From contig NZ_CP074102.1 in assembly GCF_018310535.1 (NCBI RefSeq), positions 8,680,001-8,744,000 on the forward strand: a stretch of DNA of 64,000 nucleotides. The letters are read 5' to 3'. A model generated the notes under the pieces. That model was not told the origin of the DNA, did not search any database, and worked only from the letters and a program-made list of their open reading frames with translations. This document shows, one piece after another, positions 1 through 64,000 of the stretch. Each line of letters opens with the position of its first letter. Position 1 is the first letter of the stretch. Made by a program: the position numbers and the translations under genes. This stretch comes from Streptomyces mirabilis (lineage in GTDB: Bacteria; Actinomycetota; Actinomycetes; Streptomycetales; Streptomycetaceae).

Positions 1-131
1 ACGCTCATAACTTGTCCCGACGCTTGATCCGCCCCAAGACACCCCGCCAGATGATCTACTCCGCAGACTCCCGCCCACGACCAGCGCGAGCACCCCGACA
101 GACGAGCACACCAGCCCTTTGACCTGCGATG

Positions 132-1124
132 TCAAGTTGGCGGGGGCTCACTCCAGCACCTCGGGCTCAAGCCCCTGGTGGCGGCGGGGCGGTCGTGCGG
201 GGGGCTTCTTCTGCGCGCGAGGGGAGTCCTCGGGTGTCGGGGCGGCTGCTTTTCGATCCGGACACTGGCCTTGCGCCGCTCGCTGCCCGAGAGCGAACTG
301 CCGGCTGCGCTGGCAGCTGCAGTCAGCTGTGTGATCAGTCGGCGTTCCTCGGCGACGGATAGGTCGGCTGCGCCGTTGAGGTAGACGAGGATGCTGCGGA
401 CTTCCCGTAGCGCCGCTCGGCGTTGACGACGCTCCTGGCGTGCGCCGTTGAGGTGTTGTTCCAGTGTCTCTTTCGGGGATTGCTGCCTGCGCGGCGGCTG
501 CGGCTTGGGGCCCTCGCGTGGCGGGCCGGGCCGTTTGCGTTTGGGGCGGGGGCGCAGGGGAGGGGGATAGAGGACGGTCCGGCCCGCGCCGGCGGCGGGG
601 AGGTGGTCTTGCTGGCGGAGGAAGGCGCGGGCTGCGGCCAGGACACGCTGCTCGGAGGCGCTGGCGCCGCGCCGGGTGAGGGCCGTGGCGGTCTGCAACT
701 GGGAGCGGACGTCCCAGGCCCGCCTCTCGGAGACGGCTTTGGCGAGGTCGGCGAAGACGCGTTGCTGGTAGTCCTCATGCCCGGTGAGCCAGTCCCGGGC
801 TTCGTCGAGGGCTGCTTGTGCTTCAGTGCGGGCCGGGCCGGTCAGGGTTTCGAGGAAGGGGCCGCTGCTGGCATACAGGCGGCGCACGTGTTCGACGGTC
901 CCAGCGCGCTGAGCTGCCTCCAGGCCGCGGATGAACCGGATGACGTTCTCCGGCAGGGCTCCCGTGCCCTCTGTCGCCGTGCCGGTCGGTGGAGGGCCGG
1001 TCGTAGGGGGGTGTTGTCGCAGGATCTCGCTGGCAGCGGGGGTTATCAGGCCGTCGTCGGTCCAGGAGCAGTCGGCGAGGGGGCCCATTCGGTGGGGTGG
1101 GCCAGGCTTTGGGTGCCGATCCAC
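132..1124 (-). CDS. Hypothetical protein, alpha-helical, Arg/Pro-rich C-terminus
   Basis: 330-residue frame of unknown function. Residues about 30-185 look like a helical domain rich in Ala, Glu and Arg. Residues 190-225 form a proline/arginine/lysine linker, followed by a helical stretch with RSILVYLNGAADLSVAEERR at about 240-260. The last 45 residues lose protein-like character and may be read-through into non-coding DNA, so the true end is uncertain. It overlaps the upstream frame at 1046-1402 by 79 bases, which suggests a frameshifted single gene. No signal peptide or membrane segment is visible. Confidence 0.45.
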   Translation of the reverse strand: MDRHPKPGPPHRMGPLADCSWTDDGLITPAASEILRQHPPTTGPPPTGTATEGTGALPENVIRFIRGLEAAQRAGTVEHVRRLYASSGPFLETLTGPARTEAQAALDEARDWLTGHEDYQQRVFADLAKAVSERRAWDVRSQLQTATALTRRGASASEQRVLAAARAFLRQQDHLPAAGAGRTVLYPPPLRPRPKRKRPGPPREGPKPQPPRRQQSPKETLEQHLNGARQERRQRRAALREVRSILVYLNGAADLSVAEERRLITQLTAAASAAGSSLSGSERRKASVRIEKQPPRHPRTPLARRRSPPHDRPAATRGLSPRCWSEPPPT

Positions 1125-1402
1125 ACCTGGCGGCTGGCGCCGTCGCTCTCACATCGCACCCGGTACACGTACGGGCAGCGGGAGAGCACCCCGGGGTCCG
1201 GCACCACGCCGGGTCCCAGAACAGGAATGCGGCCGCCGTCCCAGTCGGGCTGCACCCCGCCGTCCATATGGACCCTCAGGAGGACGCCGTCCTCCAGGTC
1301 TACGTCCAGCAATGAGCCGATCGGCGGCGGGAAGGCGAAGGAGCCGGCTCGGCCGTGCTCGAGCAGAGACCGGGTGATCGCCGACTTCACATTCCCTGTC
1401 AA
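1046..1402 (-). CDS. Hypothetical protein, probably N-terminal half of a frameshifted gene
   Basis: 118-residue reading frame with good protein-like composition: acidic N-terminal half, then a conserved-looking tail around residues 80-105 (VRCESDGASRQVWIGTQ). I do not recognise the family. Its last 79 bases overlap the next gene downstream in another frame, and that gene shows natural-looking sequence only after the overlap. The two may once have been a single gene split by an indel near 1046-1124. The upstream side ends at IS701 copy A, so the promoter may have been displaced. A genuine overlapping gene pair is the alternative. Confidence 0.45.
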   Translation of the reverse strand: MTGNVKSAITRSLLEHGRAGSFAFPPPIGSLLDVDLEDGVLLRVHMDGGVQPDWDGGRIPVLGPGVVPDPGVLSRCPYVYRVRCESDGASRQVWIGTQSLAHPTEWAPSPTAPGPTTA

Positions 1403-1433
1403 GTCCTTGTGTTCCGTTGGGCGGACTGACTAG

Positions 1434-2875
1434 TAGGGCTTGGTCAGGTCTGTATTGGTGCTGGTATGTCGCGGTGGCAGGTCGGGCAGGCGCCGGTCCA
1501 GACCGCGAGCAGTGTCTGTAGCTCGCGGACGACCTGGTAGAGGCTCAGGCCGACGCCGTGTCTTTTGGGGCCCGGGCCAGTCGTTGCAGAGTGCAGAAGG
1601 CATGTGCGACAGAGACAAGGGTGACGTGGTGGTGCCAGCCGCCCCAGGTCCGGCCCTCGAAATGGGCCAGGCCCAGGGCCTGCTTCATCTCCCGGTAGTC
1701 GTGCTCGATGCGCCAGCGGAGCTTGGCGAGCCGGACCAGCGTGGTCAGAGGCATGCCGGAGGGCAGGTCGGACAGCCAGAACTGCACCGGCTCGCTCTCA
1801 CCGGCAGGCCATTCGGCCAACAGCCAGCACTCTGGCAGCTCCGGGCCGTTGGTGGCCTGCCGAACCTCGCGTCCGGCAGGCCGGATGCGCAAGGCCACGA
1901 AGCGGGAGTACATCCGCTTGCGGCCGGAGCGGCCGGTGCCAGGCCGGGAGCCTTCACGCCACTGCACCGGCCGAGCTGCCTTCCGCCCCGCCGCGATGAC
2001 CAACTCCTTCACCGACCGTGGCTTGTCGGGATACTTGGCCACCGGCGGGCGTCCGGTCCCGGAGTACGGCTCGGCCACCGGCACCGCGTCGGCGGGCTGA
2101 GCCGACAGCGTGGTGGAGATCCCCACCACGTAATTCAGGCCGCGGGCCTGCAGTCCGTGGCGGAACGCGGCAGCGTCGCCGTATCCGGCGTCCGCGACGG
2201 CCAGCGGCACCTCGATCCCCCACGAGCGGGTCTCGTCGAGCATGTCCAGGGCCAGCTGCCACTTCTCCACATGCCCGACATCGTCCGGGATGCCGCAGGC
2301 GGTGCGGCGGGCGATCTTGTCCGCATCGGCCTTCGGTGAGGCGGGATCCCAGGTCCGGGGCAGGAACAGCCGCCAGTTGACCGCCGCCGAGGCGGTCTCG
2401 GACGCGAGGTGGACCGAGACGCCGACCTGGCAGTTGGTGACCTTGCCCGCGGTGCCGGTGTACTGCCGCGACACGCATGCCGAGGCAGTCCCGTCCTTGA
2501 GGAACCCGGTGTCGTCGAAGACCAGGGCTTCCGGCCCGATCACCTTCTCCATCCGCCAGGCGAGCTGGGCCCGGATATGTGCCGGGTCCCAGGGGCTGGT
2601 GGTGATGAAGTTGGCCAGTGCCTGACGATTGCCGTCCTCCCCGAGCCGGGCGGCCATCGGCTCGACCGACTTACGCTGCCCGTCGGTCAGCAGCCCCCGC
2701 AGATAAACCTGCCCCCACCGGCGCTGATCCTTGCGCGCGAACGGCTCGAACACCTCCGCCGCGAACGCCTCCAACTCACCACGCACCACAGCAATCTCGT
2801 CCGGAGTCACACACTCTCAACGCCACACCGGGCCGACAGGACACGCACCACCACAACCGACCTGACCAAGCCCTA
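1434..2875 (-). mobile_element. IS701-family insertion sequence, copy A
   Basis: A 1442-bp element with perfect 17-bp terminal inverted repeats beginning TAGGGCTTGGTCAGGTC, flanked on both sides by CTAG (1430-1433 and 2876-2879). It carries one transposase gene on the minus strand. A second copy lies at 60436-61877 in the same orientation. Reading the two side by side I found a single difference (base 2583 versus 61585), which is silent in the transposase. The near identity and intact ends indicate recent movement. A 4-bp CTAG target duplication fits the IS701 family. Confidence 0.93.
1545..2810 (-). CDS. IS701-family transposase
   Basis: 421-residue DDE transposase (DDE superfamily endonuclease, IS701 type). 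The N-terminal region contains RRWGQVYLRGLLTDGQRKS. The first catalytic aspartate is probably in ALVFDDTGFLKDG, the second in VPLAVADAGYGD, and the acidic end of the triad in LRWRIEHDYREMKQALG. Length is normal for the family and no frameshift is present, so the enzyme should be active. It acts on the ends of its own element. The protein is identical to that of copy B. Confidence 0.93.
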   Translation of the reverse strand: MTPDEIAVVRGELEAFAAEVFEPFARKDQRRWGQVYLRGLLTDGQRKSVEPMAARLGEDGNRQALANFITTSPWDPAHIRAQLAWRMEKVIGPEALVFDDTGFLKDGTASACVSRQYTGTAGKVTNCQVGVSVHLASETASAAVNWRLFLPRTWDPASPKADADKIARRTACGIPDDVGHVEKWQLALDMLDETRSWGIEVPLAVADAGYGDAAAFRHGLQARGLNYVVGISTTLSAQPADAVPVAEPYSGTGRPPVAKYPDKPRSVKELVIAAGRKAARPVQWREGSRPGTGRSGRKRMYSRFVALRIRPAGREVRQATNGPELPECWLLAEWPAGESEPVQFWLSDLPSGMPLTTLVRLAKLRWRIEHDYREMKQALGLAHFEGRTWGGWHHHVTLVSVAHAFCTLQRLARAPKDTASA

Positions 2876-2879
2876 CTAG

Positions 2880-3127
2880 GAGTTGGCTGGACACTGCTGT
2901 GCGGGTGTCTGGCTGTGTCACTTTCCGTGGATGTCGTTTCGACCTGAGTTCGGGAGTCACCTGGCGCGCGTTTTTATGATCAATGTCCATGGGAATCGAT
3001 GTCACTGTGCCGCTGCGTCAGTGCTTGTCTGCGGGCCCGGATTCTCCAAGCCGCGCCAGCCAGCCGCCCTTTCGGCCTGAGATGCCCTGTCAGGCACTGT
3101 TTCGGTCGCCCAGTCGGCGGGTCCTGG
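2880..3127. other. Short spacer without recognisable gene
   Basis: About 250 bp between IS701 copy A and the HxlR gene. Only short, poorly composed reading frames occur, and I see no RNA gene or clear terminator. Confidence 0.5.
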
Positions 3128-3478
3128 TTACCGATCTTCGATGAGGAACGCGCCAGTGCGGGGAAGGTCTTGTTCGGCCCAGGCGCCCATGGTGGCCAGC
3201 ACGACCTCGAGTCGTGCGCCTGCCGGGGTGAGTTCGTACTCCACGCGGGGCGGGATCTCCGGATAGGCCGTGCGGGTGACCAGCCCTAGGAGTACGAATC
3301 GTCGCAGCCGTGAGGACAGGGTCTTGGGACTGATCCCCGGAAGTCCGGCGCGCAGCTCGGTGAAGCGTTTCGGGCCGGTCAGCAGCTCCCTCACGATCAG
3401 CGTCGCCCAGGGCCCGTCCAGCACGGTCAGGAATCGGGCGATCGGACATTCCGGCAAAGGGTGATCCAGCTCACTCAT
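3128..3478 (-). CDS. HxlR-family winged-helix transcriptional regulator
   Basis: 116-residue HxlR-type (MarR-like fold) DNA-binding protein of normal length. Features seen: an N-terminal cysteine in the CPIARFLTVLDGPW segment typical of HxlR proteins, the recognition helix region FTELRAGLPGISPKTLSSRL, and the wing with YELTPAGARLE. The family cysteine often senses electrophiles or oxidants, but that role is inferred here. It is divergent from the SnoaL-like gene at 3566, with a perfect palindrome between them that is a good operator candidate for both promoters. Confidence 0.88.
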   Translation of the reverse strand: MSELDHPLPECPIARFLTVLDGPWATLIVRELLTGPKRFTELRAGLPGISPKTLSSRLRRFVLLGLVTRTAYPEIPPRVEYELTPAGARLEVVLATMGAWAEQDLPRTGAFLIEDR

Positions 3479-3498
3479 ACTCTCCCCGTTAGTTCATT

Positions 3499-3518
3499 TG
3501 AGGGAACTGATTCCCTCA
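3499..3518. promoter_or_regulatory. Palindromic operator candidate for the HxlR regulator
   Basis: Perfect inverted repeat TGAGGGAA-CTGA-TTCCCTCA in the 87-bp gap between the divergent hxlR-type gene (ATG at 3478) and the SnoaL-like gene (ATG at 3566). A partly similar half site (GTTCATTTGAGGGAAC) overlaps it on the left. The position just upstream of the HxlR start fits autoregulation and control of the neighbour. Confidence 0.65.
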
Positions 3519-3565
3519 GGGAACTATAGCCGGAGCAGCCCGCACCCCACACCATGGAGGACCTC

Positions 3566-4033
3566 ATGACCGCGATCAGTACGGCCAACACCGCGAGCGA
3601 GATGGTGCGCTCGGCCACGACCACCGCGTTGCGGGTCGCCGCGCGCAACCTTGAGCTCTACGACACCGGCAACGTCGCCGGGGCGGACGAGGTGTTCGCC
3701 CCCGACGTGATCGACCACAACCCCGCTGACGGCGCCGCCTCGGGCCTCGACGGCATGCGAGTGCTGATCGCCGCGGTCCGCGACGGATTCACCGACACGC
3801 AGCACCGGATCCTGTTCCAGCAGGAGCTCCCCGGCGGCTGGGTTGTCCTCCACTGGCGGATGACCGGGACCCACACCGGAGACGCCTTCGGGTTCGCCGC
3901 CAGCGGCAACCCGGTCGACATCACCGGCACCGACATCCTCCGCGTTGTCGACGGCAAGATCACCGAGATCTACCACGTCGAAGAACTGCTCAAGCTCACC
4001 CAACAGATCAGCACCGGCACACAGCCGGCCTGA
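3566..4033 (+). CDS. SnoaL-like polyketide cyclase / ester cyclase family protein
   Basis: 155-residue NTF2-fold protein of the SnoaL/ester cyclase family: helix with AARNLELYDTGNVAGADEV, then DVIDHNPADG, GLDGMRVLIAAVRDGF, and the beta strands WVVLHWRMTGTHTGDAFG and DILRVVDGKITEIYHVEE. Such proteins bind small hydrophobic molecules, but no specific substrate can be deduced. I chose ATG 3566 rather than 3554 because GGAGG at 3556-3560 is then a well-spaced ribosome binding site. It is divergently transcribed from the HxlR regulator, which likely controls it. Confidence 0.82.
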   Translation: MTAISTANTASEMVRSATTTALRVAARNLELYDTGNVAGADEVFAPDVIDHNPADGAASGLDGMRVLIAAVRDGFTDTQHRILFQQELPGGWVVLHWRMTGTHTGDAFGFAASGNPVDITGTDILRVVDGKITEIYHVEELLKLTQQISTGTQPA

Positions 4034-4640
4034 AGATCGAGACCTTCTCGGACCACGCCTGCCCCTGAACCCTGATCGGCAACCGCCGCCTCGACGCGGC
4101 GCACTCGTTCCAGGGGCCAGTCCGGGAAAGGCATGCCGGCGGCCATGAGTGGGTGGGGCGGCGGGCCATCGGCACCGCCGGAGCCGCCGTCCTCACCGGG
4201 GATGAACTCAGCCGGCCGCGGCGCGTTCGGCCTGCGCCTTGGTGTGAGCGAGGCGGTAGGACTCCGTCCCGGTCTGGATGATCGCACCGTGAAGGTCAGC
4301 CGGTCGACGATGGCCGTGCTGCGTCGCCTCGCCGCACCTCGTGGACCGCAGTGCCGGACGCTCGTCGGCTCGGTCCCGCCGCCACGGCTGTCACCGCTGC
4401 CCAGCTCCGGCAGGCCGCTTCACGGCTGCCATCCGCGACGCCGGCATCGGCGAGTACGGGGCCATCCCGGACTTGCCCCAGCCCCGTCACCACGTACACG
4501 CACGACCTGCGCTGACACGGCCGTCGCCGTCGGACGAACCGCCGCGGAGCCGTACGCTCCCCGGCAACAACTCCCGGCGAAGATCGCGAACATTCAACTC
4601 ATCGCTCAGCATCTACCGAGCCGCCATACCGTTCACCCGT
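4034..4640. other. Intergenic region holding an IS21 helper remnant
   Basis: About 600 bp without an intact gene. It contains a short istB relic at about 4208-4345 (listed separately). The rest, including 4346-4640, has only short frames without protein-like composition and no recognised RNA. Confidence 0.5.
4208..4345 (-). pseudogene. C-terminal remnant of an IstB-like ATPase (IS21 family helper)
   Basis: Read on the minus strand, the segment gives TAIVDRLTF and then, one frame over, GAIIQTGTESYRLAHTK followed by a stop at 4208. This matches the conserved end of IS21-type IstB helper ATPases (DRL-type followed by GxSYRLxxTK). One base is missing between TTC and ACGGTG (about 4288). No Walker motifs or partner istA remain, so this is a dead fragment of an older insertion. 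Confidence 0.6.
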
Positions 4641-5738
4641 TTACAACTTGCCCGTCCTCATATCAGCACTGCTCTTGAGGATCGCAGAGTCGAGGCTCCA
4701 GTTCTCCGGTTGGACCCTCTCCCAGAGACTACCTTTACCGAGTTCCCTTCCCACCTGATCCTCCCGGCGGAACCACTCCTCAGCACTCCTGATCCTGTTG
4801 GGGTGGATTTCATCGAGCAGAGCGTAATCCCTAGTGATGATTCCGTGCTTCCACGTATTCCAGAAGCCCGTGAAGTTGTCCCGGAAGCTCATGGTGCTTT
4901 TGTCGTTGGGATCGGCGTTATAACCGGCAGGCTGATCAGCAATGCCCTTCACGTCCGGCGCGTTCCAATAAGTATCCAGATCAGTGTCGATGTACTGCGC
5001 CGGATGCCCGGTGACCTTCTCGAACGCCGCAGCCATGTCGGCATAGGTCATGTGCTCGATGGCGACTTCAAGGTCCGTGCCATTCGCGCGCTCCGGATGG
5101 TCGAAGAGCCAGCGAGCGTAGAAGCCGCAGTCTTCGAGGGCCACGTGAGGAACGGCTCCCTCGCCGAGAGGGACTCGCCACGTGACGACACCGTTTTCAA
5201 CGCTGGGTGTCATGGGCGTGAGCGGTGAGATCACCATCTCAATGTAGGGACCTGACGTGAAGACCGCTGCTCCCATCCGGTCCCTGTTCTTTTCATTTTG
5301 AAACAGCACCCATTCGGCCATGCGGCCTTTACCGTCATAATGCCCGGTGCGGAACCTCGAGTCGTAGCCGGACTTCTTGAGAGTGTAGTCGAGGTTTCCG
5401 TAGACGAAGAACTTGATTCCTTCTTCAATCGCTATCTCGTAACTGCGGATCGCCCAGTAGGTCTCCGTTTTCTCGCCGGTGTTGAACCCGTCGATGTTGA
5501 TGAATGCGCCGTCACAGCTTCGAAACCCTTCCCGCAACGCGTCCTCGTCGGCGAACGACCCTTCGAGGAGGGAGACGTTGCCGAGCGCGAGGAGCGCTTG
5601 GGCTCGGGGGGAGTTGGAATCGCGAGTGAGAACCCGGACGGAGTATTTCTTGTCGGCGACAAGAGAGCGGACGATGGGCATTCCTTGAGCCCCTGTACCG
5701 CCGATCACGAAGATGTTGGAGGTGGTGTGAGAAGACAT
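4641..5738 (-). CDS. NmrA-like NAD(P)-binding protein
   Basis: 365-residue protein of the NmrA/HSCARG-like atypical short-chain dehydrogenase family. The N-terminus has the Rossmann glycine motif IGGTGAQGMPIVRSL. Further on come YGNLDYTLKKSG and an NmrA-type C-terminal region with MTYADMAAAFEKVTG. NmrA-like proteins usually sense the NADP(H)/NAD(H) state or reduce quinones rather than act as classical dehydrogenases. I prefer ATG 5738 because GGAG lies 9 bases upstream. Base composition is clearly lower in GC than its neighbours (lines near 4800 are about 50-55 percent GC), a sign of foreign origin, possibly from a fungus or a lower-GC bacterium. A double palindrome lies 105-142 bases upstream of the start, linking it to the TetR regulon. 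Confidence 0.85.
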   Translation of the reverse strand: MSSHTTSNIFVIGGTGAQGMPIVRSLVADKKYSVRVLTRDSNSPRAQALLALGNVSLLEGSFADEDALREGFRSCDGAFINIDGFNTGEKTETYWAIRSYEIAIEEGIKFFVYGNLDYTLKKSGYDSRFRTGHYDGKGRMAEWVLFQNEKNRDRMGAAVFTSGPYIEMVISPLTPMTPSVENGVVTWRVPLGEGAVPHVALEDCGFYARWLFDHPERANGTDLEVAIEHMTYADMAAAFEKVTGHPAQYIDTDLDTYWNAPDVKGIADQPAGYNADPNDKSTMSFRDNFTGFWNTWKHGIITRDYALLDEIHPNRIRSAEEWFRREDQVGRELGKGSLWERVQPENWSLDSAILKSSADMRTGKL

Positions 5739-5842
5739 GGCGTTCGACTCCGGAGGTTGAGTACGCACGTGATCAGTACGCGATGGGCGCGGTGCGTTCG
5801 AGACTGATCTACATCAGCCCGGCGATCGAGAACCCCTTTGGG

Positions 5843-5880
5843 AAACCGATCGGTTTCAAACACGTTACTCCGATCGGTTT
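5843..5880. promoter_or_regulatory. Paired TetR-type operators upstream of the NmrA-like gene
   Basis: AAACCGATCGGTTT at 5843-5856 is a perfect 14-bp palindrome. A second copy at 5867-5880 keeps the core CCGATCGG and the right arm TTT but has a degenerate left arm. Centre-to-centre distance is 24 bp, the same as at the SDR, MFS and second hydrolase promoters in this window. Confidence 0.8.
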
Positions 5881-6197
5881 CCGTGCGGCAAGGTCTCAGG
5901 CAGTGGCGCCTCGACGACCTCACGATCCTGGGCACGGAAGGCGCCCATCACGGTCGGCCAGGACAGATGCAGGTGCCAGGCAGCCTGGATGACCGGAGAC
6001 CCGGCAACCCCTGCCCGGCGCCCGGCCGTCGTCCGCAACCCGGCAGACACGCGTCGGCCAGCACCGGACTCTTCGTCACGAGTTGAACCCGTGCGGCCGG
6101 AGCCCTGTGCCTTCCTCCCGTTTGGCTGGGAAGGACGTTTGTCGACGCTCCATCGCAGCGCACATCCGTCTGCCCAGGCAGCCCGAAAGGCGATGCG
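5881..6197. other. Intergenic region without recognisable gene
   Basis: About 315 bp between the operator pair and the 3' end of the broken tetR gene. Only short frames of random-looking composition are present, and no RNA gene or terminator hairpin stood out. Confidence 0.45.
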
Positions 6198-6748
6198 TCA
6201 GCGCATGCCTGCCGCATCGAGCAGGGCGGCCGCCATGGGCGCGACGAGCCCCGTCAGCTTGTCGGCGCCGATCCCCGCACGGGCACTGGCGCCATCGAAG
6301 ACCACCATCAGCTGCCGGGCCAGCCGTCCCGGATCGCTCACCCCACCCTGTTGGCCATCAGGTTCCCCTTGACCCGGTGGGCCACCCGGCTGGCGGGGTG
6401 GCTCTGATCCTTCAGGTCGATCTGCACAGCCAGGTACGCACAGCCCTTGAATTCCGGCGCCCCCGCCTGCGACTCCAACTGCTCGAAGACATGCAGGATC
6501 CGCCCCCGGGCGGAAAGCCCGTCTCCTGCCTCAGGCAGGAGACGGGCAGCGTAGGAAGCGGCTCGCCGCTCCAGGCTCGCCGCCAGCAGGTCGTCCTTGC
6601 TCTCGAACAGCTGGTACATCGAGCGCTTGGACACCCCCGCCGCCTTGCACAACGCCTCGACGCCGATAGTGACGCCCTCGCGGTAGGCGAGCGTGGCCGC
6701 TGCCTCCAGCAGCCGCTCTCGGGACGTCGGCTTCGCCTGTGTAGTCAT
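6198..6748 (-). pseudogene. TetR-family regulator inactivated by a 19-bp deletion
   Basis: The N-terminal half is intact: SRERLLEAAATLAYREGVT, then the helix-turn-helix ALCKAAGVSKRSMYQLFESK. It aligns closely with the intact paralogue at 11869-12438. After HRVKGNL the frame breaks. Compared with the paralogue, 19 bases (the equivalent of TTCTTCCGCGCCGAGGCCG) are missing near 6350-6365, which gives a stop after 136 residues. The rest of the ligand-binding domain continues in another frame down to a TGA at 6198 (ending in AAGMR in both copies). The truncated protein may still bind DNA but probably cannot dimerise or respond to ligand normally. An operator palindrome lies at 6781-6794 in its promoter. 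Confidence 0.85.
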
Positions 6749-6780
6749 GATGTGAGGCTAACTCGGGTTTCCGTAAATGA

Positions 6781-6794
6781 AAACCGATCGGTTT
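6781..6794. promoter_or_regulatory. TetR-type operator in front of the broken tetR copy
   Basis: Perfect palindrome AAACCGATCGGTTT, 32 bases upstream of the TetR start at 6748. A very degenerate second site can be fitted 24 bp away near 6757-6770 (right arm GGGTTT only). The same single-site arrangement occurs at the intact tetR gene (11823). Confidence 0.8.
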
Positions 6795-7067
6795 ACCGAT
6801 TGTGGCTACGTCTCCGCCATGCCGGAACGCCGGTCTCCCTGGGCTTTCTCGACGGGGATGCAGTGCTGCCCCCTGGCGCCTCAAAGGGCGCGGGCCCTCA
6901 GGATCATCGCCCCGACATCCACGGGGATGTCGGCTGCCACGAGACGGAGCCGGGCTGCCGCGGTCCGGCCTGGCGACGGCCCAACGCGACCCTCTGATCG
7001 CGGGATCGACTTGAGTTCGGCCGGTGGCAGGACCGGGAGTCAGCTCCCGCTCGGGCTTGCAACGGGG

Positions 7068-7104
7068 AACCGATCGGTTAACGGTGATGGAAACCGATCG
7101 GTTT
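7068..7104. promoter_or_regulatory. Paired TetR-type operators upstream of the SDR-hydrolase operon
   Basis: AACCGATCGGTT at 7068-7079 and AAACCGATCGGTTT at 7091-7104, centres 24 bp apart, ending 30 bases before the SDR start. Their position over the presumed promoter fits repression by a TetR protein bound as a pair of dimers. Confidence 0.85.
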
Positions 7105-7133
7105 CTTGTTGTGAGCATTTGTGGAGGCATGTC

Positions 7134-7835
7134 ATGACCGCTCTGAAAGGCGCGAGTGTCTTCGTCACCGGCGGCAGCCGCGGTATAGGAAAGGCCCTCG
7201 TGGAGGAGCTCTATGCGCGCGGTGCCGGCAAGGTCTACGCGACGGCCCGGGACCCGCGCAGCGTGACGCACCCGGATGCGGTCCCGGTGGCGCTGGAGGT
7301 CACCGACCCGGCTTCCGTGGCGGCGGCGGCCGCGCAGGCGGAAGACGTCACCGTCCTGATCAACAACGCTGGCGCGTCGGTGGGCGCGTCCTTCCTTGAC
7401 TCACCGGTCGACGACGTGCGCCGCGAGTTCGAGACCAACTTCTACGGCCCGTTGCTGGTCGCACGGGCCCTTGTGCCGGGCATCGAGCGCAACGGCGGCG
7501 GCCGCCTCCTCAACGTGCACTCCGTGCTCTCCTGGCTGGCCCTCGGCGGCTCCTACAGCGCCTCCAAGGCCGCCCTGTGGTCGCAGACCAACTCCCTGCG
7601 CCTGGAACTGCAGCCGCGCGGCATCACCGTCACCGGACTGCACGTGGGATACGTGGACACGGACCTGACGGTCGGCGTCGACGCACCCAAGTCCGACCCG
7701 CGTGACGTCGCCGCACTCGCCCTGAACGGCGTCGAGACGGGCGCGTACGAGGTGCTCGCCGACGACGTCTCACGGCAGGTCAAGGCGGGCTTGGCCGGGG
7801 GCCTGGCCGGGCTGTACCCCCAGCTGCCGAAGTAG
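7134..7835 (+). CDS. Short-chain dehydrogenase/reductase (SDR)
   Basis: 233-residue classical SDR. It has the NAD(P)-binding motif TGGSRGIG at residues 12-19, LINNAGASVG after beta-4, the catalytic serine in LNVHSVLSW, and the catalytic YSASK. Length is typical. The substrate is unknown; SDRs oxidise alcohols or reduce carbonyls. ATG 7134 is chosen because GGAGG lies 6 bases upstream. The hydrolase at 7931 follows after 95 bases in the same direction with no operator between them, so the two are probably co-transcribed and controlled by the operator pair at 7068-7104. Confidence 0.9.
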   Translation: MTALKGASVFVTGGSRGIGKALVEELYARGAGKVYATARDPRSVTHPDAVPVALEVTDPASVAAAAAQAEDVTVLINNAGASVGASFLDSPVDDVRREFETNFYGPLLVARALVPGIERNGGGRLLNVHSVLSWLALGGSYSASKAALWSQTNSLRLELQPRGITVTGLHVGYVDTDLTVGVDAPKSDPRDVAALALNGVETGAYEVLADDVSRQVKAGLAGGLAGLYPQLPK

Positions 7836-7930
7836 CGGCCGACCGCAGCGAAGGCCCTGGCCGCGCGCCACCCCCGCCTGCCCGGCCGTATCCGAATCAC
7901 CATCCGCAATTGACACAAGGAGACGGCGAG

Positions 7931-8809
7931 ATGCCGACCCAAGAGGTGCGTCCCACGATCCATATTCCGGGGACCACCAGCCACACCATCGCCCCGCGTG
8001 CAGGCCGTCACAGCCGCGAGGGCACCCTGCGCTACCGCAAAGCGGGCGCCGGAGCTCCCCTGGTCCTGCTGCACACTCTGCGCACGCAGGCCGAGCACTT
8101 CCGCTTCCTCATGCCGCTGATCGCGGATCAGTACACCGTGTACGCCCTCGATCTGCCGGGGATGGGCTACTCGGAGATCGTGCCCGGCGCGTCGTACGAA
8201 GAGCCGGCGCTGCGCGCGGGCGTCGAACGGCTCCTCACCGAACTCGACCTCTACGACGTGACATTGGTCGGGGAGTCGTTGGGCGGGGTGCTCGCCCTCA
8301 CCACCGCCGCCGATCTGCCGGAGCGGGTACGGCGCGTCGTCGCGGTGAACGCGTACGACTACCGAGACGGAATCGCCCGGTCCAGTGTCCTCGCTCGTGT
8401 GGTGATCGGCGGGATTATCGCTCCGGGGGTGGGTCCGGTGATCGCCCAGCAGGAGCCCAAGCCCGTCCTGCGTAGAATCCTGCAGGGCGGCGTGGGTGAC
8501 AAGGCCGCTTTTCGGGAGGACTACCTGGACGAGCTCCTCCGGTCAGGCAGGCGTCCCGGCTTCCCGACCGTCGCCCGCGCTCTGTACCGGAACATGCCCA
8601 GCCTCATCGCGGCACGCGCGCGCTACCCCGAGGTCGAGGCTCCCGTCCACCTCGTCTACGGCGAGAACGACTGGTCCCGGCCCTCGGACCGGGAAGCCAA
8701 CAAGAAGCTGCTGCCCGCCGCCGACTTCACAGAGGTACCGGGAGCGCACCACTTCATCGCCCTGGAGAGGCCGGAAATAGTGGCCGACTTGTTGAACGCG
8801 ATGGCATGA
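7931..8809 (+). CDS. Alpha/beta hydrolase, copy 1
   Basis: 292-residue alpha/beta-hydrolase fold protein. Oxyanion region VLLHTLRTQAEHF, nucleophile elbow LVGESLGG (Ser nucleophile), an acidic residue near YGENDWSRPSD, and the catalytic histidine in VPGAHHFIALERP. It is closely similar along its whole length, and identical in length, to the protein at 12969-13847. The 5' leader also matches (CGTATCCGAATCACC and ACACAA-GGAG upstream of both), so the two arose by duplication. Likely an esterase or epoxide-hydrolase-like detoxification enzyme. The substrate is not deducible. Confidence 0.9.
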   Translation: MPTQEVRPTIHIPGTTSHTIAPRAGRHSREGTLRYRKAGAGAPLVLLHTLRTQAEHFRFLMPLIADQYTVYALDLPGMGYSEIVPGASYEEPALRAGVERLLTELDLYDVTLVGESLGGVLALTTAADLPERVRRVVAVNAYDYRDGIARSSVLARVVIGGIIAPGVGPVIAQQEPKPVLRRILQGGVGDKAAFREDYLDELLRSGRRPGFPTVARALYRNMPSLIAARARYPEVEAPVHLVYGENDWSRPSDREANKKLLPAADFTEVPGAHHFIALERPEIVADLLNAMA

Positions 8810-8854
8810 CCGCGAGGGCCTGAATGGTCGCGCGGTCGACGAGCCGCTTCGGTC

Positions 8855-9045
8855 CTAGGCCAAGATCGCAACGCGGAGCTGGGCCATCCCCTTGGGCAGC
8901 GCCGAATGCCGCAGGTCGTACGGGTGCTGCTTCGCAAGCGGCGTGTTGGTGAGCGCGGGTGGCAGGGCGAGCGCGCGGGTTTCGTGCCAGTCCCGGTGGT
9001 AGCTGGTGCGGCTGATGATCTGGCCGCCTCCCGTGAAGAACAGCC
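8855..9045 (-). pseudogene. Tyrosine recombinase C-terminal remnant
   Basis: The minus-strand segment reads SYHRDWHETRALALPPALTN, then PLAKQHPYDLRHSAL. This matches the box-II region of streptomycete phage-type integrases (YHRVWHxARxxAL, then RPYDLRHxALSLW). The sequence loses similarity right after HSAL, and neither the second His box nor the tyrosine is present. It is fused upstream to an MMPL relic, showing that a deletion joined two unrelated genes. Confidence 0.6.
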
Positions 9046-9543
9046 GCGTCGCGCGCATGGGTCGAGACGGCATTGCCGTCGAAGGTGACCGACACCGGGC
9101 CGTGGCGCCCTCGGCGTCGGTGATCTTGGCGCTCGTGGCGCCGAGCTGCTCGGCGTACGCCGGAGCACCGCGCCTTCCTCCTTCGAGGTTGCGTCGAACT
9201 TCAGCACAGGCAGCGAGTCGATGGACTTCACCGCGTCGCTATCGAAGGAGCGCTCCATGGTGTCGAAGACCTGGCGGCCCTAACAGCTGCTCGACAGTTG
9301 CTGCACGTTGATAGAGCCGAACTCGATCCGCATGAACGGCGCGCCGAGCGCCAGCAGCAGGCCCACCGTGCCCACCACCACAATGGCCTGACGCCGCAGC
9401 AAGCCGCGCCCGAGCCGGCACCAGGCACCCTCGCTCGCCATCGTCGACCGCACGGCCTTCTTGCAGCGGCGCAGCTGGAAGGCATTGGCCTTCGGGCAGA
9501 GAACGGCGGCCGGCGCGGGCGTGCGCGTTTTCGGATCGCTCAC
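9046..9543 (-). pseudogene. MMPL-family exporter internal fragment
   Basis: On the minus strand GAWCRLGRGLLRR, then IVVVGTVGLLLALGAPFMRI and EFGSINVQQL, correspond to the second membrane-domain entry of MMPL/RND transporters. After a stop near 9283, further pieces in shifted frames (EQLGATSAKITDAEG, VSVTFDGNAVSTHARDA) match the following extracellular domain. Several frameshifts and missing ends mean it cannot function. It lies between the hydrolase operon and the MFS gene and probably marks an old insertion or deletion. Confidence 0.6.
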
Positions 9544-9576
9544 AGGTCAGCGGCTCCCCGCTCACTTGCGCCATGG

Positions 9577-9614
9577 AAACCGATCTGTTTACCTGAGTGG
9601 AAACAGATCGGTTT
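9577..9614. promoter_or_regulatory. Paired TetR-type operators upstream of the MFS exporter
   Basis: AAACCGATCTGTTT (9577-9590) and AAACAGATCGGTTT (9601-9614), centres 24 bp apart. Each has one changed core base, in opposite arms, so the 38-bp block as a whole is also an inverted repeat around its middle. It ends 41 bases before the MFS start. Confidence 0.82.
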
Positions 9615-9655
9615 CCGGTCGGTGTTCGGCCTATGACCAGCAACAAAGGGAAGAC

Positions 9656-11155
9656 ATGACTACCACCTTCGACCGTGAGGCACCCGCCTCCGGGAAAGCA
9701 GACTCGGGCCGCCGCGGCTCACATGCCGTGCGCTGGTGGGTGCTCGTCGTGCTGGGCACGGCGCAGCTCATGGTCACGCTCGACGCGACCGTCGTGAACA
9801 TCGCGCTGCCCGAAGCGCAACACGACCTCGGTTTCAGCGACGGCAGCCGGCAGTGGGTCATCACGGGGTATGCCCTGGCGTTCGGCAGCCTGCTGCTGCT
9901 CGGGGGCCGACTCGGCGACCTGTTCGGCCGACGTACGACCTTCGTGACCGGCCTGATCGGTTTCGCGGCCGCATCCGTCGTCGGCGGCGCGGCCACCAGC
10001 TTCGAAATACTCGTCGCGGCACGCGCGGCCCAGGGCCTCTTCGCCGCTCTGCTCGCGCCCGCGGCGCTCTCACTGCTCAGCGTGACCTTCACCCAGCCGG
10101 CCGAAAGGCCGAAAGCCTTCGGCATCTTCAGTGCGTTGTCCGGTGCGGGCGCAGCGGTCGGACTCCTGCTCGGCGGCATGCTGACCGAATGGGCGTCGTG
10201 GCGCTGGGTGATGTACGTGAACGTCATCTTCGCGGCCGTCGCGCTGGCTGGTGCGCTGCTGTTGCTGGCCAAGCCCGTGGTCACCAAGCGACCCAAAATA
10301 GATATTCCTGGCACCGTCGTGGTGAGCGCCGCGCTGTTCGGCATCGTCTACGGGTTCGCGCACGTCGAATCCACCAGTTGGACCGACCCGGTCGCCCTCG
10401 GCTCCGTGATCAGCGGCGTGGTGCTGCTCGCGGTCTTCGCATGGCTGGAGCTCAGGGTCGCGCATCCGCTGCTGCCGCTGCGCGTCGTGCTGGACCGGAC
10501 CCGAGGTGGTTCGTTCCTGGCCGTGTTCGTCCTGGGCATGGGAATGTTCTCGATCTTCCTGTTCCTGACCTACTACTTGGAGGCCAGCATCGGCTACTCG
10601 CCGATCGAGGCCGGTCTGTCCTTCCTGCCAATGGTCGGCGGCATCGTCGCCTCGTCGACCACGGTGCCTTCACTGCTGCTGCCCAAGGTCGGCCCGAAGG
10701 CCGTGGTCAGCGTCAGCTTCCTGGTCTCCGCATCCGGCATGGCCCTGCTGACCCAGCTCACGCTGGACAGTAGCTACGTCGCCAACATCATGCCGGGCAT
10801 GATCCTGTTGGGTCTCGGTATCGGTGGGGTGATGACCACCGCGTTCCAGGGTGCGACCGCAGGCGTGCACCACGAGGACGCGGGCGTCGCCTCGGCGCTG
10901 ATCAACACCAGCCAGCAGGTGGGCGGCTCGATCAGCACGGCACTGCTGACCACCGTTGCCTCATCGGCCGCGACCGACTACCTGTCCTCGCACAAGCCCG
11001 GCGCGCTGACCGTGGCCCAGGCCGGGGTCGAGAGCTACACGTCCACCCTGGTGTGGGGCGCCGGGATCTTCGTCGTCGGTGCCGTGCTCGCGGCGTTCCT
11101 GTTGCCGAATTCGGCCCTGGCGCCGTCGGAGGGCGAGCCCGTGATCGCCCACTGA
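9656..11155 (+). CDS. DHA2-type MFS multidrug exporter (EmrB/QacA family)
   Basis: 499-residue membrane protein with about 14 hydrophobic segments, as in the drug:H+ antiporter-2 family. Diagnostic motifs: LDATVVNIALPEA in the first helix (motif D1), GGRLGDLFGRR in loop 2-3 (motif A), and the helix-5 segment GAGAAVGLLLGG (motif C). It should export small hydrophobic compounds across the cytoplasmic membrane. AAAGGGAAG lies before ATG 9656. The double operator at 9577-9614 puts it under the same TetR control as the SDR and hydrolase genes, so the substrate may be the regulator's inducer. Confidence 0.93.
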   Translation: MTTTFDREAPASGKADSGRRGSHAVRWWVLVVLGTAQLMVTLDATVVNIALPEAQHDLGFSDGSRQWVITGYALAFGSLLLLGGRLGDLFGRRTTFVTGLIGFAAASVVGGAATSFEILVAARAAQGLFAALLAPAALSLLSVTFTQPAERPKAFGIFSALSGAGAAVGLLLGGMLTEWASWRWVMYVNVIFAAVALAGALLLLAKPVVTKRPKIDIPGTVVVSAALFGIVYGFAHVESTSWTDPVALGSVISGVVLLAVFAWLELRVAHPLLPLRVVLDRTRGGSFLAVFVLGMGMFSIFLFLTYYLEASIGYSPIEAGLSFLPMVGGIVASSTTVPSLLLPKVGPKAVVSVSFLVSASGMALLTQLTLDSSYVANIMPGMILLGLGIGGVMTTAFQGATAGVHHEDAGVASALINTSQQVGGSISTALLTTVASSAATDYLSSHKPGALTVAQAGVESYTSTLVWGAGIFVVGAVLAAFLLPNSALAPSEGEPVIAH

Positions 11156-11370
11156 GCCTGAATCCACCGGGGATACGCGCCTGCCACAACGAGTGGACTG
11201 CGGGAAATGCCCTGCTACCTGCGCTGATTGGTGTCCTCAAGGCACAGATCAGCGTAGGAAGGCAGGGCAGTCTCCGAGATGGTGCCCACTGCTATGCGCG
11301 CGATCCGTCTTCAGGGAACTGATCCTCGCAGGTAGCGGGCACCTTCCGTCAACACGGCGTCAGATCCACG

Positions 11371-11756
11371 ATGGGCTGCATTTCCGGGGCCGATGGTCAC
11401 ACCGGTCTGGCGGGCGCGGCCAGCCTCATGGGGATGTGCCCCTCCTGTCTGCCGCTGCTGTGGCTGTACCCGGTGTGCGCCATCGCGATCTCCGGGATCG
11501 GTGGGCTCAAGGTGCTGCCCGTCTGCTACCGCTTCCTCGCAGAGTTCGAGCCACTGCGGTAGGACACCGGCGGTATCCGCTCGATCCTCTACAACGGCGC
11601 CCAGTGGGCGCGAGCCCGGCCAGGGGCTGGGTGTGGATGGCCGTCGGCCTCATCGCGGACGCACTCTCCGGCTTCGGGGGTGACGGGCGGCCGCCAGGGG
11701 CTGCACCGCGCCCCCCGCCCGGACGAAGCCCCGAGAAGACCTCCGCCCCGGCCTAG
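11371..11756 (+). pseudogene. Degenerate small membrane protein gene
   Basis: The first frame reads a hydrophobic, cysteine-containing segment (MGMCPSCLPLLWLYPVCAIA) and stops after FEPLR. The same frame continues after the stop with DTGGIRSILYNGAQWARA, and a second shift gives VWMAVGLIADALSGFGG. Together they look like one broken membrane protein of unknown family. No neighbour explains it. The segment could also be chance reading frames. Confidence 0.35.
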
Positions 11757-11822
11757 CGGAACCGTACTCACATGCCCGCCCGGCCCGTGGGCGGCGCGAA
11801 GATCGCCCCGGCAAAGCGCCGT

Positions 11823-11836
11823 AAACCGATCGGTTT
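11823..11836. promoter_or_regulatory. TetR-type operator at the intact tetR promoter
   Basis: Perfect palindrome AAACCGATCGGTTT, 32 bases upstream of the TetR ATG (11869). The same distance separates the operator and start of the broken copy. This implies autoregulation by a single site and supports this TetR as the protein that recognises the palindrome. Confidence 0.82.
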
Positions 11837-11868
11837 TCAATTTGTCCACATTGAGTTAACCTCGCGGT

Positions 11869-12438
11869 ATGACCACCGAAGTGAAGCCAAGTACCAGAGA
11901 GCGGCTGCTGGAGGCAGCGGCCACGCTCACCTATCGAGACGGTGTCAGCATCGGCATCGACGCCGTGTGCAAGGCAGCCGGAGTGTCGAAGCGCTCCCTG
12001 TACCAACTGTTCGAGAGCAAGGACGAACTGCTCGCGGCGAGTCTGGAGGAGCGCTCCTCCGCCTTCGTGGCGACCCTCCTGCCCGCGGCGGACGACGGTC
12101 GGTCACCTCGCGAGCGGATCCTGCACGTCTTCGACCAGTTGGAGGAGCAGGCGGGTACGCCCGACTTCCAAGGCTGCCGATACCTGGCTGCTCAGATCGA
12201 GCTCAAAGGCCAGAGCCACCCCGCGAGCCGAGTGGCCCACCGGGTCAAGGCGAACCTGACAGCCTTCTTCCGCGCCGAGGCCGAACAGGGCGGGGCGAGC
12301 GATCCCGACCTGCTGGCCCGGCAGCTCATCTTGGTCTTCGACGGCGCCAGCGCCCGCGCCGGGATCGGCGCCGACAAACTGACCGGGCTCGTCGCGCCCA
12401 CGGTGGCCACCCTGCTCGGCGCGGCAGGCATGCGCTGA
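11869..12438 (+). CDS. TetR-family transcriptional regulator, intact copy
   Basis: 189-residue TetR regulator of normal length. The N-terminal domain has STRERLLEAAATLTYRDG and the helix-turn-helix AVCKAAGVSKRSLYQLFESK. The ligand-binding half includes ILHVFDQLEEQAG and ends GLVAPTVATLLGAAGMR. It is a close paralogue of the broken gene at 6198-6748 and retains the 19 bases lost there. I infer that it represses the genes carrying AAACCGATCGGTTT palindromes between 5.8 and 12.9 kb, and that it is now the only functional repressor of the set in this window. Confidence 0.9.
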   Translation: MTTEVKPSTRERLLEAAATLTYRDGVSIGIDAVCKAAGVSKRSLYQLFESKDELLAASLEERSSAFVATLLPAADDGRSPRERILHVFDQLEEQAGTPDFQGCRYLAAQIELKGQSHPASRVAHRVKANLTAFFRAEAEQGGASDPDLLARQLILVFDGASARAGIGADKLTGLVAPTVATLLGAAGMR

Positions 12439-12716
12439 CGCATCCCTTTTCGAGCGGGTGCCGTGACCGTGCGCTCCCCGGGTTGATGGCTTCATGTCCC
12501 TGACTCCCGGCAATCGGAGGGGAGCTTGATGGCCGTAAAGGGTGTTGACGAGCATGCCGCGCGCAGGGAAGGCCGCCGTCTCGTCGACACCAGCACCCAA
12601 CGCCGGGTGCACGGTTCCTCAGGGCCTCATCCAGCCGGCCCGGACCACTTCGCCGCATCACCCTGGGCCTCGGCCGCTGCCGCGGCGGCGTAGCCCTACA
12701 CCTGCATCTGGAGTGT

Positions 12717-12835
12717 TCAGAGGTGCCGTAGCTTGAGCGCGAACTCGGCGACCGCTGCGCGGATGACACTTTCGCGTCTCTCCTGCGCACTGACCCTGTT
12801 GCTGCGGATGGCAACCTCAGCCTTGTGAGCGGAAA
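12717..12835 (-). pseudogene. Third TetR-family remnant (first helix only)
   Basis: On the minus strand the segment reads SNRVSAQERRESVIRAAV, then AEFALKLRHL and a stop at 12717. This is the beginning of a TetR DNA-binding domain (RVSAxERRESVIxAAxxEFA), cut off before the helix-turn-helix. No start codon sits at the usual place (ATC instead of ATG before RSNR). It is divergent from hydrolase copy 2 with the operator pair between, the classic layout of a TetR and its target, so the target's original local regulator has been lost. Confidence 0.6.
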
Positions 12836-12870
12836 CCGATCGGTTTACGATGATGGAAACCGGTCGGTTT
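12833..12870. promoter_or_regulatory. Paired TetR-type operators upstream of hydrolase copy 2
   Basis: AAACCGATCGGTTT at 12833-12846 and AAACCGGTCGGTTT at 12857-12870. Centres are 24 bp apart, with the same intervening ATGATGG motif style as at 7080-7090 (GTGATGG). About 100 bases separate the block from the hydrolase start. Confidence 0.85.
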
Positions 12871-12968
12871 CTCAATGAATCCAAGGGCTGGGCCATGGTC
12901 ACGCCCCTTCGGGCGAACCGTATCCGAATCACCTGTCCGCAGCAGTTCACACAAAGGGAGCCAGCGAG

Positions 12969-13847
12969 ATGCCCAGCCCAGAGCCACGTCCCACGATTCA
13001 CATTCCGGGGACCACCAGCCACACCCTCGCTTCGCGCGGGAGACGCAACGACCGCGAGGGAACCCTGCGCTACCTCAAGGCGGGCACCGGTGCTCCCGTC
13101 GTCCTGCTGCACACCGTACGCACCCAGGCCGAGCACTTCCGCCACCTCATCCCCCTGATCGCGGACCAGTACACGGTGTACGCCCTCGACCTGCCGGGGA
13201 TGGGCTACTCCGAGATCGTGCCCGGCGCCTCGTACGACGAGCCGGCCATGCGCGCGGGCGTCAAGCGGCTCCTCACCGAACTGGACCTCCACGACGTGAC
13301 GTTGGTCGGGGAGTCCATGGGGGCGGTGCTCGCCCTGACCTCCGCGGCCGATCTCCCGGAGCGGGTACGGCGCGTCGTCGCGGTCAACACGTACGACTTC
13401 CGCGACGGAATCGCCCGGTCGAGTCTCCTCGCCCGCGTGGTTGTCAGCGGTGTCCTCATGCCGGGAGTGGGCCCGGTGATCGCCGGGGTGGAGCCCAAGG
13501 CCGCCCTCCGCAGGATCCTGCAGGGCGGGCTGGGCGACAAGGCTGCTTTGCGGGCAGACTACGTCGACGAGCTCCTCCAGGTGGGCAGCCGCCCCGGCTA
13601 CCCGACCGTCGCCCGGGCCGTGTACCAGAGCCTGCCCAGTCTCATCGCCGCCCGCTCGCGCTACCCCGAGGTCAAGGCACCCGTCCACCTCGTCTACGGG
13701 GAAAACGACTGGTCCCGACCCTCGGACCGGGAGGCCAACACGGAACTACTGCCGGCCGCCGACTTCACGCAGGTGCCGGGAGCGGGCCACTTCATCGCGC
13801 TGGAACGGCCCGGCATCCTCGCCGATCTGTTGAGCGCAGCGGCGTGA
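12969..13847 (+). CDS. Alpha/beta hydrolase, copy 2
   Basis: 292-residue alpha/beta hydrolase, closely similar paralogue of the protein at 7931-8809. Nucleophile elbow LVGESMGAVLAL, acidic region YGENDWSRPSD, catalytic His in VPGAGHFIALERPG. Upstream AAAGGGAGCC provides the ribosome binding site. Unlike copy 1 it has no SDR partner in front and stands alone behind its own operator pair. The conserved 5' leader and equal length show a recent segmental duplication. Confidence 0.9.
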   Translation: MPSPEPRPTIHIPGTTSHTLASRGRRNDREGTLRYLKAGTGAPVVLLHTVRTQAEHFRHLIPLIADQYTVYALDLPGMGYSEIVPGASYDEPAMRAGVKRLLTELDLHDVTLVGESMGAVLALTSAADLPERVRRVVAVNTYDFRDGIARSSLLARVVVSGVLMPGVGPVIAGVEPKAALRRILQGGLGDKAALRADYVDELLQVGSRPGYPTVARAVYQSLPSLIAARSRYPEVKAPVHLVYGENDWSRPSDREANTELLPAADFTQVPGAGHFIALERPGILADLLSAAA

Positions 13848-14009
13848 CCGCCGCCCGACGTCCTGGCACGCAAAGGAACGGTGCATGACCGAAGCGCCGC
13901 CGAGATCATGTGGCAGTGGGTCGCATCGTCGGCGATAGTGGCTGATCAGGGCTCTGGCCTGATATACCTGGCGCCACCTGGGCATCGCCCTCGAAGCGGG
14001 CCCGCAGCG

Positions 14010-14606
14010 TCATTCCTCGGACGGACGGAAGGCAACGACGTTGTCTGCGCCCAGCGAGCGGGGCGCCGACTGGCTTTGCTGGTCGGTGAGGACCGCAGCG
14101 GCCCGATTCGAGCGACCGCCTCCGGCAGGTCCCCGACGCCGAGAACCCCCTCCGTAGGCATCGTCCCCCACCGCCCCGAGTCCGGGACCCTGACCACGTA
14201 CCACGCCCTCAACAGGCACCTCCCCTGAAGCTTGAACTCGCACAATCATCAGGGAATTCACATACAGGTGATCGGCGCTGGACTCGCCGACCTTCGGCCT
14301 CCGGCAGGCGTGCGGAGGGCCGTTGGCCTGCGGAAAGTGTTGGAAATGGCACTGCCTGTCGACGTACAACTTGTGCGCGAGCTGGGCTCCGCATCCGCCG
14401 AGCAGGAGTCCGCACCAGAAGGTGTCGTGGGCATGAGAGCGGCGGAACCCGTCCAGCTCGATGGCCTCGGTCGGCAGTACGACGGGTACGTCCGAGTGCT
14501 CGTCCCCGATCACTGCCGTCTGCACCAGTCGTGTGTCCCGCACTACGACGACCCCCAATCGCCCATGGGCAACGATAGATGCCGCTGTGTCACGGGGCAT
14601 GAGCAT
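14010..14606 (-). pseudogene. CoiA-like family protein, 3'-truncated
   Basis: From the ATG at 14606 the frame reads RDTRLVQTAVIGDEHSDVPV, then FWCGLLLGGCGAQLAHKLY, CHFQHFP and GESSADHLYV. This resembles the N-terminal cysteine-containing domain of actinobacterial competence-protein-CoiA-like proteins often carried by Streptomyces plasmids and chromosome arms. After HLYV the similarity I recall ends, and the rest (to 14010) looks like unrelated DNA kept open by high GC. The family has a zinc-like Cys/His cluster before a restriction-endonuclease-type domain. That catalytic domain is missing, so the gene is probably dead. Confidence 0.5.
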
Positions 14607-14734
14607 CACGGAGGCCGACCTCGTCAGCCGGGATCTCAGCGAGCGCGAGCAGCGCACTCTGGAGACTGCCCGCGCGTTCGGGATCGGGTACACCCGAGCA
14701 GGTACAGCTGGTTGTGGGGCTGATGGTGCTACCT

Positions 14735-15067
14735 CTAGACGGCGAACTGGATCTGTCCGAACCAGGCGCGGAAGGCGTAGGTGAGCGCGAGCATTCCGGG
14801 CGAGAAGAGGCTGGCCCACACCATCCCCATCACCACGGGGTTGACGTCCGCCCTGCGCAGATCGCTGAACATCAGCCCGAAGCCAACGGTCATGAGAAGG
14901 ACTACGGGCGGGGCGATCAGGATGGCGAAGGCGGTGCGCAGCTGCCGACGGCCGTAGAAGCTGCCGATGAACAGGTGGGCGCAGATGATCAGCGGTGGCA
15001 GGAGCCAGAAGGACGGATAGCTGGAGTAGTGGGAGAAGTAGGCGACGCTGCCGGTCACGAAGGCCAC
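14735..15067 (-). CDS. Small integral membrane protein of unknown function
   Basis: 110 residues with three or four hydrophobic helices (YPSFWLLPPLIICAHLFIG, FAILIAPPVVLLMTVGFGLM, VWASLFSPGMLALTYAF). The frame stays open upstream to a TAG near 15142, with natural-looking sequence (HPGFVAF) before the GTG at 15067, so the N-terminus may be longer or truncated. I do not recognise the family. It could be the remaining part of a larger membrane protein. Confidence 0.5.
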   Translation of the reverse strand: MAFVTGSVAYFSHYSSYPSFWLLPPLIICAHLFIGSFYGRRQLRTAFAILIAPPVVLLMTVGFGLMFSDLRRADVNPVVMGMVWASLFSPGMLALTYAFRAWFGQIQFAV

Positions 15068-15163
15068 GAAGCCCGGGTGCGCGAGCGCGACGGCGGTGAG
15101 GGCGGTCCGGGCGGTCCGGCCCGTGATCGTGTGAACGAACTACGTGACAGCGCCCTTTTTTGG

Positions 15164-15197
15164 GGGTCTGGCGCAAGTTCCGTGATGTGCCAGACCC
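15164..15197. repeat. Inverted repeat between the repeat protein and the membrane protein
   Basis: GGGTCTGGC at 15164-15172 pairs with GCCAGACCC at 15189-15197. A run of six T lies on the left side on the plus strand. The order (T run before the stem on plus, A run after it on minus) does not make a normal intrinsic terminator for either direction, so its role is unclear. Confidence 0.4.
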
Positions 15198-15274
15198 GAA
15201 CTCGAGCCGCCCAGGCGGGGGTGTGCCGGAGTTCAGGGTCAGACCGCCATGGCCGCCCTGCGGGGTGGCGGTGT

Positions 15275-17194
15275 TCAGCGCCGGGCTGCCACGGCTGCCG
15301 CGGCCGCGGCCAGGATGCGGTGCAGGACGGGGACCGGGATCGCCGGATTGGTGACCGCCGCGCATGCCGTGTCGCGGTCGTGCAGCAGCTCGGCAAGGAC
15401 GCGGGCCGGCAGCCGCAGATTGCGCATCGCGGTCCCGCGGACGTGGGCCGCTGGGTCGTTCAGCAGCCGCACCGCGTCGGCCGGTGACAGCCGGGTGTCC
15501 TCGGCCGCGCGGCGGCGCACCTCGGCTTCTGGGTCGCGGGCGAGACGTGCGACGTCGGCAGGCGTGGACTCCGGATCGTCCAGGGCCAGGCGGCGCATCC
15601 GCCCACTGGGGTCGCCGGCGTAGCGCAGCAGGCCCGTACGGGGGAAGTTGGGGTGGCTGCGGGGGCGGTCGGGGTGAGTGAAGCTGCCGTCCCACCAGCG
15701 CCAGACCTCCAGCAGCATCTCGGCCGGCGCGTCATCGCACGATTCGGCGAGGAACAGGCGGACCGTGCGGTCCTCGTCCCGCGCCAGACGCTCCACGACG
15801 TCCGGTGGAAGATGCCGGGCACGGGCCACGCTTCGGCGGATGAGCGGATGGGACGATACGGCGAGGCGGCGCATCGCGTCGGCGTCACCGTGCAGGCCTT
15901 CGACCCAGGGCAGAGTGCGCGACATTGACGTCGGGTCGAAGTCATAGCGCACCGCGGCACGCTGCTCCTCGTTGAGGTCGGGCCGCAGCGCCACCGCCGA
16001 GCGGATGTCGTCGTATGGGTCCTCCGCCAGGACGGCGACGCTGTGTGCACTGAGCCGCGGGTTGGCGGCCAGCGCTCGGCGTACCTCCGCGTCCCCGTCC
16101 CGGACCAGCTCCGCCTCCAGCTCGGGCGAGAGACGGCACTGTTCGAGCGCGCGCCGGGGCGCGGGCAGCGCGGCAAGGACGTCGCGAGGCATGGGGACGC
16201 CGTTGTGGTGGGCGAGCAGCGCCGCAGTACGCACCGCGTCGTCGGTGTCGGCCAGCAGTCGCGCCCGCAGCGGCGCGGCGAGGTCTTCCCACCGGGCGCA
16301 GGCTGTCGCCCGCACCCGGGGATCGGCGTCGGCCGCGAGGCTGGGGAGGTGGTGTGCGGGGAGCCCCGGGAGTTCGGCGGCCTGAGCGCGGGACGGGCCG
16401 GCGAGGACGTCGTTGTACATGTCCCCGGGGAGTTCGACGCCCCAGGCGCAGGCATGGTCGGCCCAGAGCACGCGCCGGCTCGGCGACGGTTCGGCGCGGA
16501 CCAGGCGTACCCACTGATCGGACGTGAGCTTGGGCCGGAAGGTGTCCGCGGGCCTCGAGCGCACGCGTGGATCGGGATGCGCCACTGCGGCGTCGAGTAC
16601 GGCGGGCCGGTCGCAGCCGTGCAGGAAGCCCACCTCCACATCCAGCAGCCGGATCAGCAGCTCGTCCGGCGCGGCCGGATTGGACCCGATCCCCTCCGCC
16701 CAGTGCAAAGGCCATGCCGGCCGGCCGGGCACCGCCGCCCACACCTCGGCGCGGTCGACCTCCGTCTCGTGCCCGGCGGCCGCGGCGGCCTCTTCCAGCC
16801 GCTCCGGTAGTCGGTCGAGGGCCGTCACCCGAGGCCCGTCCGCGCCGGGCACCTCCGCCAGCAGCACCTGCCCGTCGAGGGAGAGCGCCACGAACCCGGG
16901 GTCGCCGGTCAGCCCCGGCACACCGCCGTCGGCGCAGCGGACCCGGGTCCACCAGGAGTCGTTGCCGCCGATCCGATGTCCGAGGACGGCCACCAGGAAC
17001 TCGCCGTCGGCATCTGCAAGGCGGCGCCACCACGCGGCGTCGAGCGCTTCCCGGACCGCGCCGTCCGGCGCCGCGATCCCCCGCGCGATCCGCCAGCCGG
17101 CCTCCGGCGGGAACAGGCTGCCCGGGCGCATGTCCTCGACGACCGTGAGTCCGGCGCATGGGAGCAGTTCGTGGAGTTCCTCTCGGTGTTGCAC
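15275..17194 (-). CDS. HEAT/LRV-like repeat protein
   Basis: About 640 residues. From about residue 240 on it is made of tandem helical units of roughly 25-35 residues with recurring patterns such as HPDPRVRSRPAD, DADPRVRATACARWEDLA, DGDAEVRRALAANPRLS, DEDRTVRLFLAES, DPEAEVRRRAAEDTRLS and DPAAHVRGTAMRNLRLP. These resemble leucine-rich-repeat-variant or HEAT repeats used as protein-binding scaffolds. The N-terminal 230 residues are a non-repetitive domain. I chose GTG 17194 because protein-like sequence (REELHELLPCAG) begins there; ATG 17131 is the alternative. Cytoplasmic, partner unknown. Confidence 0.65.
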   Translation of the reverse strand: MQHREELHELLPCAGLTVVEDMRPGSLFPPEAGWRIARGIAAPDGAVREALDAAWWRRLADADGEFLVAVLGHRIGGNDSWWTRVRCADGGVPGLTGDPGFVALSLDGQVLLAEVPGADGPRVTALDRLPERLEEAAAAAGHETEVDRAEVWAAVPGRPAWPLHWAEGIGSNPAAPDELLIRLLDVEVGFLHGCDRPAVLDAAVAHPDPRVRSRPADTFRPKLTSDQWVRLVRAEPSPSRRVLWADHACAWGVELPGDMYNDVLAGPSRAQAAELPGLPAHHLPSLAADADPRVRATACARWEDLAAPLRARLLADTDDAVRTAALLAHHNGVPMPRDVLAALPAPRRALEQCRLSPELEAELVRDGDAEVRRALAANPRLSAHSVAVLAEDPYDDIRSAVALRPDLNEEQRAAVRYDFDPTSMSRTLPWVEGLHGDADAMRRLAVSSHPLIRRSVARARHLPPDVVERLARDEDRTVRLFLAESCDDAPAEMLLEVWRWWDGSFTHPDRPRSHPNFPRTGLLRYAGDPSGRMRRLALDDPESTPADVARLARDPEAEVRRRAAEDTRLSPADAVRLLNDPAAHVRGTAMRNLRLPARVLAELLHDRDTACAAVTNPAIPVPVLHRILAAAAAAVAARR

Positions 17195-17406
17195 GCGGTC
17201 ATGATCCCCGCCGAGTCGCGGTGGGACAAGGCCCTCAGCCCAGGCGCAGCCAGCCCTCACCCGCGTACACGTCATTGGCTGCGATGTCGTTCGGGCGCAA
17301 GTTCGGACGTGGCGACGCCTTGTAGTTGTTGATCTTCCTTTCGGTAGTATGCAAGTCGCCTCGAAATCGCTCCTGGCGCGAGTGAAACGGCCGACATTCG
17401 GTAGCC

Positions 17407-17660
17407 GTGAACGAGGTGCTGTCCCGGCTGCAGGAGTTGTTGTTCCCATCGACCCTGGTGTCGCCGTCGTCGCCGTGCATACGAACGGCGAGGCGATGCG
17501 CGTCGAGGCACGGCGCACGCCCATTGGGGCCGCCTGCCCCGACTGCTCCCACTGGACGGAACGGGTCCACAGCTCCTACCTGCGGTTTCCGGCAGATCTG
17601 CCCTCTGCCGGACGGAGAGCCGAACTCGCCTTGCGGGTCCGGCGGTTCTTCTGCGGCCCC
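17407..17660 (+). pseudogene. ISL3-family transposase N-terminal fragment
   Basis: Starts with MNEVLSRLQELLFPSTL. After a frameshift near 17460 it continues VAVVAVHTNGEAMRVEARR, ACPDCSHWTERVHSSY and ELALRVRRFFC. This is the zinc-binding N-terminus of ISL3-type transposases (CPxC, then RRFFC). The second cysteine pair and the DDE domain are missing, because the sequence changes abruptly after RRFFC at about 17660. Confidence 0.7.
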
Positions 17661-17970
17661 GCGCAGGCCGCGGGGAACGGGCCCGGCGACGGCCGCCGCG
17701 CTGCGCGGCCTGCACCTGGCGGCCGCACAGCCGGCGCCCGCCGCGATAGGCGACCACACCCACCTCAGTTCCAGCGACATCACAGCCATGCTGCACGGCA
17801 CGTTCCTGCCTCCCTGGGAGGCCGTCGAAGAACTCGTCACCGCCCTGCACGCCGAAGCCACCTCGCTGCGGCCCCTGTGGGACGCCGCACGCGCCGCCGC
17901 AGCCGGGCCACCGCCCCCACCACACGCAAGCGCCCCTCCTTCCAGCCTGCTCGCCGAGGCCTTCGGATGA
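17660..17970 (+). pseudogene. Helix-turn-helix regulator fragment fused to the ISL3 relic
   Basis: The frame reads GDHTHLSSSDITAMLHGTFL, PPWEAVEELVTALHAEATS and LRPLWDAARAA. This resembles the second half of an XRE-type helix-turn-helix domain and following linker (ISSSTISRMxxGxxFPSWEAVxxxVxA, then RPLWxxAR). It lacks a start of its own because the ISL3 remnant adjoins it. Its stop (TGA 17968-17970) overlaps the next start by four bases (ATGA), so it was once translationally coupled to the sigma-like gene behind it. Confidence 0.5.
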
Positions 17971-18470
17971 CACAACACACCTCAGTGCAGCCACGCTGCA
18001 TCACCACGTCCCGCACCCCGGCCCCACGCCCGCGCAGCGAAAGCCCGCATACACCACGGCCCCCGGCCTTGCTCACGTCCGCCCTGCATCCCGTCTTCGA
18101 GGCGTTCTGCACCCTGTACCGGGATCGCGACTTGGACTACGCGCGCGCTCATCTGCCCGAGAAGGATGCGCACCGCGTGGTGCGCTGCGCACTGGGAGAA
18201 CTGGCCGTCAGTGGCCCCACATGGTCAGCCATCCCAACCCCGTCGCCAGGGCATGGACGCTGCTGAGCGCCTATTATCCGCACCCAGCGCCCCGTCCCGC
18301 GGCCGCAAAGCGACTGCCCCACCCTGCAGTACGACGCCCTGGTACTGCACTGCCTGCTCGACTGCAGCAGCACCGCAGCCGCCGAAGTCATGGGCCAAGA
18401 CTCCAGCAAGATCCGTTACCTGGTCTGCTCGGCGCCGCCTCAGTCCCGCACCGCCGCGCGCAGATTGCGC
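17967..18470 (+). pseudogene. Sigma-factor-like regulator, frameshifted
   Basis: From ATG 17967 one frame gives HPVFEAFCTLYRDRDLDYAR and AHRVVRCALGELAV. After a shift near 18210 another gives SHPNPVARAWTLLSAYY. A third shift near 18325 gives YDALVLHCLLDCSSTAAAEV and MGQDSSKIRYLV. Together they resemble a small sigma-like protein: region-2-like helices, then a C-terminal helix-turn-helix of the type YDALVLH...TAEVMGxDPSKIRYLV. At least two indels make it a pseudogene. Confidence 0.5.
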
Positions 18471-18548
18471 CCTTCGCGCTGATCTCTCGGCCAGGGTGCG
18501 CCACCGGGGTGCGGCATGGAGACAGCTCGTTGAGCGGCCGGAGGAAGC

Positions 18549-19172
18549 TCAGCCGGCCACTGCCTCCTGCTGCGGCTCGGCCGCAGCAGGCTGCGAGACG
18601 GCCGCGGCGGTGTAGAAGACCGACGAGCCCTGCTTGGCGCGGTGAGCATGGCTCTTGGCGACCAGCCCTTCGAGGGTGGTGCGCACGACCGTGGTCTTCA
18701 CACTCCGGTCGGGGTGGGCCTGCGTGAGCGCGGTGGTGATCTCGGCAGCGGAACGCGGCTCGCTCTCCTGCTCCAGGTGACCACGGATCAGCTCGACGAG
18801 GGTCGGCTTGGCCGCTGCCGTGGACGCCTTCACGGACGAGGTTTTGGCGGCGGGCTTCTTGGATGCCGTCTTTTTCGCGCTGGTGGCGGCCGCCTTCTTC
18901 GGCTTGCTCTGCTTGGGCTCCGCGGAGGTCTGGTGAGGCACGGACGGTGCGGCTGCCGGGGCTGCCTCCGCGGCGGGACTTGCAGTGCCGAGTGCCTGCT
19001 GCATGTTCACCAGCACGGTGTGGTCGTGCTGCAGGGCACGCAACTGCTCCTGCAGGGCTTCGATCTCCACACCGATACGTTCCTGCTCCTTGGTATTGCG
19101 CTCAAGATCGCCCGTCACCTGGGCGACGTACTGTGAGGTCAGTTCTGTGGAGTGGGTCTGGCTTTCAGGCAT
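18549..19172 (-). CDS. Coiled-coil, lysine/alanine-rich winged-helix protein
   Basis: 207 residues in three parts. Residues about 15-60 form a coiled coil (DLERNTKEQERIGVEIEALQ). Residues about 80-135 are a Lys/Ala/Ser-rich basic linker (PKKAAATSAKKTASKKPAAK) like histone H1 or bacterial nucleoid proteins. Residues about 138-195 form a small winged-helix domain (LVELIRGHLEQESEPRSAAE, TTVVRTTLEGLVAKSHAHR). This suggests a dimeric or oligomeric DNA-binding protein, possibly nucleoid-associated or regulatory. I chose ATG 19172 because the sequence upstream is not protein-like. Exact function unknown. Confidence 0.65.
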   Translation of the reverse strand: MPESQTHSTELTSQYVAQVTGDLERNTKEQERIGVEIEALQEQLRALQHDHTVLVNMQQALGTASPAAEAAPAAAPSVPHQTSAEPKQSKPKKAAATSAKKTASKKPAAKTSSVKASTAAAKPTLVELIRGHLEQESEPRSAAEITTALTQAHPDRSVKTTVVRTTLEGLVAKSHAHRAKQGSSVFYTAAAVSQPAAAEPQQEAVAG

Positions 19173-19427
19173 GACATGGGCCTTTCTGCAGTCCGCGGGC
19201 ACGGCGGTGAAAGCAGGAGCCATGTGCGCGAACGGATGGAAGTGGGTGATCCCGTCTGAGATGACCGGATCACCTGCAGGACACAACTGCCGCAGCATGC
19301 GGCAGTTTAGAGATAGTACGCACGAGGGCAACCGGATGTTCCTGTCGCGTGATACCTCCACTCTCCCGTGCAGGGTGAGCAGCCGGCAGACGCGGGGCAT
19401 GTGATGCAGTTGCTGACCGTTGTGCTG

Positions 19428-19661
19428 TCACTGCTGAGCCGCCGCGCGGCCCACTCTGACCTGGAGAGACAGGCGCCAGGCGACTTCGTCGGTATCCCGG
19501 CAGTAGTGCCAGGCAGCCAGCGAGCGCGAAGCCACCAGCCGGTCCAGAAGTTCCTCGGCCTGGTGGGGTGAATGGCCGCACAGACGTGCGAGCGCCTCCA
19601 TGTCGGCGCTGCCGGCCGTGCCCGATGTGTAGGTGGCCAGGACCACTGCGGTCAGTTGCAC
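19428..19661 (-). CDS. Small helix-turn-helix-like protein
   Basis: 77 residues starting at a GTG. The central part EALARLCGHSPHQAEELLDR resembles a winged-helix recognition unit, followed by LVASRSLAAWHYCRDTDEVA, a possible wing. No partner domain is visible. It could be a complete small regulator or the tail of a longer one. No ribosome binding site is convincing. Confidence 0.4.
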   Translation of the reverse strand: MQLTAVVLATYTSGTAGSADMEALARLCGHSPHQAEELLDRLVASRSLAAWHYCRDTDEVAWRLSLQVRVGRAAAQQ

Positions 19662-19817
19662 GGCCGGGGCCTACCTGCTCGGCAGAACCAGCGGGACGGG
19701 GCGCAGAGCTCACTGGGCGGCGCGGGCTCGCACACGACGTCCTGGTCTCTGAGCGAAGACTGCGGCATCACCCCAAGACAGCGACCAGCAAGACGACACA
19801 GGCTGTGCTCTGCCAGG

Positions 19818-19919
19818 CCCATCGGCGACGAAGAAGCTCGCCTCGCCTACGTGGCCGTCACCCGCACGCGCCGGCGCCTCGATCGTGGAGAACTCTCCTG
19901 GATCAACCAGGCATCCTGA
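19818..19919 (+). pseudogene. UvrD/Rep-type helicase C-terminal scrap
   Basis: Reads PIGDEEARLAYVAVTRTRRR and LDRGELSWINQAS then stop. EExRLxYVAxTRxRxxL is motif VI of UvrD/Rep superfamily-1 helicases, which normally lies near the C-terminus. Only about 34 codons survive and the upstream frame is unrelated. Confidence 0.6.
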
Positions 19920-20195
19920 TGGCTGTGGTGAGCCCGGTGCCTTTACGCGGGATCCCGGCTATCTGAAGGAGTGAGTCCCCTCCGTTACGCGCCCGCCGGG
20001 TGGGAAGCGGGCCCAGTCAAATGCTGACCCCATGAACCTCGCCAGGCCGAAGCGCCGCGCCGACGCAGTCGTCCGTGCAGGGAGCAGCAGGGCCTGGCTG
20101 CGGCCGGATCCGGGACGCGGTGGGTTTCGTAACGCGCCCGATTCATCGGTTGTCCGACCGATCCGGTATGCCGCTGGACGGGCCATCGTGGCGGC

Positions 20196-20978
20196 ATGAC
20201 TGAAACCCCCCACCACGAACCTGCGGAGCAGACCGACGCCACCCGCAGATCCATCCTCGCCACCCTGGGTGGAGCAGCCCTCGGCGTGGCCGCTCTCGGA
20301 ATCCCGGCTTCGCGAGCCGCAGCCGCAGACCCAGGCGACACACCCCAGACTGGCGCCGGACTGGCCGCTGCCTGTGTCCTGACGCCCGAGCAGACCGAAG
20401 GCCCCTACTATCTGGACCTCGAGACGGTCCGCAAGAACATCACCGAAGGCAAGGCGGGCGTCCCACTCACTCTCCGTGTGACGGTCGTTGACATCGCGAC
20501 CTGCTTCCCGTTGCCCAACACGGCGGTCGATATCTGGCAGTGCGACGCGCTCGGTGTCTACTCCGGCTACGCCGCGGGCGGCTCAACACCGGACACGACA
20601 TTCCTGCGAGGCGTGCAGCTGACCGACTCCGCCGGCGTCGCGGAGTTCACTACCGTCTATCCCGGCTGGTACGTCGGCCGCGCACTCCACATCCACCTCA
20701 AAACCCATGCCGGCGGGACCGTGTCCAACGGGACCTACCACGGAGGCCACGTCTCCCACACGGGCCAGCTCTATTTCCCCGAGACGTACAACACCAAGAT
20801 CGCCGCGTTGACCCCCTACCGGAACAACACGGCCACCCGCACTCTCAACGCAAGGGACGGTATATACCGCAATGGCGGATCCTCGACCCTGCTCAGCATC
20901 ACCCTGGCCGGCAGCGACCTCGGCAAGGGAGTAGTCGGCACCGTCGTACTCGGTGTCAATCCCGCCGCAACACCCTGA
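20196..20978 (+). CDS. Tat-exported intradiol ring-cleavage dioxygenase-like protein
   Basis: 260 residues. The N-terminus has a twin-arginine signal (TRRSILATLGGAALGVAALG, cleavage after about ASRAAAA). The mature part has the intradiol dioxygenase/protocatechuate dioxygenase-like fold: CVLTPEQTEGPYYLD, VDIWQCDALGVYSGY, TVYPGWYVGRALHIHLKTH, HTGQLYFPETYN. Likely Fe(III) ligands are Tyr in the YPGWY region and the His pair in ALHIH and HTGQLYFPE. Such exported dioxygenases may cleave catechols outside the membrane. It precedes the LuxR-type gene by about 70 bases in the same direction. Confidence 0.88.
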   Translation: MTETPHHEPAEQTDATRRSILATLGGAALGVAALGIPASRAAAADPGDTPQTGAGLAAACVLTPEQTEGPYYLDLETVRKNITEGKAGVPLTLRVTVVDIATCFPLPNTAVDIWQCDALGVYSGYAAGGSTPDTTFLRGVQLTDSAGVAEFTTVYPGWYVGRALHIHLKTHAGGTVSNGTYHGGHVSHTGQLYFPETYNTKIAALTPYRNNTATRTLNARDGIYRNGGSSTLLSITLAGSDLGKGVVGTVVLGVNPAATP

Positions 20979-21051
20979 CGCACCCTCTCGGGCGGCCGAG
21001 CCGATGAGACTGGAAGGTTTTGCCCAGGAAGCTCGCGGCCAGGAATCGGGG

Positions 21052-23526
21052 ATGACCTGGCACAGGACATGCGAGTTATGCGGAGCGGCGCTGACCGCCG
21101 GACCACACGGCGGTCGGCCAGCTCGGTATTGCTCCAATGCGTGCCGACAACGGGCGTTCAGGAGACGCTCGATACACAAAGGCTCCGGAGGGAAACGACC
21201 AACTTCACCGGATGCCTCCCCTCCGGCTTCGGGTCGCGGGCTGCCGCAAGCGCTCGACTCCTTCGTGGGGCGACGCCAGGAACTCTCCGTCCTGCGCACC
21301 CTGCTGAGGACATCGCGCTTGCTCACGCTGACCGGAGCCGGAGGCGTCGGCAAGACGCGGCTGGCGCTGGAGTTCGCCAAAGGGCTGCCTGGGCGCTACG
21401 CGCGGGTTGACCTGATCGAACTCGACTCGCTGCACGACGACGCTCCGCTCGCGCAGTCCGTGGCCACCGCGCTGGGCGTGGGCGAGCGAGCGGAGCGATC
21501 CGGCACCGACGCCCTGGTCCGTGCGATCGGCAACACCTCCCGGCTTGTCATCCTGGACAACTGCGAACATCTGGCAGAGCCGTGCGCTCAGCTGGCCGCG
21601 ACCCTGCTGAGTCACTGCCCCCGGTTGCGAATCCTGGCCACCAGTCGGGAGGCGCTGCGGGTTCCCGGAGAGACCGTGTTCCGGGTCGGCGAGCTGTCTC
21701 TGCCGCCGACCAGCACCGGTGACGACCCTGCCGCCCTCCTGCGCTCGGACGCCGTCCGCTTGTTCGTCGAACGCGCCGCCAGTCGTGCGCCCGGCTTCAC
21801 CCTCCGGCGTAGCAACGCTGCGACCGTTGCCGAGATATGTCGTCGGTTGGACGGTCTGACGCTCGGCATCGAACTCGCGGCGCACCGCGTCGGCACGCTC
21901 CCACTGGGCGACATCCTCGCCGGACTGGACAACCGGCTGTTCCAGCTGTCGCTTCTGACCGACGGAAGCCGGACCGGTCCCCGTCGTCACAACGGACTGA
22001 CCGCCGCGATCGGCTGGAGCCATCGGCTGCTCGAGCCGACGGAACAGGCGGTTTTCCGGCGCCTCGCGGTGCTCGTCGGAGGATTCGACACGGGCGCCGC
22101 CGAGGCAGTCTGCGCCGGCGGCGGCGTCGCCCCACGCCAAATTATCGGCATCTTGTGCGGACTTGAGGCCAAGTCGCTGATCGTACGGCTGCCGGGCAGC
22201 GCACACCCCGCGCGCTTCCGGCAGCTGAACGCCGTTCGCGCCTGCGCCATGGAGCGTCTGATCGTGTCGGGCGAGCTGGACGCCGTACGGCGGCGGTCCC
22301 TCGACTGGCTGGACAGCCTCGCGGAACTCACCGGTGGCGAGGTGTTCGCCGACCAGGCCGGTGGGCCGCTCACCGGCGAACGGGACAATCTCGCAGCGGC
22401 CCTGGCCAGCGCCAACGGCAGCGATGGCCCCTTGAGCGACCGGCTGGCCCTGGAACTGGCCCGCGTGTACTACCAGCAGGAACAGCCTTCGGCCGCCCGC
22501 TCGCTACTGGACGGACTTCTGCGGCTGCCTGCCGGGCCTGGCCTCGGCGGCGCGGTAGCGGCACTCGCCGCCCGTGTCGCCTGCCAGCAGACCGACCTGG
22601 CCGCAGCGCTACGCCTTGGTGAGCAGGCGGTACGCCAGGAACGCACGCGTGACCACCCCGCTGGTCTCGCCAATGCACTGGACGCGCGGGCGGCAGCACG
22701 GCTGTGCCGTGGTGAATTCGCCGCCGCCGTCGCGGACCTGCGCTACTGCCTGCGTGTCGTCTCCGCGCTCGGCCGACGGGAGGACACAGCATGGTGCACC
22801 CACCACCTGGCTTGGGCCCTGCTTCAGGCGGGCGAGGAGGCCGAGGCCGACTTGCTCATGGCTCGCTGTCTTCCGGTGCTCAGGGCGCAGGCGCACTGGA
22901 GCCGGGCTGCCGCCGCCCTACACACCGCCGGCGCCGTACGGCTGTCCCTGGGCCGTCTGGACAACGCCGAGGCACTGTTCGGCGAGGTGCTCCGGATCGT
23001 CCCCGAAGCAAGCTTCCACGCGCTGTATCCGGTCGAGGGCCTGGCCCTCGTGGCCGCCGAGAGCGGTGACTTGCGGCGAGCCCTGCGTTTGTACGAGGCG
23101 AGCGCGCAGGCACGCCGTCGGCTGGACACCGAGCCGGAGGACCCGTGGCGCCGACGGGTGGAACTGACCGCGGCTCGTGCGCGAGCAGGGCTGTCGGCCG
23201 CTGCGCAGGACGCTGCTGTCAGCGGCGGCCGGCGACTGCGGGGAGACCGGCTCGTCGCATACGCCCTGCGGAGAGGGAGCGGCTACCCTAGCTCGGCCTC
23301 TGACGCCACGGCGATCGTCGTGGACCAGTTCCCGCTCACGGGCCGGGAGTTCACGGTCGCCGAGCTCGTCGCCGAGGGACTGACCAACCGCCAGATCGCT
23401 GCACGGTTAGGTCTTTCAGAGCGTACTGTCGCCACCCACCTGGACAAGGTCCGCGACAAACTGGGCCTGCGCTCACGCACCCGGATCGCTCTGTGGGTGG
23501 CCGCACGAACCAGGGACAATTCCTGA
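21052..23526 (+). CDS. LuxR-family regulator with NB-ARC ATPase and N-terminal zinc-ribbon-like segment
   Basis: About 824 residues. Residues 5-40 contain CELCGAAL, then ARYCSNACRQRAFRRR, a CxxC...CxxxC cluster like FCS/zinc-ribbon sequences. Next comes an NB-ARC/STAND ATPase: Walker A GAGGVGKTRLALEFA, Walker B RLVILDNCEHLAEP, and a sensor segment ILATSREALRVPGE. A helical, TPR-like middle is rich in Ala and Leu. The C-terminus is a LuxR helix-turn-helix with LTGREFTVAELVAEGLTNRQ, ARLGLSERTVATHLDKVRDK. A large ATP-dependent activator. I prefer ATG 21052; ATG 21004 is possible. It probably regulates the dioxygenase gene upstream or distant genes. Confidence 0.88.
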   Translation: MTWHRTCELCGAALTAGPHGGRPARYCSNACRQRAFRRRSIHKGSGGKRPTSPDASPPASGRGLPQALDSFVGRRQELSVLRTLLRTSRLLTLTGAGGVGKTRLALEFAKGLPGRYARVDLIELDSLHDDAPLAQSVATALGVGERAERSGTDALVRAIGNTSRLVILDNCEHLAEPCAQLAATLLSHCPRLRILATSREALRVPGETVFRVGELSLPPTSTGDDPAALLRSDAVRLFVERAASRAPGFTLRRSNAATVAEICRRLDGLTLGIELAAHRVGTLPLGDILAGLDNRLFQLSLLTDGSRTGPRRHNGLTAAIGWSHRLLEPTEQAVFRRLAVLVGGFDTGAAEAVCAGGGVAPRQIIGILCGLEAKSLIVRLPGSAHPARFRQLNAVRACAMERLIVSGELDAVRRRSLDWLDSLAELTGGEVFADQAGGPLTGERDNLAAALASANGSDGPLSDRLALELARVYYQQEQPSAARSLLDGLLRLPAGPGLGGAVAALAARVACQQTDLAAALRLGEQAVRQERTRDHPAGLANALDARAAARLCRGEFAAAVADLRYCLRVVSALGRREDTAWCTHHLAWALLQAGEEAEADLLMARCLPVLRAQAHWSRAAAALHTAGAVRLSLGRLDNAEALFGEVLRIVPEASFHALYPVEGLALVAAESGDLRRALRLYEASAQARRRLDTEPEDPWRRRVELTAARARAGLSAAAQDAAVSGGRRLRGDRLVAYALRRGSGYPSSASDATAIVVDQFPLTGREFTVAELVAEGLTNRQIAARLGLSERTVATHLDKVRDKLGLRSRTRIALWVAARTRDNS

Positions 23527-23798
23527 CGACGCAGGGCCCCATTAATTACCCAACAAGTGCGCGTATCGGACCCGAGTCCCTACCTCGGCAAGACGGGTCC
23601 TTCTCGGACGAGGCCGCGCTCAGGCATTGAGCTGGACTCCCGCGAGGCAGGTCGTCTGGAACGGAGATTCCGCTCACCTCATGAGGGATGCATTCGTCCT
23701 CGACGCGGCAGTTGCGGAAGATCTGTCCGTTTCCGTGCGGGCGACTGGCGTGCTCGACGCGGGTGCGGACCTGGCAGTGGAAAGTGTTGCGCGGTGCT

Positions 23799-24179
23799 CT
23801 GGCCGCCACCGTGACCGGTGGCAACCGCAACGACGTCACCCAGCGCCTGCCCCTGATCCACGCCGTACCGCCCATCCGCGGCAAGCGCGGACGATCCCGT
23901 CAGCGCCCCGACGTCCTCTACGCCGACCGCGGTTACGACCACAACATCTACCGCCGCCAGGTCCGTGAGCTGGGCATCCGCCCGCTCATCGCCCGGCGCG
24001 GCACCGAGCACGGAAGCGGCCTGGGCAAGAACCGCTGGGTCGTCGAAGCGGCCTTCGCACTTCTGCGCTGGTTCCGCCGACTGCGTATCCGCTGGGAAGT
24101 CCGCGCCGACATCCACCAGGCCTTCCTCACCCTCGGCTGCGCAATCATCTGCTGGAGGCGCCTCAAAAAGCAGTGCTGA
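23799..24179 (+). pseudogene. IS5-family transposase C-terminal fragment
   Basis: The readable part begins ALAATVTGGNRNDVTQ and continues DVLYADRGYDHNIYRRQVRE, RRGTEHGSGLGKNRWVVEAA, FALLRWFRRLRIRWE. It holds the second aspartate (ADRGYD) and the catalytic glutamate region (VVEAAFALL) of IS5/IS4-like transposases. The N-terminal half with the first aspartate is absent, and the upstream 270 bp (23527-23798) is unrelated sequence without a clear gene. Not functional. Confidence 0.75.
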
Positions 24180-24188
24180 TCTGAGCCC

Positions 24189-25169
24189 TCAACCCGAACC
24201 GGCGACCAGTGCCTCGCCGAGCGGGGTGCGCCGGTAGAGCACCGACCGTCCGGACCGGGCGCGGACGAGCAGCCCCGCGCCTCGCAGGATGGCGAGGTGG
24301 TCTCCTACCGCGCCGGGTGTCATGGCGAGGCTTCGGGCGAGGTGGCTGGTACTGGCCGGGGCGTCCAGCGCCACCAGCAGCCGGGCTCGGGCCCGGCCGA
24401 CCAGAGCGGTCAGCGCGTCCGGTTGGGGGACGGTCTCTTGTTCGCCCCACAGGGCGGCGGTTCCGCGGGCACGATAGACCAAGGTCCTGGGCCAGGGGTC
24501 TTCCAGGTGGGCGGCGATATTCGCGACGAAGACCGAAGGGATCAGCAGGAGCCCGTCACCGGCGAGGCGGACTGTTCCGACTTGGGGGAAGTGGCCGATC
24601 TCGATACCGCCGGCTTGCCAGGCGACGCCCGGGTGCAGGCTCTCGATGGTCGCGGCCCATCCGTGTTCGCCGATCACCCCCACCCGGTGCACGACATCGC
24701 GCTCACAGATCGCGCGCAGTTGCGGCCAGTCCGCGGCGAGCAGCTCGTGCCACGCCTGGTCCATCGCCTCGGCGATCCTGGAGACGGCGTCCGCCGAGTC
24801 CAGCACTGCGCGTACGCGGGGATCACGGGCGGACGGGCCGGTCGCAGTGGTGGCGAATTCGTGGCGGGCCGCTTCCAGCGGTGTGGCCCGGATCACGGCC
24901 AGGTCGTCTGCCCAGGTCTGGTTGAGGCCGCGCGGGGGCGGGGCGACGAAGTTCGGTCCGCCTTGCGGGGTGTGCAGCGCGAGGGCGGCGTCCAGTTCGG
25001 TCTCACGGCGAAGCCGTTCAAAGGCCGGCAGGAGCCGGGTGGCCCAGGCTCGCGGCAGCGGCTGGCCTTGACCGGCGAGCGAGCGCAGCAGTAGGCAGAG
25101 GTCCAGCGCGGGCGACAGTGCGAAGCGGCTGCGCAGCAGGTCCTCGACGGAGACTTCGAAGCGCAGCAC
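24189..25169 (-). CDS. ArsR-type winged-helix regulator with large N-terminal domain
   Basis: 326 residues. Residues 1-230 match the DUF5937-like region seen before ArsR helix-turn-helix domains in actinobacteria (FALSPALDLCLLLRSLAGQG, MDQAWHELLAADWPQLRAIC, LLLIPSVFVANIAAHLEDPW). Residues about 245-320 form an ArsR/SmtB winged helix (RARLLVALDAPASTSHLARS, MTPGAVGDHLAILRGAGLLV). No metal-binding cysteines are visible. Divergent from the MFS gene at 25258 with only 88 bases between starts, so it probably represses that transporter. Confidence 0.85.
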   Translation of the reverse strand: MLRFEVSVEDLLRSRFALSPALDLCLLLRSLAGQGQPLPRAWATRLLPAFERLRRETELDAALALHTPQGGPNFVAPPPRGLNQTWADDLAVIRATPLEAARHEFATTATGPSARDPRVRAVLDSADAVSRIAEAMDQAWHELLAADWPQLRAICERDVVHRVGVIGEHGWAATIESLHPGVAWQAGGIEIGHFPQVGTVRLAGDGLLLIPSVFVANIAAHLEDPWPRTLVYRARGTAALWGEQETVPQPDALTALVGRARARLLVALDAPASTSHLARSLAMTPGAVGDHLAILRGAGLLVRARSGRSVLYRRTPLGEALVAGSG

Positions 25170-25257
25170 CCGGCCATGCTACCCGGGACGTCCGTTCCGA
25201 TTCGTCCAGCGGCGAATCATTGGTGAGTGGCGTGGGCGCACGTCGAGGCTGGGCGTC

Positions 25258-26574
25258 ATGATCCCAACCGCCGAACCCGCGCAGGGCAACCACCGTGCCA
25301 CCTACCGGGAGGTGCTGGCCGAGCCGCGATTCCGGCTGCTCTTCTCGACCCGCACCGTCGCGATCACTGCGGGCTCGCTGCGGATCACCACGTTCTCGGT
25401 GCTGGTCTTCTCGGCCACCGGCTCCGCGCTGTTGAGCGCGCTGGCCTTCGGTATCGGCTTTCTCCCGCAGTTGTTCGGCTCGCTGCTGCTGGGCTCACTG
25501 GCCGACCGACTGCCGCCCCGCGCGCTCATCGTCGGCGGCTACGCGTTGGAGTGCGCCGCCGCCCTGTTGCTCGCCCTGGTGCGGATGCCGATCGCGGCAA
25601 GCCTCGGTGTCGTGGCGCTGGTCGCCCTCGCCACACCGGTGTTCAGCGGCGCGTCGAGTCGGCTGGTCGCGCAGTGGCTGGAGGGCGACGCCTATGTGCT
25701 GGGCCGTTCACTGAACAACATCGCCTCCTCCGGCGCGCAATTGTTCGGTCTGGCGCTGGGAGGTGTGGCCGTCGCGGTACTCGGCCCGCACCGGGCACTC
25801 GCGGTAAGCGCCGCCCTCTACCTCGGCTGCGCGCTCGCTATCCGCATCCGGCTACCCCGGCTGCAGCCGGGAGAGTTCGGCGGCACACCCGGCAGCGCTC
25901 GGGGCGATGGCGGGGCCGTCCGGGCAAGCCTGCGCGGTGCCGGCCTGCTGCTGCGCGGACGCACAGTGCGACGACTGATGCTGGCCCAGTGGCTACCGTG
26001 CGCGTTCGTAGCGGGCGCGGAAGGCCTGATCGTCGCCTACGCGGGAGGACGCCACTTCGCGCCCGGCTGGTACGCGGTGCTGATGGGCTGTCTGCCGGTC
26101 GGCATGCTTGTCGGTGACCTGCTGGTGGGGCGACTCCTACGGCCACCCACCCGGGAGCGACTGGTAGTCCCGCTGATTGCGCTGATGGGACTGCCGCTGG
26201 TCGGCTTCGCCGCCGAGCCCGGAGTGGGCGTCTCGTCCTGTCTGCTGCTGCTCTGCGGCTTCGGATTCGCCTACGGCCTCGGCCTGCAACGGCCGTTCCT
26301 GGACGCCCTGCCGCAGGATGGCCAGGGCCAGGCCTTCGGCCTGCTGGGCTCCGGCAGCATGACGCTTCAGGGCGTTGGGCCGGCCTGCTTCGGCTCGGTG
26401 GCCGCAGGCATCGGAACAGGCGGCGCAATCGCCCTGGCAGGCGGCGCGGCGGCGCTTACCGCCGGCTGGATTCTCACCTGGCACCTGCCCACATCCCCGG
26501 TCCCCGTCCCGAACTACTCAACGGGATCAGAGAACGGCACCGAACAGCATGCGTGTAGTGCTCCTGCGCAGTAA
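25258..26574 (+). CDS. MFS transporter, macrolide-efflux-like
   Basis: 438 residues with about 12 hydrophobic segments, of the major facilitator superfamily. It resembles actinobacterial MFS_1/MFS_3 efflux proteins: GSLLLGSLADRLPPRALIVG after helix 2 is motif-A-like. The substrate is not deducible. ATG 25258 is the first start after the divergent regulator and the N-terminus is soluble, as expected. Adjacent ArsR-type regulation suggests an inducible exporter. Confidence 0.87.
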   Translation: MIPTAEPAQGNHRATYREVLAEPRFRLLFSTRTVAITAGSLRITTFSVLVFSATGSALLSALAFGIGFLPQLFGSLLLGSLADRLPPRALIVGGYALECAAALLLALVRMPIAASLGVVALVALATPVFSGASSRLVAQWLEGDAYVLGRSLNNIASSGAQLFGLALGGVAVAVLGPHRALAVSAALYLGCALAIRIRLPRLQPGEFGGTPGSARGDGGAVRASLRGAGLLLRGRTVRRLMLAQWLPCAFVAGAEGLIVAYAGGRHFAPGWYAVLMGCLPVGMLVGDLLVGRLLRPPTRERLVVPLIALMGLPLVGFAAEPGVGVSSCLLLLCGFGFAYGLGLQRPFLDALPQDGQGQAFGLLGSGSMTLQGVGPACFGSVAAGIGTGGAIALAGGAAALTAGWILTWHLPTSPVPVPNYSTGSENGTEQHACSAPAQ

Positions 26575-27040
26575 CCGTCGCAGGTCGGGTCGGCCGCGTG
26601 CCGTCACGCAGCCCACCCCCACGTCTCTCTGACAGACAGCCATTCCCGATAGCTCATTGTGAGGCTGGATCCGTGCAAGCTATGCCGGGACGCGATCAAC
26701 CGGCCATACTCCTCAAGGCTGTTCGAAGCGTGACCGCCGAGACCGACCTCGTCCCGGCCGCTGCGGGACAGGGGTCCGAACAGCCTTGAGCTGAAGGTGT
26801 TTGACCGGTGAGCGTTTGCAGCCGGTTGAGGATCTGTGCGGCAACGAGCCGGGGAGCATGGGTACGCCGACGCGCTCGGGGGCGAGGTAAGAGTTGATGC
26901 AAGAGTTGGTTTGCGTGAGTGCTGTGCTCCGCCGGGAGGTTTGGGTTTAGAGGAGCTGTTGTGGGGGATGGTGCCGTCTTGCGTGGTGTGCGGCTGGGAA
27001 CGGGCTCGGCGGCAGGGCGGAGCCTTGGAGGCGGGGGACG
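26575..27040. other. Non-coding region with long inverted repeat
   Basis: About 465 bp upstream of the DUF2637 gene. Apart from the inverted repeat at 26713-26789 I see only low-quality frames and G-rich sequence leading to the GGAGG-like ribosome binding site of the next gene. Confidence 0.5.
26713..26789. repeat. 13-bp inverted repeat with 51-bp spacer
   Basis: TCAAGGCTGTTCG at 26713-26725 is exactly repeated inverted as CGAACAGCCTTGA at 26777-26789. The 11-base core CGAACAGCCTT occurs again at 35888-35898. It could be the ends of a very short element, a binding site pair or a replication or transfer signal of the plasmid-like block that follows. Confidence 0.5.
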
Positions 27041-28723
27041 GTGGGGGAGCGTCATCGGTTAACGCGCGTGCAGCGGTCTTTGGTTGGGGTGGTTGTCGCC
27101 GGTGCGCTCGTCATCGCGGGAATCGGCTTCGCGGGTTCCTACGCGGCCGTGCGCGAGCTGGCCCTCAAGAAGGGCTTCGGGAACTTCGCGTACGTCTTCC
27201 CGATAGGCATCGACGCGGGTATCTGCGTCCTGCTCGCCCTGGACCTCGTGCTGACCTGGATCCGCATCCCCTTCCCGCTGCTGCGCCAGACGGCGTGGCT
27301 GCTGACGGTCGCGACGATCGCCTTCAACGGCGCGGCGGCCTGGCCGGACCCGCTGGGCGTCGGCATGCACGCCGTCATCCCGGTCCTGTTCGTGGTCTCC
27401 GTCGAGGCGGCCCGGCACGCGATCGGCCGGATCGCGGACATCACCGCCGACAAGCACATGGAAGGCGTCCGCCTCACCCGCTGGATGCTCTCCCCGCTCC
27501 CCACCTTCCTCCTGTGGCGCCGGATGAAGCTGTGGGAGCTACGCTCCTACGAGCAGGTCATCAAGCTGGAGCAGGACCGCCTCGTCTACCAGGCCCGCCT
27601 TCACTCCCGCTTCGGCCGCGCCTGGCGCCGCAAGGCCCCGGTGGAGTCGCTGATGCCGCTGCGCCTGGCCCGCTACGGCGTCCCGCTCGCCGAGACCGCC
27701 CCCTCCGGCCTCGCTGCCGCTGGCATCAAACCGGCCCTCCTGCCCCCGGCGCCGCAGTTGGAGGTGGCGCGCGCGCCGGCTCCAGCAGCCCCCGCCCTCC
27801 CCGAGCATCGGGAGCTGGAGCCCTCGCGCGCGGCCGGCGGCCCCCTCTCTGACGAACAACTGCAGCCCCTGCTCCGAGTCCTCCAGCACCGCTATGCACC
27901 ACCGGCCGATCCCGCGATCGCCCCGGACGGTGTTCTGGAAGAAGAGCCGTCGTGGGAAGAGTTCTTCTACAGTGCCTGGCTCGCCTACGCGGGAGAGCAT
28001 GATCAGTACCCCGATGCCGCCGCTCTCGCCGCGTATGTCTTCCAGCGGGACGGCATCACCGGGGCTACCGGCCAGCCCCTCATGGGCGAGGACCTGGAGG
28101 ACTTCGTCGCCGCCTTCCAGGAGCGGGAGTTCGGTGACGCTGAACCGCCCGTCGAAGAAGCAGTCGCTGGCTTTGGCGAGCAGTTGCCTCCCGTGCCGTC
28201 CCCGAGCGTGTCCGATCCCCAGGCCGAGCCCGTTGGCGCGGGGGCGCACGCCGCAGAGGAGAAGCGCGGCCCGAAAGTGAACGCTGCCATCGACGGGCTG
28301 GCGGGCGAGCAGATACCGCCCCAGCCTCCGGCCGAGAAAAGCGGCCTCACCACTGTCGATCGCTACTACCTCGCATGGGTGGAGTATCAGCAGCAGCGCG
28401 GTGCCGAGCCCAACGGCGTTGACCTGTCGAAGTACTTGGGTGAGAAGGGCGTGGTCGGCCGCAACGGACGGCCCGCCGCCGCGAGCACGCTACGCCGCTA
28501 CCTCCTGCCCTTCCGGATCTACAGCGTCTGGGCCGAGCACCGAGGGCGCAGTGAACAGCCCTCGTTGAAAACCGTCGCCGAGGCCTGCGCAGCCCGGGGA
28601 ATCACCCTCCAGTACAACGAGCCCATCACGGCGGCGACCATCGCAGAGCACACCGCAGACTTCGAGCGCCGCTGGCACGCCGTCATCCGCCACCGCACCG
28701 ACGTCGCTGCGCAATCACGCTGA
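27041..28723 (+). CDS. DUF2637 membrane protein of plasmid/AICE type
   Basis: 560 residues starting at GTG 27041 behind GGAGGCGGGGG. The N-terminal 140 residues have four membrane segments with LALKKGFGNFAYVFPIGIDA, DLVLTWIRIPFPLLRQTAWL and AAAWPDPLGVGMHAVIPVLF, the DUF2637 signature found in SpdB-like proteins of actinomycete plasmids and integrative elements. A cytosolic helical segment and a Pro/Ala/Glu-rich linker follow. Two similar C-terminal modules (EEFFYSAWLAYAGEHDQYPD and VDRYYLAWVEYQQQRGAEPN) may bind DNA. It may aid intramycelial plasmid spread, but the transfer protein is not in the window. Confidence 0.75.
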   Translation: MGERHRLTRVQRSLVGVVVAGALVIAGIGFAGSYAAVRELALKKGFGNFAYVFPIGIDAGICVLLALDLVLTWIRIPFPLLRQTAWLLTVATIAFNGAAAWPDPLGVGMHAVIPVLFVVSVEAARHAIGRIADITADKHMEGVRLTRWMLSPLPTFLLWRRMKLWELRSYEQVIKLEQDRLVYQARLHSRFGRAWRRKAPVESLMPLRLARYGVPLAETAPSGLAAAGIKPALLPPAPQLEVARAPAPAAPALPEHRELEPSRAAGGPLSDEQLQPLLRVLQHRYAPPADPAIAPDGVLEEEPSWEEFFYSAWLAYAGEHDQYPDAAALAAYVFQRDGITGATGQPLMGEDLEDFVAAFQEREFGDAEPPVEEAVAGFGEQLPPVPSPSVSDPQAEPVGAGAHAAEEKRGPKVNAAIDGLAGEQIPPQPPAEKSGLTTVDRYYLAWVEYQQQRGAEPNGVDLSKYLGEKGVVGRNGRPAAASTLRRYLLPFRIYSVWAEHRGRSEQPSLKTVAEACAARGITLQYNEPITAATIAEHTADFERRWHAVIRHRTDVAAQSR

Positions 28724-28893
28724 ACGAATGCGCCGTGCGCAGCCCACCGCGACCAGTGCGCAACACCCATCGCTGTCACCACGGAGGGGCCCGCATGCAG
28801 GCACTCCGCACCGTCCGCGGCGACCTCACGGCCGACAACCTGCCCTCCGCTCCCGGAGCCGCGGGGCCGGCGGCTCCGTTCGTGAGCGCGCGG

Positions 28894-29118
28894 TCACCGC
28901 ACCAGGCGGCAGGTGCGCCAGCCTCGCCCGTCACGCACCAGGGCGCCGCGCTCTTCAAGATTGCCGAGGTGGTAGGCGACCGACGCCGTGCTGCTGAGCC
29001 CGATGTCGTCGGCAAGCTGCCGGACCGACGGGCCCTCACCGCGTTCCTCGATCCACCGTTGTATGCACCGCAGGATCTGCTCCTCCCGCGCCGTGAGGTG
29101 CTCCGGGCGCCGGTTCAC
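28894..29118 (-). CDS. LexA-like winged-helix DNA-binding domain protein
   Basis: 74 residues made almost entirely of a LexA N-terminal-type winged helix: HLTAREEQILRCIQRWIEER, GPSVRQLADDIGLSSTASVA, YHLGNLEERGALVRDGRG. The LexA peptidase domain is absent. GTG 29118 overlaps the stop of the upstream gene (GTGA), indicating translational coupling. A small regulator typical of plasmid or AICE control regions; operator unknown. Confidence 0.72.
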   Translation of the reverse strand: MNRRPEHLTAREEQILRCIQRWIEERGEGPSVRQLADDIGLSSTASVAYHLGNLEERGALVRDGRGWRTCRLVR

Positions 29119-29345
29119 GGCCGCCACCCCACGGCGCGGGCCTGGCGGCGCAGCTCCACCCGCGCCGCCGGCGTCCGTCCCGGGCCGGACCAGTACGGGT
29201 GAAACAGCAGCCGGCCGGACAGGGTCTGCAGGCGGCGGCGCAGCGCGGTGGTGTGCACCGGGTGCGGCACGGCCAGCGCCGCATACGTGAGCTGCCACTC
29301 CGCCTGGAGCTCGATCAGATCAGGGGGGAAGGGTGCGTGCTCCAT
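29115..29345 (-). CDS. Small hypothetical protein coupled to the LexA-like gene
   Basis: 76 residues: PPDLIELQAEWQLTYAALAV, RRRLQTLSGRLLFHPYW, basic C-terminus. I know no function for it. Its stop overlaps the start of the LexA-like gene by four bases, so both are one operon. Likely part of the mobile-element cargo. Confidence 0.55.
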   Translation of the reverse strand: MEHAPFPPDLIELQAEWQLTYAALAVPHPVHTTALRRRLQTLSGRLLFHPYWSGPGRTPAARVELRRQARAVGWRP

Positions 29346-29362
29346 GCCAACAATTAGGCCAC

Positions 29363-29740
29363 ATGTTCGATTTTCTGGCCAAGTCGATGCGCTGGCCCGC
29401 CCGCCACCGGCGCCCGCCGTGGCTCGTTGGACCGCGTGTGACGACCGCTGACATGACCGACGTCCTCGAGTGGGACGCCCGCACGCTCCTCGAGGAGTAC
29501 GACGGCGGGGGCCCGAGTACGGGGGAGCGTCTCCTCGCCGAAGGGCTGGCCCGGGCGCGGTGGAGCGGGTCGGCCTTCCGGGCCTCGCTGCGCGATGTCC
29601 CGGAGTCCGTGCGGGCCGGGCGCGGATCGACGTCCTCGATCAGGCGGCGTCGGTCCTGGAGCCCGCCGATATCTCCGGGGTACGGCCGGCGCTACACGGG
29701 TTTCTTCGTCACGACATGGATCGCAGCGGGGGGTGGTTCG
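29363..29740 (+). pseudogene. Possible frameshifted small hypothetical gene
   Basis: From ATG 29363: MFDFLAKSMRWPARH, TDVLEWDARTLLEEYDGG, ERLLAEGLARARWSGSAF. Near 29610 the natural-looking sequence moves to another frame (ARIDVLDQAASVLEPADISG). It overlaps the end of the pentapeptide gene on the other strand. Might be a broken gene or chance. Confidence 0.3.
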
Positions 29741-30878
29741 TCGTGATCCCTGGCGGCTGGAGCAGGGGCGGGAGTTCGGGGCCGGGGTCCTCGGTGACGA
29801 CGACGCCGGCGGCGGCATGGTCGAAGCCGGCGGGCCAGCGGGTGTGGTCGCTGGCCAGGGCGTCGGTCAGGCGTGCCTGGAGTAGGTCGGCCGTGCTCAA
29901 GTCGGTGCCGCGCAGGTCTGCCAGGCGCAGGTCGGATCGGCGGAAGACCGCACCGCGCGCGTTGGCCTTGCGCAGGTTCGCCTCGCGCAGGTCGGCCTCG
30001 GTGAAGTCGGCGTCCCGCAGGTCGGTCTCGGCCAGCCGCGCGCCGCGCAGGTCGGCCAGTGCACAGCGGGCCCGGCGGAGGATTGCGGTCTTGAGGTCGG
30101 CGTGCCGCAGGTTGACCGAGACCAGGGATGCCTGGGTCAGGTTGGCGTGGCACAAGCCTGCCGCCTCCATACAGGAGCGGTCGAGATTGACCTCGGGCAG
30201 CCACAGCCCGTCGCAGTCGGCCCGGCGCAAATCGGTGGCGCTGAGATTGACCCAGGACTGCTCCCGGCGCCGGCACAGCACGCCGAGGCCGGTCAGCGCC
30301 ACCTGTGAGTCGGCGGCACGGGCCTCCAGCGGTGCGATGTCGTTGATGGGCACGTCCGCCGCCGGCGCGTCCTGCCCGGTGGGCGGCCAGGGCAGGTGCG
30401 TGCGCAGATACGCGGCCTGGATGGAGATGACGGCCTCGCGGTCACGGGCGGACTGCTCCGCGACCCGCCACAGCGCGTGGAGCCCGCCGACGCGCACATC
30501 CAGCTTGTCACTGCCGAGCTGATCGACCGCCCGGCTGAACCGGTCGGTGACGTAGCCCTCCTGGGTAGCGCGCAAGCCATCCTGGCTGACCCGGAGTTGC
30601 CGCCACGTGGCGTAGGCGCCGAAGAGCACGACCAGGCCGCCGATCATCTGCAGAAGAGTCGTCCGGACATCGTTCACGGCCTTCAGCCGATCCTGCGGCA
30701 CGACGACGGCCCCGGCGAGATCGTGGTCGACCACCACACCTGGCAGAACGACGAACACGGTTCCCAGAACGGCCAGTCCCACCACCCCGGCCAGCAACGG
30801 CACGACGGCACGACGACCGACCGGCCGCTCGCGCCACGGCCGCTGGCCATGATTCTGCTCCCCCGTCTCCATGGGCAC
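29709..30878 (-). CDS. Pentapeptide-repeat membrane protein
   Basis: 389 residues. Two hydrophobic segments near the N-terminus (VVPLLAGVVGLAVLGTVFVV and LLQMIGGLVVLFGAYATW) are followed by the conserved WRQLRVSQDGLRATQEG, typical of actinobacterial pentapeptide proteins. From about residue 215 the pattern A(D/N)LxxA repeats (LSATDLRRADCDG, DLRGARLAETDLRDADFTEA, DLREANLRKANARGA). The repeats should form a right-handed beta-helix facing the cytoplasm. Role unknown. A similar architecture occurs in putative signalling or toxin-immunity proteins. Confidence 0.85.
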   Translation of the reverse strand: MPMETGEQNHGQRPWRERPVGRRAVVPLLAGVVGLAVLGTVFVVLPGVVVDHDLAGAVVVPQDRLKAVNDVRTTLLQMIGGLVVLFGAYATWRQLRVSQDGLRATQEGYVTDRFSRAVDQLGSDKLDVRVGGLHALWRVAEQSARDREAVISIQAAYLRTHLPWPPTGQDAPAADVPINDIAPLEARAADSQVALTGLGVLCRRREQSWVNLSATDLRRADCDGLWLPEVNLDRSCMEAAGLCHANLTQASLVSVNLRHADLKTAILRRARCALADLRGARLAETDLRDADFTEADLREANLRKANARGAVFRRSDLRLADLRGTDLSTADLLQARLTDALASDHTRWPAGFDHAAAGVVVTEDPGPELPPLLQPPGITTNHPPLRSMS

Positions 30879-31015
30879 GGGAGCCTATGCGCACCTCAGG
30901 AGATGATCAAGATGGACCAAGTGGAGCAGCAGTACTGGGGTGTTCTGTGCCCGTCGGCTGGTCAACCATCCTCATCGGTACGCCCACGACTGCTGAAGAT
31001 CGACAGCGTGGAACG

Positions 31016-31492
31016 ATGGTCGCCATGTCTGGTCAGGTCTGGGTGTCACTCATATCGTTGGGCGGCGTTGCGCTCGGTGGCGTGCTGTCCTTCCTCGTTC
31101 AGTTCGGGACGCAGCGGTCGGCGGAACGAACGGAACAGCGGCGGCAGCAGACCGAGTTGTCGGAGGCCCGGCGGGCGGAGCGGCTTGCGCTGCTGGAGCG
31201 GTTCATCGAGGTGGGGGCCGAGGCGGAGCGCGCCGCCTTCAGCCGACCGCACGAATGGGACGACACCAGCGCCTGGTTCCTCACGACCCAAGACGCCATG
31301 AACAGACTGTGGGTTGCCGAGCGGCTGATCCGTATCCAGTTCCCCCTTCCTGTGCATGACGCAGCACGCAAGTACTTCCTCGACCTCAACCGGACCGTGT
31401 GGGAAGGCTTGCCCGACGGCGAGAGCGTGCGTGACTACCTGGAAGACAACAGGCTGGCCTTTCTCGACGCGGCCCGAGCAGTCATGGGATAG
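31016..31492 (+). CDS. Membrane-anchored coiled-coil protein of unknown function
   Basis: 158 residues. One N-terminal membrane helix (VWVSLISLGGVALGGVLSFL), then a charged coiled coil (TQRSAERTEQRRQQTELSEA), then a helical domain with ALLERFIEVGAEAERAAF and RTVWEGLPDGESVRDYLEDN. Start ATG 31016 or 31025; both precede the membrane helix. No family recognised. Divergent from the pentapeptide gene. Confidence 0.6.
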   Translation: MVAMSGQVWVSLISLGGVALGGVLSFLVQFGTQRSAERTEQRRQQTELSEARRAERLALLERFIEVGAEAERAAFSRPHEWDDTSAWFLTTQDAMNRLWVAERLIRIQFPLPVHDAARKYFLDLNRTVWEGLPDGESVRDYLEDNRLAFLDAARAVMG

Positions 31493-31762
31493 CCCGCTGC
31501 GGACCCTCGAAGCTCCTTTACAGGGCAGCCCCCAGTAGCCCGGTTGCGGCTTCGACAGCTTCTGTTCCTCGCAGCTGACCACTGCCTCCGCCACTGCCTT
31601 GGCCTCGGGTCCGGCTGCGCGGCGCAGGGCGGCGGGATCCGGGCCATGCCCGGACAGTGGCCACGCGGGGGTGGACTGTCACCATCTGTGCCCTCTCCCG
31701 TACAGTCCGTGGTGCCAGTGCTCCGTTACGGCCAAGCCCAGCGGTTGACCAGGAGAAGAAAC

Positions 31763-33094
31763 ATGGACACCGAAGCCAGCCTCGGCTCCCTTCCGTACGT
31801 TCCCAAAACGGGGCGGCCGGTCCCCGAAGCCGAGCCTGAACTCGTGGAGCAGTGGCGATCGGGAGGAGGTGAACTGGTCGAGCTGCTGTCCCAGGTGCGC
31901 GAGCGGTTCGGCGGCATCGCCGCGTTCCGCCTCGGGCCGGCCCCCACCGTTCTTGTCACCGACCCGCAGGCGGTCCAGCACGTACTCGCCCGGCACCCGG
32001 AGCGGTACGTCAAGCGCTCCCACCGCGCCCGTGTGCTGATCGGCGACGGCGTCCTCGCCGCCACCGGTGAGGCGTGGAAGCGCCAACGCCGCTTGCTGCA
32101 GTCCCAGTTCACCGGTACCGGCATGCGCCGCTACGAACAGCGGATCACCGAGGCCGCCCGGACCACCACCGGGCGCTGGGGAGGATACGCCCGTACCGGG
32201 CAGACCCTCGATGTCGGGCAGGAGATGCGCCGCTTCGCCCTGGACGCCATCTGGCGCGCTCTTACCGGGCACCCCCTCGACGACGGGACCGAGCGCGAAC
32301 TGGCCGCCGTGGCCGCCGTGGCGACCGCCCTACCGACTCTGCCCGCTGACGTCACCGACGCCCAGGACGCCGTTGCCGCCGATCTCGCCCGGATCGATGC
32401 GGTCGCCCGGCACGCCATCGAGGCCGCTCGCAGCGGGGCGGCCGGCCCCGACGGCCCGGGCCTGCTGCACGTCCTGACCGACGCCGCCACCGAGCGCCCC
32501 GAGTACACCGACCAGCTGATCCGCGACGAGCTGGTCACGTTGCTCGTGGCCGGGCACGAGACCACCGCCACCACCCTGACCTGGCTCTACCAGCTCCTCG
32601 ACCAGCACCCCGCCGCCCGCGAACAAGCTCTCGCCGCCGGCGGCGAAGGCTCAGCTGGGCGCCGCCAGGCCATCCAGGCTCTGGTCCACGAGACGCTCCG
32701 GCTCTACCCGTCCGCCTGGATCCTGCCCCGCCACGCCACCGAGGACGACACCCTTGCCGGCTACGCCGTCGAGGCGGGCACCGACCTCCTGATCTGCCCG
32801 TACCTCACGCACCGCGATCCCGAACTGTGGCCAGACCCAGAGCACTTCGACCCCCGGCGCTTCATCACCCCGGACGGCCGACCTGCCCACCCGGGCGCCT
32901 ACTTCCCCTTCGGTATCGGTCCCCGCGCCTGCCTCGGTCTGCAATTCGCGCTCCGCGAATCGACCGTCCTGCTCGAACACCTGCTGCCGGTCCACACCCC
33001 GGCCTTCTACTCCACTCCCACGAAGGCGGTGTACGGCATCACCGTCCGCCCCGACGGCCCCACCCCCGCAACCTTGGTATCGCCACTCACCTGA
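31763..33094 (+). CDS. Cytochrome P450
   Basis: 443-residue P450. Oxygen-activation helix VAGHETTATTLTW, ExxR motif ETLRLYPSAW, PERF-like FDPRRF, haem loop FPFGIGPRACLG with the cysteine ligand. C-helix WKRQRRLLQSQF. Soluble and of normal length. The sequence style resembles fatty-acid or terpene hydroxylases more than polyketide P450s, but that is only an impression. AGGAG lies 8 bases before ATG 31763. No ferredoxin or reductase is adjacent. Confidence 0.93.
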   Translation: MDTEASLGSLPYVPKTGRPVPEAEPELVEQWRSGGGELVELLSQVRERFGGIAAFRLGPAPTVLVTDPQAVQHVLARHPERYVKRSHRARVLIGDGVLAATGEAWKRQRRLLQSQFTGTGMRRYEQRITEAARTTTGRWGGYARTGQTLDVGQEMRRFALDAIWRALTGHPLDDGTERELAAVAAVATALPTLPADVTDAQDAVAADLARIDAVARHAIEAARSGAAGPDGPGLLHVLTDAATERPEYTDQLIRDELVTLLVAGHETTATTLTWLYQLLDQHPAAREQALAAGGEGSAGRRQAIQALVHETLRLYPSAWILPRHATEDDTLAGYAVEAGTDLLICPYLTHRDPELWPDPEHFDPRRFITPDGRPAHPGAYFPFGIGPRACLGLQFALRESTVLLEHLLPVHTPAFYSTPTKAVYGITVRPDGPTPATLVSPLT

Positions 33095-33302
33095 AGCGGA
33101 ACGGTACGGAGGACGGCGTACTCAGAAGAGATTGAAAGCGGTCTCACCCCAGGTGCGGTACACGAGGTCAAGCGCGTGGTCCACGGCGGACCCGACATCC
33201 CGCCGGAGCCGGACCTGCCCGATGATCTACGCCATGGTCATCGGTCGCCGACCAGCACGAGTACCCGGCTCGCAATCCACGCCAGACCCGTGGCCTGCGA
33301 CG

Positions 33303-33619
33303 TCACGATGCACACCGCCCAGTGGGTGAAGGGGTGCCCAACAGGCCGGCGAGCGTTTGGAGTCGTTCGGCGTCGAGGCTGCCCTCGGCGGCGGTGCAGA
33401 CCAGGAGCGCGGGGCCGGGGTTGCCCGGTATCGGGTAGGCGTCCCAGTCCAGGTTCAGTTCGCCGACCCGGGGGTGGGTGAGGCGCATCTGGCCTCGGGT
33501 CGGTTCCTCCACGTCGTGCAGGGCCCACAGGGCCGCAAACTCGTCGCTGCGGACGGCGAGTTCACCCACCAGCTCGACCGCGCGCGGGTGACCCGGATCG
33601 GCGGCGACTTGGGGGTCTT
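33303..33619 (-). pseudogene. MmyB-like XRE regulator, C-terminal fragment
   Basis: Reads VAADPGHPRAVELVGELAVR, SDEFAALWALHDVEEPTRGQ, MRLTHPRVGELNLDWDAYPI and ends near LQTLAGLLG. This is the MmyB ligand-binding domain end of actinobacterial XRE-MmyB regulators. The N-terminal helix-turn-helix is missing because the IS6 element begins at 33620. No start codon remains. Confidence 0.75.
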
Positions 33620-34457
33620 GTCAACTTGGTGGGTTTCGAAGTGTGTTGGGGCTTGACGGGGCGAATGGAGCCGTCGGCCGGTGCTGTGGTCAGGGTGCCG
33701 CAGGTACGCCTGTGATCTTGTTCCAGGTCGTGAAGCGGATGGTCATCTCGGCGCGGTAGTCGGGGGCGGTCAGAAGGTGGCGGCGGGGCCGGAAGTGTGG
33801 CGAGACGGCGCTGAACACCGAGAGGAATTTCTGGGTGCTGGCGGGTGAGCGGAAGCCCTTCATGGCGCGTTCGCGCTGGCGGGTCGGCTGGTGGGAGTTC
33901 TCCGCCCGGTTGTTCAGGTACTTGGACTGCCGGTGCTCGACGGAGCGCATCAGCTCGCGGTGGGCGACGCCGTAGCTGCGGAGCTTGTCGGTGACCAGCG
34001 CCCGCGGCACCCGGCACTGCTTCTTCATCAGCTTGGCCATGAACCGCCTGGCGGCCTTGTCGTCGCGCCTGCTCTGGACAAGGACGTCCAGCACGTTGCC
34101 GTCCTGGTCGACCGCGCGCCACAGGTACCGCCGCTCGCCGTTGATCTCTACGAAGACCTCGTCCAGGTGCCGCTTGTCACCGGCCCGGGGCTTTCGGCGG
34201 CGCAGCCCGGCCGCGTACGCGGGTCCGAGCTTGGCGCACCACTGGCGGATCGTCTCGTAGGAGACGATCACGCCGCGGGCGAGCATGAGCTCCTCAACCT
34301 CGCGGAAGCTCAGCGGGAAGCGGTGATACAGCCACACGCAGTGGGCGATGATCTCCGCCGGGTACCGGAACCCTTTATACGACGGCGACCCCGCGTCCAA
34401 GACTGCCCTCCCCGCGATCACAACCCCAAGATCATCCCAGATCTCAGCCAAGTTGAC
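33620..34457 (-). mobile_element. IS6-family element without target duplication
   Basis: About 838 bp. Ends share GTCAACTTGG (33620-33629, and inverted at 34448-34457). One transposase gene fills the element. The flanking octamers (GGGGTCTT left, GACGCCCG right) differ, so the expected 8-bp duplication is absent. It separates tails of two unrelated genes, indicating an IS6-mediated deletion or cointegrate rearrangement after insertion. Confidence 0.75.
33690..34421 (-). CDS. IS6-family transposase
   Basis: 243 residues from GTG 34421. SPSYKGFRYPAEIIAHCVWL and YHRFPLSFREVEELM at the N-terminus; DDE triad in KRHLDEVFVEINGERRYLWR (Asp), LVTDKLRSYGVAHREL (Asp) and NRAENSHQPTRQRERAMKGF (Glu). Complete and of family-typical length. 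The reading frame upstream of the chosen start runs into flanking DNA and is not part of the enzyme. Confidence 0.88.
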   Translation of the reverse strand: MIAGRAVLDAGSPSYKGFRYPAEIIAHCVWLYHRFPLSFREVEELMLARGVIVSYETIRQWCAKLGPAYAAGLRRRKPRAGDKRHLDEVFVEINGERRYLWRAVDQDGNVLDVLVQSRRDDKAARRFMAKLMKKQCRVPRALVTDKLRSYGVAHRELMRSVEHRQSKYLNNRAENSHQPTRQRERAMKGFRSPASTQKFLSVFSAVSPHFRPRRHLLTAPDYRAEMTIRFTTWNKITGVPAAP

Positions 34458-35277
34458 GACGCCCGAGCTGCTGTTCGACCACCACGCCCACGACCTGCGT
34501 GGCACCCGAGCCGGCACCGGCTCCCTCACCGTCCACACGCTGGGTATCCGGGTGGAGCACTTCGTCACCTGGGCCAAAGACGAGGCCACTGCCCGTGGGC
34601 TAGCCCATGAGGTCATCCCGCCTGATCCGCACGGGAAGATCGGTACTGAGCGGTTCCGCAGGAGCCTGGCGTGGCATATCGCCCGTCGGCCCGGCGGGCT
34701 GGTCGCTCTCGCGATTCAGTACGGCCATCTGCGGACTTCCGTATCAGCCGGCTACGCCGCGCGCAGCCGGGACGGCATCCACGACCTCCTCGACGTCGAG
34801 ACGGCCCGCGCGACCATCGACACCGTCGCCGACCTGAACGCCGATCTCAAGGACGGCATCGGCATTTCCGGACCCGCTGCCCGCAGAGCGATCAAGGCCG
34901 CCGCTACCGCTCCGCAGTACACCGGCAACATCGTCACCGCCCGGCAAGCCCGCCAGATCCGCGCCAACCCTCAACTGGCCGTCTACGCCAATCCCAACAC
35001 GCTGCTGGTGTGTGTCTACAAGCGCGACAAGGCCCTGTGCCACCGCGGCACCAAGGACACCCCCAGTCTCGACCGGTGCGTTCCCACCTGCGCGAACATC
35101 GCCCGCACCGATCAGCACGCCGCCGGCCTCCGGCGCCGTGCCACCGTGCTCGATCAGCGGGCAGCCCAGGTCCCCGGCCCGCTGGGCGAGCGGTTACGCA
35201 GCAACGCCGGGCGCCTACGCGACCTTGCCGACGCCCACTACCGAACCCGGACCACACTCCAGGACGGCACCGCATGA
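34458..35277 (+). pseudogene. Tn554-like tyrosine recombinase, C-terminal part
   Basis: About 270 codons remain after the IS6 junction. The recombinase C-terminal signatures are visible: RRSLAWHIARRPGG (box II H-x-x-R), IQYGHLRTSVSAGYA (His and the nucleophilic Tyr). A cysteine-containing tail follows (YKRDKALCHRG, RCVPTCANIARTDQHA), as in the large recombinases of Tn554-like trios. The N-terminal half and its start are lost, so translation would have to start inside IS6. The stop overlaps the next start (ATGA), showing an old operon. Confidence 0.72.
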
Positions 35278-35696
35278 GCCCCGCACCCGACGAACGCGAC
35301 CGTATCCGCGCGGCCATCGGCCGCATCCTGCAAGGGACCCCACAGCGCTCCAACGGCGCGTGGACGATCGTCGCCCTGGCCGAGGAAGCCGGCGTACCCC
35401 GCAACGCGCTGACCCAGCGGCACCCGGACCTCAAGAACGATTTCTATGCGCAGGTCAGGGCGCGCGGTAAGACGCCAGACTCCGAGATCCGTCTACGCAA
35501 GCAGATCGTCAAGCTGAAGGAACTCCGCGTCAAGGACGCCAAGGAGCTGTCGCAGTCGCAGACCGACATCGATCACCTCGTCCGCGCCGTCAACCACCTG
35601 ACCGTGGAGAACCGGCAACTACGCGGTGCGCTGTCGCAGCCCAGCTCCCCGGTCAGAACACTGCCGACGCAGCGGCGGCCCAATCGGATCCCGTGA
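35274..35696 (+). CDS. DUF6262/TnpC-like small accessory protein of the recombinase module
   Basis: 140 residues. An N-terminal helix-turn-helix-like region (NGAWTIVALAEEAGVPRNAL) is followed by a long coiled coil (LRKQIVKLKELRVKDAKELS, DIDHLVRAVNHLTVENRQLR). This matches the small third protein that accompanies Tn554-type recombinase pairs. Its start overlaps the recombinase stop by ATGA. The gene itself is intact but its partners are not, so it is probably an orphan. Confidence 0.65.
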   Translation: MSPAPDERDRIRAAIGRILQGTPQRSNGAWTIVALAEEAGVPRNALTQRHPDLKNDFYAQVRARGKTPDSEIRLRKQIVKLKELRVKDAKELSQSQTDIDHLVRAVNHLTVENRQLRGALSQPSSPVRTLPTQRRPNRIP

Positions 35697-35989
35697 ACCG
35701 CGCTCAGGGGCCCAGCTCGGCCGTGGGGAACATCGATACAGCCGTTGGCAAGAACCCTCAACGTCCTGGGCCGCTACAGCTTCAACGCCTCCCTTCCGTG
35801 CGAGGGCCTACGTCCGCTGCGTGACCCGGACGCGATCGAGCTCGACGAAGACGGCGCGGAGGAGTAGAGCCCTCAACCAGGTCAGGCCGAACAGCCTTGT
35901 AGGGAGCGTGCCCATTCCTGCGCCCGTCGGGGCCGGGCCGTCTATCGCGAACGCCTCGGCTCCACGTCCCGCAGCGGCCCTGAGTCGCA

Positions 35990-36598
35990 TCAGTCGAGGG
36001 CGTGGCTGCGGCCGGTCTGCAGGATCTCGTCGGAAAGCTCGGGCTCGACGTGGCGTACGGCGCGGGCGAGCATCAGCGCGCCGACCATTTCGCTGAGCAG
36101 GCGGATGGCCCTGTGGCGGGCCTCGCCCGGGTCGAAGTCGTGCCCCTTCTCCTCGGCTTCGCGCAGGAACTCGGCGGCGAAGCCGGTGAGGTAACCCTCG
36201 ACGCCTTCGGCGTACGCGCTCTGCACGGCTTCGCTGTGCCGTCCGGCGTCGGTGACCAGGGAGGCGGAGGGGCAGCCGCCGTCCGGGGCGTCACGGTGCG
36301 CGGTGGACAGGTACCCGGCCACGACCCGCTCCAGCGGAGAGCCGCCCTGGCCCGGACCGTCCTCGATCGTCCGGGCCAGGCCCCCGAGCGAGGCGGCGAA
36401 GGAGGCACCACACACCTCCACAGCCAGGTCGTTCTTGGAGGCGAAGTGGTTGTAGAAGCCGCCGTGGGTGAGTCCGGCTTCCTTCATCAGCTCGGCGATG
36501 CCGACCGCGTCGATGCCCTCCGAGCGAAACATGCGGCCCGCCGCTTCGAGGATGTTCTGCCGGTTGCGGGCCTTGTCCTCCTTGGTGATCCGCGGCAT
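35990..36598 (-). CDS. TetR-family regulator of the oxidoreductase cluster
   Basis: 202-residue TetR protein. DNA-binding domain ARNRQNILEAAGRMFRSEG, VGIAELMKEAGLTHGGFYNH, FASKNDLAVEV (TetR/AcrR type with GGFYNHF). The ligand-binding half carries the NemR-like GGCPSASLVTDAGRHSEAVQ, whose Cys could be a redox or electrophile sensor (in NemR-type regulators a cysteine near this place senses electrophiles). It is divergent from the enzyme operon at 36706; palindromes ATGATG-N-CATCAT lie between. Confidence 0.88.
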   Translation of the reverse strand: MPRITKEDKARNRQNILEAAGRMFRSEGIDAVGIAELMKEAGLTHGGFYNHFASKNDLAVEVCGASFAASLGGLARTIEDGPGQGGSPLERVVAGYLSTAHRDAPDGGCPSASLVTDAGRHSEAVQSAYAEGVEGYLTGFAAEFLREAEEKGHDFDPGEARHRAIRLLSEMVGALMLARAVRHVEPELSDEILQTGRSHALD

Positions 36599-36624
36599 GG
36601 CCGTCCTCTCGCGTCGCTCTCGAT

Positions 36625-36680
36625 TTGACCTTTTTGATGATGCCTCTCATCATAACAGGAGTTCCAATGATGCCCATCAT
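36625..36680. promoter_or_regulatory. Promoter with two ATGATG/CATCAT operators
   Basis: A -35-like TTGACC (36625-36630) and a -10-like CATAAC near 36651 drive the plus-strand operon. Palindrome ATGATG-N5-CATCAT covers 36637-36653, inside the spacer, and ATGATG-N2-CATCAT covers 36667-36680, just downstream. TetR binding here would block both divergent genes. Confidence 0.7.
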
Positions 36681-36705
36681 CAATAGTTCGTGGAAGGGGA
36701 GCGTC

Positions 36706-37713
36706 ATGCGCGCCATCGCCTACGACCAGCACGGAGAAGCCGGGCAGGTACTACGCCTGAGCGAGCAGCCGGCCCCTGCTGCGCCCGCGGCCGGGCAGGT
36801 GCAGGTGCGGGTGCTGTCCCGGCCGATCCACCCCGGCGACCTGGCGGGAGTGGAGGGCCTTCCGGGTGGGCTGCGGCAGCGGTTCGCCACGCCACGGATT
36901 CCCGGCGTGGAGGGGATGGGCGTCATCGAGACCGTCGGCGAGGGTGTGCAGGATCGGCGGCCCGATCAGCGGGTGGCGTTCTTCCCGGTGCCGGGCGCGT
37001 GGAGCGAACTCGTCACGGCGCCGACCGATCTGGTGGTGCCGGTGCCCGAGGGCCTCAGCGACGAGACCGCGGCCTTGATGCTGGTCAACCCGCTGACCCT
37101 GCTCTCCTTGCTGCGGGCGGTCGAGGACGCCCAGCACGGCCAGGCCGGTCCGGTGGTGCAGACGGCCGCTGGTTCGTCGGTGGGAAAGCTGGTCAGCGCC
37201 GTAGCGCTCAAGCACGGCATCCCGCTGGTCAACCTGGTACGCAGCGCCACGGGGGCGCAGACCTTGCGGCAGCGCTTCCCCGGACTGCCGACCATCTCGA
37301 CGGCCGACGCGGACTGGCGCACTCAGGTCCAGGACGCGACCGGCGGCCGGGGTGCCCAGGTCGTACTGGACGCGGTGGGCGGATCCCTGACCGGTGAGCT
37401 GGCCGGGCTGCTCGCCGACGGCGGCACGCTGATCACCTACGGACAGCTCGGTTCCGGCAGCACGCCGCTGGAGTCGCTCGCGCTGACCCCGCGGGCCCTG
37501 ACCGTGCGGGGCACGTCCATCGGCCAGTGGATGGCCCGCACGCCTGAGGAACGGGCCGAGGACATCGCCTTCGCCGCCCGTCTGGCCGCGACCACCCCGG
37601 AACTCTTCGAGGTCGCAGCCAGCTACGACCTCGCCGACTTCGCGAAGGCCATCGACCATGTCCGCCGCCCCGGCAAGAGCGGAACGGTCCTGCTCACCAG
37701 CCCCGCATCCTGA
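36706..37713 (+). CDS. Zinc-independent quinone oxidoreductase-like MDR enzyme
   Basis: 335-residue medium-chain dehydrogenase/reductase of the quinone oxidoreductase or 2-enoyl reductase type. MRAIAYDQHGEAGQVLRLSE start, GVEGMGVIETVGEGV, nucleotide-binding region VVQTAAGSSVGKLVSAVALK, and VVLDAVGGSLTGELAGLLAD. No catalytic or structural zinc cysteines are visible. Start ATG 36706 has GGGGAG 5-10 bases upstream. It probably uses NADPH to reduce quinones or enals. First gene of a four-gene operon under the TetR at 35990. Confidence 0.87.
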   Translation: MRAIAYDQHGEAGQVLRLSEQPAPAAPAAGQVQVRVLSRPIHPGDLAGVEGLPGGLRQRFATPRIPGVEGMGVIETVGEGVQDRRPDQRVAFFPVPGAWSELVTAPTDLVVPVPEGLSDETAALMLVNPLTLLSLLRAVEDAQHGQAGPVVQTAAGSSVGKLVSAVALKHGIPLVNLVRSATGAQTLRQRFPGLPTISTADADWRTQVQDATGGRGAQVVLDAVGGSLTGELAGLLADGGTLITYGQLGSGSTPLESLALTPRALTVRGTSIGQWMARTPEERAEDIAFAARLAATTPELFEVAASYDLADFAKAIDHVRRPGKSGTVLLTSPAS

Positions 37714-37733
37714 ACCCCACGAAGGGCACTGCC

Positions 37734-38336
37734 ATGAAGATCGGAACCCTCGGCGCCGGAACCGTCGCCCAGGCCATCGCCCGCCACGCCGTGGCCCACG
37801 GCCACCAGGTCGTACTGAGCAACAGCCGCAGCCCCGCCTCCCTGGCCGGCCTCGCCGACGCACTCGGACCGCTCGCCCACGCCGGCACCCCAGAGGAAGC
37901 CGCCGCGGCGGAACTCGTCGTGCTCGCAGTCGGCTGGCCCCAGATCCCGGACGCGGTAGCCGGACTGCCCCCCTTCGACGGGCGCATCGTCATCGACGCC
38001 ACCAATCAGTTCGCCTCCCCGCCCCCGCACACGAAGATTGCCGACCTGGGCGAGCTGACCGGCAGCGAACACGTCGCCTCACTGCTGCCCGGAGCCCGCG
38101 TCGTCAAGGCGTTCAACACCCTCTACGGCCAGTACATCGCCGCCGACCCGCGCCACCAGGCCGGACGCCAGGTGCTGTTCCTCGCCGGTGACGACGCCGA
38201 CGCCAAGACGACCGTCAAGGACCTCACCGCCGCCTTCGGCTTCGCCCCCGTCGACCTCGGCTCCTTGCGCGAGGGCGGACGCCTCATGCAGCTCGGCGGC
38301 CCACTCTCCGGCCTCCACGCCCTCAAACAGGACTGA
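37734..38336 (+). CDS. NADP/F420-type dinucleotide-binding reductase
   Basis: 200-residue protein of the NADPH-dependent F420 reductase-like family (NAD_binding/F420 oxidoreductase). MKIGTLGAGTVAQAIARHA holds the GxGxxA motif; VVLAVGWPQIPDAVAGL, VIDATNQFA and ARVVKAFNTLYGQY follow the family pattern. It lies 20 bases after the quinone reductase gene, so co-transcribed. May supply reduced cofactor to the other enzymes or act on another substrate. Confidence 0.85.
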   Translation: MKIGTLGAGTVAQAIARHAVAHGHQVVLSNSRSPASLAGLADALGPLAHAGTPEEAAAAELVVLAVGWPQIPDAVAGLPPFDGRIVIDATNQFASPPPHTKIADLGELTGSEHVASLLPGARVVKAFNTLYGQYIAADPRHQAGRQVLFLAGDDADAKTTVKDLTAAFGFAPVDLGSLREGGRLMQLGGPLSGLHALKQD

Positions 38337-38399
38337 GCCGGGCCCTCGCCCATTCCTCGCTCTCCTCCTCATCCGACCCTCAGCACAAGGAAGTTACTC

Positions 38400-39485
38400 A
38401 TGACCACCCAGCCCCTGCTGCAGCCCGTCCGCCTCGGCGCGCTGGAGCTCCCCAACAGCGTCGTCATGGCCCCCATGACCCGCGCCCGCGCTCAGAACGC
38501 CGAGCTGGCCCCCACCGACCTGCACGCGGCCTACTACGCGCAGCGCGCCGACGCCGGCCTGATCGTCACCGAGGGAACCTGGGTCAACCCCGACGCGATC
38601 GGCTTCATCCACGCGCCCGGCATCTACACCGACACGCAGACCGCCGGCTGGGTGAAGGTCACCGAAGCCGTCCACAAGGCCGGCGGGCGGATCGTCTCCC
38701 AGTTCGGCCACCTCGGCACGGCCTCCCACCCCGACCACCTCGGCGGCCGCCTGCCCGCCGGCCCCTCGGCCATCAACCCCGGCGAGAAGTCCTTCACCCC
38801 CTCCGGCCCGAAGGACACCGTCACCCCGCGCGCCTACACCGCCGCTGAGATCGCCGCCACCATCGCCGACTACCGCCATGCGGCCGAGAACGCCCGCCGC
38901 GCCGGCTTCGACGGCGTGGAAATCCACGCCCAGCAATCCCACTTGATCCCGCAGTTCCTCAACCCACGTCTCAACCAGCGCACCGACGCCTACGGAGGCA
39001 GCAGCGAGAAGCGGGCCCAGTTCCTCCTCGACATCCTCGACGCCGTCAGTGACGTGTGGGGCAGCGACCGCATCAGCGTGAAGATGTCCCCGGGCTGGGC
39101 CAACGGAACCACGTTCACCGCGGACGAGGAGACACTCGCCGACTACGACCAGCTGTTCAAGAAGCTCAACGACAGCAACCTGGCCTACCTGCACCTCCTG
39201 GGCACTCCCGGCACCATCGAGGAGCGCATCGTCCTCTTCTCCCGCTACCGCGCCAACTACCTGGGCAACATCGTCGCCAACCTCGGCTTCACCCAGGCCC
39301 TCGGCAACGAGATCCTCGACCACGGGATCGTCAACGCGGTCTCCTTCGGCGCCCCCTTCATCGCCAACCCCGACCTGGTCGAGCGCTTCGCGCAGGGCCA
39401 CCCGCTGGCCGACGGCGACCGGGACACCTACTACGCCGGTCACACCGAGGGCTACACCGACTACCCCGCCTTCACCGCCAACTGA
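38400..39485 (+). CDS. Old Yellow Enzyme family alkene reductase
   Basis: 361-residue FMN-dependent ene-reductase. Signatures: NSVVMAPMTRARAQNAELAP, YYAQRADAGLIVTEGTWVNP, FDGVEIHAQQSHLIPQFLNP (catalytic His region; the usual HxxN reads HAQQ here), NQRTDAYGGSSEKRAQFLLD, GNIVANLGFTQALGNEIL. It reduces activated C=C bonds or nitro groups with NADPH. Homologous in role to NemA. Third gene of the operon. Confidence 0.92.
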   Translation: MTTQPLLQPVRLGALELPNSVVMAPMTRARAQNAELAPTDLHAAYYAQRADAGLIVTEGTWVNPDAIGFIHAPGIYTDTQTAGWVKVTEAVHKAGGRIVSQFGHLGTASHPDHLGGRLPAGPSAINPGEKSFTPSGPKDTVTPRAYTAAEIAATIADYRHAAENARRAGFDGVEIHAQQSHLIPQFLNPRLNQRTDAYGGSSEKRAQFLLDILDAVSDVWGSDRISVKMSPGWANGTTFTADEETLADYDQLFKKLNDSNLAYLHLLGTPGTIEERIVLFSRYRANYLGNIVANLGFTQALGNEILDHGIVNAVSFGAPFIANPDLVERFAQGHPLADGDRDTYYAGHTEGYTDYPAFTAN

Positions 39486-39500
39486 GCAAGGAAGATCGCC

Positions 39501-39848
39501 GTGAGCAGCAACATCCGAGCAATGATCGCAAACGTCGAAGTAGAGAGCCTCGAAGACGCAATCCCTCTCTACCAGGACCTGGCCGGGGACGCGGAAGTCC
39601 GCCGATTCCCCTACCGAGACCTGGAGTTGGCACTCGTAGGACCCTTCCTGCTCTACTCCGGCCCGCTGGAGAAGTACGTCTCGCAGAACGCGACCGTCAT
39701 CGTCGAATCCCTGACCCCCGTTCTCGACACCCTCGGCAAGGCCGGCGCCGAGATCCTCGAAGCACCCAACGAAGTACCCAACGGCACCAGGATCGTCGCC
39801 CGCCACCCGGACGGCTCTGTCTTCGAGTACATGCAGCCCCGCGCCTGA
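39501..39848 (+). CDS. Glyoxalase/VOC-fold protein
   Basis: 115-residue vicinal-oxygen-chelate fold protein. IANVEVESLEDAIPLYQDLA at the start, PLEKYVSQNATVIVESLTPV in the middle, GTRIVARHPDGSVFEYMQP at the end (Glu metal ligand). Starts at GTG 39501 with AAGGAAG upstream, 15 bases after the OYE gene. The stop codon TGA is also the left target repeat of the IS1182 element, so the insertion occurred exactly at the gene end and spared it. Probable dicarbonyl or electrophile detoxification. Confidence 0.82.
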   Translation: MSSNIRAMIANVEVESLEDAIPLYQDLAGDAEVRRFPYRDLELALVGPFLLYSGPLEKYVSQNATVIVESLTPVLDTLGKAGAEILEAPNEVPNGTRIVARHPDGSVFEYMQPRA

Positions 39849-41690
39849 GCTTGACTCTGTCGGGGATCTTGGAGTTTCGCGGTGCGGCAGCATGGTCAAC
39901 GGGCATGCTCGGGTAGTTCCGTTGACCGATGCAGTTGTCGAGGTGCCTGTTGTCCCTCCGGCCACGTTCCGGTGAGCAGGTCCCGTCTCTGACTGCGCAG
40001 GTCGCGCGGGCGAGCAACCCGGGCGGCACGACGGCGATAGGGGTGAGAGACTGGCTGGACGGGCTGTGGCATGACGAGGACTTCGCCGACTGGTACCCGC
40101 AGGACGGGCGTCCTGGTCTCTCGCCTGCTCAACTGGTTACCGTCTGTGTGCTGCAGTTCCTGCTCGGTCTGTCGGACCGGCAGGCCGCCGAGGCGGTCCG
40201 CTGCCGCATCGACTTCACGTACGCGATGGCCATGGAACTGGACGACCCCGGGTTCCATCACAGCGTGCTGGCCGATTTCCGCGATCGTCTCGCCGAAGGC
40301 GACCGTGCCGACCGCCTCCTCGACCTCGCGCTGGCCCGCCTGAAGGAGGCCGGCCTGGTGCGCGAGCGCACCACTCAGCGCACCGACTCCACCCATGTCC
40401 TGGCCGCGGTGCGTGACCTGACCCGCCTGGAGCTGATCACCGAGGCGGTCCGCGCCGCACTGGAAGAGGTCGCCGGCACTTCCCCTCACCTGCTGGACGA
40501 GCTGGTCGATGAGGACTGGGGGCGCCGCTACGGCCGAGCGGTCCGCCTGGGCAAGAACCCCACCAAGCCCAAGACCAGGATCCTTGCCACTGGAAACGAC
40601 GCGGTCCGGCTCCTGGAACACCTCTACCGGCACGGAGCAGACCGCGCGTCCGGTCCTCGTATCCAGGCCCTGCGCCAGATCATGGTGCAGAACTACCACC
40701 GTGACGCAGCAGGACATCTGCGCTGGCGCACCGCCGAGACGGAAGGCGGGCCCGGGCTGCCGCCTTCGTCCCGGGCGGTCGTCTCTCCCTACGACACCTC
40801 GGCCCGCTACGCACGGCACGGACACATCATCAGCTGGAAGGGGTTCTCCGTTCACCTGCCGAGACCTGTGCTCCCGACGGCCCCAACGTGATCACGGACG
40901 TGGCCACCACCGCGGCCACCACCCATGACAGCCAGGTCCTGCCCGGCATCCACACCCGCCTGGCACGCCGCGGACTCCTGCCCGCCGAGCACCTGGTCGA
41001 CGCCGGCTACACCTCCCTGCCCCACCTGGAACAAGCCACCCGTGAACACCAGGTCACCGTCTCCGGGCCACTGCGGAGCAACCCCACCCGTCAGCACCGC
41101 CGGGACGAGGGCTTCGCCCGGGACGACTTCCACATCGACTACGACCGTCAGCAGGTCACCTGCCCCCAGGGCCAGGTCAGCCAGGGCCGGCACGGCCCCT
41201 ACCCGACCTCCTCACCCACCGCGGCCCGGCTGATCGTGGCCAGGTTCACCAAAAGCCAGTGCCAGCCCTGCCCGGCGCGCACCCAGTGCACCACCTCCCG
41301 TGAAAGCACCCGCACCGTGGGCTTTCCCCCACGAGAACTCCGCGACCTGCAATTTCGCGTCCGCACCGAGCAGCAGACGCCCGAGTGGAAGACGCGCTAC
41401 GCGGTCCGCTCCGGAGTGGAGGGCACGGTCAACGAGTTCGCCCACGGCTACGGCATGCGACGCTGCCGCTACCGAGGACAGGGAAAGGCCCACATTCAGC
41501 ACGTCCTGACGGCCATCGCCGTCAACATCGAGCGCCTCAGCGGACTACCACCGACCGAGGAAGCCCCCACGCCCCGCCGGCCGACTGCCTTCCAGAACTA
41601 CCTCGACCAGCGCGAGATACCCCGACCGAAGTCCTGGCGAACCCTGGGCAGCTGACTTCGGCAACTCCAAGATCCCCGACAGAGTCAAGC
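39849..41690 (+). mobile_element. IS1182-family element with TGA repeats at its ends
   Basis: 1842 bp. Perfect 28-bp terminal inverted repeats (outer part GCTTGACTCTGTCGGGGATC) and TGA directly repeated at both outer edges (39846-39848, 41691-41693). The transposase is split by a single-base deletion near 40858, so this copy is probably immobile unless complemented. Confidence 0.85.
39929..41655 (+). pseudogene. IS1182-family transposase, frameshifted
   Basis: The first part runs to 40891 (LSDRQAAEAVRCRIDFTYAM, TTQRTDSTHVLAAVRDLTRL with the first Asp). The second starts about 40888 ([28 protein letters not shown] with the second Asp, [20 protein letters not shown] with the Glu). At 40855-40861 the DNA has CACCTG-CCGAG where the intact frame would need CACCTGACCGAG (His-Leu-Thr-Glu), that is one A is missing. 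All three acidic residues survive across the two frames. Confidence 0.88.
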
Positions 41691-41788
41691 TGAGAGCCTG
41701 TGTCTGAGCCCCGCATGACAAGTTGAGCGGGCTTCGACACAGGTCAGGGCCCTATCGCATGGACGGATCCGCCCGCTGACCTACTGCG

Positions 41789-42761
41789 GTGTCAACGGGT
41801 TGCAACGCCGACGCCCCTCCCCAGGTCCGGGAACGGCTCGGCGTACGCGCCGACCCCGTGCTCCCCGGCCGTTGCCTTCCCGCTGAGACAACGGTCCGCC
41901 GGCTCCTGGCTGGCATCGACGGTGATGCCCTGGACCGGGCAGTAGGCCGCTGGCTCGCCGACCGCTGTACTGGAGCGGGCGAGCTGCGCGGCCTGGCAGT
42001 GGACGGCAAGAGCCTGCGAGGTACCGCCAGGGCCACGGGGCGAAAGATCCACCTACTCGCGGCATTGGACCACACCACCGGCCTGGTCCTGGCCCGGCTG
42101 GACGTGCAGGAGAAGACGAACGAGATCTCGTGCTTCCAGCCTCTGCCGGACACTGTCACCGACCTCGCCGGCGTGGTCGTCACCAGCGACGCCATGTACA
42201 CCCAGCGCGAGCACGCTGCGTACCTACTGGACCGCGAAGCCCACTACATCGTGATCGCGAAGGGCAACCAAAAGAAGCTGCGCATGCAGCTCAAGTCCCT
42301 TCCCTGGGCGAGATCCCACTGCAAAGCCGCACCAAGGGCATGGGGCACGAACGCGTCGAAATCCGGCGAATCAAGGTAGTCACCATCAACAACTTGCTTT
42401 CCCCGGCGCCCGCCAAGCGCTCCAGATCAAGCGCCGTCGGGTGAACCGCACGACCGGCAAGACCACCATCAAGACCGTCTATGCCGTCACCAGCCTGACC
42501 GCCGAGCAGGCCACCCCCGCCCAACTCGAGGCGCTCGTCCGAGATCACTGGAAAGTCGAGGTCCTGCACCACATCAGGGATACGACGTTCGCCGAGGACG
42601 CCTTCCAACTGTGGACCGGCAACGCGCCCCGCGCCATGGCCACGTGGCGCAACCTCGCCGTCGGAGCCCTCCGCCTCACCGGCAGCACCAGCATCGCTGC
42701 AGCTCTGCGACGCAACGCCCGCGACCCACGCCGATCCCTCGCACTCCTCGGGCTTACATAA
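41789..42761 (+). pseudogene. ISAs1-family transposase, broken
   Basis: [40 protein letters not shown] and [20 protein letters not shown] are typical of ISAs1 (DDE_Tnp_ISAs1). A frameshift near 42305 ends this frame; the continuation [17 protein letters not shown] is in another frame, and a further shift near 42405 leads to KTIYAVTSLT-like sequence, [20 protein letters not shown] and [20 protein letters not shown]. The N-terminal end is also missing. Dead copy between IS1182 and the MOSC gene. Confidence 0.82.
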
Positions 42762-42819
42762 TCACGAAACGGACGTCAGCCGCCCGAAGCCCCGGCCCAG
42801 GCGCGGCGGGGCCGTCGTC

Positions 42820-44592
42820 TCAGAGGTCCAGGACAATCCCTCCTGCGGGTTTGGAGCAGCAGATGAGGATGTTGCCCTCGGCGGGGGGTTCGACGGGGTC
42901 GGGTGAGTAGTTGACGGTGCCGGACATGAGGGCGAGTTCGCAGGTGTGGCAGACCCCGGTGCGGCAGGACCACTGGACGGGGACGTCGCAGGCTTCGGCG
43001 AGTTCGAGCAGGGACTCCTGGGCGTCGTTCCAGGGGACTGTGAGTCCGCTGCGGGCGAAGGAGACCTCGGGTCCGGTGCCGGGCGCGCCCGCGGGCTGGT
43101 GAGGCGCGGGCCCGGTTGCCGAGCCCTTGATCCCGGGGGTGATGGCGGGGCCCGCGCCGAAGATCTCGGTGTGGACGCGGGAGGTGTCGAGACCGCAGTC
43201 CACGAGCGCGGCAGTGAGGCTGTCCATGAATGCGGTGGGGCCGCACAGGTACGCGTCGGTGTCGGTGGGTAGGCCGAGCCGGCGGACAGGCCCGGCCGAG
43301 AGACGACCCGCTTCGTCGTAGTCCACGCCAAGGTGGTCGTTGGAAGCGGGCCTGCTGTAGTAGACGGTCGACCGGGCGTTGGGCAGGGTGGCGATCAGGT
43401 CGCGACTTTCCTGGGCGAAGGGGTGCTCGCTGCCGTCACGGGCTCCGTGCAGCCACCACACCTGGCGGGTGGAGCGGTCATGGGCGAGGGTGTGCAGCAT
43501 GGCCAGGACGGGGGTGACGCCGACCCCGGCCGACAGCAGTACCACCGGGTTGTCGCCCCCGGTCAGGCAGAAGGTGCCGCGGGGCGCGGCGGCATCCAGT
43601 TGGTCGCCGACCCGGATGTGGGCACGCAGCTCGTTACTGGCGGCGCCGTGCGGTTCGACCTTCACGCTGATCCGGTACGCGCCGGTGCCTGGCTCTCCGG
43701 ACAGGGAGTAGCTGCGGATCAGGGGTGGCACGCCGCCCGCGGGCTGGACTTTGACGGTGAGGAACTGGCCCGGCAGCGCGGCCGGCAGCGCCGAGCCGTC
43801 TGCGGCGGCCAGGTGCAGGGAGAACACGCTGCGGCTCTCGGACGGGATATGCGTGACAGTCAGCGGGCGGAAGCCCGGCCAGGCAGGCGGCGGTGCGGTG
43901 GCCGCGGTGTTCAGTCCGGCGCTGCCCGAGGAAGCACCACCTTCGCCGTCGGCCTGGTCCAGCAAGGTGCGCATGGAACCCTGCCAGCCGGGGCTGAGCG
44001 CGGGGATCCGCAGGGCCCGTTCGACCTGTTCACGGGTGTGTCCGGGCAGGTAGAGCACCCGGTCGATCTCTTCGACGGTCATCGCCCCCGGGCCGGTGGA
44101 GACCTTGACGATCTTTTGCCCCGCCTCGACCTCGCCTTCCTCAATGACGCGGAGGTAGAAGCCGGGGCGGTGGTGGGCCACGAGCAGTGCGGCCATCTGT
44201 GGCTCACCCATGCGCAGGCCCACCCGGTAGCAGGTCACCCGGGGTTGAGTGACCTCGAACAGGGCGTCCCCGATGCGGTAGCGGTCCCCGATGCAGACCT
44301 CATCGTCGGGCAACCCATCCACGGTGAAGTTCTCGCCGAACTGCCCGGGAGTGAGGTCGTCGCGGCCCAGCTCGTTCGCCCAGAAGCGGTAGGAGTCGGT
44401 CTGGTAGACCAGCACCGCCCGCTGCTCACCGCCGTGCCCGCCCAGATCTCCCTGGCCGTCCCCGTCGATGTTCAGCCGCCGCACCATCCGAGGTCCGGCA
44501 ACGGTCTGCTTGTAGACGCCGGTGTGCACGGTCTTTCCGTGCCAGGGGACGTCTTTCGGCATTCCGATATTCACTGCTGTCAACGTGGCCAC
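42820..44592 (-). CDS. MOSC domain - FAD/NAD oxidoreductase - 2Fe-2S ferredoxin fusion
   Basis: About 590 residues. The N-terminal 220 residues are a YiiM-like MOSC domain (VHTGVYKQTVAGPRMVRRLN, YQTDSYRFWANELGRDDLTP, GQFGENFTVDGLPDDEVCIG). The middle is a ferredoxin-reductase-type FAD domain (LIRSYSLSGEPGTGAYRISV) and NAD domain (VVLLSAGVGVTPVLAMLHTL). The C-terminal plant-type 2Fe-2S domain has cysteines in WSCRTGVCHTC and the last in LICCSKP. It could pass NAD(P)H electrons to a molybdenum-dependent reaction such as reduction of N-hydroxylated compounds (role inferred from mARC/YiiM analogies). GTG 44592 has AGAGAGG just upstream. Confidence 0.85.
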   Translation of the reverse strand: MATLTAVNIGMPKDVPWHGKTVHTGVYKQTVAGPRMVRRLNIDGDGQGDLGGHGGEQRAVLVYQTDSYRFWANELGRDDLTPGQFGENFTVDGLPDDEVCIGDRYRIGDALFEVTQPRVTCYRVGLRMGEPQMAALLVAHHRPGFYLRVIEEGEVEAGQKIVKVSTGPGAMTVEEIDRVLYLPGHTREQVERALRIPALSPGWQGSMRTLLDQADGEGGASSGSAGLNTAATAPPPAWPGFRPLTVTHIPSESRSVFSLHLAAADGSALPAALPGQFLTVKVQPAGGVPPLIRSYSLSGEPGTGAYRISVKVEPHGAASNELRAHIRVGDQLDAAAPRGTFCLTGGDNPVVLLSAGVGVTPVLAMLHTLAHDRSTRQVWWLHGARDGSEHPFAQESRDLIATLPNARSTVYYSRPASNDHLGVDYDEAGRLSAGPVRRLGLPTDTDAYLCGPTAFMDSLTAALVDCGLDTSRVHTEIFGAGPAITPGIKGSATGPAPHQPAGAPGTGPEVSFARSGLTVPWNDAQESLLELAEACDVPVQWSCRTGVCHTCELALMSGTVNYSPDPVEPPAEGNILICCSKPAGGIVLDL

Positions 44593-44865
44593 CACGCCAC
44601 CTCTCTTGTGGCGCCTCCCACGCCGCTCCGACTGGGAAGCCCGTGGTATCAGCTTCTGGCCCCTGGCCGCCGTGTCGATGGGGCAGCCCGATGTCGGCAT
44701 CGGGCTGTATCCCCAGGCACAAAGCACTGCCTCACGCCGAAAGAGCCTGCGACGGCCAGCCCCGCATCGGCCGCCTGACCGGGCCGTGATCAGCACATAC
44801 TATCCGCCATGTGCACATCACATTCGGCCGGAGATCGGCGGGAGGTGTGCGGGTCTCGACACGCT

Positions 44866-45732
44866 TCAGGTCAGGACGCGTCCGAGGAATCCGTGGATGT
44901 ATCCGCTGATGGCGTCCAGGTGCGTCTCCAGGGCGAAGTGTCCGGCGGGCAGCAGGTGGACTTCCGCCTCCGGCAGGTCACGGGAGAACGCCCGCGCGCC
45001 GTCCGGCCCGAAGATCTCGTCCCCCTGGCCCCATACCGCGAGCAGGGGCACCTGGCTGGTACGGAAGTACTCCTGCAGCTTCGGGTACCCCTCGATGTTC
45101 TTCGGGTAGTCGCGGAACAGCGCCAGCTGGATCTCGTCGTTGCCCGGCCGTTCCAGCAGGAGCTGATCGAGAGTCCAGGTGTCGGGGCTGACTAGGCTGG
45201 TGTCGGTGGCGCCGTTCTCGTACTGCCAACGGGTCTTACTCGGGCTGAACTTGGCCCGCGCGCCCGGCTCCGTGTCGCGGCCCGGACTGGTGGCGTACGC
45301 GAACAGGTCGTCCCAGAAGGGCTTGACGAAGCCTTCCATGTAGGCGTTGCCACTCTGCGAGATGATCGCGCTGACGTCGAAGGAAGGGTCGAGCGCAAGG
45401 CGCCAGCCGATCGGTGCTCCGTAGTCGTGCACATACATGGCGAAGCGGTTCATGCCTAGGTGGTTGAGCAGTCCGGCGGTGATGCCGGCGAGGTTGTCGA
45501 AGGTGTAGTCGAATGCGTCCACCTTGGGCATGGCGGAGTGGCCATATCCGATGTGGTCGGTGGCAATCACGTGATAGTCATCGGCCAGCGCGGGGGCGAG
45601 ATGGCGGAACATGTGCGAGCTGCTCGGGAATCCGTGCAGCAGCAGCACGACCGGTGCGTCGCTGGGGCCGGCCTCGCGGTAGAAGACTTCTTGGCCCTTG
45701 ATGGTTGCTGTCTTGTGTCGCGTGGGAAGCAC
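44866..45732 (-). CDS. Alpha/beta hydrolase, haloalkane-dehalogenase/epoxide-hydrolase-like
   Basis: About 288 residues from GTG 45732, which follows GGAGG by five bases (an upstream start at 45771 is less likely). HGFPSSSHMFRHLAPALAD with oxyanion HGFP, nucleophile motif VHDYGAPIGWRLA (Asp in VHDYG, as in dehalogenases and epoxide hydrolases), catalytic His in LLPAGHFALETHLD. The Asp nucleophile points to a hydrolase of the haloalkane dehalogenase/epoxide hydrolase group. Substrate unknown. Confidence 0.85.
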   Translation of the reverse strand: MLPTRHKTATIKGQEVFYREAGPSDAPVVLLLHGFPSSSHMFRHLAPALADDYHVIATDHIGYGHSAMPKVDAFDYTFDNLAGITAGLLNHLGMNRFAMYVHDYGAPIGWRLALDPSFDVSAIISQSGNAYMEGFVKPFWDDLFAYATSPGRDTEPGARAKFSPSKTRWQYENGATDTSLVSPDTWTLDQLLLERPGNDEIQLALFRDYPKNIEGYPKLQEYFRTSQVPLLAVWGQGDEIFGPDGARAFSRDLPEAEVHLLPAGHFALETHLDAISGYIHGFLGRVLT

Positions 45733-46552
45733 ATCGACCTCCGGGCGCCCGTGGGCGCAGAACTGCGTCAAATCCGCCCGTATAAAACCCGGCTGGACAC
45801 GAATATGGTCAGGACGGTCGCCGTGGAGGCTCGGGAACCATTTTCCCTCGGCGGCGTGGTGCCTCGCGGCAGATGGCGCCGGTTGCCACCTTCCTCACGC
45901 TAGACCTGACCTGCAGGGAGGGCAACGCGGCAGAACCAATAAATGGGATCGCGGAGCTCATGTGCGGCTCGCTGAATCACGGGTCCCAACACATTACGGA
46001 ACAAAAGCACAGCAGAGTGTCACAGCAATGTCGCGAGTCGTGGTCTCTGAGGATCGCCTGGCGGTAGTCCGACATCCCTGACGTCAGCCAGGAATACCGC
46101 AATGGCGTATGGCCGTTCCCGTCCGGCTTCCTACCGCGAGGTCGAGTTGGCCGCCCAGCACTGTGCTGGATTCCGTGAGAGCGCGGACCGCACCCAATCA
46201 TTAGTGACGCACTTCTCCGCGGCGCCGCGGGATTCCTTGCCGATCTGCGATTCCTGGTCATCTGGGCGGCCCCTGCTGAGCGCCCAGATCCTCACCCGGC
46301 GCGCTGTGCGGGCCGCCGCGTACAGCATCGGTGGCTCGACGGCTACCGCCGACTTCCACCCCTGCATCGGAAGCTTGGTGTCAATGTCCGTCGAAACAGC
46401 GGCAATCGTGGGGCTACTGGGTGTCAGACCGGGAATCCACCGCGCCCCTGAACGGGACCCCGGCCGCCGTCCGGCACCGCATACGACACCCGCGGCGGGC
46501 CTGTGCTCACGCTGTCATCTGGGAACCGGCTGGCGCCCGGGGTCTCGTACGT
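45733..46552. other. 820-bp region without recognisable gene
   Basis: Between two hydrolase genes. Frames present on both strands are short and look random, and I find no similarity to known families, no tRNA and no strong terminator. It may contain promoters for the flanking gene or eroded genes. Confidence 0.5.
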
Positions 46553-47380
46553 TCAGCCGCGGGCGAAGGCCAGCAAGTCGGCGTCGAAGACGTCCTTGAA
46601 CGGAGCGACCATCGACAGGCCGTGCGGGGCCCCGGGGTACACCTTGAACGTGTTGTCCTTGACGATCTTCGAGGACTTATCGCCGGCCGCGACGATGGGC
46701 ACGATCTGGTCGTCGTCACCATGCGCGATGAGCGTAGGGAAGTCGAAGCGCTGCAGGTCCTCGGTCAGATCGGTCTCAGAGAATGCCTTGATGCAGTCGT
46801 AGGAACCCTTGATCCCCACCTGCAGCGACCACAGCCAGAATGCGTCACGGGTGCCCTGGGACACCTGGTGACCCTCGCGGTTCGCGCCGTAGAAGGGGGC
46901 ACTCAGGTCCTGGTAGAACTGCGAACGGTCGGTCGCCACGCCCTTGCGGATCTCGTCGAACACCTCCCGCGGCAGCCCCTCAGGGTTGGAATCTGTCTTG
47001 AGCATCAGCGGCGGAATCGCGCTGAGCAGGACCGCTTTGGCGACCCGGTCGCTTCCGTGGCGGCCTACATAGCGCGTAACCTCGCCACCCCCGGTGGAGT
47101 GCCCGACAAGAATGACATCACGCAGGTCGAGGGCTTCGATCAGCTGCGCCAGGTCATCGGCGTAGGTGTCCAGGTCGTTGCCGTTCCAGGTCTGCCCGGA
47201 GCGCCCGTGGCCGCGGCGGTCGTGGGCGATGGCGCGGAATCCGTTGTCGGCCATCAATTGGGTCTGGGGGTCCCAGGCGTCGGCGTTCAGCGGCCAGCCA
47301 TGGCTGAAGACCACGGGCTGTCCGGTACCCCAGTCCTTGTAGAAGATCTCGGTATTGTCCCTGGTGGTGATGAAAGGCAT
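46553..47380 (-). CDS. Alpha/beta hydrolase, non-haem chloroperoxidase type
   Basis: 275 residues from ATG 47380, with GAGAGG upstream. [20 protein letters not shown], oxyanion [33 protein letters not shown], nucleophile [19 protein letters not shown], and the His region [11 protein letters not shown]. This is the cofactor-free haloperoxidase/perhydrolase family. In cells such enzymes usually act as esterases. Confidence 0.92.
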
Positions 47381-47632
47381 CGCATGCCCCTCTCGATCGA
47401 ATCGACGTGAAGTGCCGCAGCCCCATGCGGTCTGACTCGTCCGGAGAACGTGGGCGTCAGCTCGCATGAGGCCATCGGTGCCGTCAACTCGATTGGTCGA
47501 GGCGGTACCTGGGGAAGGCTCACGATGTGCCGGGCGATCGCTGAGCGCCTCGCGCCTTCACGCTACCCGCCGCACCGAATTCACGCGCGCCCAGGCGCAC
47601 GCCCCGCGCTCATCCCGTACGGCCGAGGCCGC

Positions 47633-47919
47633 TCACTCGGCGTATGCCTCGGCTACCGCGAGGGTGTCCTCATATGGATGCAGCTTGACGATCTTGTCGC
47701 CTGCCACCTGAAGGTGCATGGCGATGGGCGTCATGAACGTCCGACCGGTGCCCTTCGCGACTCGGGTGAACCGTCCCAGCATGACCGCGTGGTCACCGTC
47801 GACGAGGAGCGCCTCAATATCGTCAACGTTCTTCTCGGGCACGATGTTCGCCCCCAGCGTCCTGAAATAGTCGGCTACCTCGCCATCGGATCTTGACGGC
47901 CGCGAGTCCGTGTCACCGA
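47633..47919 (-). pseudogene. SnoaL/NTF2-like protein, 5'-truncated
   Basis: The readable frame gives SDGEVADYFRTLGANIVPEK, NVDDIEALLVDGDHAVMLGR and HLQVAGDKIVKLHPYEDTL, which match the last two thirds of SnoaL-like proteins. The first helix and strand (about 40 residues) are missing and there is no start with ribosome binding site; GTG 47842 is a possible internal start. Either a relic or a shortened gene. Confidence 0.55.
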
Positions 47920-47986
47920 AGATTGAGCGGTGGGGGCCGGGCGCCCTCCGGCGAGCCGCGGATGTAGTCAGGCGTGGCGGCCGGGT

Positions 47987-48280
47987 CTACCTGACCGGGC
48001 CTTCATCTTCTCCTGGCTGCGCGTCAGGCATGTCCAGGATGGCCTCTCGGGTGTACTGAGGGCTCTCTGGGGGTGGGGCCACGCTAGGGGCCATGAGTAC
48101 GGTGAGGAGCCTGCTTAGGTCATCCGTGGAGAGCGCCAGGCCCAGGGTCTGCACGATGCGCAGAGCACAGTCCCGGATGGACTGAGCGTCCTTCTCGGGC
48201 GCCGCCGTGCTTCCAATCTCGTCACACACTCGGCTGAACTGTTCAGCGCTGATCGTTGGCCGGCTTATCGGTTGCGCCAT
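47987..48280 (-). CDS. Small hypothetical protein, 97 residues
   Basis: Starts at ATG 48280 behind a strong AGGAGGAG. Sequence: ISAEQFSRVCDEIGSTAAPE, DCALRIVQTLGLALSTDDLS, acidic tail (DMPDAQPGEDEGPVR). Helical, soluble. Not recognised. A perfect 13-bp hairpin ends directly at its ribosome binding site, suggesting translational or transcriptional control. Confidence 0.6.
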   Translation of the reverse strand: MAQPISRPTISAEQFSRVCDEIGSTAAPEKDAQSIRDCALRIVQTLGLALSTDDLSRLLTVLMAPSVAPPPESPQYTREAILDMPDAQPGEDEGPVR

Positions 48281-48292
48281 GGTGCGCTCCTC

Positions 48293-48326
48293 CTGGAAGA
48301 GCGGGCGGTTCCACCCGCTCTTCCAG
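48293..48326 (-). promoter_or_regulatory. 13-bp hairpin abutting a ribosome binding site
   Basis: CTGGAAGAGCGGG (48293-48305) and CCCGCTCTTCCAG (48314-48326) are perfect complements around an 8-base loop. In the mRNA of the minus-strand gene at 48280 the stem ends in CCAG directly joined to GAGGAG of the ribosome binding site. No T run follows, so it is not an intrinsic terminator. Confidence 0.65.
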
Positions 48327-48551
48327 AAAGCGCTGAGCGCACCCCAATGGCAACTGGAGAGAGCCAGAGCGCAGGCGCTGGACCAGAGCCGCTCAGACTT
48401 CGTTGGCACGCGCTCAACGTTGTAGGTGCCAGAAACCTCATCCATGCTGGTCAGACCGTGTAGGGGTGCTGTCGTGAGCTCCTGCCAGTCGACGGTGATG
48501 GTGGGTCCTCGGTGATTGCCGGGCAGCCCCGGCCGGCGCCAGGATGGTCCG

Positions 48552-49690
48552 GTGCTGCTGCGACTGCCCTACCTGGCCCTGACGAGCATGTTCACCCTGA
48601 TACGGCTCCTGCCGATGGGCGATCGCGACAAGGACGCCGAGATCCTGGCGCTGCGCCATCAACTCGTCGTGCTGCAGCGGCAGATCGACAGGCCGAGCCT
48701 CACCTGGCCGGACTGCGCGCTGCTCGCCGCACTCCTGCACCGCCGCCCCCGGGTACAACTTCGCCGACTCCAGCTGATCGTCTCCCCCGACACGGTGCTG
48801 CGCTGGCACCGTGACCTGCTCCGCCGACGCCACGGCAATGCCTCCCGACCCAAGCGCCCCGGGAGACCGCGCACCGTAGGCTCTGTCCGGGTCCTGGTGC
48901 TGAGGCTCGCCGGCCAGAACCCCAACTGGGGGTACCTGCGCATCCACGGCGAACTCGCCGCTCTCGCATCAAGGTCGCCGCCGCCACCGTGTGGAACATC
49001 CTCAAGGAGCACGGCATCGACCCCGCGCCCGACCGGGACCACACTACCTGGGCGAACTTCTTGAGCTCCCAAGTGCAAGCCATCGTCGCCGCCGACTTCT
49101 TCGAGACCAAGACACTGACCGGTGCGACCTTGTACGTCCTCGCTGTCATCGAGCACGCCACCCGGCGCGTGCGGATCCTCGGCGCAACGGCGCAACGGCG
49201 CAACGGCGCAACGGCGCAACGGCGCAACGGCGCAACGGCGCACCCGACCGCGGCCTGGGTTACCCAGCTCGCCCGGAACATGGTCATGGACCTCCACGAC
49301 GCCGGCGCCGGGGTGAAGTTCCTGATCCGCGACCGGGATGTCCGCTACCCGGCGGCCTTCGACGCCGTCCTGCAGGCCGAGGGTATCGAGGTCGTCCAGA
49401 CCGGCGTCCGGATGCCGCGCATGAAGGCGGTCATGGAGCGATGGGTGCGGTCCTGCCGAACCGAGCTCCTCGACCGCACCCTCATCTGGAACCAGGCCCA
49501 TCTACTCCACGCGCTGCGCGAGTACGAGCAGTTCTACAACCAGCACAGGCCGCACCGCACCCTTGCAGGCGCCGCACCGCTACGTCCCCTGCCCGAACCC
49601 ATCACCCAATCCGACCGGCTCACCCACCTCAACGTCCACCGACACGACCGCCTCGGTGGCATCCTGCACGAGTACCAACACGTGGCGTGA
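48552..49690 (+). pseudogene. Integrase-core (rve) transposase, frameshifted
   Basis: The first part (to 49064) has EILALRHQLVVLQRQIDRPS, TVLRWHRDLLRRR, NPNWGYLRIHGELAAL. At about 48966 one G is missing (CTCGCATCAAG for CTCGGCATCAAG), and the continuation lies in the frame from 48989 (VWNILKEHGIDPAPDRD). DDE residues: IVAADFFETKTL, FLIRDRDVRYPAAFD, MKAVMERWVRSCRTELLD. The normal sequence RILGATAHPTAAW is enlarged by two inserted GATAQRRN units from an 8-bp tandem repeat. Confidence 0.85.
49182..49237 (+). repeat. Seven tandem copies of an 8-bp unit inside the transposase
   Basis: GCGCAACG repeated seven times without interruption, followed by a partial eighth copy (GCGCAC). Three units equal 24 bp or eight codons, so the protein reads GATAQRRN twice plus GATA. 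Confidence 0.95.
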
Positions 49691-49997
49691 CCAGCACGGG
49701 CGTGGTTCTTGGCACCTACAAGGGCGAGCAGCGACGTCGTAGTGTGGTCCAAGCCCGTGCGTCCAAGTGATCAAGCTGTGTGGAGAATAGCCATGATCAC
49801 CCGCGATCACGGACTTCCTGCATCCAGGGCCCAATTCGCCCCATACTCACCATCAGTGACGGCAGGGTAGGCCGATCGACGCCAGACCCCGCTCAAGCTC
49901 GAAGACCCGACAAGGCTTGACTGCCGTGACCTTGTGCCTCCCGTCTTCCTGGTCCGGATGCTTCGCCTGGGGATCCGCGGCGTTGGCCAGGTGTTGT

Positions 49998-51236
49998 TCA
50001 GGTCGGTGACCGCTGTTGCCAGACGGAGGTGAGCGCTGCGACGGGGTCGGTGTCGGCTGGTGCCGCGGGCCACCATGCGCCGTCGTCGTCCTGGAGGTAG
50101 GGGTACCAGCGGGCGTCGGGGCCCAGACGCAGCTGGATGCCCTGGCCGGGGAGGGTGAGGCGGTTGCGCCAGGCCCTGAGGGGGACAGGGTCGGTGGCCA
50201 TCTCGGCGAGGGTCATGGTCAGGGCGGTGCGGGCGGCTGCCATCACCGCTGGGTCGGGGATGTGGGGCTGTTCGGCGACGGTGAGGCCGGTGGGACCGCC
50301 GTGGCGCCAGGCACGGACGAGGCGGGCGAACGCGGTCGGCTTGGTGCCGGTGTTCTGGATCAGGTTATGGAACCACTCGGGTCCGGGGTTGCTCGCGGCG
50401 ATCCGTACGGCGTCCTGGTGCTGGGTCAGGTGCAGGCAAGTGGTGTCGCCGGACAACAACTGCGTTGTGCGTGCCGCTGCGTCGGCCATGAGCCGTTCCA
50501 GGTCCGTGAGGGACAGGCCGCTGTCGGACGGTGGGGGGACCGGCAGTGCAGCGGCGTGGGGGGATGGTGCGGGGAGGTCGGGCAGCCCGGGGGTGTGTTC
50601 GGCCCAGGCGGCGTAGGCGCTGGCGGCGGGGATCCCGGCCGGAGCTGGCGGGGTGTCCGTCGCCGGGCTCGGGGTGCGGCGTGCGCGCAGTTGGGCGAGG
50701 ACCTCCTCGCGGCTGCGACCGCGCAGCGCGAAGAGCACGAACGGGTCGGTGTCGATGGTCGCGGCGATGGCGTAGCAGAGCGCGGCGGCGTGCTTGCAGG
50801 GGTATCCCCAGTCGGGGCAGGAGCAGTCCGGGTCGAGTTCGGTGGGCTGCGGCAGCAGGGGGACGCCTGCCTGGCGGGCGGCGTCGACGAGTTGGGCGGG
50901 CATCTCGCCGTCGAGGAGCGCGGCGAGATGCCCGGCACGGGCCGCGACGGCATCCAGCAGTGTGTCCCACTGGGCGTCGGTGAGGACGGGCAGGTGGACC
51001 GAGGATCGGTAGGGGCGCGGCTGGCTGCCCTGGACAGAGGCCTTGATATGGCCGGGGGCGACGGTGGTCGGGCCGACCATGCCCTTGCGGGCGTAGGTGC
51101 GTCCGCGGGACAGACGCCCGGCGTCGAGGGTGGAGTCCTCCAGGGCGGTTACCCATGCCTGGCCCCACCAGGTTGCGGCGAAGGCGTGCCTGCCGCGGGC
51201 GGGCGCACGGCGCTGGCCGGGCAGCGAGGGGCTCAT
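49998..51236 (-). CDS. SWIM zinc-finger protein
   Basis: 412 residues from ATG 51236, overlapping the stop of the SNF2 gene by ATGA. WWGQAWVTALEDSTLDAGRL and RGRTYARKGMVGPTTVAPGH are typical N-terminal parts. The SWIM zinc ligands are in DPDCSCPDWGYPCKHAAALC (CxCx6CxH). The C-terminal half is Pro/Ala-rich and helical. SWIM proteins bind DNA or protein and in actinobacteria are often encoded next to a SNF2-type ATPase; the pair probably acts as a complex. Confidence 0.92.
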   Translation of the reverse strand: MSPSLPGQRRAPARGRHAFAATWWGQAWVTALEDSTLDAGRLSRGRTYARKGMVGPTTVAPGHIKASVQGSQPRPYRSSVHLPVLTDAQWDTLLDAVAARAGHLAALLDGEMPAQLVDAARQAGVPLLPQPTELDPDCSCPDWGYPCKHAAALCYAIAATIDTDPFVLFALRGRSREEVLAQLRARRTPSPATDTPPAPAGIPAASAYAAWAEHTPGLPDLPAPSPHAAALPVPPPSDSGLSLTDLERLMADAAARTTQLLSGDTTCLHLTQHQDAVRIAASNPGPEWFHNLIQNTGTKPTAFARLVRAWRHGGPTGLTVAEQPHIPDPAVMAAARTALTMTLAEMATDPVPLRAWRNRLTLPGQGIQLRLGPDARWYPYLQDDDGAWWPAAPADTDPVAALTSVWQQRSPT

Positions 51237-54127
51237 GGCTGCCTCCCCAGGGCGACGAGTTCGGCGAGGTCGGCGTCGGACAGTTCGGTCAGGGCGGCCT
51301 CGCTGGAGCCGACGACGGCGTCGGCGAGCGCGCGCTTGGATTCCAGCAGCTTGGCCACCTTGTCCTCCACGGTGCCCTCTGCGAGGAGCTTGTGGACCTG
51401 GACGGGTTTGTCCTGGCCGATGCGGTAGGCGCGGTCGGTGGCCTGGTCCTCGACGGCAGGGTTCCACCAGCGGTCGTAGTGCACGACGTGGGTGGCGCGG
51501 GTGAGGTTGAGGCCGGTGCCTGCCGCTTTCAGTGACAGCAGGAATACCGGTACTTCACCGTGCTGGAAGCGGTCCACCATGTCCTCGCGTTGCGCGACGG
51601 GGGTGCCGCCGTGCAGGAGGAGGGTGGGGATGCCGCGTTCGGCGAGGTGTTTCTCCAGGAGGGCCGCCATCTTTGTGTACTGGGTGAAGACCAGGACCGA
51701 CTCGCCCTCGGCGGTGATCGTGTCGATCAGCTCGTCGAGCAGGTCCAGTTTGCCGCTGCGGCCACGCAGCGGTGTGGACTGGCGCAGGTACTGGGCCGGG
51801 TGGTTGCAGATCTGCTTCAGAGCGGTGAGCAGCTTCAGCACCAGGCCGCGCCGGGCGATGCCCTCGGACTCCTCGATCTTCGCCATGGTCTCGCGGACCA
51901 CCGCCTCGTACAGGCTGGTCTGCTCGGCCGTCAGCGACACGACGCGGTCGGTCTCGGTCTTGGCCGGCAGTTCGGGCGCGATCCCCGGGTCGGACTTCCT
52001 GCGGCGCAGCAGGAAGGGACGGACGAGACGGGACAGGCGCTCGGCGGCCTCGGGGTCCTCGCCCGTCTCGACCGGGCGGGCGTGCCGGTCGCGGAAGGTG
52101 GAGAGCGGGCCGAGGAGTCCGGGGGTGGTCCAGTCGAGCAGCGCCCACAGTTCGGAGAGGTTGTTCTCCACCGGGGTGCCGGTGAGGGCGACGCGGGCGA
52201 GGGCGGGCAGGGCGCGCAGCTCGCGGGCGGTGACGGCGTAGGGGTTCTTGACGTGCTGTGCCTCGTCGGCGGCGAGAAGCGACCAAGCCGTCTCGGCGAG
52301 GGCTTCGCGGTCGCGGCGCAGCACCCCGTAGGTGACCAGGACGATTTCATCGCCGGCCAGGTCGTCGAGGTGGCGGCTGCCGCCGTGGTAGCGGCGTATG
52401 GGCGTGGACGGCGCGAACCTGGCCGCCTCGCGCTGCCAGTTGCCGAGCAGGGAGGCGGGGCACACGACAAGGGTGGGGCCCGCGGTGGCGGGGTCGGTCT
52501 GGCGGTGCAGATGCAGGGCGAGGAGGGTGATGGTCTTGCCCAGGCCCATGTCGTCGGCGAGGCAGCCGCCGAGGCCGAGCTCGCACATCTCGGCCAGCCA
52601 GGCAAGGCCCCGCTTCTGGTAGTCGCGCAATGTGGCCTTGAGCGCGGCCGGCTGCTCGGCAGGGGTACGGGATTCGGGATCGCGGATACGAGCGACGAGG
52701 TCGCCGAACTGGCCGATCGGCGCGCAGGGGATCGGCTCGCCCTCCCTTTCCACCTCGCCGGTCAACGCGGCGCTCAGCGCCTCCATGGGGGTGAGCGGTT
52801 GCATCCGGCGGCGCCTGGCGCGGGCCACCAGCTTCGGGTCGGCGACCACCCACTGGTCACGCAGCCGGACGAGGGGGCGGCGGGCCTCGGCGAGGGCGTC
52901 CATCTCGGCGTCGGTGAGCGGCTCGCCGCCGAGCGAGATCTGCCAACGGAAGTCGAGGAGGGCGTCGGCGTCGAGAAGACCGCCGGCGCTGGAGCCGGGG
53001 GCGGTGCGCTGCCCGATCTCCCCGGTCGCGGTGAGTGCCTTGACCAGCTCGCGCGGCCAGTGCACGTCGATACCGGTCGTGCGCAGCGCGTCGGTAGCGT
53101 CGCCCAGCAGGTCGAAGGCTTCGTCGTCGGTCAGCCGGAGTTCGTCGGGGGCGGCGTCTTTCAGCAGCCGCTGCAGCGGGGGCCAGACACGGGCACCGCG
53201 GCGGAGCGCGAGCAGCGTCTCGGTCTCGGCATGCGGACCGAGCAGCCGCTCGACCTCGGCCGGCTCGCTCCACAGCCGTGCCGCCTGGACGAGGAGCGCC
53301 GGATCCGCCGCGGTGTGCAACTGCAGGACGGCCCTGAACTGCCGGCGCCGCCCCTCGGGCAGGTCGACGCGCAGCGAGACACCGACCTCGGCGGTGAGCG
53401 CAGCGGTGGTCTCTTCGGACCACTCGCGCAGGGCGGGCACGGCACGCACCTCACGCCAGGCGTACGGCAGTGCTCCCACGGCGAGTGGCGCGGCCGGGGT
53501 ACGGACCAGGTCGTCGGCGACCGCGTCGCAGAACTGGCGTACCAGAGCCGCCGGTTCGGCGATCCGCAGCGGTGGCGGACCCGGTTGCGGCAGGCAGTGG
53601 GCGTGCGGCGGGAACGCGGCGGCCAGGGAGTCCAGCGTCTGCCGCTGGGCGGCGGTGAAGGGGCCCGCCTGCCAGGTGTCGTAACCGGCGGGGGTGAGGG
53701 CCGGGTAGAGGCGGCCGTCGGCGAGCAGCCGCAGCGCGAACCGGGCGGCGGCCTGCCAGGCGGTGGCGGACGGATGCGGCGGCCGCGCCCCCTCCAGGGC
53801 AGACACGGCGACAGCCACGGGCAGCGCGTAGCCCTCCACCCTGCGCCGTCTGACCGAGCGGCCGTGCGGCAGCACCAGTTCCACCGAGTCGGTCTCCACC
53901 CTCGGACGCATGCCATTGTCCTCGGCGACCGCCCCAGCAGGCTGCCAGAGCAGCACACGCCCGAGACGGGCCGGCTCTCCGGGCAGGAACACCGCCGCCC
54001 AGCCCCCGTCGAGCAGCCCCCGTGCCCACGTGGCAGCCTCGGGGGCGGCCAGCGGCGGTGCGCTCATCGTGCCCGTGCCCGGTTCTCGTACGACGATCCG
54101 TGCCACGCTCTTCCGCTCCATCGCCAT
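51233..54127 (-). CDS. SNF2-family DEAD/DEAH-box ATPase (helicase-like)
   Basis: 964 residues if the first start is used; MSAPPL at residue 21 is an alternative. The N-terminal 480 residues are the SNF2_assoc-like region. ATPase domain 1: Walker A LADDMGLGKTITLLALHLH, DEAQ box AADEAQHVKN, motif III ALTGTPVENNLSELWALLDW. ATPase domain 2: SVLVFTQYTKMAALLEKHLA, FLLSLKAAGTGLNLTRATHV, motif VI DRAYRIGQDKPVQVHKL. It translocates on double-stranded DNA using ATP, perhaps in repair or transcription restart. First gene of a two-gene operon with the SWIM protein. Confidence 0.95.
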   Translation of the reverse strand: MAMERKSVARIVVREPGTGTMSAPPLAAPEAATWARGLLDGGWAAVFLPGEPARLGRVLLWQPAGAVAEDNGMRPRVETDSVELVLPHGRSVRRRRVEGYALPVAVAVSALEGARPPHPSATAWQAAARFALRLLADGRLYPALTPAGYDTWQAGPFTAAQRQTLDSLAAAFPPHAHCLPQPGPPPLRIAEPAALVRQFCDAVADDLVRTPAAPLAVGALPYAWREVRAVPALREWSEETTAALTAEVGVSLRVDLPEGRRRQFRAVLQLHTAADPALLVQAARLWSEPAEVERLLGPHAETETLLALRRGARVWPPLQRLLKDAAPDELRLTDDEAFDLLGDATDALRTTGIDVHWPRELVKALTATGEIGQRTAPGSSAGGLLDADALLDFRWQISLGGEPLTDAEMDALAEARRPLVRLRDQWVVADPKLVARARRRRMQPLTPMEALSAALTGEVEREGEPIPCAPIGQFGDLVARIRDPESRTPAEQPAALKATLRDYQKRGLAWLAEMCELGLGGCLADDMGLGKTITLLALHLHRQTDPATAGPTLVVCPASLLGNWQREAARFAPSTPIRRYHGGSRHLDDLAGDEIVLVTYGVLRRDREALAETAWSLLAADEAQHVKNPYAVTARELRALPALARVALTGTPVENNLSELWALLDWTTPGLLGPLSTFRDRHARPVETGEDPEAAERLSRLVRPFLLRRRKSDPGIAPELPAKTETDRVVSLTAEQTSLYEAVVRETMAKIEESEGIARRGLVLKLLTALKQICNHPAQYLRQSTPLRGRSGKLDLLDELIDTITAEGESVLVFTQYTKMAALLEKHLAERGIPTLLLHGGTPVAQREDMVDRFQHGEVPVFLLSLKAAGTGLNLTRATHVVHYDRWWNPAVEDQATDRAYRIGQDKPVQVHKLLAEGTVEDKVAKLLESKRALADAVVGSSEAALTELSDADLAELVALGRQP

Positions 54128-54278
54128 CCGGGGCGGTCCTCACCGCACACGCCCACCACCGGACTTCACCACGCACTGTCACCCACCGGCAAGTTCGGGC
54201 CATACCGTCACGGGTGGGGAGGAGGGTTTACCGGCCGCGGGCCCGTAGAGGTCGGGCGGATGGGGACACGCTCGCCAA

Positions 54279-54490
54279 GTGGGCTGCCCCGTCTCCAACA
54301 CCCTGGCGCTCGGCCTGATCAACGAGGGCATCGGTATGGGCCTGCCGATCGTTGTCCTTCCCCACTTCAACGACGCCCGGGCCGCATTCGGCCGTCGCCG
54401 GGCACGTCGATGTCCTGCGCGAGGGGGCGTCACCGTGTTGCTCGGAGAGGGCGGCTTCACGCCCTGGCCCTGCTGGCAGGCGAAAGCCGA
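54279..54490 (+). pseudogene. Flavoprotein (phosphopantothenoylcysteine decarboxylase-like) fragment
   Basis: Reads GCPVSNTLALGLINEGIGMG, LPIVVLPHFNDARAA and, after a shift, GVTVLLGEGGFTPWP. This corresponds to the last part of actinobacterial flavoprotein-family proteins (NxxALGLxNEGIGLGLPIVVLP...AGVTVLLG). Both ends are missing and at least one frame change is present. It sits directly upstream of the tRNA gene. Confidence 0.6.
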
Positions 54491-54532
54491 TTCGGCCGAG
54501 CCGGGCCGGTACCGTACAGTTCACCCTACCGA

Positions 54533-54606
54533 CGCGGGGTGGAGCAGCTCGGTAGCTCGCTGGGCTCATAACCCAGAGGTCGCAGGTTCAAATCCTGTCC
54601 CCGCTA
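54533..54606 (+). tRNA. tRNA-fMet (anticodon CAU)
   Basis: 74-nt cloverleaf: acceptor CGCGGGG pairs with CCCCGC apart from position 1:72 (C:U mismatch); D-arm GGAGCAGCTCGGTAGCTC; anticodon arm CTGGGCTCATAACCCAG with the three G:C pairs of initiator tRNAs and CAU; T-arm CAGGTTCAAATCCTG. The unpaired 1:72 position and the GGG/CCC stem identify the initiator. The 3' CCA is not fully encoded (A then CTCA). A terminator follows. Confidence 0.97.
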
Positions 54607-54614
54607 CTCAAACG

Positions 54615-54643
54615 TGAAGGCCCGGTGGATACCGGGCCTTCAC
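54615..54643 (+). terminator. Terminator hairpin after tRNA-fMet
   Basis: GAAGGCCCGGT-GGAT-ACCGGGCCTTC, an 11-bp perfect stem with a 4-base loop, nine bases after the tRNA end. No strong T run, as is common in high-GC actinobacteria. Confidence 0.85.
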
Positions 54644-54781
54644 TGTGTCTGGTCCCGCTCGAACCTGGTCCTTAGGCGACAGGGCTCCGGGACGAAGAAG
54701 ACGTCAACATCCTGGGCACGAACCCGCACGTTCTGACACCTCGGTGATCTGGCCCCGCGAGCCAGGGCGGTCGCTGAGCCA

Positions 54782-54806
54782 GTGCTCATGATCACGCGGA
54801 ATTGCT
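54782..54806 (+). repeat. Left copy of a 25-bp direct repeat
   Basis: GTGCTCATGATCACGCGGAA followed by TTGCT. The same 25 bases with one change (A to G, CATGATC versus CATGGTC) lie at 59173-59197. The left copy lies just before the truncated recombinase gene; the pair may be attachment sites or ends of an element. Confidence 0.6.
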
Positions 54807-54859
54807 TACTTCTTTGTTGAATCGGCGTGCTGAAGCCGATCAAGAGGGGTGCTGGCGCG

Positions 54860-55291
54860 ATGAGTTGGCGGGTTTTCTGGGTGCCGCGTGACGCGGTGCG
54901 GGGTGGAGTACGGAGGTCGCTGCTTGGGCAGTGGGAGGACCTGCCGGCTCGGGAGCAAGCGGTAGGGGTGCGAGCTGGCGACCCCATCTTCCTGTCGCCG
55001 GACTACCGGGTGGATCCGCTCCTGAGTCGTTACGGACAGTCGAACGTCTTCCGCGCTTACACCGTGGAGACGCGGCGAAATTACGCGACCGATATCGCGT
55101 TGTTTTTGACCTCCCTGTGGAATCGCGGCCGGGGGCGGACGGAAGCGACGCAGAAGGGTCTGGACGACTACGAGCACTGGCGACGCTTCGCGGAGACGAA
55201 TCCGGAACGGATTGGGGGGGCGACGTGGAACCGGGAACTGGCGGCAGATGCACACCAGCGAGGCCGCGGTCCTCGGGGTGAGTGGCCGTAG
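54860..55291 (+). pseudogene. Tyrosine recombinase N-terminal fragment
   Basis: MSWRVFWVPRDAVRGG, then VDPLLSRYGQSNVFRAYTVE, TRRNYATDIALFLTSLWNRG and DDYEHWRRFAETNPERIGG. This is the SAM-like core-binding domain of streptomycete site-specific recombinases. After WNRELAA the sequence diverges and stops; the catalytic domain (R-H-R-Y) is missing. Start at ATG 54860 or the GTG at 54827. Confidence 0.75.
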
Positions 55292-55391
55292 TCCCGCGAC
55301 GCAGTGCCTCATCCTCGGCCTGCCGCACCGCGGAGGCCGGATGCGGGCCGGTGGGAGTGAGCCTCCCGCTAGGGCCTGTGTGATGTCGTGA

Positions 55392-55901
55392 TCAACCAGT
55401 TGCCTTCAGGAGGTCGTTGATCCAGATCATCGAGGCACGCAGGTGGAGGCCGGCAAGATAGCTCCCGGGTGTCTTGTCGTAGCGAGTCGCGATACCCCGC
55501 CAGGCCTTCAGCTTGTTGATCAGGCGCTCGACACTGTTCCGCTCTTTGTAGAGATCGGCGTCATGGCGTGTGGGGCGGCCGCCTCGGCTGCCTTTCTTCT
55601 TCCGGTTGGCGGCCTGGTCCTTCTTCTCTGGGATGACTGCCTTGATGTTGCGTTTGCGCAGGTAAGAGCGGTTACCGCGGGAGGAATAGGCCTTATCCGC
55701 GGCGACGGCGTCGGGCCGGGTCCGGGGCCGGCCGACGGGAAGACGGATGCGCACCTTCTGCAGCACGGGGACGAACTGCGGGCTGTCGGCGGCCTGTCCT
55801 GCGGTCAGGACGAGAGACAGCGGACGGCACTTGCGGTCTGCGGCGAGATGAATCTTGCTCGTCAGTCCACCACGGGATCTGCCGAGCAGGGCCTGGCTCA
55901 A
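55392..55901 (-). CDS. IS5-family transposase, second frame (orfB)
   Basis: 169 residues. GRSRGGLTSKIHLAADRKCR, second aspartate in VAADKAYSSRGNRSYLRKRN, glutamate region ERNSVERLINKLKAWRGIAT. Needs fusion to orfA to give a complete DDE enzyme. I could not identify a classical slippery heptamer in the overlap, so an ordinary frameshift mutation is not excluded. Confidence 0.8.
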   Translation of the reverse strand: MSQALLGRSRGGLTSKIHLAADRKCRPLSLVLTAGQAADSPQFVPVLQKVRIRLPVGRPRTRPDAVAADKAYSSRGNRSYLRKRNIKAVIPEKKDQAANRKKKGSRGGRPTRHDADLYKERNSVERLINKLKAWRGIATRYDKTPGSYLAGLHLRASMIWINDLLKATG

Positions 55902-56443
55902 GCGGAGCTTGCGCCGTCGCCTGATATGCCGCCGCTCTTCCCGACCGGGGTTGTCACTGCCGTGCTGTCCGTTCTGTTCTTGCCGGCCGCCCCCTTTTGC
56001 CGGGCCCGCTCCTGCTCGATGGCGGCCTCTTCAAGGGCGTCCAGGACCTCCTTGCCGATGCGCATCCCGGCTGCGTCGTGGTGGGCGCGGGCCGTGGTGG
56101 AGTCCACGCTGACCAGGGACAAGTCCGTCCGTCCCTGGCGGGCGGCCTCGGCGATCAGGCCTTCGAGCAGCGCGGTGAAGACGCCGGTGTCCCTCCACAC
56201 CCGAAAGCGGCCGTAGACAGTCGGCCACGGGCCGAACTCGCCGGGCATCTCCCGCCACTGGCTGCTGGTACGGAACCGCCAGATCACCCCCTCGAACTGA
56301 TCCCGCAGCCGTGCGGGGTACGGCCCGTACTCGCCTATCGGCAGGAACGGCTCGATCAACTTCCACTGCTCGTCGGTGAGTTGCCTGCGTGTCACGATCG
56401 TCTTCCTACCGGATCCCCCTTCCCGAGGAACCCGGATCGGCAA
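55898..56443 (-). CDS. IS5-family transposase, first frame (orfA)
   Basis: 181 residues from TTG 56443. RRQLTDEQWKLIEPFLPIGE, YPARLRDQFEGVIWRFRTSS, QWREMPGEFGPWPTVYGRFR and the first catalytic aspartate in LSLVSVDSTTARAHHDAAG. The stop TGA overlaps the start of orfB (TTGA), with orfB in the -1 frame; the downstream frame is open above its start (RRKLRLSQALLGRSRG), as expected for a fusion made by frameshifting. Confidence 0.85.
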   Translation of the reverse strand: MPIRVPREGGSGRKTIVTRRQLTDEQWKLIEPFLPIGEYGPYPARLRDQFEGVIWRFRTSSQWREMPGEFGPWPTVYGRFRVWRDTGVFTALLEGLIAEAARQGRTDLSLVSVDSTTARAHHDAAGMRIGKEVLDALEEAAIEQERARQKGAAGKNRTDSTAVTTPVGKSGGISGDGASSA

Positions 56444-56471
56444 GATTGATCACGACACCACACAGGCCCTA

Positions 56472-56850
56472 GGCCAGGCGGTACGCCACGAGCTGCTCCC
56501 GCTGCTGCGGCCGGCCGGGGACACGGAGGCGGAGCTGCCCGGGACCGTGGGCGGACTGCCCGGGCACATGACCGAGGCAGACCCGGAATTCCTCAAAGCG
56601 GTAGCGCTCGTTCAGGATGCACGGGCGGGTTTCACCCGCCCAGGAGGGCTGACCGGGGCGATTGCGGTGCCCGCCAAGTTGGGGAAGCGGGCCCGCTCGT
56701 ACAGGGTGCTGCTGGGCAGAGCGCGAGGCCGACTCCCGAACGGGGCGCAGCAGCACGACCTCGGCGGTCACTCCGAGTACCGGCTGCCGTCCCGGCAACG
56801 GACTTGTCGTTCCAGCCGTTGGTCAGGTCGATCGAGCGGGTGATTCTGCC
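56472..56850. other. Region without a recognised gene downstream of IS5
   Basis: About 380 bp. One plus-strand frame (LLRPAGDTEAELPGTVGGLP, EFLKAVALVQDARAGFTRPG) and one minus-strand frame (56469-56798) are open, but neither resembles a family I know. It may be the eroded remainder of a gene cut by the IS5 insertion. Confidence 0.4.
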
Positions 56851-57765
56851 TCACCTGGGATCGCGGGAATCCAGATGCTTCTCCAGGAAGGAGATCTCCT
56901 CAGCGACGGCCTGTTCGTGCGACTCGAGGAACGGGGCATAGTGACGGCCCGTCAGGTGAACCACTTCGGACCGAGGCGCGTTCCGGGCGGCCCGAACGGC
57001 GGGGCCGGGGAGCGCGCTCTGGTCCTGGTCGCAGACGACGACCAGCAGGGGGCACCGGATCCGGGAGGCATGGCGGCCGGGCCGGTACCCGCCGATCTGC
57101 AGGGCGATCCGTGCGGCGACCGTCTGCTCCCAGTTCGCGTGCCGACGCTCGGGATCGAGGGCCCGGTCGCCGTCCATGGCGTCGGGCGTGGTGAGCGAGG
57201 CGACCGCGCCGCGCGGTCCGGCAGTCGGGACCAGCAGCGGCGGACGCCCGACGAGGCCCCCGAGCGCGTCCGCGACGCCCCGGCCGAACAGACGTAGCAC
57301 CGAAAGGGGCGTCATGGAGCGCAGCGCGTGGGGAGCGAGCGCGCGACCGTCGACCACCGGGGTCTGCGCGATCGCGCAGACCAGTCGCGGGTGGTCGGCC
57401 GCGACACGGAAGACGTGGCCGCCCGCGAGCGAGAAGCCCCAGACCGAGATCCCGTCCGGGTCAACGTCCGGCAGACCGGTTGCGCACTCGATCGCGGCGT
57501 GCCAGTCGGCGACCTGCTCGTCGAAGCGGACGATCTGGCGCGGCGCGCCCCCGCTCTCCCCGAACCGTCGGTGGTCGAAGGCCAGGACCGCGAAACCCGC
57601 GTCGTTGAACCGCGCGGCGAACAGGTCCGAGGCCGGCTCCTTCGTCACCGAGGTTCCGCCGGCCATGATCACGCAGCCGCCGTTGGACCCCGGATAGTGC
57701 CAGGCGGCACACGAGGTGTCCCCGCTGGCGAAGCGTACTTTCTCCCGTTGCTTGAACGCGGGCAC
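56851..57765 (-). CDS. Alpha/beta hydrolase (dienelactone hydrolase-like/DUF1100 type)
   Basis: 304 residues from GTG 57765, GGAGG five bases upstream. MAGGTSVTKEPASDLFAARF, LAFDHRRFGESGGAPRQIVR, nucleophile in ISVWGFSLAGGHVFRVAADH (GFSLAGG), acidic residue in LVVVCDQDQSALPG, His in VHLTGRHYAPFLES. The family includes polyketide-associated and xenobiotic hydrolases. Upstream lie a 14-codon frame and a terminator-like hairpin (57817-57931), and then the divergent Lrp regulator, which may control it. Confidence 0.87.
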   Translation of the reverse strand: MPAFKQREKVRFASGDTSCAAWHYPGSNGGCVIMAGGTSVTKEPASDLFAARFNDAGFAVLAFDHRRFGESGGAPRQIVRFDEQVADWHAAIECATGLPDVDPDGISVWGFSLAGGHVFRVAADHPRLVCAIAQTPVVDGRALAPHALRSMTPLSVLRLFGRGVADALGGLVGRPPLLVPTAGPRGAVASLTTPDAMDGDRALDPERRHANWEQTVAARIALQIGGYRPGRHASRIRCPLLVVVCDQDQSALPGPAVRAARNAPRSEVVHLTGRHYAPFLESHEQAVAEEISFLEKHLDSRDPR

Positions 57766-57816
57766 ATGGACCTCCGTGGTGAACCGTCGTTTTTCCGGGT
57801 GCTCTGAAAACCGCGG

Positions 57817-57842
57817 GCCTGCGGCGTCGTCGCGCCGCAGGC
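57817..57842 (-). terminator. Terminator-like hairpin in the hydrolase leader
   Basis: Stem GCCTGCGGCG / CGCCGCAGGC (10 bp, 6-base loop), followed on the minus strand by CCGCGG and TTTT. A second hairpin GGGCCGCC-GGT-GGCGGCCC at 57853-57871 precedes it. Both are between the small upstream frame and the hydrolase, as in attenuators. Confidence 0.65.
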
Positions 57843-57886
57843 TCTCTTCGCCGGGCCGCCGGTGGCGGCCCTGGAGGTGCCGACGG

Positions 57887-57931
57887 TCAGCCGATCAGGC
57901 CGGGGAACCAGATGCGCGGGTCGAGGATCAT
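57887..57931 (-). CDS. Putative 14-residue leader peptide (MILDPRIWFPGLIG)
   Basis: ATG at 57931 has AAGGAG seven bases upstream and runs 14 codons to TGA at 57887. The peptide is hydrophobic with aromatic and proline residues. It is followed by two GC-rich hairpins, the second with a T run, and then the hydrolase gene. It could be a regulatory leader peptide or a very small functional peptide. No homologue is known to me. Confidence 0.45.
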   Translation of the reverse strand: MILDPRIWFPGLIG

Positions 57932-58068
57932 CGGGTGCTCCTTCCGTGGCGCGGGTCCGCCGACGCTGACGCGCGTCAGGGACGGGGCGGAGTGGACGCC
58001 TTCTATGTTTGGGGCGCAGTCCCCGAGATGGGTTTTGTATGGCGACGGAATGAGCGAAACTTGCCTTC

Positions 58069-59121
58069 ATGGCGCGCGCATCGGCGGATTCCGTACTGAG
58101 CCTCATGGACCAGCGGCTGGTGGCCGCGCTGCAGTGGAACGGCCGCCTCACCGCGGAGCGGGCGGCCCACGTGCTGGGACTCAGCCCCACCACCGTGCGC
58201 CGCCGCCTGCACGCGCTCGGCGCCGACGGCACCGTGCGCGTGGTGATCTCATCGGTCGCGCGACCGCGCAACGGCGGCTCGGCCGGGGCCCTGTTCCTGC
58301 GCATCCGGGTCCTGCGGGGAAAGCTCGACACGATCGTGGCCGCGCTCGCGGCACGCGAGGACATCCCGTTCATCGACGTCACCACCTCAGGTGACGAGAT
58401 CTTCGCGGTCGCCCGCACCGAGCCGGGTTCACGCGACCCGCTGGTCTTCCGCCAACTGCCTTCCACCCAGGCGGTGACGTCCCTGGAGAGCGCCACGATC
58501 CTGCATGTCTTCCGGCTCACCTCCGAGTGGCGTCACCAAGTGCTGACTGCGCCCGAACGCGCGGCGCTGAGCCCGGCCGAGCCGGTCCCCGGGGCGACGG
58601 CTTCCGGTTCTCCGGGCCCGTACGGCGTCGACACCGATGCCCTGGAACAGTCCCTCATCGACGCCCTCACTCCCGACGCGCGCCTGACCGCGGCGGCCCT
58701 GGCCGCCCGCACAGGTCACCCGGAGAGCACGGTGCGCCGCCGCCTCGCCCAACTGGCCGCCCAGGGACGCCTGATCACCCAGGTCCTGGTCGATCCGCGT
58801 CGCCTCGGCCTGCCCATCGAGGCCAAGCTCCTGCTGCACGTGGCCCCCGACCATCTGGCCGCCGCCGGGCAGGCGCTGGCCGACCACCCCTCGGTGCACG
58901 GCGCGTTCGCCACGTCGGGACCCTCGAACCTGCACGCGGCCGCGTACTTCCCGGACCTGACAGCCCTCTACGGCTTCCTCTCCCGCGACCTGGTCGGCCT
59001 GGGCATCACCCACGTCGAGACGGCCATCGTCAGCCGCGCCGCCAAACGCACTCCCGCGCCAGTCCAGCCGGTACCAGGTGGCCAGGGCCGGGGAAACGCC
59101 GTGTCGAAAAGCTACAACTGA
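58069..59121 (+). CDS. Lrp/AsnC-family regulator with two tandem AsnC modules
   Basis: 350 residues, about twice a single Lrp protein. First helix-turn-helix ERAAHVLGLSPTTVRRRLHA with its RAM-type domain (LFLRIRVLRGKLDTIVAALA). Second helix-turn-helix LTAAALAARTGHPESTVRRR and a second ligand-binding domain (LLLHVAPDHLAAAGQALADH, AYFPDLTALYGFLSRDLVGL). Tandem AsnC regulators are common in Streptomyces. Divergent from the hydrolase at 57765, which it likely regulates in response to an amino acid or similar ligand. Confidence 0.9.
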   Translation: MARASADSVLSLMDQRLVAALQWNGRLTAERAAHVLGLSPTTVRRRLHALGADGTVRVVISSVARPRNGGSAGALFLRIRVLRGKLDTIVAALAAREDIPFIDVTTSGDEIFAVARTEPGSRDPLVFRQLPSTQAVTSLESATILHVFRLTSEWRHQVLTAPERAALSPAEPVPGATASGSPGPYGVDTDALEQSLIDALTPDARLTAAALAARTGHPESTVRRRLAQLAAQGRLITQVLVDPRRLGLPIEAKLLLHVAPDHLAAAGQALADHPSVHGAFATSGPSNLHAAAYFPDLTALYGFLSRDLVGLGITHVETAIVSRAAKRTPAPVQPVPGGQGRGNAVSKSYN

Positions 59122-59172
59122 CAACTGCGGAACGTAACCGCTGCTCATGATCACCAGGACCTTGCTCGGACG

Positions 59173-59197
59173 GTGCTCATGGTCACGCGGAATTGCT
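59173..59197 (+). repeat. Right copy of the 25-bp direct repeat
   Basis: GTGCTCATGGTCACGCGGAA followed by TTGCT. Matches 24 of 25 bases with 54782-54806. A shorter related piece, GCTCATGATCACC, lies at 59143-59155. It is followed after about 16 bases by the IS630 insertion site. Confidence 0.6.
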
Positions 59198-59216
59198 CAC
59201 GAAACTGCGGATCCTA

Positions 59217-60432
59217 GTGCTGGATTCCTCTTTCGTTGGGTATATGTCCTGGTGGCGGGGTAGTTGACGGTGCTCGGGGGCGGGTGCTGGGCGATGGTTT
59301 TACGAGCACGACCGGGGCGTGACGAGGACGAACGGACCGTCGTTCGCCGATTGTCGCGGGCGCGGAAGGCTCCGCGGGATGCAGTGATGCGGGCCCGGAT
59401 GATCGAGCTGAGCTGGGCGGGGCTACGGGTGCCGGCGATCGCCGTGGAACTGGACTGCAGCCAGAAAACGGTCCGCTGCTGGCTGCACCGCTTCAACCGC
59501 TCAGGCCTGCAAGGGCTGGATGATCTGGGCGGGCAGGGCCGCAAGCGGCGGATCACCGAAGAGGAACGATCTCGGATCATCTCCCTGGTCAAGACCGTCC
59601 CGCCGGGGCGGCTGAGGTGGGAGCCGGTCGGGGAGCTGTGGGCCTTCGACGAGTCCGGGCCACCCGAGTGGACGCTGGATTCCCTGGCCGCGGCAGCGCG
59701 GGCCGAAGGGATCGAGGTGGGGCGCTCACAGGTCCGCCGCATCCTGCTCGCCGAGGGCGTGCGCTGGCGCCGCACCCGGTCCTGGACGCGATCGAAGGAC
59801 CCGGACTTCGTCCCAAAAGGACACGGATCATCGGCCTCTACACCCACCCGCCCGCCGGTGCGACGGTGATCTGCGCCGACGAGCTGGGGCCAGTGATCCC
59901 GCGGACCTTCCCGCCCGCCCCCGCCTGGTCACCCGACGGGCACCGGATCAAAGCGGAACTCGACTACAGCCGCGGACCGGAGAAGACCTGGGTCTACGGC
60001 GGTCTGCGACCAGCCGACGGCCAGGCCGTCACGATGACCGCTTCCTCCCGCAACAGCGTCTTCTACCAGCAGTTCCTGCAACTGCTTGAGGACGCCAACC
60101 CGGAGGGTGAGATCTGGATCGTCACCGACAACCTGTCCAGTCACAACAGCCTGTCCACTCGGACCTGGCTCGAAGGCCATCCCCGGATCCACCACGCCTT
60201 CATCCCCGTCGGTGCGTGCTGGCTCAACCTGCAGGAAGGCTGGTGGCGCATCTTCCGAAAGGCCGCCCTCGCCGGCCGGTCATTCGCCAACCGCGACGAC
60301 ATCGAATACGCCACCACCCTTGCGACCGACCAGCTCAACTCCCGGGCCAACCCCTGGATCTGGGGCAGACCGGCACCGCCAACTCGCTTACTACGGCGCC
60401 GATATGTGTACACCGTTTGAGGAATCCAGCAC
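59217..60432 (+). mobile_element. IS630-family element A at CTAG
   Basis: 1216 bp with 14-bp inverted repeats GTGCTGGATTCCTC at 59217-59230 and inverted at 60419-60432, flanked by TA inside CTAG on both sides. It carries one transposase in two frames joined by a likely -1 frameshift. Its right-hand CTAG is shared with IS701 copy B. Confidence 0.9.
59264..60420 (+). CDS. IS630-family transposase made by -1 ribosomal frameshifting
   Basis: Frame 1 starts at TTG 59264 and runs to 59869: ERTVVRRLSRARKAPRDAVM, LRVPAIAVELDCSQKTVRCW (helix-turn-helix), DDLGGQGRKRRITEEERSRI, QVRRILLAEGVRWRRTRSWT. At 59812-59818 the heptamer CCCAAAA sits in the X-XXY-YYZ phase (GTC CCA AAA). Slipping back one base gives KRTRIIGLYTHPPAGATVIC in the second frame, which runs to 60420. 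The DDE triad is then complete: ICADELGPV, WIVTDNLSSHNS and LNLQEGWWRIFR. Probably functional. Confidence 0.85.
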
Positions 60433-60435
60433 TAG

Positions 60436-61877
60436 TAGGGCTTGGTCAGGTCTGTATTGGTGCTGGTATGTCGCGGTGGCAGGTCGGGCAGGCGCCGGTC
60501 CAGACCGCGAGCAGTGTCTGTAGCTCGCGGACGACCTGGTAGAGGCTCAGGCCGACGCCGTGTCTTTTGGGGCCCGGGCCAGTCGTTGCAGAGTGCAGAA
60601 GGCATGTGCGACAGAGACAAGGGTGACGTGGTGGTGCCAGCCGCCCCAGGTCCGGCCCTCGAAATGGGCCAGGCCCAGGGCCTGCTTCATCTCCCGGTAG
60701 TCGTGCTCGATGCGCCAGCGGAGCTTGGCGAGCCGGACCAGCGTGGTCAGAGGCATGCCGGAGGGCAGGTCGGACAGCCAGAACTGCACCGGCTCGCTCT
60801 CACCGGCAGGCCATTCGGCCAACAGCCAGCACTCTGGCAGCTCCGGGCCGTTGGTGGCCTGCCGAACCTCGCGTCCGGCAGGCCGGATGCGCAAGGCCAC
60901 GAAGCGGGAGTACATCCGCTTGCGGCCGGAGCGGCCGGTGCCAGGCCGGGAGCCTTCACGCCACTGCACCGGCCGAGCTGCCTTCCGCCCCGCCGCGATG
61001 ACCAACTCCTTCACCGACCGTGGCTTGTCGGGATACTTGGCCACCGGCGGGCGTCCGGTCCCGGAGTACGGCTCGGCCACCGGCACCGCGTCGGCGGGCT
61101 GAGCCGACAGCGTGGTGGAGATCCCCACCACGTAATTCAGGCCGCGGGCCTGCAGTCCGTGGCGGAACGCGGCAGCGTCGCCGTATCCGGCGTCCGCGAC
61201 GGCCAGCGGCACCTCGATCCCCCACGAGCGGGTCTCGTCGAGCATGTCCAGGGCCAGCTGCCACTTCTCCACATGCCCGACATCGTCCGGGATGCCGCAG
61301 GCGGTGCGGCGGGCGATCTTGTCCGCATCGGCCTTCGGTGAGGCGGGATCCCAGGTCCGGGGCAGGAACAGCCGCCAGTTGACCGCCGCCGAGGCGGTCT
61401 CGGACGCGAGGTGGACCGAGACGCCGACCTGGCAGTTGGTGACCTTGCCCGCGGTGCCGGTGTACTGCCGCGACACGCATGCCGAGGCAGTCCCGTCCTT
61501 GAGGAACCCGGTGTCGTCGAAGACCAGGGCTTCCGGCCCGATCACCTTCTCCATCCGCCAGGCGAGCTGGGCCCGGATATGTGCGGGGTCCCAGGGGCTG
61601 GTGGTGATGAAGTTGGCCAGTGCCTGACGATTGCCGTCCTCCCCGAGCCGGGCGGCCATCGGCTCGACCGACTTACGCTGCCCGTCGGTCAGCAGCCCCC
61701 GCAGATAAACCTGCCCCCACCGGCGCTGATCCTTGCGCGCGAACGGCTCGAACACCTCCGCCGCGAACGCCTCCAACTCACCACGCACCACAGCAATCTC
61801 GTCCGGAGTCACACACTCTCAACGCCACACCGGGCCGACAGGACACGCACCACCACAACCGACCTGACCAAGCCCTA
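60436..61877 (-). mobile_element. IS701-family insertion sequence, copy B
   Basis: 1442 bp, same 17-bp inverted repeats and orientation as copy A at 1434-2875. Only one base difference was found (61585). Flanked by CTAG at 60432-60435 and 61878-61881, which are also the insertion sites of the two neighbouring IS630 elements. Confidence 0.93.
60547..61812 (-). CDS. IS701-family transposase, copy B
   Basis: 421 residues, identical in protein sequence to the transposase at 1545-2810. The single base change alters a proline codon silently. The enzyme is intact, so at least two active copies lie in this window. See copy A for motifs. Confidence 0.93.
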   Translation of the reverse strand: MTPDEIAVVRGELEAFAAEVFEPFARKDQRRWGQVYLRGLLTDGQRKSVEPMAARLGEDGNRQALANFITTSPWDPAHIRAQLAWRMEKVIGPEALVFDDTGFLKDGTASACVSRQYTGTAGKVTNCQVGVSVHLASETASAAVNWRLFLPRTWDPASPKADADKIARRTACGIPDDVGHVEKWQLALDMLDETRSWGIEVPLAVADAGYGDAAAFRHGLQARGLNYVVGISTTLSAQPADAVPVAEPYSGTGRPPVAKYPDKPRSVKELVIAAGRKAARPVQWREGSRPGTGRSGRKRMYSRFVALRIRPAGREVRQATNGPELPECWLLAEWPAGESEPVQFWLSDLPSGMPLTTLVRLAKLRWRIEHDYREMKQALGLAHFEGRTWGGWHHHVTLVSVAHAFCTLQRLARAPKDTASA

Positions 61878-61880
61878 CTA

Positions 61881-63106
61881 GTGCCGCATCAGCCAACGTT
61901 CGCCCTGTGGTGAGGTGGTGCCCGGTTGCTGCGCCGGGTGGCAGCGGACCGCCAGAATGGTCACGTGGCTGAACGCGTGCAGGTCCGGGAGATCGATGAC
62001 GACGAGGGCAGGCGGTTGCTGCGGATCATCCGCAGAGGCACCGGTTCGGTGGTGACCTGGCGGCGGGCCCAGATGGCGCTGTTATCCGCGCAGGGCATGC
62101 CCATGACGAAGATCGCCGAGGTGACGTTCACCGGTGCGGATCGGGTCCGGGACGTGATCCACAACTTCAACACCGACGGCTTCGACTCGCTCTACCCGAA
62201 GTACAAAGGCGGCCGGCCAAAGACCTTCACGCTGCCCGAGCGTCGCGAGATCAAGAAGATCGCGAAGTCGAAGCCGGCCGAGCACGGCCTGCCGTTCTCG
62301 ACCTGGAGCCTGGTCAAGCTGGCCGACTTCCTGGTCGCCGAGGGGGTGGTCGACGACATCAGCCACGAGGGCCTTCGGGTCCTGCTCCGCGAGGAGGGCG
62401 TCTCGTTTCAACGCGTGAAGACCTGGAAGACCTCACGCGACCCGGACTACGCGGCCAAGAAAGCCCGGGTCGAGCATCTCTACGCCATTGCCGACGGCGA
62501 GGTCATAGCCGAGGAAGGCGAGCCCGAAGTCGTCTTCTGCATGGACGAATTCGGGCCGCTCAACCTCCAGCCCCACCCCGGCCGTCAATGGGCCGAGCGT
62601 GGCGGCCGGCACAGGGATCCCGATCGGGAGCCCCGGCCCCGCCGCCGGGCGACCTACACCCGCCCGCACGGGGTCCGGCATCTGTTCGCCGCCTACGACC
62701 TCGCCAAGGACCAGCTCTACGGGCACGTCAAGAAGACCAAGAACAGGTCGAAGTTCCTGGAGTTCTGCCGCTACCTGCGCTCCCTGCACCCGATGGACGT
62801 GCGCATTGCGATCGTCCGTGACAACTACTCCCCACACCTGACGACGAAGCGGTGCCAGCGCGTCGCGACGTGGGCAGCGGCGAACAACGTGGAGATCGCC
62901 TACACCCCGACCAACAGCTCCTGGCTCAACCGGATCGAGGCCCAGTTCACCGCCCTGCGCCACTTCGCTCTCGACGGCACCGACCACGCCAGCCACAAGG
63001 AGCAGGGGAGCATGATCCGCCGCTATATCATCTGGCGGAACAGGCACGCTGCCGACGAACGCCTCCGCAAGGTCGTGAACAGGGCGAACGTTGCCTGATG
63101 CGGCAC
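61881..63106 (+). mobile_element. IS630-family element B at CTAG
   Basis: 1226 bp. Inverted repeats GTGCCGCATCAG-CAACGTTC at the left end match the inverted right end with one mismatch over about 27 bases. Flanked by TA inside CTAG (61878-61881 and 63106-63109). Different from element A in sequence. Its right-hand CTAG supplies the stop codon of the secreted-protein gene at 63106. Confidence 0.88.
61965..63098 (+). CDS. IS630-family transposase, intact
   Basis: 377 residues from GTG 61965; an upstream TTG at 61926 is possible. Helix-turn-helix region MPMTKIAEVTFTGADRVRDV, then RREIKKIAKSKPAEHGLPFS and FLVAEGVVDDISHEGLRVLL. DDE triad: VVFCMDEFGPLNLQP (Asp), IAIVRDNYSPHLTTK (Asp), TNSSWLNRIEAQFTALRHFA (Glu). 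No frameshift. Should be active. Confidence 0.9.
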   Translation: MAERVQVREIDDDEGRRLLRIIRRGTGSVVTWRRAQMALLSAQGMPMTKIAEVTFTGADRVRDVIHNFNTDGFDSLYPKYKGGRPKTFTLPERREIKKIAKSKPAEHGLPFSTWSLVKLADFLVAEGVVDDISHEGLRVLLREEGVSFQRVKTWKTSRDPDYAAKKARVEHLYAIADGEVIAEEGEPEVVFCMDEFGPLNLQPHPGRQWAERGGRHRDPDREPRPRRRATYTRPHGVRHLFAAYDLAKDQLYGHVKKTKNRSKFLEFCRYLRSLHPMDVRIAIVRDNYSPHLTTKRCQRVATWAAANNVEIAYTPTNSSWLNRIEAQFTALRHFALDGTDHASHKEQGSMIRRYIIWRNRHAADERLRKVVNRANVA

Positions 63107-63564
63107 TAGCCGAGCCGCTCCAGGATCCACTGGGGGCCGCCGTAGGGGGTTACGGTGACATGGTCGCCCTCAGTGGTCAGGCGGCCCAGCTCGCCCCGTT
63201 CGAAGGCGATGGCAACTGGCCCTTCGTCGGGCTGGCCCTGGATCGTCCACCGGTCGGGCCGGCTGCCGCACTGGTCGACGGACACGAGCGGCGGGTAGAT
63301 GGGGATGGGCGCGAGTGCCAGGCAGCGGTCTCTTCCGCGCGCCTCGACGATCTGGGCCATGCCGTCGCCCTGGTTGCGGATCTCCCATACGGGGTTCCAG
63401 TCGCAGGGCGCGAGGCGGCCGCCGTGCGGCCCTTCCGCCAGGCACGCACCAGTGCGTACATCACGGATGTAGTAGAAGCCGTCGTCGGCGGCCTGGGCGG
63501 GAGTGGCCAGCGCCATCACGGCAACGGCGGGCACGGCCAGTGACAGGATCGAGCGAATACGCAC
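63106..63564 (-). CDS. Secreted protein of unknown function, lectin-like
   Basis: 152 residues from GTG 63564. Signal peptide ILSLAVPAVAVMALATPAQA with cleavage after AQA. The mature part has two similar pieces, YYIRDVRTGACLAEGPHGGR and EARGRDRCLALAP...DQCG, with paired cysteines, reminiscent of ricin-B-type beta-trefoil units (CL..., QxW-like DRWTIQG). The TAG stop coincides with the CTAG target of IS630 element B, so the gene end is directly at the IS junction. Confidence 0.7.
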   Translation of the reverse strand: MRIRSILSLAVPAVAVMALATPAQAADDGFYYIRDVRTGACLAEGPHGGRLAPCDWNPVWEIRNQGDGMAQIVEARGRDRCLALAPIPIYPPLVSVDQCGSRPDRWTIQGQPDEGPVAIAFERGELGRLTTEGDHVTVTPYGGPQWILERLG

Positions 63565-63891
63565 GGGACTCCTTAACCGGAAGAGAACGGGGAGGAAGGT
63601 GCGGGCTGACCGGCCCGCGCTGCCAAGCTCACAGAAGCCCGGCGCCCTTCCCGCTGGACTTCCACGCTATGGGCGTCGCGGCGCCCCTGAGCTGGCATCA
63701 ATGCCAAACCGCCCGTGCGGGGGCAGTGGAAGCGCGGCAGCGGTCCACCTGATGCGCCCGGTGTGCGACGGTAGCCGCAAGGGCGCGGTGAAGCGCCGGA
63801 TCCCGCCAGCCTGTGAATCCCGGATAAGCTCCCCATATCCGAGCTGCATGCTGGGTAGAGCGGCGGTGGGTGTCGCCCATACGATGATCGC
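63565..63891. other. Intergenic region between divergent genes
   Basis: About 325 bp. Only short frames with random composition. It should contain the promoters of the secreted protein (minus) and of the gene starting at 63892 (plus); a TACGAT box lies at about 63880-63885. Confidence 0.45.
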
Positions 63892-64000
63892 GTGACGGCC
63901 CGCCGCACCCTTGGCACTGGCCCCCAGGACGCGCACAGCATCCGCGCTGCCCAGGCCGACCTCCTCGATGCAGTCCCCGGAGTCCGTCTCCCCGACCTTG
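63892..64000 (+). CDS. Start of an unidentified gene leaving the window
   Basis: From GTG 63892 an open frame reads TARRTLGTGPQDAHSIRAAQ and then ADLLDAVPGVRLPDL to the window edge. Codon use is natural for Streptomyces. A -10-like TACGAT ends about six bases before the GTG and no ribosome binding site is present, which fits a leaderless mRNA. Function cannot be told from 36 residues. Confidence 0.4.
   Translation, partial: MTARRTLGTGPQDAHSIRAAQADLLDAVPGVRLPDL

What the first reader, a model, noticed from the sequence alone, without database searches (positions are those of the whole stretch)
5843..12870. A local TetR regulon marked by double palindromes with fixed 24-bp spacing
The palindrome AAACCGATCGGTTT (or one- or two-base variants) occurs at six promoters in 7 kb. 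At four enzyme/transporter promoters (NmrA-like, SDR-hydrolase, MFS pump, hydrolase 2) it occurs twice with centres exactly 24 bp apart; at the two tetR promoters there is one good site 32 bases from the start codon. Fixed spacing across unrelated genes indicates selection for cooperative binding of two dimers. The set would give a coordinated hydrolysis, reduction and efflux response to one unknown inducer.
Basis: partly seen in the sequence, partly recalled or inferred. Interest (0 to 1): 0.85.

Follow-up and report, generated by a model that had tools for sequence, protein, structure and literature searches.

The report
TetR regulon with operators astride promoters
A Streptomyces repressor appears to control a small set of enzyme and export genes by sitting on two copies of one palindrome that straddle each promoter's -10 box, an arrangement seen in many relatives; it is a clear and apparently undescribed regulon, though built from familiar parts.

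Summary
Ten palindromes AAACCGATCGGTTT (up to 3 mismatches; 0.68 expected) lie in 5843-12870: four pairs exactly 24 bp apart and two single sites 32 bp before two tetR genes. In the 9.6-Mb genome, exact copies occur only here and at a paralogous tetR/SDR locus on the other arm, with its pair 31 bp apart. Paired sites and this TetR co-occur in 92 of 392 genus genomes (6 sites only, 20 TetR only).

The 24-bp spacing is preferred, not fixed: of 202 pairs examined, 169 are at 22-26 bp (106 at 24) and 33 at 30-37. Better conserved is the upstream site's place in the promoter: CTTGC begins 11-12 bp before it, and a -10 box TAnnnT starts in its last base (not in MFS promoters). The downstream site covers the predicted transcription start or lies just after it. 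So spacing mainly reflects a repressor-promoter-repressor layout; dimer cooperativity is possible but unshown. tetR autoregulation is well supported (site exactly 32 bp from the start in 88 of 94 tetR matches). One window tetR is frameshifted. I found no paper describing it. A new regulon of a known kind.

The parts
4641..5738 (-). NmrA-like NAD(P)-binding protein (365 aa), regulon member
   Evidence: Pfam PF05368 E 2.8e-27; paired operators upstream
5843..5856 (-). Downstream operator O2 of the NmrA promoter, AAACCGATCGGTTT (exact)
5862..5867 (-). Predicted -10 box TAACGT (inferred)
   Evidence: sequence; TAnnnT rule
5867..5880 (-). Upstream operator O1 of the NmrA promoter (2 mismatches)
5888..5892 (-). 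Predicted -35 element CTTGC (inferred)
   Evidence: sequence; position rule
6338..6748 (-). TetR paralogue (TetRB), 136-aa open frame; frameshifted, residues 137-189 lie in another frame at 6201-6359
6781..6794 (-). Single operator 32 bp before the tetRB start (exact)
7056..7060 (+). Predicted -35 element CTTGC of the SDR-hydrolase promoter (inferred)
   Evidence: sequence
7067..7080 (+). O1 of the SDR promoter, GAACCGATCGGTTA (2 mismatches; last base A, so the -10 position reads AACGGT)
7091..7104 (+). O2 of the SDR promoter (exact)
7134..7835 (+). SDR-family oxidoreductase (233 aa)
   Evidence: PF00106; NF006119
7931..8809 (+). Alpha/beta hydrolase 1 (292 aa), probably co-transcribed with the SDR (inferred)
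   Evidence: PF00561; 81% identical to hydrolase 2
9565..9569 (+). Predicted -35 element CTTGC of the MFS promoter (inferred)
   Evidence: sequence
9577..9590 (+). O1 of the MFS promoter, AAACCGATCTGTTT (inner half-site altered)
9601..9614 (+). O2 of the MFS promoter, AAACAGATCGGTTT (inner half-site altered)
9656..11155 (+). MFS efflux protein of the LmrA/EmrB/TcmA kind (499 aa)
   Evidence: PF07690; best NCBIfam hits LmrA, EmrB and TcmA, all below their cut-offs
11823..11836 (+). Single operator 32 bp before the tetRA start (exact)
11857..11862 (+). Predicted -10 box TAACCT of tetRA; would give a leaderless mRNA (inferred)
   Evidence: sequence; same or similar in most upstream regions printed
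11869..12438 (+). TetR-family repressor (TetRA, 189 aa), the predicted regulator
   Evidence: PF00440; close homologue of solved structure 3JSJ
12822..12826 (+). Predicted -35 element CTTGT of the hydrolase-2 promoter (inferred)
   Evidence: sequence; TTG position rule
12833..12846 (+). O1 of the hydrolase-2 promoter (exact)
12846..12851 (+). Predicted -10 box TACGAT (inferred)
   Evidence: TAnnnT rule
12857..12870 (+). O2 of the hydrolase-2 promoter (1 mismatch)
12969..13847 (+). Alpha/beta hydrolase 2 (292 aa)
   Evidence: PF00561

Best explanation
An autoregulated TetR repressor (TetRA, 11869; probably also its paralogue TetRC at the second locus) binds (G)GAAACCGATCGGTTTC(C). At structural-gene promoters one dimer occupies O1, buried between the -35 (CTTGC) and the -10 (TAnnnT, sharing its first T with O1), and would block RNA polymerase binding. 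A second dimer occupies O2, over or just past the predicted +1, and would block open-complex formation or escape. At tetR promoters a single operator overlaps the predicted -35. An unknown lipophilic or electrophilic inducer would release the dimers, giving joint reduction (SDR, NmrA), hydrolysis and export (MFS; probably DUF3533 in relatives). Shown here by comparative sequence: operators, promoter-like geometry, conservation, co-occurrence with the TetR. Inferred: binding by this TetR, repression, start sites, inducer, any cooperativity.
For: Site enrichment in window and genome. Pair motif and TetR co-occur: 92 both, 6 motif only, 20 TetR only, 274 neither of 392 genomes, Fisher p 1.7e-61 without phylogenetic correction. 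Site exactly 32 bp before the start in 88 of 94 tetR matches. Of 108 pairs oriented by the homologous gene downstream, TAnnnT begins in the last base of O1 in 87 and at none of the 21 other offsets tried on that strand; CTTGC begins 11 or 12 bp before O1 in 98 of 108. In 152 pairs both promoter elements fall together on exactly one strand in 129, TTG alone in 19, TAnnnT alone in 4. In 30 long-spaced pairs 29 keep both elements on exactly one strand while O2 slides. Flanks of different promoters in one locus are 30% identical on average against 28% when shuffled, and 44% for same-family promoters of other loci. TetRs 51-52% identical to TetRA, beside the same paired motif in other genera, keep the helix GVSKRxxYQLF. 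Precedent: Thermus TetR TTHB023 binds CTGACCGATCGGTCAG with KD 2 nM, at sites over the core promoter or +1 (PMC7022988).
Against: No binding or expression data. Start sites and -35/-10 boxes are predictions. All 16 MFS pairs lack TAnnnT, and the window SDR promoter has AACGGT there. The mirrored control is not empty: read from O2 on the other strand, TAnnnT occurs at offset 5 in 26 of 108, at offset 0 in 5 and at offset 6 in 2. Six genomes have pairs without a TetR hit at 1e-40; in five of them the printed long pair lacks CGATCGG in both sites and looks like chance, but G270's pair and the second pairs of G238 and G310 were not printed. Twenty have the TetR without a strict pair. One tetR of 94 matches (L083) has no site. 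Single different-family promoter pairs reach 59% flank identity, above the shuffled 99th percentile of 42%.
Confidence: 0.77

Rival explanations
1. One reading: 24 bp is set chiefly by cooperative contact between two dimers bound side by side.
For: Sharp peak: 106 of 202 pairs at 24 and 161 at 23-25, in unrelated gene families. Positions 27-28 are empty apart from one pair at 27 bp (G238) that I judged chance; the long class centres about 9 bp further on, a little under one helical turn. Two-dimer binding is known for QacR and MAB_4384 (PMC5895659 passages).
Against: The second locus of this genome and many relatives have 29-37 bp. In 29 of 30 long pairs both promoter elements stay with O1, so the added length lies downstream of the -10 and the O1-promoter distance is what is kept. 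By B-DNA geometry (recalled), 24 bp is about 2.3 turns, 82 A, centres about 100 degrees apart. Pairs before the DUF3533-labelled genes prefer 23 (19 of 30).
Confidence: 0.3
2. The shared spacing is descent: one promoter cassette was copied in front of several genes.
For: Hydrolase 1/2 and the SDRs are paralogues (81% and 77%); three of the four window spacers read like ACnnTnnTGG or close to it; some different-family promoter pairs reach 59% flank identity.
Against: Outside operators and promoter boxes, different promoters of one locus are on average barely more alike than shuffled (0.303 against 0.277, 135 comparisons), the six window comparisons are 0.24-0.36, and same-family promoters of other loci reach 0.441. 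NmrA, MFS and DUF3533 genes are unrelated.
Confidence: 0.12
3. Each palindrome is bound QacR-like by two overlapping dimers, so the double sites would hold four dimers.
For: TTHB023 has two sites offset by 4 bp at TTHA0987 (PMC7022988 Table 2); MAB_4384 binds as two dimers.
Against: Conservation drops outside the 16-18 bp palindrome, promoter boxes apart. I did not search specifically for offset second palindromes.
Confidence: 0.12
4. Another regulator, not this TetR, owns the palindrome.
For: No binding data exist.
Against: Genome co-occurrence, the autoregulatory site at 32 bp, and the family precedent for the core ACCGATCGGT.
Confidence: 0.04

Closest known systems
TTHB023 / PfmR of Thermus thermophilus (TetR family)
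   Same: Operator core ACCGATCGGT; sites over the core promoter and +1; own promoter bound; targets include a 3-oxoacyl-ACP reductase and possibly an efflux protein (PMC7022988: passages, Discussion and tables).
   Different: Flanks CTG..CAG instead of AAA..TTT; target set tied to fatty-acid and phenylacetate metabolism; no conserved O1/-10/O2 layout in the sections I read. Similarity to TetRA is weak if 3VPR is PfmR (recalled; 3vpr E 3.3e-4).
3JSJ, a solved TetR-family protein named only 'putative'
   Same: Near-full-length homologue, E 3.3e-96, residues 1-188, with AAGVSKRSMYQLF at the recognition helix.
   Different: No operator or function found: the search for 3JSJ returned 0 papers.
Tn10 TetR with tetO1/tetO2 (recalled)
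   Same: Two palindromic operators for two TetR dimers around promoters.
   Different: One divergent control region with a dedicated pump, not the same pair repeated before many genes.
QacR (recalled) and MAB_4384 of M. abscessus (passages of PMC5895659)
   Same: Two dimers per control region upstream of an efflux gene.
   Different: There the two dimers share one operator; here two separate palindromes lie on either side of the predicted -10.

Membership tests
TetR-family repressor | N-terminal TetR_N HTH domain and a protein of about 190 aa | tested here: met
   PF00440 above its cut-off; 3JSJ homologue
TetR-family repressor | Autoregulation through an operator in its own promoter | tested here: met
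   Sequence level only: site exactly 32 bp upstream in 88 of 94 tetR matches
TetR-family repressor | Binds the operator and is released by a ligand | not testable with these tools
   No biochemical data
PfmR / TTHB023 group | Operator core ACCGATCGGT | tested here: met
   Core present in the consensus site
PfmR / TTHB023 group | Clear sequence orthology over the whole protein | tested here: inconclusive
   3vpr matched only at E 3.3e-4 and 7.4e-4 with the N-terminal part; that 3VPR is PfmR is recalled
QacR-type cooperative two-dimer operator | Two dimers on overlapping sites within one operator (recalled definition) | tested here: not met
   The repeated unit is two separate palindromes with centres 22-37 bp apart; whether each palindrome takes one or two dimers was not testable
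   24 bp at 4 of 4 window pairs but 31 bp in the same genome's second locus, and 22-26 or 29-37 bp in relatives

The most novel reading that the evidence does not exclude
The regulon carries a conserved, promoter-by-promoter dial. O1 and O2 lie on both sides of the -10, and family-specific base changes at one operator position (MFS: inner half-sites of O1 and usually O2; DUF3533-labelled genes: often O2) tune affinity; the matching position costs TTHB023 about 130-fold when changed to G. Exporters would then be released at lower inducer than the enzymes. Two O1-O2 distance classes, about 9 bp apart, would mark two repressor sub-lineages (TetRA, TetRC) that cross-talk through one operator.
Probability: 0.3. 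Interest if true: 0.62.

Novelty: new member of a known kind. Interest (0 to 1): 0.45.

Why it matters
It gives a solved TetR structure without known function (3JSJ) a predicted operator and target set that a single gel shift can test. It offers a natural series of about 200 operator pairs with the upstream site held constant and the downstream site sliding, which could separate promoter occlusion from dimer cooperativity. It also points to a conserved detoxification-type response in Streptomyces whose inducer is unknown.

Tried and rejected
Literature: the 14-mer appears in 0 papers. ACCGATCGGT with TetR gives 3 papers, only the Thermus one relevant by listing. 3JSJ gives 0. SAV143, AACCGATCGG, 'CCGATCGG TetR' and DUF3533 gave 19 papers, none relevant by listing (SAV143 was a recalled guess at the 3JSJ locus). 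Keyword sets on Streptomyces TetR/SDR/NmrA and on tandem operators gave nothing on this system by listing, and LmrA/YxaF/QacR likewise. 'Not described' rests on these searches of open-licence papers only.

Controls: the five control palindromes gave 11, 43, 47, 6 and 398 matches with 0, 0, 13, 0 and 136 pairs, against 422 matches and 152 pairs for the motif. The last is only 2 mismatches from the motif and mostly finds the same sites; the 13 pairs of ACACAGATCTGTGT fit the altered MFS sites, which are 3 mismatches from it. These two say little; the other three gave no pairs. Gene-based orientation gave 5 of 108 pairs whose TAnnnT is on the other strand, probably wrongly assigned genes; I left them in the 87 of 108 count. 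The 133 of 136 non-MFS count uses orientation by the promoter rule, so it is partly circular; 87 of 108 and the one-strand counts are the fairer figures. Nine pairs with ambiguous genes and 35 without a reference gene were left out of the 108. The 50 extra pairs come partly from a search for long spacing, so the 169:33 ratio is not a population estimate; in the genus sample the strict pattern gives 164 pairs, 55 of them long (6 of those judged chance).

Considered and rejected: recent promoter duplication (mean flank identity). A clean split of spacing by TetR clade: the association is real (TetRA-containing genomes 19 long/91 short pairs, TetRC-only 30/15) but not strict (clades set by best E-value, threshold 1e-75).

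Long-class hits in G034, G062 (two), G238, G309 and G310 were judged chance by eye, because both sites lack CGATCGG; they stay in the 51 of 392 count and the 98 of 392 count. One search keeps only pairs with at most 2 mismatches per site.

Full report
OBSERVATION. All ten matches to AAACCGATCGGTTT (up to 3 mismatches) in the 64-kb window lie in 5843-12870; shuffles give 0.68 on average and 4 at most. They form four pairs with centres exactly 24 bp apart and two single sites, each 32 bp before a tetR start codon. Pfam confirms NmrA-like, SDR, two alpha/beta hydrolases, MFS and two TetR proteins. In the whole genome (9.62 Mb; the window is C1:8680001-8744000) there are 26 places at up to 2 mismatches against 2 for the reversed control, and only 7 exact ones: five here and two at C1:514989/515020.

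SECOND LOCUS. That locus (L005) carries a TetR 57% identical to the one at 11869, with one site (1 mismatch) 32 bp before its start, and an SDR 77% identical to the window SDR. The SDR promoter has two exact sites 31 bp apart. So the regulon is not confined to the window, and the 24-bp spacing is not universal even in this genome.

BROKEN PARALOGUE. The tetR at 6338-6748 matches residues 1-132 in one frame and 137-189 in another. It is frameshifted, or the assembly has an error there; TetRA at 11869 is intact.

DISTRIBUTION. Among 392 genomes of the genus, 98 have a strict pair and 112 a TetR at E up to 1e-40. 92 have both, 6 only the pair, 20 only the TetR and 274 neither; Fisher p 1.7e-61, not corrected for relatedness. 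At class level 10 of 197 genomes have a pair, 3 of them outside the genus, all long-spaced; those three lie beside a TetR 51-77% and an SDR 35-70% identical to the window's. Named relatives (78 loci; the best 80 of 198 were kept) include Saccharothrix, Actinomadura, Nonomuraea, Pseudonocardia and Streptacidiphilus records with TetR identities of 84-87%, which suggests horizontal movement (inference).

SPACING. In the window, L005 and the 78 named loci there are 152 pairs: 22 bp 1, 23 bp 30, 24 bp 96, 25 bp 16, 26 bp 6, 31 bp 2, 33 bp 1. The full long-class list of the genus search holds 49 pairs after leaving out 6 judged chance: 29 bp 1, 30 bp 8, 31 bp 12, 32 bp 7, 33 bp 4, 34 bp 7, 35 bp 9, 37 bp 1; the only pair at 27-28 bp is a chance-like one in G238. 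Spacing depends on the gene: 24 in 17 of 18 hydrolase pairs, 15 of 16 MFS, 27 of 36 long SDR, 23 of 32 short SDR and 6 of 8 NmrA, but 23 in 19 of 30 pairs of a further family. These labels come from BLAST to the window proteins and ORF length; the further family is called DUF3533 from Pfam of one representative.

WHAT IS BEST CONSERVED. For 108 pairs oriented by the homologous gene downstream, TAnnnT starts in the last base of the upstream site (O1) in 87 and at none of the other offsets from -8 to +13. Read from O2 on the other strand it occurs in 5 at offset 0, 26 at offset 5 and 2 at offset 6, so the mirrored control is not empty. CTTGC begins 11 (73) or 12 (25) bp before O1, so TTG begins 10-11 bp before it. 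Of the 21 exceptions, 14 are all the MFS pairs of that set, 5 carry the element on the other strand (by eye), and 2 remain (window SDR, L108). Over all 152 pairs both elements are on exactly one strand in 129, TTG alone in 19, TAnnnT alone in 4. In the 30 long-spaced pairs 29 keep both elements on exactly one strand, in the 20 short ones of that set 19. The length difference therefore lies between the -10 and O2. The -35 to -10 spacer (TTGnnn to TAnnnT) comes to 17-18 bp, and +1, taken as about 7 bp after the -10, falls in the first bases of O2 at 24-bp spacing and before O2 in the long class (inference).

AUTOREGULATION. Of 94 tetR matches in these loci, 93 have a site at up to 2 mismatches within 150 bp, and in 88 the gap to the start codon is exactly 32 bp. 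The 94 count the two pieces of the frameshifted tetR separately and one divergent match (L058) whose site belongs to a neighbouring promoter. A TAACCT, or close to it, ending 6 bp before the start codon in most sequences printed, implies a leaderless mRNA with the operator overlapping the -35 (inference).

INDEPENDENCE. Excluding operators and boxes, promoters of different genes in one locus are 30.3% identical on average (135 comparisons, maximum 59.3%), shuffled 27.7% (99th percentile 42.4%), same-family promoters of other loci 44.1%; the six comparisons within the window are 24-36%. The four window promoters are thus not recent copies, though some promoters elsewhere may be.

SITE QUALITY. 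O1 is perfect in 102 of 152, O2 in 68. O2 deviates at position 5 in 48. MFS pairs have T at O1 position 10 in 16 of 16 and A at O2 position 5 in 13 of 16; the DUF3533-labelled pairs have T at O2 position 5 in 20 of 30. The matching position in TTHB023 (its mutant m6, C to G) raises KD from 2.1 to 279 nM (PMC7022988 Table 1). Graded affinity is thus plausible, not shown.

MECHANISM. Repression by promoter occlusion (O1) plus a block at the start site (O2) is the best reading. The Thermus authors argue similarly for sites over +1 (PMC7022988: Discussion; tables and legends; passages). The TetRs beside the paired motif in other genera keep the recognition helix although only 51-78% identical overall. 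Cooperativity remains open: the 24-bp peak and the near-empty 27-28 bp class speak for some distance constraint, the 29-37 bp class and the non-integral 2.3 turns against an obligatory contact.

NOVELTY. No paper with this operator was found (open-licence library only). The parts are familiar; the conserved layout and the sliding downstream operator are the new element.

Noticed in passing
window 6201-6748 (-): The tetRB gene is frameshifted near residue 132-137; its operator matches the consensus exactly.
   Followed up: partly
window 9633-9659 and MFS loci L046-L116: A mini-ORF of 4-8 codons (M-T/P-S-N/D...) starts mostly 18 bp after O2 before the MFS gene and stops at or just before its Shine-Dalgarno or start; 15 of 16 loci have an ATG/GTG-led one. 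Possibly a leader peptide.
   Followed up: partly
window 9577-9614 and 16 MFS pairs: MFS promoters keep CTTGC in the 14 printed cases but lack TAnnnT (0 of 16); their -10 is unexplained.
   Followed up: partly
window 1545-2810 (-): DDE_5 transposase (PF13546, E 1.1e-98), about 1.8 kb from the NmrA gene at the edge of the regulon.
   Followed up: no
genomes G254 and G243: Enlarged sets: 8 and 5 strict operator pairs.
   Followed up: no
window 8810-9560: Stretch between hydrolase 1 and the MFS promoter; the three ORFs tried had no Pfam match, perhaps gene remnants.
   Followed up: partly
L083 position 8001: The one tetR of 94 matches without a site within 150 bp upstream.
   Followed up: no
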